Virus record (IMG/VR): IMGVR_UViG_3300042889_000018
Location: 1-20,066 of that record
Direction: 5' to 3' (one strand)
Origin: a virus
Length of the DNA: 20,066 bases
Position 1 is the stretch's first letter; each line of letters opens with the position of its first letter. Of the stretch, positions 1 to 20,066 are shown piece by piece. The position numbers and the translations under genes were made by a program. The notes beneath the pieces are model-generated. The model had not been told where the DNA came from. It was given only the letters and a program-made list of their open reading frames with translations, and did no database searches.

Positions 1-434
1 CACAAACTGATGGTTTAACAATTGCTAAACTATTAGAAGCTAAAAAAATCTTAGATTTAAATGATGTTGATCCATCTATACAAAGATATATTGTATGTGG
101 ACCAAAACAAATCTCTGATTTATTAGGAACAACGCAAATCACATCTGCTGATTTCAATACAGTTAAAGCACTAGCACAGGGACAATTAGACTCTTTCCTA
201 GGTTTTAAATTTATTGTTAGCAATAGATTAAAATTTGACGCAACTAACACTGACGACAGACTATGTTACGCCTTCACACAAGACGCTATTAAATTAGCGG
301 TTGGTCAAGATGTTCTAGCTAGAATTGATGAGAGAGCTGACAAATCGTACAGCACTCAAGTTTATTACGCTATGAGCATTGGTGCAACTAGAATGGAAGA
401 AGAAAAAGTTGTCGAAATAGCTTGCGACGAATAA
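1..434 (+). CDS. Major capsid protein, C-terminal part (5' end outside window)
   Basis: An open frame is read from base 3 to the TAA at 432-434 and gives about 143 residues with no stop. The segment contains an LDSFLGFKFIVSNRL stretch and ends in a domain reading STQVYYAMSIGATRMEEEKVV. Both resemble the C-terminal part of phage major coat proteins of the P22-coat/HK97-like superfamily, where the last strands close the capsomer domain. By family knowledge this is the main shell protein, made in hundreds of copies. The neighbours fit: a probable head protein follows, then a connector and nozzle. The start, the N-arm and any scaffold domain lie upstream and cannot be seen. Certain: an ORF end. 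Likely: capsid identity. Unknown: which coat-protein family. Confidence 0.78.
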   Translation, partial: QTDGLTIAKLLEAKKILDLNDVDPSIQRYIVCGPKQISDLLGTTQITSADFNTVKALAQGQLDSFLGFKFIVSNRLKFDATNTDDRLCYAFTQDAIKLAVGQDVLARIDERADKSYSTQVYYAMSIGATRMEEEKVVEIACDE

Positions 435-456
435 TTAACAATAGGAGAATAAAAAT

Positions 457-954
457 ATGGCAAACGTAAATACAGACATAGTAACTAATTTTGTTACTGT
501 TCCTCAAGTATTAAACTCTGCACAACAATTACATGGTGTGAAAAGAGTTGCTCAAGGAACGATAGCTTTGGCTGCTGGCGATTTAAGTGCTTCAGACACA
601 GTTATGCTAGCTCCTATACCAAGCAATGCGAGCATTACTTCAATCAAATTATTTAACGATGATTTAGATTCTAGTACTGTTATCACTGCTGATGTTGGTT
701 TATACAAACAGGATTTATCTGTTGTAGATGCTGACGCTTACGCTTCTGCGATTACAGACTTAAGAGCTGCTGTAAAAACAGGAACTGAAGTTGCTTTTGA
801 AGCTAGAGATATAAACAAAATGGGACAAAAAGTTTGGCAAGATGCTGGACTTTCTTCTGATCCTGCTTTGACTTACTTCGTAGGAATTGGTTTTCCTGCG
901 GCTGGAGATCAAGCTGGTGATTTAAGTTTCATTATTGAATACACAGTTAGCTAA
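457..954 (+). CDS. Probable head-associated (decoration or minor capsid) protein, 165 aa
   Basis: The start ATG is preceded by AGGAG at 443-447 with a 9-base spacer, a good ribosome site. The protein is small and soluble, rich in Ala, Asp, Thr and Val, with no membrane segment and no cysteine. Its alternating hydrophobic pattern, for example around GTIALAAGDLSASDTVML, suggests a beta-rich fold. It lies 22 bases after the capsid gene and just before a strong hairpin, the usual place for a decoration or cement protein co-transcribed with the coat protein. Similar proteins next to capsid genes occur in marine phage genomes, but I recognise no named domain. The structural role is inferred from position. 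It could instead be an unrelated head-assembly factor. Confidence 0.6.
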   Translation: MANVNTDIVTNFVTVPQVLNSAQQLHGVKRVAQGTIALAAGDLSASDTVMLAPIPSNASITSIKLFNDDLDSSTVITADVGLYKQDLSVVDADAYASAITDLRAAVKTGTEVAFEARDINKMGQKVWQDAGLSSDPALTYFVGIGFPAAGDQAGDLSFIIEYTVS

Positions 955-966
955 TAACTAACTTAA

Positions 967-994
967 AATAGTGGGGAGTAAAATCCCCACTATT
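967..994. terminator. Strong hairpin after the capsid genes, candidate terminator or processing site
   Basis: The arms 967-977 and 984-994 are perfectly complementary over 11 bp (core ATAGTGGGGA / TCCCCACTAT) around a 6-base loop GTAAAA. It is by far the most GC-rich stem nearby and fills the 45-base gap between the 165-aa head gene and the next gene. On the + strand no clear T-run follows (TATTCATC), so a classical Rho-independent + terminator is not fully supported. On the minus strand the stem would be followed by TTTTAAG. T7 has its Tphi terminator right after the capsid gene, so the position fits a partial late terminator that favours capsid mRNA. An RNase-processing or mRNA-stabilising hairpin is the alternative. 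Confidence 0.6.
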
Positions 995-999
995 CATCA

Positions 1000-1209
1000 A
1001 TGAAAAAAACCAACGAAATAAAAACCATTTTACATTTACAAAATAAAGATTATATCTATCGCTATGTTCTAGTTGATAGATTTAAACATACATCAACTGC
1101 ACATCATGGTTTTGATAAAGATTTAGAACTTACAGAAGCAGAGATATTTGCTAAAGTTAAACCAAGACAATTAAGAAGAAAGTACATTATTAAAAATGAC
1201 ACTAAGTGA
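1000..1209 (+). CDS. Small protein, 69 aa, tandem paralog of the next gene
   Basis: This is a basic, soluble 69-aa protein with no recognised domain. Its ATG lies 5 bases after the hairpin arm and has no visible Shine-Dalgarno sequence, so the start is less certain. Two blocks, LHLQNKDYIYRYVLVD and LTEAEIFAK, match blocks LHFEWNGSSDVYRYALVE and LSQEEIWQK in the following gene in the same order. The two therefore look like diverged duplicates. The C-terminus overlaps the next gene by 14 bases. Lying between the head genes and the connector, a small virion or assembly role is possible, but no function is claimed. Confidence 0.6.
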   Translation: MKKTNEIKTILHLQNKDYIYRYVLVDRFKHTSTAHHGFDKDLELTEAEIFAKVKPRQLRRKYIIKNDTK

Positions 1210-1420
1210 TTTTGATCCAAGATTATTAGATATCTATGCAAAACCTAAACATCTATTGCACTTTGAATGGAATGGATCTAGTGATGTTTATAGATACGCA
1301 TTAGTTGAGATTATTAAACAAAATAAGATTAATTTAAGAAATAAACAAAAAGAAGATGAACAGGGTTTATCTCAAGAAGAGATTTGGCAAAAATACAATA
1401 TTGTAGTAAAGAAAGACTAA
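1196..1420 (+). CDS. Small protein, 74 aa, tandem paralog of the preceding gene
   Basis: This 74-aa charged, soluble protein starts inside the 3' end of the upstream gene (14-base overlap) and stops 1 base before the connector gene, so it sits in a tightly coupled operon. The aligned blocks shared with the 69-aa protein are an LH-aromatic start, a YRY-A/V-LV core and a C-terminal L(T/S)xxEI(F/W)xK segment. The middle is a Lys/Asn/Gln-rich linker of different length. I do not recognise the family. The duplication is seen directly. Any role in head completion or as a chaperone is only suggested by position. Confidence 0.62.
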   Translation: MTLSDFDPRLLDIYAKPKHLLHFEWNGSSDVYRYALVEIIKQNKINLRNKQKEDEQGLSQEEIWQKYNIVVKKD

Positions 1421-1421
1421 T

Positions 1422-2003
1422 ATGGCATCAGTAGTAGAAATTTGTAATGGAGCTTTAAATCAATTAGGTGCATCTACAATCTTAACACTTACAGAAGATT
1501 CTAAGAACGCAAGACTTTGCAATGCTAGATATTTGAATGTAAGAGATGCAGTATTTAGACATCATCCTTGGAACTGTTTATTAAAACGAGCTCAACTACC
1601 AGCTGATACAGAAGCACCAGCTTGGGGATTTACCAAACAATTTACACTACCATCAGATTGCTTAAGATTAATTAAAATTTTAGATTATGAATCTGATCAT
1701 GTTGTAGAAGGTAGAAAGATTTTATCTCATTCTACTTCTATGAAAATATTATATATATCAAGAGTTGAAGATCCTAATGAATATGATGAATTACTTAGAG
1801 AAGTATTAAGTTCTGCACTAGCTGCTGATATTGCTTATGCAGTAACATCATCTAATCCAGTAGCACAAAATATGTATGCTTTATATCAAGAGAAATTAAA
1901 AGATGCTAGATTCGTAGATTCAACAGAAGGATACAATACAGATCAAGAAATGGGTATGGCATCTGTAGTAGATTCAAATACGTTTATCAACTCTAGGTTT
2001 TAA
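1422..2003 (+). CDS. Head-tail connector / tail tubular protein A-like (T7 gp11-type)
   Basis: The 193-aa protein begins MASVVEICNGALNQLGA and has, near residues 45-85, an RHHPWNCLLKRAQL segment followed by FTLPSDCLRLIKIL. This combination is typical of podophage tail tubular A / adaptor proteins, which form a ring of 12 subunits under the portal and join it to the tail nozzle. The length is near the family norm (about 190-200 aa). The gene is 5 bases upstream of the nozzle gene, the same pair order as T7 genes 11 and 12. The C-terminal third, with an EDPNEYDELLREVLSSALAADIAYAV helix, also fits the helical bundle of the family. The exact start is supported by tight spacing rather than by a clear ribosome site. 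Confidence 0.82.
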   Translation: MASVVEICNGALNQLGASTILTLTEDSKNARLCNARYLNVRDAVFRHHPWNCLLKRAQLPADTEAPAWGFTKQFTLPSDCLRLIKILDYESDHVVEGRKILSHSTSMKILYISRVEDPNEYDELLREVLSSALAADIAYAVTSSNPVAQNMYALYQEKLKDARFVDSTEGYNTDQEMGMASVVDSNTFINSRF

Positions 2004-2008
2004 AAACC

Positions 2009-4249
2009 ATGGCTAGAGTTGCTGTTCAATTAACAAACTTTACAGGTGGAGAATTATCACCACGTTTAGATGGTAGAAATGATCTAGCTAAATACGCATC
2101 TGGTTGTAAGACTTTACAAAACATGATTGTTTATCCTCATGGTTCTGCAGCTAGAAGACCAGGTACAACATTTGTAGCTGAAGTTAAAACATCATCAGCA
2201 TTTACAAGATTAATACCTTTTGAATTTTCAACAACACAAACTTACATTTTAGAATTTGGAGATGATTACATTCGTTTCTATAAAGACAGTGGTGCAATCT
2301 TAGAAGCTAATAAAACAATCACAGCAATTACAAAAGCAAACCCAGGTGTTGTTACAGCAACAGCTCATGGTTTCTCTAATGGTGATACTGTTGTTATTTC
2401 TGGTGTTGTAGGAATGACACAAGTAAATGGTAAAAGATTTAAAGTAGCAAGCGTTGCAACTGATACATTTGCTTTACAAGATATAGATGGCAACAATGTT
2501 AATACAACTTCTTACACAACTTATGTATCAGGTGGTGTTGCAAATAGAGTTTATACATTAGCAACAACTTATGAAACTGCAGATTTAGCAGAATTAAAAT
2601 TTGCACAATCAGCTGACGTTATGTATATTTGTCATCCTGATTATGTACCAAAGAAATTATCAAGAACTGGTCATACCTCTTGGACTATTACAGATGTTGA
2701 ATTTACTAATGGACCATACTTAGATGATAATATTACAGCAGTAACTTTAAATTCATCTACACATACTGTAGGAACAGCTAGAGATTTAACAGCTTCTGCT
2801 GCTACCTTTGTTTCAACGGATGTAGGAAGATTAGTACGATTTAGAGAAGGCTATGGAAAGATTACTGCATTCACTAGCACTACTGCTGTTACTTGGACTA
2901 TTATTAAAGATACTAATTCTGGTTCTAGTTCTACTGACTGGGCATTAGGAGCTTGGTCAGATACTACAGGTTATCCTTCTTGCGTATCCTTTTTTGAACA
3001 ACGATTAGTATTTGCTGGTACAACAGATCAACCCCAAACATTATTCTTTTCTAAATCAGGTGATTATGAAAATATGGATGAGAATAGAGGTGGCACTATA
3101 GCTGATGATGATGCAATCATTTATACAATCGCATCTAACCAAGTTAATGCTATTCGTTTCTTATCATCAACACGAACATTAATTGTTGGTACAGTAGGTG
3201 GTGAATTTTCAGTATCAGGTGGTGGTACAGATGATCCTGTAACTCCAACAAACATATTAATTAAAAAACAATCTAACCATGGTTGTGCAAATATAGATGC
3301 TATTCCTGTAGGTAACGTAACTTTATTTTTACAACGTGCTAAAAGAAAGATTAGAGAACTAGCTTATAACTTTGATGTAGATGGTTATGTAGCACCTGAC
3401 ATGACTATTCTTGCTGAGCATATTTCAGAATCTGGAATTAAATCTATGTCTTATCAACAAGAACCTAATCAACTTATTTGGTGTGTAAGAGAAGATGGTA
3501 GATTAGTTTGTTTAACTTACCAAAGAGAACAACAAGTTGTTGCTTGGCATCAACATATATTTGGTGGTGCATTTAGTACAGGTATTGCAGTATGCGAATC
3601 CATAGCAACCATTCCTACAGATGATAAAGAATATCAATCATGGGTTATTGTTAAACGTACTATTAATGGTGTTACAAGACGTTATGTAGAATACTTAAAT
3701 GAATTTGATTTTGATCAAACAGATAATACAGAATTTAATTTCTTAGATTCACAACTTGCTTATTCTGGATCTGCAACGACTACAATTTCTGGTTTAGATC
3801 ATCTTGAGGGACAAGTTGTATCTGTTCTTGCAAATGGTTCAACACATCCAAATAGAACTGTATCTGGTGGATCTATTACTTTAGCAAGATCATCTACTAA
3901 AGTTAAAGTAGGTTTACCTTATACATCATTATTACAAACTATGAGATTAGATGCTGGTTCACAGAATGGTACATCTCAAGCTAAGACAAAAAGAATATTT
4001 AATGTTTCTATTAGATTATATGAATCTATTGGTGTAGAGGTTGGTCCAAACTTATCTAATATGGAAGAAATACCATTTAGATCTTCTGCTAATCCTATGG
4101 ATCAAGCTATCCCAGTATTTACAGGTGATAAGGAAGTAGAGTTTAGAGGCAACTATGAAACTGATGGTTTTATATTTGTACGTCAAACTCAACCTTTACC
4201 TTTAACAGTTTTATCGTTATACCCAGAATTGATTACAAATGATGGTTAA
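2009..4249 (+). CDS. Tail tubular protein B-like nozzle / phage stabilisation protein (T7 gp12-type)
   Basis: The 746-aa protein opens with the hallmark of the family around residues 8-52: NFTGGELSPRLDGRNDLAKY, a conserved Cys, then YPHGSAARRPGT. A second typical block, SCVSFFEQRLVFAGT followed by PQTLFFSKSGDYENM, lies near residues 325-355. By family knowledge these proteins form the hexameric nozzle that extends the short tail and carries fibres. Length and position after the tubular A gene match T7 gene 12. Residues about 100-180 and 240-310 are Thr/Val/Gly-rich and probably beta domains inserted in a beta-propeller. The 3' end overlaps the next gene by 11 bases. No frameshift or missing part is seen. 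Confidence 0.88.
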   Translation: MARVAVQLTNFTGGELSPRLDGRNDLAKYASGCKTLQNMIVYPHGSAARRPGTTFVAEVKTSSAFTRLIPFEFSTTQTYILEFGDDYIRFYKDSGAILEANKTITAITKANPGVVTATAHGFSNGDTVVISGVVGMTQVNGKRFKVASVATDTFALQDIDGNNVNTTSYTTYVSGGVANRVYTLATTYETADLAELKFAQSADVMYICHPDYVPKKLSRTGHTSWTITDVEFTNGPYLDDNITAVTLNSSTHTVGTARDLTASAATFVSTDVGRLVRFREGYGKITAFTSTTAVTWTIIKDTNSGSSSTDWALGAWSDTTGYPSCVSFFEQRLVFAGTTDQPQTLFFSKSGDYENMDENRGGTIADDDAIIYTIASNQVNAIRFLSSTRTLIVGTVGGEFSVSGGGTDDPVTPTNILIKKQSNHGCANIDAIPVGNVTLFLQRAKRKIRELAYNFDVDGYVAPDMTILAEHISESGIKSMSYQQEPNQLIWCVREDGRLVCLTYQREQQVVAWHQHIFGGAFSTGIAVCESIATIPTDDKEYQSWVIVKRTINGVTRRYVEYLNEFDFDQTDNTEFNFLDSQLAYSGSATTTISGLDHLEGQVVSVLANGSTHPNRTVSGGSITLARSSTKVKVGLPYTSLLQTMRLDAGSQNGTSQAKTKRIFNVSIRLYESIGVEVGPNLSNMEEIPFRSSANPMDQAIPVFTGDKEVEFRGNYETDGFIFVRQTQPLPLTVLSLYPELITNDG

Positions 4250-4730
4250 TATTATGAATGAAGATAAAGATAGATTAGTAATTATACCATACATATCTGA
4301 TCATGGTAAAATAATTATGCAATCTCAAATGAATCATAAACTTATGCAATTAGATGCAAACTTTTTAGTAAACGATAATATGAATGAGTGTATGAATTTA
4401 GAAGAAAATGGATTAGCATTTACAGGTGCAGTCAATAGACAGATTGTTGCATCAGCTGGTATCAAAAGAATATGGGGTAATGTTGGAGAAGGTTGGGTTC
4501 TTGCAACTTATGATATTTGGAATCACCCTATTACTATTGCTCGTGCAATTAAAAAGAATTTTGAAGAGTTAGCAAAAGCTCATAACTTTAAAAGAATACA
4601 AACTGCTGTAAGAGCAGACTTTGGTATTGGTATTAGATTTGCTAAATGGATGGGATTAAGTAACGAAGGATTAATGAGGAACTATGGTTTTGATGGTTCT
4701 GATCATTATAGATTTGCGAGGATTTTCTAA
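4239..4730 (+). CDS. T7 gp13-like internal/assembly protein with GNAT-like fold
   Basis: The 163-aa protein has a central VGEGWVLATYDIWNHPITI segment, a helix IKKNFEELAKAHNFKRIQTAV and a C-terminal GIRFAKWMGLSNEGLMRNYG block. This is the pattern of T7 gp13-like proteins, which resemble GCN5-type acetyltransferases: a strand, a helix, then an 'HIRFLKxxGA'-like stretch. T7 gp13 is needed for correct internal-core assembly; enzyme activity in phage homologs is generally not shown. I place the start at 4239, overlapping the nozzle gene by 11 bases. In-frame ATGs at 4242 and 4254 are also possible, and no ribosome site decides between them. The next gene begins in its TAATG. Confidence 0.72.
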   Translation: MMVNIMNEDKDRLVIIPYISDHGKIIMQSQMNHKLMQLDANFLVNDNMNECMNLEENGLAFTGAVNRQIVASAGIKRIWGNVGEGWVLATYDIWNHPITIARAIKKNFEELAKAHNFKRIQTAVRADFGIGIRFAKWMGLSNEGLMRNYGFDGSDHYRFARIF

Positions 4731-5242
4731 TGGCACCAGCAGTACCATATTTAATTGTAGGTGGCTTAGGTGCTATGCAATACCAACAGCAAGGTGCTGC
4801 AGGTAAATACAATCAAGCCATTCAAAATAGAAATGCAGAAATAGCTACACAAGAAGCAGCACAGATTGAAAAACAATTAGAATTTGATATATCAAGATTT
4901 AATGAAAAGTTTGATCAATTACAGGGACAAACTACAACAAGAATTGCAAAGACTGGTGCTGATTTTTCTGGAACAGGATTAAGAATATTAAGAGCTAATG
5001 CACAACAGGCAGAAGTTGAAAGAAATATTATGGAATATAATGCTAAGATTGGTCAAGCAAGAAAATTTGAAGAAGCTAATTTTTTTAGAATACAGGGACA
5101 AGTTGCTAGACAAACCGCTAAGTCTGCACAAATGAGTACTATAATGAGTACAGGAAAATCATTGCTTGGAATGGGTGGTTATTTACAACCAACTGGAACT
5201 CCAAATTCTCAATATGTTAGATCAGAACTAGGAAGTATGTAA
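4730..5242 (+). CDS. Internal virion protein B-like (T7 gp14-type)
   Basis: This 170-aa protein has a short hydrophobic N-terminus (residues 4-15, VPYLIVGGLGAM) and then a long Gln/Ala/Glu-rich helical part (about 25-135) predicted to be coiled-coil, with very few aromatic residues. It contains the block GQTTTRIAKTGADFSGTG, common in gp14-like internal proteins of podophages. T7 gp14 leaves the head first and forms a channel in the outer membrane during DNA ejection, and a membrane-active N-terminus with helical repeats fits this. Start and stop overlap both neighbours by one base (TAATG), so translation is probably coupled across the gp13-16 block. Role assigned by pattern and gene order. 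Confidence 0.75.
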   Translation: MAPAVPYLIVGGLGAMQYQQQGAAGKYNQAIQNRNAEIATQEAAQIEKQLEFDISRFNEKFDQLQGQTTTRIAKTGADFSGTGLRILRANAQQAEVERNIMEYNAKIGQARKFEEANFFRIQGQVARQTAKSAQMSTIMSTGKSLLGMGGYLQPTGTPNSQYVRSELGSM

Positions 5243-7302
5243 TGCCAAAAATACCTACATTTGAATCACAAACAAGACCAACAGCAGAAGTAGGAGGAAT
5301 TAAAACTTCTTTTCAAGTTCCAGTTACTAATGATATTTTTACTAAAGCTCAATCATTAGTTGCTGATTATTATATTAAAGAAAGAGAAGAAGAAGCTAAA
5401 ATTAAATCATTAGATTATGAAAATAAATTACTACCAAAGTTATATGATGCTTATGATAAGCATTCTAAAAATCCATTTCCAAGCGAAGCGTCATCTTCTT
5501 TTTTAAAAGAAGGAAAAGAAATAATGCAATCTATTGCTGATAATGAATTAGCTGGAGAAAATAATTTTGTTAAGAGAAGATTTTTAGCCAAAGGTAATGC
5601 TTCTCTTTCAACTATTAACTTAGCAACATTACAAAAATCAAGATTACTAATGGAAGAAGAAAAGAAAAAAGTAGGTAATGATTTTAAATCTGGTCTTTAT
5701 ACAGAGCTTACTATGGGTGCTATAGATATTCCATTTGCTCAACAGAAAGCAGCAGATTATGTTAATAATAATATTTCTGATCCAGATCCAACTGTAAGTG
5801 CAAACAAAAAGAAATTTGAATTAGATTCAATGTATAAAGATATAGATACATTAGCTATGCAAAAAGATTCAAGTAACGATAATACTTTTTTAGATAGATT
5901 AAAAAAAGATCCAAATTTATATCCAAGAGTTGATTTAAATGACAGAGTAAAATTTATATCTTATGCTCAGGCAAGAAGAGAAAAAGCAGAAGGAGAATTT
6001 TTAGAGGCAAGTGGGAAATCAGTAGTAGTTGATTCAAAGTTTAATGAAGGAGCAGACACAGGTGCTTTATTTACAAATGTTATTAATTCAAGATTTACCA
6101 ATCCACAAGCAAGAGAAAAAGTTACAGATGCTGTAAATAAAGAATTAATATATAGATCAAAAACTTTTAAAGAAAAAGGTGCTGCTGAATATTATTTAAA
6201 TTCATTTCCATCACTTAAACAAGAATATGCATCAGCAATACAAGATCCTAATAAATTTCTTATATATAAACAGTCTATGGATAAAATATATTCTGATAAA
6301 GAAGTACCAGAACAATATAGAACTTATGTTCCAAATGATAAAGTAGTTGAAATTGTTGATGGTTTAAAAGGAACTAAGAATGCAGATGAAAATCTTAGAA
6401 CAATTAATAGGTTAAAAGCAACTTATGGACCAGAAATAATGCCTAGCTTATTTAAGCAACTAAATAAAGCTGGTTTAGATAATGACTTACAAGTTGTTAT
6501 GAGTACAAACAGTGTTTCTTTACAAAAAGATATTTTATCAGCAGCCTCAAATAAAGATTTGGAAGAACAGGCTAAAAATAAATTAAGTGGTAGTGAACTT
6601 AAATTAATGGAAAAAGAAATTTTTAACAAAACAAAAGAATATCAAGAAGTTATTTTAAATCAAAAAAGTGGTGGTCAGGGAAAAACAGAATATTTACTTT
6701 CATTACAAAAAACACTTTATAGTGCTGCTCTAAACAGAGTTGTTAATAGTAATTTTAAGATTACTCCATCTCAAGCAGTTGATACTGTTACAAAAGAATT
6801 TAAAGCTGATTATGATACATCACCAAGAACTTTCTTTATTCCTAAAGATGTAAATGGTGTTCCTGTTAATATACCAGCAGTTAAAGATAAAGCAGATGCA
6901 CTTTTATTTTCAGTTGAAAAATCAGATTATGCTGAAAGATTTCATGGAACAGATGGATTTGGTCATTATGCAGAATTAATTGGATTTCAAAATGTACTTC
7001 CTGAAAATATTAAACTATCAACAAAAGAAACATTTGATTCTTTTGTAAAAGAAAAAATGATTAACGCTATGAAAAAACATTCTAAGTGGTTATTAAATAA
7101 CGATTCAACTGGTATTATTTTATATGTTGACTTAAATAATGGAACAATTCCTATTGTAAATAAAAAAGGAGAAAAAATAGAATTTTTCTTTGCTAACATG
7201 CCTAACAAGAATCCTAAAATAAAAAGCACAGATATGGTTGAGCCTGTAACTGGAGTACCAATTAATATATTTAATACTCAAAATTACAACGTATCTCCTT
7301 AA
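5242..7302 (+). CDS. Internal virion protein C-like (T7 gp15-type), 686 aa
   Basis: This is a large, mostly alpha-helical, highly charged protein (many Lys/Glu/Asp/Asn) with no signal peptide, no TM segment and no recognised enzyme motif. The N-terminus MPKIPTFESQTRP and the helix at residues about 35-55, rich in EREEEAKI, resemble the start of gp15-like core proteins. Length is close to T7 gp15 (747 aa), and the position between gp14-like and gp16-like genes is the same. By family knowledge gp15 and gp16 form the periplasmic part of the ejection conduit. Residues 560-686 have more Phe/Gly/Pro and may be a separate globular domain. The assignment rests mainly on order and size. Confidence 0.68.
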   Translation: MPKIPTFESQTRPTAEVGGIKTSFQVPVTNDIFTKAQSLVADYYIKEREEEAKIKSLDYENKLLPKLYDAYDKHSKNPFPSEASSSFLKEGKEIMQSIADNELAGENNFVKRRFLAKGNASLSTINLATLQKSRLLMEEEKKKVGNDFKSGLYTELTMGAIDIPFAQQKAADYVNNNISDPDPTVSANKKKFELDSMYKDIDTLAMQKDSSNDNTFLDRLKKDPNLYPRVDLNDRVKFISYAQARREKAEGEFLEASGKSVVVDSKFNEGADTGALFTNVINSRFTNPQAREKVTDAVNKELIYRSKTFKEKGAAEYYLNSFPSLKQEYASAIQDPNKFLIYKQSMDKIYSDKEVPEQYRTYVPNDKVVEIVDGLKGTKNADENLRTINRLKATYGPEIMPSLFKQLNKAGLDNDLQVVMSTNSVSLQKDILSAASNKDLEEQAKNKLSGSELKLMEKEIFNKTKEYQEVILNQKSGGQGKTEYLLSLQKTLYSAALNRVVNSNFKITPSQAVDTVTKEFKADYDTSPRTFFIPKDVNGVPVNIPAVKDKADALLFSVEKSDYAERFHGTDGFGHYAELIGFQNVLPENIKLSTKETFDSFVKEKMINAMKKHSKWLLNNDSTGIILYVDLNNGTIPIVNKKGEKIEFFFANMPNKNPKIKSTDMVEPVTGVPINIFNTQNYNVSP

Positions 7303-8579
7303 TGATCCCTCTTAGTCTTGATCAGTTTGAAACTACCAAAGAAGAAATTGGATCTGCACTTGGTAATGTTAAAACAGATTATTTTGAAGCTCAAAAAGCA
7401 AACATAGCAAGTTCTTGGGATTTTAATCCAACATCTTCTTTATTTAGATTAGCAGATCAAGAGTCTGCATATATGGAAAGCAGTGTTTATTTAAACAAAG
7501 ATGAATTGAATAAAGAATATGCTGGTATGGGATTATACTTTGAACAAGATACTAGAGAAGGTGTAGTTGATTACTTAGTTAATAGAAAAAACATTGAACA
7601 ACAAAGATCTAGCATTATGGCTCGTGGACCACAAAATACTTATGGTACTTTCTTTCTTGCTAGCATGGCTACAAATTTTTTAGATCCAATAAATATAGGT
7701 GCAGCTTTTGTTCCCATTGTTGGTGAAGCTAGATTTGCAAACATGGTTGCAAGATCAGGAAAAAATGTAGCAAGATTACAAAGAGGATTTGTAGAAGGAT
7801 TTGTTGGTAACGCTGGTATTGAACCTATTGTTTATGGAGTGGCAAGATCAGAACAAGCTGACTATGATAAGTATGATTCTTTTTTTAATGTGGCATTTGG
7901 TGGTATTATGGGTTCTACTCTCCATGTTGGATTTGGTAAAATTGGTGATATTGTTGCAGATAAAACTGGCAAACCAAATATTTATCAAAGATTAGGTGCT
8001 ATCTCTCCTGAGAACCAACAAGATTTATTAAGATATTCAGTTGGTAAAATATTAAAAGGAGAAGCCGTTGATACTGCTGACGTTATAACTAATAAAACTA
8101 GAATTGGTGATGAACAGTTAAGCAGAATAGAAAATCAAATAAATGAATTTAAAACATTATATAAAGAATCTGTTGATAAGCAGGATTATAATTCTGCAAA
8201 AGTTTATTTACAAAATATAAGAAATTTACAAAAAACAGAAAGAGATATATTTGAAGTTAAAAAGCAAAAGAATGATTTATCTATTGAACAGAGAAAAGTA
8301 GATTCTGCAGCTACTCAAGCAAATACACTTTCTCCTGAATCAAATATAGTTTTAAAAGAAAAACAAACCAGTGATCTTGTTACTGAAGCTGAAAATATAG
8401 TTCAAAGAACTAAGTTACAACAAAAACAATTAAATATTAAAGATGAATATCTATTAGAAAAATTTTCAGATGATGATAAAATAATTAAAGAAATTGACAA
8501 TACATTGAATAGTAAGCCAACTATAAAAGATTCACTTAACGCTGGAATTAATTGTGTGATAAGGAGCATCAGTGGCTAA
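7302..8579 (+). CDS. Internal virion protein D-like, N-terminal half (T7 gp16-type), 425 aa
   Basis: Starts in the TAATG of the gp15-like gene. A hydrophobic stretch around residues 113-145 (ASMATNFLDPINIGAAFVP) and a Gly-rich hydrophobic segment near 200-215 (NVAFGGIMGSTLHVGFG) could insert in membranes. Residues 260-420 are a charged coiled-coil-like tail rich in Gln/Lys/Glu. Such blocks are typical of large ejection proteins of podophages. Unlike T7 gp16, no soluble lytic transglycosylase motif is visible. The protein ends with NAGINCVIRSISG at a stop overlapping the next gene by 8 bases. Together the two genes encode about 1250 aa, close to the 1318 aa of T7 gp16, so this is best read as a gp16-like function split over two genes. 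Confidence 0.65.
   Translation: MIPLSLDQFETTKEEIGSALGNVKTDYFEAQKANIASSWDFNPTSSLFRLADQESAYMESSVYLNKDELNKEYAGMGLYFEQDTREGVVDYLVNRKNIEQQRSSIMARGPQNTYGTFFLASMATNFLDPINIGAAFVPIVGEARFANMVARSGKNVARLQRGFVEGFVGNAGIEPIVYGVARSEQADYDKYDSFFNVAFGGIMGSTLHVGFGKIGDIVADKTGKPNIYQRLGAISPENQQDLLRYSVGKILKGEAVDTADVITNKTRIGDEQLSRIENQINEFKTLYKESVDKQDYNSAKVYLQNIRNLQKTERDIFEVKKQKNDLSIEQRKVDSAATQANTLSPESNIVLKEKQTSDLVTEAENIVQRTKLQQKQLNIKDEYLLEKFSDDDKIIKEIDNTLNSKPTIKDSLNAGINCVIRSISG
8561..8566 (+). promoter_or_regulatory. Strong ribosome binding site AAGGAG that fixes a GTG start
   Basis: AAGGAG lies 5 bases before GTG at 8572 and is inside the end of the 425-aa gene. It is one of the best Shine-Dalgarno sequences in the late operon and supports independent initiation of the 827-aa protein at a GTG codon rather than frameshifting from the upstream frame. 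Confidence 0.8.
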
Positions 8580-11055
8580 AAAACCAACCATAAAAACTTT
8601 TGATAAATGTTTTCAAGAAATGAAAAGGTTATCAGGCAATTCTTTGTCTGATGAAAAAATCAATGAATTCCTAGATGAGATTAAAATTAAGATTAATGAA
8701 GATAAATTTAGAAGTGGTGAAGAACAAACTAAAAAAATATTAGAAAAAGAAATATATGATAATTTTGAATACCAACAAGCATTAAATAAAAAGAATTTAG
8801 CAGAACAAAACATTCGTGTTTTAGATAGGTATCAAAAAATAGTAGATGCTATTGAAACTTCTGGAGGAAAAATAGATCCAGTAAAAGGTGTTGAGGCTAT
8901 GTTAGTTGGAATACAAGAGTTTTCAAATATAACAAGAGATTCAATAGGTTCAAGACAAAAAGCAATATCAGAACGTGAAAGAACAAAATTATATAATGCA
9001 ATTAAAAACATATCAAAAAATAGTTGGGAAGATTTTAGTTCAGGAAAAATTGATTTAGAAATTAAAAAAGAAATGCTTGGCGTTAATACTGGAATTAAAG
9101 AAGCCAAAGCTATTGCTAGTGTTTTAAAAAATTCACAAGAAGAATTAAGATTAACATTAAATGATCTTGGAGCTAATATTCAAAAGTTAGATGATTGGAT
9201 AACAAGAACAGTTCACAATCCAGAAAAAATGGCTAACGCAAGTAAAAGTTCTAGACTTGTGGAAGAAAATAGAAATTCTTGGGTAGAATATATTAGAGAA
9301 AGATTAGATACAAAAAGAACATTTCCTGGAATAACAGATCCAATAAAAATTAATGAAATACTAAAAGATGTATATAATTCACTTTTATCTGGAGATCACC
9401 TTAAACATGGTGGAGCAATAAGTATTTATGGAACTAAAAATGTAGCTAATCGTTTAAATGCATCAAGAGTATTACACTTTAAAGATGCAGTTGCTAGACA
9501 TGAGTATGACATTACGTTTGGAGAACCTTCTTTAAAAGAAAGTGTTTTATCTGTTTTAGAAAATTCTGCTAGACATATTCCTTTAATTGAATTTTTAGGA
9601 ACTAACCCTGAAAATGGATTAGAAAAATTATTATCTTTATTAAGAAAAAAATACAAAGACACAAATCCACAATACATAAGAGATTTAAATGTTTCAAATT
9701 TTAGAAATCAACTTGCTGAATTAGATGGAAGTGTAAACTTAATAGGAAGCCAAACTTTAGCAAAGACTGGAATGGTTATAAGAGGATTTCAAAGAATTGG
9801 AAAACTTGGATTTACTCCAATTTCTTCAATTTCAGATTTAGCTTTTTATATGAGTGCTACAAATTTTCAAGGAAGAGGTTTGTTAACAGGAATTTTTGAA
9901 TCTTTAAATGCTCTATATAAAACACAAGATAAGCAAGCAATGGAAGTAATTGGTATTACAAATAACAGCTTAATAAATACTAATACAAATGCATATTCTC
10001 AAACTGATTCATTTGGAAAATTTGGTAAAATTGAAAATTCTTTTTTTAAATGGATTGGTTTAAACAGATGGGTTTCTAATTTAAAATCTTCAATGGCTCT
10101 TGGATTATCTCGTCATTATGGAATGTTAGCAGACACAGCGTTTGGATCTTTAAATGTTAGAGAAAGAAATCTTTTAAAACTTTATGGAATTGATGATGGT
10201 AAGTGGAATTTATTAAGATCAATAAAAACATTAGATGTTGAAAACAAAAGATATTTAACAGCAGAAGGTGTAAATGAATTATCTGATGAAATTATAAAAA
10301 AATATGTTGGAAAAAATATTAGTGAAAGAGAAATAAGAAATTTTAAAAGAGATTTAGAAATTACATGGAGAAATGTTTTAATAGATCAATCAATGAAAGC
10401 ATCACCAGAACCAGATGCTGCAGTTAGAGCTTTTATGAATCAAGGATTAGAAAAAGGTACAGCAGCTGGAGAAGGTATAAGATTTATTGGTCAGTTTAAA
10501 TCATTTGGTGTAACTATTTGGAAAAATATTATTCAAAGAGAATTAAAAGGATATGGTCCAGACGATACTAAATATGCTGAAGTAGCAGGATTAACAGCTT
10601 TGTTAGTAGCAGGTACAATCTCTGGATATATAGCTATGTCAATAAAGGATATGTTAAGAGGAAGATCTCCAAGAGATCCTACTAAAGGATCAACTATTTT
10701 AGAAGCTATAGCACAAAGTGGTAGTCTTAGTATTTATGGAGATTTTATACTTGGTCAAATACAAAATCAATATGGAAGTAATTTCTTTGAAACTCTTGCT
10801 GGACCAACAGCTTCTGACGCATCAAAAATTCTTGATTTAATTTTTAATCCAAAAGAACCAGAAAAAATGGGTAAAAAATTACTTGAGTTAGTAGAAGGTA
10901 ATGCACCAATAATAAATATGTGGTACACAAGGTGGGGTTATGATTATCTTATTGGTTATAATATTAAAGAATTTTTAGATCCAGGTTTCTTTGAAAGAAT
11001 GAAAACAAAGCATGAAGAGAATCGTGGTCAAACTTATTTTTTAAAACCTCTATAG
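8572..11055 (+). CDS. Internal virion protein D-like, C-terminal part / large ejection protein, 827 aa
   Basis: Begins at GTG with AAGGAG 5 bases upstream. Residues 1-215 are charged helices, with a block NIQKLDDWITRTVHNPEKMA near 200. A central part (about 400-480) contains VIRGFQRIGKLGFTPISSIS. The region from 505 to 660 has RHYGMLADTAFGSL, LLKLYGIDDGKWNLL and a SPEPDAAVRAFMNQG block before GEGIRFIGQFKSFGVTIWK. This order is typical of the C-terminal part of very large phage ejection or polyvalent-type proteins. One TM-like segment lies at about 668-690 (LTALLVAGTISGYIAM). By analogy with T7 gp16 it would move to the cell envelope and help pull in DNA. It is the last gene before the tail fibre, ending at TAG 11053-11055. 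No catalytic site is recognised. Confidence 0.7.
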   Translation: MAKKPTIKTFDKCFQEMKRLSGNSLSDEKINEFLDEIKIKINEDKFRSGEEQTKKILEKEIYDNFEYQQALNKKNLAEQNIRVLDRYQKIVDAIETSGGKIDPVKGVEAMLVGIQEFSNITRDSIGSRQKAISERERTKLYNAIKNISKNSWEDFSSGKIDLEIKKEMLGVNTGIKEAKAIASVLKNSQEELRLTLNDLGANIQKLDDWITRTVHNPEKMANASKSSRLVEENRNSWVEYIRERLDTKRTFPGITDPIKINEILKDVYNSLLSGDHLKHGGAISIYGTKNVANRLNASRVLHFKDAVARHEYDITFGEPSLKESVLSVLENSARHIPLIEFLGTNPENGLEKLLSLLRKKYKDTNPQYIRDLNVSNFRNQLAELDGSVNLIGSQTLAKTGMVIRGFQRIGKLGFTPISSISDLAFYMSATNFQGRGLLTGIFESLNALYKTQDKQAMEVIGITNNSLINTNTNAYSQTDSFGKFGKIENSFFKWIGLNRWVSNLKSSMALGLSRHYGMLADTAFGSLNVRERNLLKLYGIDDGKWNLLRSIKTLDVENKRYLTAEGVNELSDEIIKKYVGKNISEREIRNFKRDLEITWRNVLIDQSMKASPEPDAAVRAFMNQGLEKGTAAGEGIRFIGQFKSFGVTIWKNIIQRELKGYGPDDTKYAEVAGLTALLVAGTISGYIAMSIKDMLRGRSPRDPTKGSTILEAIAQSGSLSIYGDFILGQIQNQYGSNFFETLAGPTASDASKILDLIFNPKEPEKMGKKLLELVEGNAPIINMWYTRWGYDYLIGYNIKEFLDPGFFERMKTKHEENRGQTYFLKPL

Positions 11056-11057
11056 AC
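11046..11057 (+). promoter_or_regulatory. Candidate late phage promoter before the tail fibre (TATAG motif)
   Basis: AACCTCTATAGAC starts at 11046 with its TATAG core at 11051-11055. It matches AACCTATATAGAC at 17446-17458 at 12 of 13 positions. It sits 33 bases before the tail-fibre ATG, leaving room for a leader with AAAGGAA (11077-11083). The core resembles the CTATAG initiation region of T7-family promoters. It overlaps the TAG stop of the upstream gene, so part of the match may be chance. Confidence 0.35.
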
Positions 11058-11087
11058 ACAACCATTAAAATATAATAAAGGAACTTT

Positions 11088-14072
11088 ATGACAATATCTT
11101 CAACTACAGTTAGAAACAGTTATAGTGGTGATAACTCTACAACTACATTCTCATACACATTCAAGATATTCGCAGATTCAGATATTCAAGTCATCATTCG
11201 TTCTACTGATGGAACTGAAACAATCAAGACTATTACAACTCACTATACTGTAACAGGTGCTGGTGCATCAGGTGGTGGATCAGTTATATTCACATCAGGT
11301 AATATTCCAACATCAACTCAGACAGTTGTATTAAGACGTAACATTCCACAAACACAAGCAATAGATTATATCGCTAACGATCCATTCCCTGCTGAATCTC
11401 ATGAAGAAGGTTTAGACAGAGCAACAATGGCAATTCAACAGTTGCAAGAAGAAGTAACAAGATCTTTAAAATTATCTAAAACAAATACAATGACATCTAC
11501 AGAGTTTACTGTGGGTGCATCTGCTCGTGCTAATAAAATTCTAGCATTTGATACTAATGGTGAAATATCAGTTACACAAGAGCTTGGAACTAATAGAGGT
11601 TCATGGAGTTCTGGTGTTACTTTTAATGCTAGGGATATTGTAAAAGATTCATCTAACAATAACGTATATCTTTGTAACACAACTCACACATCTACAGGTT
11701 CTACTCCTATCAGTTCTAATACTGATGTAGCTAAATGGGATTTAATTGTTGATGCACAATCTGCTACAAACTCAGCTAATGCAGCTGCTAACTCTGCATC
11801 TAACAGTTCTAATTTTGCTAACAACTCATCTAACAGTGCCAATACATCTGCTAATCATTCTGCAAATAGTTCTAATTTTGCAAACAATGCTTCAAATTCT
11901 GCTAACACTGCATCAACTTATTTAGCTGATGTAAGTGCTAATGCTAATGCTTCTGCAAATTCTGCTAGCAATGCTTCTAACTTTGCTAATAATTCTAGTA
12001 ACAGTGCAAACTCAGCATCAAATCATTCTAGTAACTCAAGTAATTTTGCAAACAATTCTAGTAATAGTGCTAACACATCAGCTAACCACGCATCAAATTC
12101 TAGCAACTTTGCTAACAATAGTTCTAATAGTGCGAATGCTTCTAGTAATCATTCTGCCAATTCATCTAACTTTGCAAACAACAGTTCAAATCATGCGGCA
12201 AACAGTTCAAACTTTGCCAATGCTTCTAGCAATCATGCAAGTAATTCATCTAATCATTCTGCTAACTCTAGCAACTTCGCTAATACATCTAGCAATCATG
12301 CAGCTAACTCATCAAACTTTGCTAATAATTCTAGTAACTTTGCTAACACTGCTAGTAATGCAGCTAATGCGGCAAACAGTGCAAGAGATGCAGCTCTAGC
12401 TGCGGCTGATAACTTTGATGATGTTTATTTAGGTTCTAAAACTGCAGATCCAACTTTAGATAATGATGGTGATGCTTTAACAGCAGGAGATTTATATTAC
12501 AATTCAGTAGGTACTGTTTTAAAATATTACACAGGTTCTGCTTGGGTATCAATTACTTCAGGTGGTATTACAGATTTAGTACAAGACACAACTCCACAAC
12601 TTGGTGGTATGTTAGATGTCAATGGACAATCTATCGGTGATGGTACATTAGAATTAGTTAAATTTGCAGAAACAGCTAGTGCGGTTAATGAAATAACTGT
12701 AACAAATTCTGCTACAGGTACTGCACCAGAAATAGCAGCTACTGGAGATGATACAAATATTGATCTTAAACTTACTCCAAAAGGTACTGGTAAATTAAAT
12801 TTAGATGGAATTAAATTCCCTAATGCTGATGGTTCTGCTGGACAGGCATTAACAACTGATGGTTCTGGTGTATTATCTTTTAGTACAATTTCTGCAGATG
12901 GAACTGCTGATTGGGACACATCTGTTAAAACAACAGGATTTACTGCTACTGCTAATAAAGGATATTTCTGTAATACAACTTCTTCTGCATTTACAGTAAC
13001 ATTACCTGCAACTCCAAGTGCTGGAGATGAGGTTATAATTTTAGATTATGCAGGAACTTTTGATACAAATAAATTAACAATTAATCCAAATGGTAATAAA
13101 ATAGAAGGTTCAACAGATAATGTACTTTTAGGTGGTGAAAGAGAAGGTGCAAGATTAGTTTATATAGATTCAACACAAGGTTGGTTAGCTTATTCAGGAA
13201 TTAATGAAGGAACAGATGCTTTATCACCAACAAGCTACTCAATAGATTTTTTAGTAATAGGTGGTGGAGGAGGAGGAGGTGGACACTATTACGCAGGAGG
13301 TGGAGGTGCTGGAGGATATAGAACATCAACTCAAACAGCCACAATAGGAAATACAATTACAGTAACAGTTGGAGATGGTGGTGCTGCTCGTATAAATGTA
13401 CTTAATACAGCAGGTAATAGTGGTTCAAATTCTTCAATATCAGGTTCAGGATTAACAACAATTACTTCTGCTGGCGGAGGTGGAGGCGGAGGAGGTGGTG
13501 GAACACCAAATCAAATTGGTCTTGCAGGAGGTTCAGGAGGAGGTGCTTCTGGATATGATGATTCTGGTACACAAGGTGGTGCTGGAAATACTCCAAGCAC
13601 ATCACCATCACAAGGTAATAATGGTGGTGGAAATAGTGTTGTTGGACAATACGGAGCAGGAGGAGGAGGAGGAGCAGGTGCAGTTGGAGTAACAGCTACT
13701 GGTGATAGTGGGGCAGCTGGTGGAAATGGAACTGCTTCTTCAATAACAGGTTCTTCAGTAACTAGAGCTGGTGGGGGTGGAGGTGGATCTTATAGTGGCA
13801 GTGCTGGTCCAGGCGGAACTGGTGGTGGTGGAACTGGTGGTACTAGTAATCTTAATGGAACAAATGGAACTGCTAATACTGGAAGCGGTGGTGGTGGTGC
13901 TAGTGGTTATCTTTCAAATGCTTTTAATAGTGGAGCTGGTGGTAAAGGAGTTGTTATATTAAGTGTACCAACTGCTTTATATTCAAACACTTCAACAGGT
14001 TCGCCTACAGTTACAACATCTGGTAGTAATACAATTTTACAATTTAATGGAGATGGGAGTTATACAGTATAA
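11088..14072 (+). CDS. Tail fibre with T7-type anchor, heptad shaft and glycine-rich tip, 994 aa
   Basis: Residues 1-135 match the T7 tail-fibre N-terminal domain: a TTVRNSYSGDNSTTTFSYTF start, YTVTGAG, VVLRRNIPQTQAIDYI and a following helix EEGLDRATMAIQQLQEEVTR. This domain binds the tail. Residues 239-420 are 26 uninterrupted heptads based on NSSNFAN, probably a trimeric shaft. About 448-485 holds DPTLDNDGDALTAGDLYYN, a small domain common in marine phage fibres. About 500-715 is Thr/Gly-rich beta structure, including TVTLPATPSAGDEVIILD. Residues 725-954 are extremely glycine-rich, like polyglycine-sandwich adhesins that recognise host receptors. Ribosome site AAAGGAA lies just upstream. 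It overlaps the next gene by one base (TAATG). Receptor and host range cannot be read from sequence. Confidence 0.88.
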   Translation: MTISSTTVRNSYSGDNSTTTFSYTFKIFADSDIQVIIRSTDGTETIKTITTHYTVTGAGASGGGSVIFTSGNIPTSTQTVVLRRNIPQTQAIDYIANDPFPAESHEEGLDRATMAIQQLQEEVTRSLKLSKTNTMTSTEFTVGASARANKILAFDTNGEISVTQELGTNRGSWSSGVTFNARDIVKDSSNNNVYLCNTTHTSTGSTPISSNTDVAKWDLIVDAQSATNSANAAANSASNSSNFANNSSNSANTSANHSANSSNFANNASNSANTASTYLADVSANANASANSASNASNFANNSSNSANSASNHSSNSSNFANNSSNSANTSANHASNSSNFANNSSNSANASSNHSANSSNFANNSSNHAANSSNFANASSNHASNSSNHSANSSNFANTSSNHAANSSNFANNSSNFANTASNAANAANSARDAALAAADNFDDVYLGSKTADPTLDNDGDALTAGDLYYNSVGTVLKYYTGSAWVSITSGGITDLVQDTTPQLGGMLDVNGQSIGDGTLELVKFAETASAVNEITVTNSATGTAPEIAATGDDTNIDLKLTPKGTGKLNLDGIKFPNADGSAGQALTTDGSGVLSFSTISADGTADWDTSVKTTGFTATANKGYFCNTTSSAFTVTLPATPSAGDEVIILDYAGTFDTNKLTINPNGNKIEGSTDNVLLGGEREGARLVYIDSTQGWLAYSGINEGTDALSPTSYSIDFLVIGGGGGGGGHYYAGGGGAGGYRTSTQTATIGNTITVTVGDGGAARINVLNTAGNSGSNSSISGSGLTTITSAGGGGGGGGGGTPNQIGLAGGSGGGASGYDDSGTQGGAGNTPSTSPSQGNNGGGNSVVGQYGAGGGGGAGAVGVTATGDSGAAGGNGTASSITGSSVTRAGGGGGGSYSGSAGPGGTGGGGTGGTSNLNGTNGTANTGSGGGGASGYLSNAFNSGAGGKGVVILSVPTALYSNTSTGSPTVTTSGSNTILQFNGDGSYTV
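11802..12347 (+). repeat. 26 in-frame heptad repeats of the tail-fibre shaft
   Basis: 546 bases encode exactly 26 seven-residue units (fibre residues 239-420) without any insertion or deletion. Nine units are exactly NSSNFAN, and others are variants such as NSSNSAN and TSANHSA. Several copies follow a 21-residue order of three heptads (NSSNFAN, NSSNSAN, then xSxNHxx). At DNA level the nine identical units are all different: Ser uses TCT, TCA, AGT and AGC, and Asn and Ala third positions vary. It is therefore a protein repeat, not a recent DNA repeat. Confidence 0.9.
13260..13950 (+). repeat. Glycine-rich low-complexity region of the tail fibre
   Basis: Runs of GGT/GGA codons encode blocks of up to ten glycines (fibre residues 725-954) separated by short Ala/Ser/Asn/Thr segments. 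The DNA contains GGA/GGT triplet tracts near 13260-13282, 13474-13502 and 13660-13676, which could expand or shrink in steps of three without frameshift. By comparison with glycine-rich phage adhesins, these runs may pack as polyglycine-II helices carrying variable receptor loops. Confidence 0.8.
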
Positions 14073-14482
14073 TGGCTAGTTTTGCTAAAATAGGATTAAA
14101 CAATAAAGTTATAGCAGTTCATTCTGTTGTTAATGAAGTGTTACATGACAGTAATGGAATTGAAAGAGAAGATATTGGTGTAGATTTTTTAACTAAACTA
14201 CATGGCTGGGCTATTTGGAAACAAACATCTTATAATACTAATGGTGGAGTTCATAATAATAATGGAACACCTTTAAGAAAAAATCATGCAGGAATAGGTT
14301 ATACTTATGACGAAACAAGAGATGCTTTCATTCCACCTAAACCTTTTAATTCTTGGATATTAAACGAAAATACTTGTTTATGGGAATCTCCAATACCAAA
14401 ACCAAATAGAGATGGTTTAGAAATAAACCAATATTGGAATTGGAACGAAACTAATCAATCTTGGGATTTGACAACTATATAG
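14072..14482 (+). CDS. Fibre-associated structural protein, marine-phage type, 136 aa
   Basis: The 136-aa protein starts in the TAATG at the end of the fibre gene, so the two are probably made together. It begins MASFAKIGLNNKVIAVHSV and contains WKQTSYNTNGG, GTPLRKNHAGIGYTYD and FIPPKPFNSWILNE, ending with a Trp-rich segment (YWNWNETNQSW). I know this conserved pattern from small proteins next to tail-fibre genes of marine cyanophages and related phages, where it is usually annotated as hypothetical or structural. The many Trp and Tyr residues and no membrane segment suggest a compact beta protein, perhaps capping or decorating a fibre. The function is not established. Confidence 0.72.
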   Translation: MASFAKIGLNNKVIAVHSVVNEVLHDSNGIEREDIGVDFLTKLHGWAIWKQTSYNTNGGVHNNNGTPLRKNHAGIGYTYDETRDAFIPPKPFNSWILNENTCLWESPIPKPNRDGLEINQYWNWNETNQSWDLTTI

Positions 14483-14484
14483 CC
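14472..14484 (+). promoter_or_regulatory. Candidate late phage promoter before the accessory cassette (TATAG motif)
   Basis: CAACTATATAGCC is similar to the motif at 17446-17458 (10 of 13 positions), with the TATAG core at 14478-14482, 27 bases before the sulfotransferase ATG. It overlaps the TAG stop of the 136-aa gene. Alone it is weak; its value comes from recurring at gaps between gene blocks. Confidence 0.28.
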
Positions 14485-14508
14485 ATTTAGTATATTACCT
14501 TCAAAACA

Positions 14509-15246
14509 ATGAGGGAATATTATTTTTTGTGTAGCTTACCAAGAGCTGGGAACACGCTATTAGGTTCTATATTAAATCAATCTAAAGATATTAGATTAAC
14601 AGCTAATTCAATATTACCTGAGATAATTTATCAATTACATTTAATTAAAAAAGATCAATTATTTACAAATTTTCCAGATCATAAATCTTATAACAATATT
14701 GTTAATAATGTATTTAATAATTATTACCAAGAATGGAATGTAAATAATATTATTACTAGAGGAACATGGGGAACTCCTACAAATTTACAATTATTAAAAT
14801 CAATAATTAAGAAACCTAAATTTATTATTCTTTATAGACCAGTATTAGAATGTCTTGCATCATTTATAAAAATTGAAAAACCAATAGATGTTGAATTAAG
14901 ATGCAATCAACTTTTAAACAAACAAGATGTTATTGGCAAATCATTATGGAGTATAAAGAACATTATCCAAAACAAAGAAGATCATATTATTATTAATTAT
15001 AATGATTTAGTAAACAATACGAATGACACTCTTAAAAAAATATTTAATTACTTAGAAGTTGAATTTGAAAATATAGATATAAACAATATTAAACAATTTT
15101 CTACAAATAATATATCTTATGATGATAATGTATTGCCATTTGATTTGCACACTATAAGAACAAACAAAATAGAATTTAATAAATATAATATTAAAGACTA
15201 TTTACCACTCAACATAATAAAACAATACTCTAACTTAGATATATGA
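14509..15246 (+). CDS. Sulfotransferase-like protein, 245 aa
   Basis: The N-terminus (residues 5-16) reads YFLCSLPRAGNT, which matches the 5'-phosphosulfate-binding loop of PAPS-dependent sulfotransferases. Residues 107-119 (ILYRPVLECLASF) fit the 3'-phosphate site (R-P-x..S helix), and YNDLV at 164-168 is a usual later motif. Such enzymes move a sulfonate group from PAPS to a sugar, lipid, protein or small-molecule hydroxyl or amine. No signal peptide or TM segment, so probably cytoplasmic. A 26-base gap precedes it, with no clear Shine-Dalgarno. Its 3' end overlaps the kinase by 4 bases (ATGA). The base composition is even more AT-rich and Asn-rich than the structural genes, which suggests a separately acquired cassette. 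The acceptor is unknown. Confidence 0.75.
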   Translation: MREYYFLCSLPRAGNTLLGSILNQSKDIRLTANSILPEIIYQLHLIKKDQLFTNFPDHKSYNNIVNNVFNNYYQEWNVNNIITRGTWGTPTNLQLLKSIIKKPKFIILYRPVLECLASFIKIEKPIDVELRCNQLLNKQDVIGKSLWSIKNIIQNKEDHIIINYNDLVNNTNDTLKKIFNYLEVEFENIDINNIKQFSTNNISYDDNVLPFDLHTIRTNKIEFNKYNIKDYLPLNIIKQYSNLDI

Positions 15247-15632
15247 AAATATTAATATTTGGATTACCAGGATCTGGCAAAACTACATTTGCTAAAAAAT
15301 TAGTAGAAGGTAAAAAAATACCTCATTTTAATGCTGATGAAATTAGAAAGCTATTTGAAGATTGGGATTTTACAGATACTGGTAGAAGAAGACAAGCAAA
15401 CAGAATGATGACAATGTGTGATCTTGCAGTTAATCATGTAGTTGTAGATTTTGTTTGTCCCTTTGAATCCTATAGATCTTTCTACGATATGAAGATTTGG
15501 ATGAATACTATTGATAAAGGAAGATTTGAAGATACCAATAAAGTATTTGAGAAACCTAAAAAAGTAAATTTTGAAATAAATAATTTTAATTATAACAACA
15601 TAATAAAGGAGATACATGATAGACTACAATAA
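15243..15632 (+). CDS. APS-kinase-like (CysC-type) P-loop kinase, short form, 129 aa
   Basis: A Walker A loop GLPGSGKTT is at residues 7-15. It is followed by a CysC-like series: FNADEIRK (29-36, in place of the DGDxxR of APS kinase), DFTDTGRRRQANRM (42-55) and DFVCPFESYRSF (69-80, similar to the xxISPFRxxR segment). Residues 86-104 (WMNTIDKGRFEDTNKVFEK) resemble the C-terminal part of marine-phage adenylylsulfate-kinase-like proteins. APS kinase phosphorylates APS to PAPS, the donor for the upstream sulfotransferase, and the ATGA overlap with that gene suits a common pathway. At 129 aa it is much shorter than standard CysC (about 170-200 aa), so the substrate could differ. The gene overlaps the nucleotidyltransferase by 17 bases. 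Confidence 0.66.
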   Translation: MKILIFGLPGSGKTTFAKKLVEGKKIPHFNADEIRKLFEDWDFTDTGRRRQANRMMTMCDLAVNHVVVDFVCPFESYRSFYDMKIWMNTIDKGRFEDTNKVFEKPKKVNFEINNFNYNNIIKEIHDRLQ

Positions 15633-15960
15633 ACCGACAGCACAGATGTTAGGAAGGTGGCAACCATTTCATGCTGGTCATCTAGCTTTGTTTAAAAAGA
15701 TATTAGAAAAAACTGGTCAAGTTATTATTATGGTTAGAGATACACCTAGAGATGAGAGTAATCCTTTTGATTTTAATGATGTTAAAGAAAGAATTGAAAA
15801 AGCATTAATTGATTATAAAGATAAATTTGAAGTTATAAGAGTACCTAACATTACTAATATTTGTTATGGTAGAGGAGTTGGTTATAAGATTGAAGAAATT
15901 GTTTTACCAAAAGAAATACAAGAAATATCAGCAACTAAAATAAGAGAAAATTTAAAATGA
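15616..15960 (+). CDS. Small HxGH nucleotidyltransferase, 114 aa
   Basis: The protein has GRWQPFHAGH at residues 13-22, the HxGH motif of the cytidylyltransferase/adenylyltransferase fold, and the matching C-terminal ISATKIR (104-110), equivalent to the ISSTxxR signature. Between them are IMVRDTPRDE and PNITNICYGRGVGYKIEEI. These enzymes join a nucleotide to a phosphate or similar group with release of pyrophosphate. True ATP sulfurylases share this fold but are about 400 aa, so an APS-forming role here is a hypothesis from its kinase and sulfotransferase neighbours; NMN- or pantetheine-phosphate-type or sugar substrates are alternatives. A good ribosome site, AAAGGAGA (15605-15612), lies inside the kinase gene. 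Its end overlaps the oxygenase by 4 bases. Confidence 0.72.
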   Translation: MIDYNKPTAQMLGRWQPFHAGHLALFKKILEKTGQVIIMVRDTPRDESNPFDFNDVKERIEKALIDYKDKFEVIRVPNITNICYGRGVGYKIEEIVLPKEIQEISATKIRENLK

Positions 15961-16574
15961 TTGAATCTAATATCAATGGTATATTCCCAACTCCTATTTA
16001 CATATCTAAACTAGATAGAAAATTAACACCATTAGAATTAAAGTTTGTAGATAAGAATAAAAAAGATTTCTATAAAAATGATGGCAACATTACATCAAAC
16101 AATAATTATATTCTTAATGAAAAGCCTTTTGCTAATATTAAAAAAGAATTAGATTTAAGAGTGCAAGATTATTTTGATAAAGTTATTTCTCCAGCTAATA
16201 ATATTACACCTTATATTACTCAGTCTTGGTTAAACTACACTGAAACAAATCAATATCATCATAAACATGCACATCCAAATTCATTAGTATCAGGAGTGTT
16301 TTATATTAACTGCCATGAAGAACATGATAAGATTAAATTCTTTAATGACAGATACCAAACAATTAAACTAGAAATCAAAGATTGGAATATTTGGAACTCA
16401 GAATCTTGGTGGTTTTCTGTTAAGACTGGAGATATAATACTATTTCCTTCTTCATTGACGCACATGGTAGAAACTAAGCAAGGAGATAACACTAGAATTA
16501 GTTTAGCTTTTAATGTCTTTATAAAAGGAACAGTTGGTAAAGTTAAAGAATTAACTGAACTCCATTTATCTTAA
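15957..16574 (+). CDS. 2OG-Fe(II) oxygenase-like protein, 205 aa
   Basis: The core fits the 2OG-Fe(II) oxygenase family found often in marine phages. Residues 98-117 hold NQYHHKHAHPNSLVSGVFYI, with candidate iron ligands H104/H106. Residues 159-171 (DIILFPSSLTHMV) give the distal ligand H169, and R180 in NTRISLAFN would bind the 2-oxoglutarate carboxylate. These are the typical distances of the family. Such enzymes hydroxylate amino acids, sugars, lipids or bases. The N-terminus IFPTPIYISKL is also typical. It is linked to the nucleotidyltransferase by an ATGA overlap and is directly followed by the glycosyltransferase, so the five genes probably form one transcription unit. Substrate unknown. 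Confidence 0.8.
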   Translation: MIESNINGIFPTPIYISKLDRKLTPLELKFVDKNKKDFYKNDGNITSNNNYILNEKPFANIKKELDLRVQDYFDKVISPANNITPYITQSWLNYTETNQYHHKHAHPNSLVSGVFYINCHEEHDKIKFFNDRYQTIKLEIKDWNIWNSESWWFSVKTGDIILFPSSLTHMVETKQGDNTRISLAFNVFIKGTVGKVKELTELHLS

Positions 16575-17330
16575 ATGAATATACTAATAGCTATACCATG
16601 TTATGGTGGCAACATCAGTAATCTAACATTTCATTCACTATTCAATATCATTAAACCTTTAAATGATATGGGACATAATCTTAGGATTGAAACACTACCC
16701 ACTGAATCTTTAATCAATCGTGCTAGAAATAAGTTTGTAACTAAGTTCTTAGATAATAAAGAATTTAATGGTACGCATCTTTTATTCATTGATGCTGACA
16801 TTGGCTTCACATTACAGAATCTTTTAAGAGTTATAGACTTTAATAAAGAAGTTGTTACCTGCACCTATCCTGTAAAAGGATTCTATTGGCAGCAATTACT
16901 AGATCGTATCAAAGAGAATACAGACATAGATGAGCAAACAATGCGTGATTATCTTTTGCAGTTCAATGTTAATCTATATCCTAACACAGAATTTAAACAG
17001 GGATTCGCAAGGGTAAAAGAAAGTGCTACAGGTTTCATGATGATTAAACGTGAGGTGTTTACTACTATCATGGATAAAAATCCTCAGCTTAAATATAAAC
17101 CAGATCTAAGAACAGGAATAGAAGGATCAGATAATGCTTATGATTTTTTCCCTGTTGGAATCTATAAAGAGAAAGATGGTGTAAATAGATTCTTATCTGA
17201 AGACTATTACTTCTGTAGATTAGCTGAAGAGTGTGGATTTGAGATCTGGACAGATCTATCTACACCAATAACACACTTGGGTTCTACCGAGTATCATGGT
17301 ATGTTTATGACACAACTAAACAAGAAATAA
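16575..17330 (+). CDS. GT-A type glycosyltransferase-like protein, 251 aa
   Basis: Starts directly after the oxygenase stop. The N-terminus MNILIAIPCYGG is the first strand of a GT-A nucleotide-sugar-binding fold. LLFIDADIGF holds a DxD-type motif, D73-A-D75, that would hold the metal and nucleotide sugar. Further matching parts are a TGFMMIKREVF segment (152-162), LSEDYYFCRLAEECGFEIW (207-225), with a probable catalytic acid in the ED pair, and ITHLG with H234. This is the common order in phage and bacterial GT2-like enzymes of about 250 aa. It has no TM segment. It could glycosylate DNA, virion protein or host surface glycans. Its place behind a sulfotransferase and oxygenase suggests modification of the same kind of acceptor, but this is inference. 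Confidence 0.78.
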   Translation: MNILIAIPCYGGNISNLTFHSLFNIIKPLNDMGHNLRIETLPTESLINRARNKFVTKFLDNKEFNGTHLLFIDADIGFTLQNLLRVIDFNKEVVTCTYPVKGFYWQQLLDRIKENTDIDEQTMRDYLLQFNVNLYPNTEFKQGFARVKESATGFMMIKREVFTTIMDKNPQLKYKPDLRTGIEGSDNAYDFFPVGIYKEKDGVNRFLSEDYYFCRLAEECGFEIWTDLSTPITHLGSTEYHGMFMTQLNKK

Positions 17331-17331
17331 T

Positions 17332-17439
17332 ATGATTACACTTATTATTGGTTTAATAGCTGGAGTATCTGTAGGTTACGCTTACAAAGATGAACTTAGC
17401 AAAGCTATTGAATCTATCAAAGCCATATTGAAAATATAA
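17332..17439 (+). CDS. Very small single-TM protein, 35 aa
   Basis: ATG at 17332, 1 base after the glycosyltransferase stop, and TAA at 17437-17439. The peptide begins MITLIIGLIAGVSVGYAY, one hydrophobic segment with small residues, then a charged amphipathic helix (KDELSKAIESIKAILKI). It looks like a small membrane peptide with a cytoplasmic helix. Tight spacing and a clear membrane pattern support a real gene; no ribosome site is visible apart from coupling to the upstream gene. No function assigned. Confidence 0.55.
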   Translation: MITLIIGLIAGVSVGYAYKDELSKAIESIKAILKI

Positions 17440-17445
17440 TAATTT

Positions 17446-17458
17446 AACCTATATAGAC
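17446..17458 (+). promoter_or_regulatory. Candidate late phage promoter (TATAG motif)
   Basis: AACCTATATAGAC lies in the 42-base gap between the 35-aa and 39-aa genes, 24 bases before the ATG, and matches the site before the tail fibre in 12 of 13 bases. Unlike that site it does not overlap a stop codon, so coding constraint does not explain it. The following leader contains TGGAGA, a ribosome site. Confidence 0.4.
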
Positions 17459-17481
17459 TTCATTAACCAATGGAGAATATT

Positions 17482-17601
17482 ATGTTAAACTATACTGATA
17501 TTAAAAACTACTGGACTAAGTTCTATGCAGATGCTTTTGAAGATGCAAAATCATTCTGGAAGAACTACGCAGATACAGTAGAAAAATTATATAAAAAATA
17601 A
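17482..17601 (+). CDS. Small phasin-like helical peptide, 39 aa
   Basis: ATG at 17482 is preceded by GGAGA (17472-17476), and the frame ends at TAA 17599-17601. The peptide is a single amphipathic helix with regular aromatics: YWTKFYADAFEDAKSFWKNY. This YW-x-x-F ... FWKNY arrangement resembles short phasin-like helices, and similar small proteins are known to me from AT-rich marine phage genomes without function. The aromatic face could bind a hydrophobic surface or form a bundle. It has its own leader and candidate promoter, so it may be expressed apart from the accessory cassette. Confidence 0.6.
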   Translation: MLNYTDIKNYWTKFYADAFEDAKSFWKNYADTVEKLYKK

Positions 17602-17610
17602 ATAAATAAT

Positions 17611-17655
17611 AGTTATAAAACAATAAGTTATAAAAAATAATTTTATTTACTTATT
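17611..17655. repeat. AT-only direct repeat and imperfect hairpin in the intergenic region
   Basis: AGTTATAAAA occurs at 17611-17620 and 17626-17635 (15-base period). The second copy can fold with the sequence downstream: AATAAGT (17622-17628) pairs with ACTTATT (17649-17655), and ATAAAA (17630-17635) pairs with TTTTAT (17641-17646). The 103-base gap 17602-17704 holds this structure plus a promoter-like or ribosome-site sequence at its end. In such AT-rich DNA it may have no function; a weak terminator or protein-binding site is possible. Confidence 0.3.
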
Positions 17656-17684
17656 ATTCAATTAACTTTATCTCGCACATGCCA

Positions 17685-17699
17685 AACCAACTATAGGAG
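17685..17699 (+). promoter_or_regulatory. CTATAGGAG element before the acidic protein: ribosome site, possible T7-type promoter core
   Basis: AACCAACTATAGGAG ends with AGGAG (17695-17699), 5 bases before the ATG at 17705 and so a clear ribosome site. The same bases also form ACTATAGGAG, strikingly like the T7 promoter core CACTATAGGGAG, preceded by AACC as in the other TATAG motifs here. If the G at 17696 were the transcript start, the leader would be only about 9 bases, so the ribosome-site reading is safer. Confidence 0.4.
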
Positions 17700-17704
17700 T
17701 TTGC

Positions 17705-17860
17705 ATGGCAAAGAAAAAGAAATCAGCTGAAGATATTATCTATGAGATTAAAGATCTCCTTGATGATCTTGAGCTAAAGATAAATCCAGAAGATTCTTAT
17801 GATGATGAATCAGAAGATGAGGATCTTGATATAGACGAAGAAGAAGACGAAGAAGAATAG
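17705..17860 (+). CDS. Small acidic protein, 51 aa
   Basis: ATG at 17705 has AGGAG 5 bases upstream; TAG is at 17858-17860. The peptide starts with a basic patch MAKKKK, continues with an amphipathic helix (SAEDIIYEIKDLLDDLELKI), and ends with a tail where almost all of the last 22 residues are Asp or Glu. Such DNA-mimic-like or inhibitor-like tails occur in small phage proteins that bind basic host or phage proteins, but nothing here shows a partner. It has its own upstream signals and is closed by a terminator 8 bases downstream, so it may be made as a separate short transcript. Confidence 0.65.
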   Translation: MAKKKKSAEDIIYEIKDLLDDLELKINPEDSYDDESEDEDLDIDEEEDEEE

Positions 17861-17867
17861 TCTATAT

Positions 17868-17898
17868 AATAGGGGTGGTGAATAGCCACCCTTATTTT
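17868..17898 (+). terminator. Rho-independent terminator after the acidic protein gene
   Basis: Left arm 17868-17878 (AATAGGGGTGG) pairs with 17886-17896 (CCACCCTTATT) over 11 bp with one G-U pair and a 7-base loop. The right arm runs into TTATTTTC, a usable T-tract. It lies 8 bases past the stop codon and separates the small-gene region from the lysis block. It is the best classical terminator in the window. Confidence 0.78.
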
Positions 17899-17908
17899 CA
17901 ACACAATC

Positions 17909-17941
17909 TATAATTGACTTTTTATCCACAAACACTATACC
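17909..17941 (+). promoter_or_regulatory. Candidate sigma70-type promoter(s) of the lysis block
   Basis: Just after the terminator, TTGACT (17914-17919) is 16 bases from TATACC (17936-17941), a fair -35/-10 pair. A perfect -10 hexamer TATAAT at 17909-17914 overlaps it but has no good -35. The first pair would start transcription almost at the ATG at 17948 (leaderless); the second would give about 27 leader bases. The 87-base gap 17861-17947 contains only the terminator and these elements. AT-rich DNA gives many chance hits, so this is a candidate only. Confidence 0.45.
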
Positions 17942-17947
17942 TTGTGT

Positions 17948-18175
17948 ATGAAGAGAAAGAAAACAGCTACATCTGGTACCTCTATTCGTTTATCTGCACA
18001 TGAAAAGATTTGTGCTGAACGAATGAGTACACTTATCAAAACAATAGATGAGTTAAGAGTTGATGTTAAAGATCTTCGTGCTGATATGAATAAGGGTAAG
18101 GGTGTTATTGCTTTCCTAATTATTGTTGGTGCTTTGGTTGGTTCTATTCTTTCTATTCTAAAGTTCGTTAAATAA
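17948..18175 (+). CDS. Small coiled-coil + C-terminal TM protein, lysis-block (XhlA-like), 75 aa
   Basis: I use ATG 17948; a TTG at 17942 would add only two residues. No Shine-Dalgarno is visible. Residues 1-15 are basic and Ser/Thr-rich. About 18-48 form a charged helix or coiled coil (HEKICAERMSTLIKTIDELR), and 52-73 are one hydrophobic TM segment (GVIAFLIIVGALVGSILSIL). This plan, a soluble coiled coil followed by one TM, is like haemolysin XhlA-type proteins and some holin-associated or spanin-like proteins. It is the first gene of the lysis block, upstream of lysozyme and holin, which supports a helper role in membrane permeabilisation. Homology is not certain. Confidence 0.62.
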   Translation: MKRKKTATSGTSIRLSAHEKICAERMSTLIKTIDELRVDVKDLRADMNKGKGVIAFLIIVGALVGSILSILKFVK

Positions 18176-18193
18176 ACAACACAGGGTTTTAAA

Positions 18194-18496
18194 TTGTTAA
18201 AGGCAGACAAAGGATTAGTATCTGAAGCATTAGCTCAAGCACACTTTGCTAAAGATCCAAACTTAATTGTATTCACAGCACTAGGTGGTGTTGGTCCAAT
18301 AGATATTATAACTTATAACACTAAGACAAAAGAGTATAACAACTATGACGTTAAGACTGTATCATACAGAAAGTCAGCTACTAAATACGCACACAAAAAG
18401 AATGATCGTATAAATAGATCACCATCTAAAATACAAAAAGGTTTAAATGTTAGGATTGTTTATGTATATGAAGATGGTAAGATATTAATCAAATGA
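18194..18496 (+). CDS. PD-(D/E)XK nuclease-like protein, 100 aa
   Basis: The only possible start is TTG 18194: an in-frame stop (18173-18175) lies just upstream and no early ATG exists. CAGGG at 18182-18186 is a weak ribosome site. The order E11, then GPID37II, then D52-V-K54 after about 14 residues is the catalytic frame of the PD-(D/E)XK nuclease superfamily (E..., D..., DxK), as in small resolvases and related endonucleases. The C-terminal half is basic, with HKKNDRINRSPSKIQKG, suited to binding DNA. Such a nuclease might resolve or trim phage DNA during packaging or break host DNA. It is oddly placed between a TM protein and the lysozyme, and its stop overlaps the lysozyme start (ATGA). 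Confidence 0.62.
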   Translation: MLKADKGLVSEALAQAHFAKDPNLIVFTALGGVGPIDIITYNTKTKEYNNYDVKTVSYRKSATKYAHKKNDRINRSPSKIQKGLNVRIVYVYEDGKILIK

Positions 18497-18927
18497 ATTA
18501 CGAAGACGTTAAAAGCAGAATTAAAAAGCACGAAGGTTTTATAGCTAAGGTTTACCTTGACTCATTAGGTAAAGCTACCATTGGCTATGGTCATCTACTT
18601 ACTGAAGATGATGATTTTGAAGAAGGTATTATCTACGACAAAGATATATTAGAAGAATTATTTGATAAAGATTTTAATAAAGCTAAGCAAGGTATGGAAG
18701 AATTAGTTGGCACATTAGATATAGCTATGGCTGCTAAAGGTATTATTATTGAGATGGTATTTCAATTAGGAAAGACTGGTGTTTCTAAATTCAAGAATAT
18801 GTTTGCAGCTTTAAATGAATTTGATTATACACGAGCTGCTGAGGAAATGTTAAACTCAGCATGGTATAGACAAACACCAAGTAGATGCGAAGAGTTGTCT
18901 AACTTAATGAGGAAGTGTCAGGCATAA
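18493..18927 (+). CDS. T4-type lysozyme (endolysin, GH24), 144 aa
   Basis: Residues 13-34 carry the GH24 signature: catalytic E14 in HEGF, D23 in YLDS and T29 in ATIGYGH, with exactly the E-9-D-6-T distances of T4 lysozyme (E11, D20, T26). The enzyme cuts the N-acetylmuramic acid to N-acetylglucosamine bond of peptidoglycan. A later AEEMLNSAWYRQTPSRCEEL segment matches the conserved W-x-x-Q-T-P-x-R part of the C-terminal lobe. No signal peptide or SAR segment, so it would need the holin encoded next to reach the wall. Length is typical for a minimal form (T4: 164 aa). It starts at ATG 18493 inside the nuclease stop and ends next to the holin ATG. Confidence 0.9.
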   Translation: MNYEDVKSRIKKHEGFIAKVYLDSLGKATIGYGHLLTEDDDFEEGIIYDKDILEELFDKDFNKAKQGMEELVGTLDIAMAAKGIIIEMVFQLGKTGVSKFKNMFAALNEFDYTRAAEEMLNSAWYRQTPSRCEELSNLMRKCQA

Positions 18928-19338
18928 ATGTTACAAATGTTAGGAGCAGTTGCACCTCTTGCTAAAATCTTATTTTCTACAATAGAAAAATCAGTACCTG
19001 ATAAAGACTTACAGGCTAAATTAAAATCAGATTTACAAACACAATTACTACAATCAAACACACAAGAACTACAAGCAGCTGCAAAGATTATAGAAGCAGA
19101 AGCTAAAGCTGGTTGGTTTGCATCTAGCTGGCGACCACTACTTATGTATGTGCTTATATTTATTCTAGTATGGAATTATATATTTGGTCCAATAGTTAAG
19201 TTCTTATTTGGTGCAGCTATTACTATTGATCTTCCTGGCGATGTCTGGACATTATTACAAATAGGTTTAGGAGGTTATGTTGTAGGTAGATCAGGAGAAT
19301 CTATCGCAAGAACTTTAGCTAATAAACCTAAAGAATAA
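18928..19338 (+). CDS. Holin of the GTA 3TM type, 136 aa
   Basis: Residues 1-20 are an amphipathic or weakly hydrophobic helix and 25-60 are polar and Gln/Ala-rich. The family block then follows: AEAKAGWFASSWRPLLMYVL (57-76), a TM segment at 71-94, and WTLLQIGLGGYVVGRSGESI (107-126) as the last membrane helix. This SWRP-L ... W-xLL-xIGLGGYVVGRS pattern is that of the holins first described in gene transfer agents of alphaproteobacteria and common in marine phages. It would open the inner membrane for the lysozyme encoded immediately upstream. ATG directly follows the lysozyme stop. Confidence 0.86.
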   Translation: MLQMLGAVAPLAKILFSTIEKSVPDKDLQAKLKSDLQTQLLQSNTQELQAAAKIIEAEAKAGWFASSWRPLLMYVLIFILVWNYIFGPIVKFLFGAAITIDLPGDVWTLLQIGLGGYVVGRSGESIARTLANKPKE

Positions 19339-19339
19339 A

Positions 19340-19687
19340 ATGAGTGATCTAAAGTTAAGTGATCAAACACAAGTATCTTTACCAATTAAAAATATAGTAG
19401 CCATTGTATCTGCTATCGTTGTAGCTGTCTGGACTTACTTTGGAATAGTTGAAAGACTTAATAGATTAGAAACTAATGAGAAGTTAATGTCGCAAGATTT
19501 ATTAAAAAAGGCTGAACAAACTCCTAAGAACCAAGAGATGTATATGTTGATTGAGTATCAAGCTAAATCAATAGACAAGCATTCTAAACAATTAGAAGAA
19601 AACGTACACACTAAAGTTATCATTAGCCAATTAGAAAAGAAGATAGATAAGTTAGAAAAAGAATTAGATTCATTAAGAGGTAAGTAA
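19340..19687 (+). CDS. N-terminal TM + coiled-coil protein of the lysis block, 115 aa
   Basis: A short polar N-terminus (SDLKLSDQTQVSLPIKN) is followed by one TM segment (residues 18-36), then a helix VERLNRLET and a C-terminal coiled coil (about 75-113) with a regular Leu/Ile/Lys/Glu pattern. This is a common small protein in marine phages, usually unnamed. The layout with an N-in TM and a periplasmic coiled coil is the same as an inner-membrane spanin (Rz), and it follows the lysozyme and holin as Rz does. No lipoprotein partner with a clear lipobox is found, so the spanin role is only a possibility. Starts 1 base after the holin stop. Confidence 0.65.
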   Translation: MSDLKLSDQTQVSLPIKNIVAIVSAIVVAVWTYFGIVERLNRLETNEKLMSQDLLKKAEQTPKNQEMYMLIEYQAKSIDKHSKQLEENVHTKVIISQLEKKIDKLEKELDSLRGK

Positions 19688-19905
19688 TGGGTGAGATTGT
19701 ATTTGCTTTACTTATGTTTCTTAATGGTAAGTTAGAAAACTATTCACCTAAAATTAATCTTGCTGATTGCTTAGAACAGAAACGTAAAGTAGAACGTGAT
19801 GGTGGCACAGATACTGTAAGAATGGAATGCAAAGAAGTTGAAGCAATTGTTGAAACTGATAAGCATGGTGTTAAAAGAATAAGAGAAATTAAAGGAATTA
19901 AATAA
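19687..19905 (+). CDS. Small hypothetical protein with hydrophobic N-terminus, 72 aa
   Basis: Starts in the TAATG of the coiled-coil gene. Residues 3-14 (EIVFALLMFLNG) are hydrophobic, too short for a sure TM segment but possibly a weak signal sequence or buried strand. Two cysteines (CLEQKRK and MECKEV, about residues 28 and 48) could form a disulfide if exported. The C-terminus is charged and basic. A family starting MGEIVFAL and carrying such a Cys pair is familiar from marine phages, without known function. It lacks a lipobox, so an outer spanin is not supported. Confidence 0.6.
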   Translation: MGEIVFALLMFLNGKLENYSPKINLADCLEQKRKVERDGGTDTVRMECKEVEAIVETDKHGVKRIREIKGIK

Positions 19906-20030
19906 TGTCAGATCAAATTACTACAATGTTTGCTCAAGCATATTCTAAAAAGAAACCTAGCTTACTTGCTCAACAAGGATCTAATGTTAAAGTAAAAATT
20001 AAAAATGGCAAAAAGAAACTTAGAAAATAA
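19905..20030 (+). CDS. Small basic protein, 41 aa
   Basis: ATG at 19905 overlaps the TAA of the 72-aa gene by one base (TAATG), and the frame ends at TAA 20028-20030. The peptide begins MSDQITTMFAQAYSKKKPSL and ends with a strongly basic segment (VKVKIKNGKKKLRK), suitable for nucleic acid or ribosome binding. Coupled position and base-poor intergenic space support a real gene. No function is recognised. The next gene starts inside its 3' end. Confidence 0.5.
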   Translation: MSDQITTMFAQAYSKKKPSLLAQQGSNVKVKIKNGKKKLRK

Positions 20031-20066
20031 ACACATTCGTAAACCACCTAAGAAAAGAAAAGGTAG
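20005..20066 (+). CDS. Start of a small basic protein (3' end outside window)
   Basis: ATG at 20005 is open to the window end, giving 20 codons that start MAKRNLENKHIRKPPKKRKG. It overlaps the 41-aa gene by 26 bases in another frame. The N-terminus with HIRKPPKKRKG resembles very basic small proteins seen near the ends of late regions in AT-rich marine phages. No Shine-Dalgarno is clear, so the start and even the gene are tentative. Confidence 0.4.
   Translation, partial: MAKRNLENKHIRKPPKKRKG

Follow-up and report, generated by a model that had tools for sequence, protein, structure and literature searches.

In this study, we analysed a window of 20,066 nucleotides (the whole of the DNA considered; IMG/VR record IMGVR_UViG_3300042889_000018) from a SAR11 phage (pelagiphage) of the HTVC010P type, and found a small phage gene set whose probable role is to activate sulfate and transfer it to a target. 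Its core genes encode a sulfotransferase (ST), a compact kinase (KIN) and a miniature HxGH nucleotidyltransferase (NTR). We give a probability of roughly 64% to the reading that ST-KIN-NTR is a compact operon for sulfate activation and sulfotransfer, with KIN as APS kinase and NTR as a mini ATP sulfurylase that runs in reverse in SAR11. According to this model, NTR, of NMNAT/PPAT ancestry, would reversibly form adenosine 5'-phosphosulfate (APS) and PPi from ATP and sulfate; KIN, as a short-lid APS kinase, would convert APS and ATP to PAPS and ADP and would pull the unfavourable NTR step; and ST would then move the sulfonate from PAPS onto an acceptor. A mini PAPS pathway of this kind had been proposed in an initial annotation of the window, and the idea is strengthened because the genes co-occur in related phages and because NTR is tied to the APS metabolism of SAR11. 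Protein families, fold, gene order, co-occurrence and host context are what the analysis shows; we infer from them each catalytic step and its direction, the acceptor and any role of an oxygenase and a glycosyltransferase encoded downstream, and the use of sulfate by NTR, a non-Sat protein without the QxRNP motif, is put forward on genomic context.

The initial annotation had described five overlapping or adjacent genes directly behind the tail-fibre genes, and this observation is confirmed. All five open reading frames lie on the plus strand, namely ST (245 aa, 14509-15246), KIN (129 aa, 15243-15632), NTR (114 aa, 15616-15960), a 2OG-Fe(II) oxygenase (205 aa, 15957-16574) and a putative GT-A-like glycosyltransferase (251 aa, 16575-17330); neighbouring genes share 4, 17 and 4 bases in turn, and the last two abut directly. 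Upstream of ST are a 994-aa fibre (11088-14072) and then a 136-aa protein (14072-14482).

ST matches Pfam Sulfotransfer_3 (PF13469; 6.9e-10; 40 bits, cut-off 27) and Sulfotransfer_1 (PF00685; 1.9e-6), and its profile finds solved sulfotransferases, among them CurM (3e-10) and protein-tyrosine sulfotransferase 1 (5.5e-7). Both PAPS-binding motifs are present: the SLPRAGNT loop for the 5'-phosphosulfate (R12-x-G14-N15; 14533-14556), on which the sulfotransferase assignment had originally been based, and the 3'-phosphate motif R110...S118 (14836-14862). A set of 28 diverse homologues shows no variation at R12, G14, N15, R110 or S118.

KIN had been called a CysC-like P-loop kinase, which agrees with its match to Pfam APS_kinase (PF01583; 23.1 bits, cut-off 21.1), even though its top match is the generic AAA_33 family. 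APS_kinase is matched by 54 of 55 members of the KIN family (best 3.6e-19), and the top single-domain solved relatives of the KIN profile are APS kinases (2yvu, 5.8e-15). In an alignment with true CysC domains, K13 of the Walker A motif GLPGSGKT (15261-15284), R35, F43 and R48 are invariant and equivalent to CysC residues, whereas Q51 stands where CysC has the Asn of DRxEN (R35/F43/R48/Q51 region, 15345-15395); the Arg of DNxR, the Phe of GFS and the Arg and Asn of DRxEN are the adenosine/APS contacts in CysC. The CysC lid DPKGLYKKARxGxIKN is deleted in all KIN proteins aligned, and we count both this and the Gln in place of the usual Asn against the model. Since KIN scores 21.4 bits against the 138.7 of the NCBIfam apsK equivalog TIGR00455, we label it APS-kinase-like rather than CysC proper; judged by its sequence, it is a member of the APS-kinase superfamily that is short of the lid insert.

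The third protein is a small HxGH nucleotidyltransferase, as was first thought, with a match to Pfam CTP_transf_like (5.1e-8). An AlphaFold2 model built from 56 diverse sequences reached a pLDDT of 93.3 and was used instead of one built from 13 similar sequences (pLDDT 59.7). The model has an NMNAT/PPAT fold (Foldseek 1m8j, 1.5e-4; VIA Z 11-12 for NMNAT and PPAT alike), and the HxGH (in GRWQPFHAGH, 15652-15681) and SxTxxR (in ISATKIR, 15925-15945) motifs that mark NadM/NadR are both in place. In its Rossmann-like adenylyltransferase fold and its GRxQPxHxGH and ISxTxxR motifs NTR resembles NadM/NadR and CoaD (PPAT), and its N-terminal half is nearest to NadM-type NMN adenylyltransferases (1f9a, 1.3e-11). 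It differs from them in its length (114 against about 155-180 aa), its reduced C-terminal half, an invariant YGR[DG]VGY (within YGRGVGYKIEEI, 15865-15900) and its sulfur contexts in SAR11; the invariant residues of the 56 homologues include this YGR[DG]VGY…ISATKIR half. NTR also stays far below the NMNAT equivalogs, with 32.4 against 181.2 for TIGR01527 and 37.2 against about 350-450 bits for PRK05379.

QxRNPxH is the sulfate motif of ATP sulfurylases. NTR has GRWQPFH instead, which retains HxxGH but has other residues in place of the Q and R, and an invariant GR[DG]VG where Sat has GRDHAG after a strand, a correspondence by sequence order. The window NTR has no Pfam match above the cut-off to Sat ATP sulfurylase (PF01747), which is matched weakly by three of the 56 homologues (best 0.0038). 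ATP sulfurylase is not near the top of the Foldseek and VIA lists for the NTR model, where a missing match excludes nothing. NTR forms a family of its own, which has the NMNAT/PPAT fold and stands outside Sat, and we count its non-Sat character, its NMNAT-like N-terminal half and the missing Q and R of QxRNP against the model.

The lack of a known sulfate motif in NTR, together with a KIN active site without lid and with Gln for Asn in which the 5' substituent could differ, would also suit a PAPS-like donor of another group, in which NTR would adenylate a small acid or a phosphate compound, KIN would add the 3'-phosphate and the ST-fold enzyme would transfer the group. There is a precedent in kind for a non-sulfate donor, as the phosphoramidate pathway of Campylobacter uses a CysC homologue to place a 3'-phosphate on a nucleotide diphosphoramidate, and KIN-NTR pairs are also found without sulfotransferases. 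However, the PAPS motifs of ST are ordinary and the aprMBA context in SAR11 (see below) points to APS itself, and we regard this alternative as unlikely.

A lack of co-occurrence of the genes in related phages had been named beforehand as grounds for abandoning the pathway; both ST-KIN-NTR and KIN-NTR proved to be strongly conserved. KIN is present in 79 of 80 IMG/VR loci fetched with NTR, and ST lies directly before KIN in 52 of the 70 loci that could be tested (those in which 700 bases or more precede KIN); these loci are related and do not amount to 52 independent cases. The order recurs in a separate set of loci and holds while ST has diverged to about 32-40% identity, and the arrangement is far more frequent than chance would give. 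Of 160 further viral loci, 139 have KIN and NTR either fused or side by side. In one locus (L117) a Sulfotransfer_1 gene lies upstream of the fused gene. If ST merely drew on host PAPS, its neighbours could be accessory genes of no related function, gathered in a hypervariable slot that tail-fibre and lysis genes flank, and the gene content of this slot is indeed different in the cultured relatives HTVC010P, HTVC035P and Lederberg. The persistence of the order despite the divergence of ST, and the frequent KIN-NTR fusions, make this explanation very improbable.

The fusions have the kinase-sulfurylase order of animal PAPS synthetase, of which the fused KIN-NTR of other phages would be a counterpart of roughly 250 aa. 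Like the animal, fungal and bacterial enzymes (PAPSS, Sat-CysC), the phage proteins combine a fused or adjacent kinase and nucleotidyltransferase, and in the kinase half they are homologues of APS kinase. However, KIN and NTR together measure about 250 aa against about 620, KIN is without the lid insert, and NTR, an NMNAT/PPAT-like HxGH domain, is not homologous at the family level to the sulfurylase half and is without a PUA-like domain, QxRNP or a literal GRDHAG. A single phage protein family, phrog_10255, known from Stenotrophomonas phages and annotated as a kinase only, is matched in one half by KIN and in the other by NTR; in the window the two are split, with ST upstream. In cultured phages, a DNA-level search for the cassette gave no match. 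With KIN as the query, tblastn detected fused relatives only, in five Stenotrophomonas, Xanthomonas and Clavibacter phages, and with NTR it detected the same five as well as more distant NMNAT-type genes.

Among 28 records of KIN-NTR phages from other lineages, many of them fragments, Sulfotransfer_3 is absent in 27 and Sulfotransfer_1 exceeds its cut-off in none, which indicates that sulfation is not the sole use of the pair and which we count against the model. Two candidates that might have filled this gap were rejected: a PAPS reductase as PAPS sink (PAPS_reduct in 0 of the 28 records, many being fragments), and pairs of 'RSGST' proteins upstream of fused KIN-NTR (L193-L205) as sulfotransferases, two of which gave no Pfam match and which as a group matched no solved structure. 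In one Stenotrophomonas phage the fused gene adjoins a NADAR gene, a neighbour that hints at NAD chemistry and also counts against the model. Such loci raise the alternative of an NAD salvage of the NadR/NARP2 type, in which KIN would phosphorylate nicotinamide riboside, NTR would adenylate NMN, NAD+ would be restored during infection against NAD-depleting defences and the ST neighbour would be incidental; the NadM-like half of NTR and a weak match of KIN to AAA_28 (0.0019) fit this as well. However, KIN is specifically APS-kinase-like across its family and NadR is absent from its solved matches at 1e-3, while NTR, besides scoring far under the NMNAT cut-off, is much shorter between its N-terminal half and ISATKIR, the NMN-binding stretch of NMNATs. 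Salvage would also leave unexplained the ST-KIN-NTR order and the position of two NTR lineages beside aprMBA, one of them without KIN, and we hold it to be slightly less probable still than a donor of another group.

In T4-like phages DUF2061 sits between KIN and NTR. As a marker of sulfate activation it was discarded, since 14 of 80 phage DUF2061 loci are without KIN-NTR, and motif searches of twenty-five 3-kb segments around DUF2061 in other Pseudomonadota found no CysC, CysD, CysN or Sat. Plasmid matches to DUF2061 carried no annotation.

The context in the host, SAR11 being the most abundant bacterium of the ocean, leads back to sulfate activation. SAR11 bacteria are described as having AprBA and lacking sat (PMC5069961; PMC10356861). 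We show here that the same NTR is present on SAR11 chromosomes, where two separate NTR lineages have aprM-aprB-aprA (APS reductase) as neighbours. In the first, NTR is directly upstream of aprM-aprB-aprA, and AprB, AprA and Xsc exceed their NCBIfam cut-offs; in the second, from another clade, NTR-KIN is convergent with aprA, with about 370 bases between the matches. Of the genomes sampled, all eight of the first kind lack KIN and all 17 of the second have it, which suggests that APS is the metabolite common to the NTR contexts. Beside aprMBA, NTR would act in reverse after sulfite oxidation, turning APS and PPi into ATP and sulfate. SAR11 NTRs do not form one clade among the phage NTRs (p-AU 2.7e-4, in a tree test run without sequence L385), and those of the second kind group with NTRs of T4-like phages (support 100/96).

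NTR was found in 116 and aprA in 118 of 148 Pelagibacterales genomes, both in 105 and canonical Sat (PF01747) in seven. Counting against the model are the mismatches, with aprA but no NTR in 13 genomes and the reverse in 11; in one SAR11 genome (G042) NTR is beside a TauE-like gene and neither aprA nor KIN was found. NTR was detected in none of 298 other Pseudomonadota, and this speaks against a general role in housekeeping. The suggestion that sulfate assimilation is often missing in the host has to be corrected in that KIN and NTR genes are common on SAR11 chromosomes, even though canonical sat/cysDN are rare or missing there.

The fate of APS in SAR11, with AprBA and no ATP sulfurylase, is open in the literature, and the 114-aa neighbour of aprMBA is a candidate that can be tested with one purified protein. 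We see a somewhat better than even chance that NTR founds a new mini-ATP-sulfurylase family, with an origin in the NMNAT/PPAT fold separate from those of Sat and CysDN; that it completes SAR11 sulfite oxidation (from taurine to sulfate) as the last enzyme hitherto missing and is exchanged between pelagiphages and their hosts; and that with KIN it makes up a PAPS synthetase feeding the phage sulfotransferase. If true, this would be a non-homologous solution for sulfate activation, and phages would be able to bring their own sulfonate donor pathway. In the papers that we read, phage genes for a sulfotransferase, kinase or reductase are described only singly. The PAPS reductase (CysH) and lone sulfotransferase genes of phages have been named for sulfur metabolism (PMC10434257; PMC10580990), whereas ST in the window is accompanied by putative donor-making enzymes; the function of phage sulfotransferases is still unclear (PMC10580990).

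The last two genes are looser associates of the cassette, found behind NTR in only a subset of loci, and may act on the same target as ST. The last had been described as a GT-A glycosyltransferase, a label that rests on motifs, including FIDADIGF. The window protein has no Pfam match and no solved relative by sequence, and its sole family match is phrog_1574 (unknown function; 1e-38); on the other side, D73, D75, E209 and D210 are invariant in 14 homologues, four of which match the glycosyltransferase family Anp1 weakly (best 4.8e-4). The 2OG-Fe(II) oxygenase is borne out by matches to 2OG-FeII_Oxy_5 (PF13759; 6e-22), TIGR02466 (76 bits, cut-off 62.5) and phrog_81 (1e-42), and its gene lies 3' of NTR in close relatives as well (e.g. 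L002, L016, L061 and L063).

The most economical reading of the cassette is that the 114-aa HxGH nucleotidyltransferase (NTR, 15616-15960) would act as an ATP sulfurylase, the compact P-loop kinase (KIN, 15243-15632) as an adenosine 5'-phosphosulfate (APS) kinase and the sulfotransferase (ST, 14509-15246) as a PAPS-dependent enzyme. In the phage, the forward, sulfate-activating direction of NTR would be pulled by KIN, which could account for the frequent fusion of the two proteins; the domain order of these fusions is that of animal PAPS synthetase. An oxygenase gene (15957-16574) and a putative glycosyltransferase gene (16575-17330) follow, and all five ORFs described in the initial annotation are present on the plus strand. 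The first four overlap by 4, 17 and 4 bases and the fifth abuts the fourth; this layout suggests a single operon. Family searches also bore out the assigned sulfotransferase, P-loop kinase, HxGH nucleotidyltransferase and 2OG-Fe(II) oxygenase families, with KIN above the APS_kinase cut-off and the oxygenase a member of TIGR02466. The fifth gene, claimed to encode a GT-A glycosyltransferase, specifies a phrog_1574 protein with invariant D73, D75, E209 and D210; its glycosyltransferase identity is tentative, Anp1 being weakly matched by 4 of 14 relatives, and a search by sequence found no solved relative.

A profile built from 55 diverse KIN sequences found APS kinases as its best single-domain solved matches (2yvu at 5.8e-15, then 3cr7, 1d6j and PAPSS1); the multi-domain adenylate kinase 9 likewise ranked high, because the P-loops of its long chain are summed. 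Pfam APS_kinase was matched by 54 of the 55 members. In an alignment with two genuine CysC domains taken from genomes of the order Pelagibacterales, KIN keeps the Walker A motif, R35, F43, R48, P73, R78 and P105, has GRxRQ at the position of DRxEN and lacks the lid segment DPKGLYKKARxGxIKN. In CysC, the equivalents of the conserved Arg and Phe residues make contact with APS. Since KIN does not reach the apsK equivalog cut-off, we classify it from its sequence as a compact APS-kinase-like enzyme and not as CysC proper.

Among 56 relatives of NTR, the invariant residues are G13, R14, Q16, P17, H19, G21, H22, L25, R41, G85, R86, V88, G89, S105, A106 and R110. The AlphaFold2 model (pLDDT 93.3) matches NMN adenylyltransferase (1m8j, 1.5e-4) and phosphopantetheine adenylyltransferase (Z 12), and NTR is thus predicted to be an adenylyl-type nucleotidyltransferase. 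Membership of the canonical ATP sulfurylase (Sat) family was rejected, as the window NTR has neither a PF01747 match nor QxRNP; three relatives match PF01747 weakly (best 0.0038), and the GR[DG]VG motif is reminiscent of the GRDHAG of Sat. KIN and NTR might instead serve NAD salvage, given that the N-terminal half of NTR is NMNAT-like and that a NADAR gene neighbours KIN-NTR in one phage; the NTR score is far below the NMNAT equivalog cut-offs. A further rival reading is that a PAPS-like donor of a different group is made.

The initial annotation had called for a co-occurrence survey, and its outcome supports a unit. KIN is present in 79 of 80 viral loci from a scan with NTR, and ST lies immediately 5' of KIN in 52 of the 70 with room upstream and within ~3 kb in six more. 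As ST identity to the window protein falls to ~32%, the ST-KIN-NTR order has outlasted sequence divergence. The oxygenase gene is directly 3' of NTR in close relatives and the glycosyltransferase gene is near the cassette in the closest relatives only. Distant relatives were used to retrieve another 160 loci: 139 have KIN together with NTR, 63 of these as a single fused ORF that begins with KIN, and ST occurs in 22; the two halves of phrog_10255 are matched by the window KIN and NTR. Fused KIN-NTR on contig L117, from a Euryarchaeota MAG, has a Sulfotransfer_1 gene (2.8e-22) immediately 5' of it. The picture is less simple in other phage lineages: of their 28 records with KIN-NTR, several >100 kb and many of them fragments, 27 lack Sulfotransfer_3, and neither Sulfotransfer_1 over cut-off nor PAPS_reduct is found in any, so the pair has some use that does not in every case need a phage sulfotransferase.

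Further arrangements of the pair were also seen. T4-like marine phages (L296-L335, L388-L465) keep the order KIN, DUF2061 membrane protein, NTR, with a sigma-like gene on one side and peptide deformylase/gp47/gp46-like genes on the other. In L193-L205 (~2.85-4.55 kb), two tandem RSGST-motif proteins, for which no Pfam or solved-structure match was found, precede fused KIN-NTR and are possibly divergent transferases. In Stenotrophomonas phage Bhz60 (L108:5172-6348), the fused gene overlaps a NADAR-domain gene, and a gene annotated as cysteine dioxygenase is nearby.

Earlier papers report phage sulfotransferase genes of unclear function (PMC10580990), as well as phage genes for PAPS reductase and APS kinase (PMC10434257; PMC7940616). 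In the literature searched, which mostly did not cover subscription journals, so that earlier work is possible, we found no report of a phage unit for PAPS synthesis plus sulfotransferase or of the NTR family as a sulfurylase.

When one genome per species was scanned, the best 80 NTR loci were mainly from SAR11; NTR is absent from all 298 other Pseudomonadota that were sampled. SAR11 loci often have NTR immediately 5' of aprM-aprB-aprA (APS reductase, AprBA), and downstream come a TauE-like gene and Xsc; in a second clade, aprM-aprB-aprA and a small gene are followed by convergent NTR-KIN. AprB, AprA and Xsc are above NCBIfam cut-offs. In a 148-genome sample, KIN is absent from all eight genomes with the first arrangement and present in all 17 with the second. 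The NTR lineages of the two differ in the tree, those of the second grouping with T4-like phage NTRs (support 100/96), and a single SAR11 NTR clade is rejected (p-AU 2.7e-4). NTR therefore probably came to lie beside APS reductase on more than one occasion, and such recurrence favours a functional tie over hitch-hiking. APS is the metabolite that a CysC-like kinase shares with APS reductase; NTR beside AprBA would run in reverse, yielding ATP and sulfate. Of the 148 genomes, 116 carry NTR, 118 carry aprA, 105 carry both and 7 carry Sat (Fisher P 1.4e-8, uncorrected for kinship and incomplete genomes). ATP sulfurylase is reported to be missing from most SAR11 (PMC10356861); Ca. P. ubique is described as having AprBA but not cysDNCHIJ or sat, although Table 3 of the same paper lists cysC and cysQ in several strains (PMC5069961).

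In a third SAR11 context (L122-L189, e.g. L165, L134 and L141), KIN and NTR lie inside a gene cluster that also encodes a DddP-like M24 enzyme, Rieske and 2OG oxygenases, a carnitine-dehydrogenase-like protein and enoyl-CoA hydratase. This context is puzzling, being poorly explained by the sulfurylase reading, by NAD salvage and by a PAPS-like donor carrying a group other than sulfate alike. A conserved small protein (~116-118 aa) without NCBIfam match follows aprA in both apr arrangements (L119:4583-4936, L379:4501-4851, L380:7496-7843), and two SAR11 loci (L383, L158) retain NTR beside the TauE-like gene with the aprMBA block gone.

The host group of the window phage, a 20-kb virus record, is very probably SAR11, because the phage's tail tubular protein B shares 74-75% identity with those of Pelagibacter phages HTVC035P and HTVC010P, both grown on SAR11 strain HTCC1062. 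The tail fibre-lysis slot is filled by other genes in HTVC010P, HTVC035P and Lederberg EXVC029P, and at tblastn sensitivity neither KIN nor a close NTR is encoded by the cultured marine phages of the collection; by this comparison, the slot is variable and the cassette an accessory insertion into it. In three relatives (L082 1-4932, L063 87-2797, L016 2144-4866), a module of tail fibre and 136-aa protein is repeated in two to three tandem copies before ST, suggesting fibre switching or duplication beside the cassette. In the 994-aa fibre that the window itself encodes (11088-14072), SSNFANNSSNSAN-like repeats form a long run and the C-terminal part is rich in glycine.
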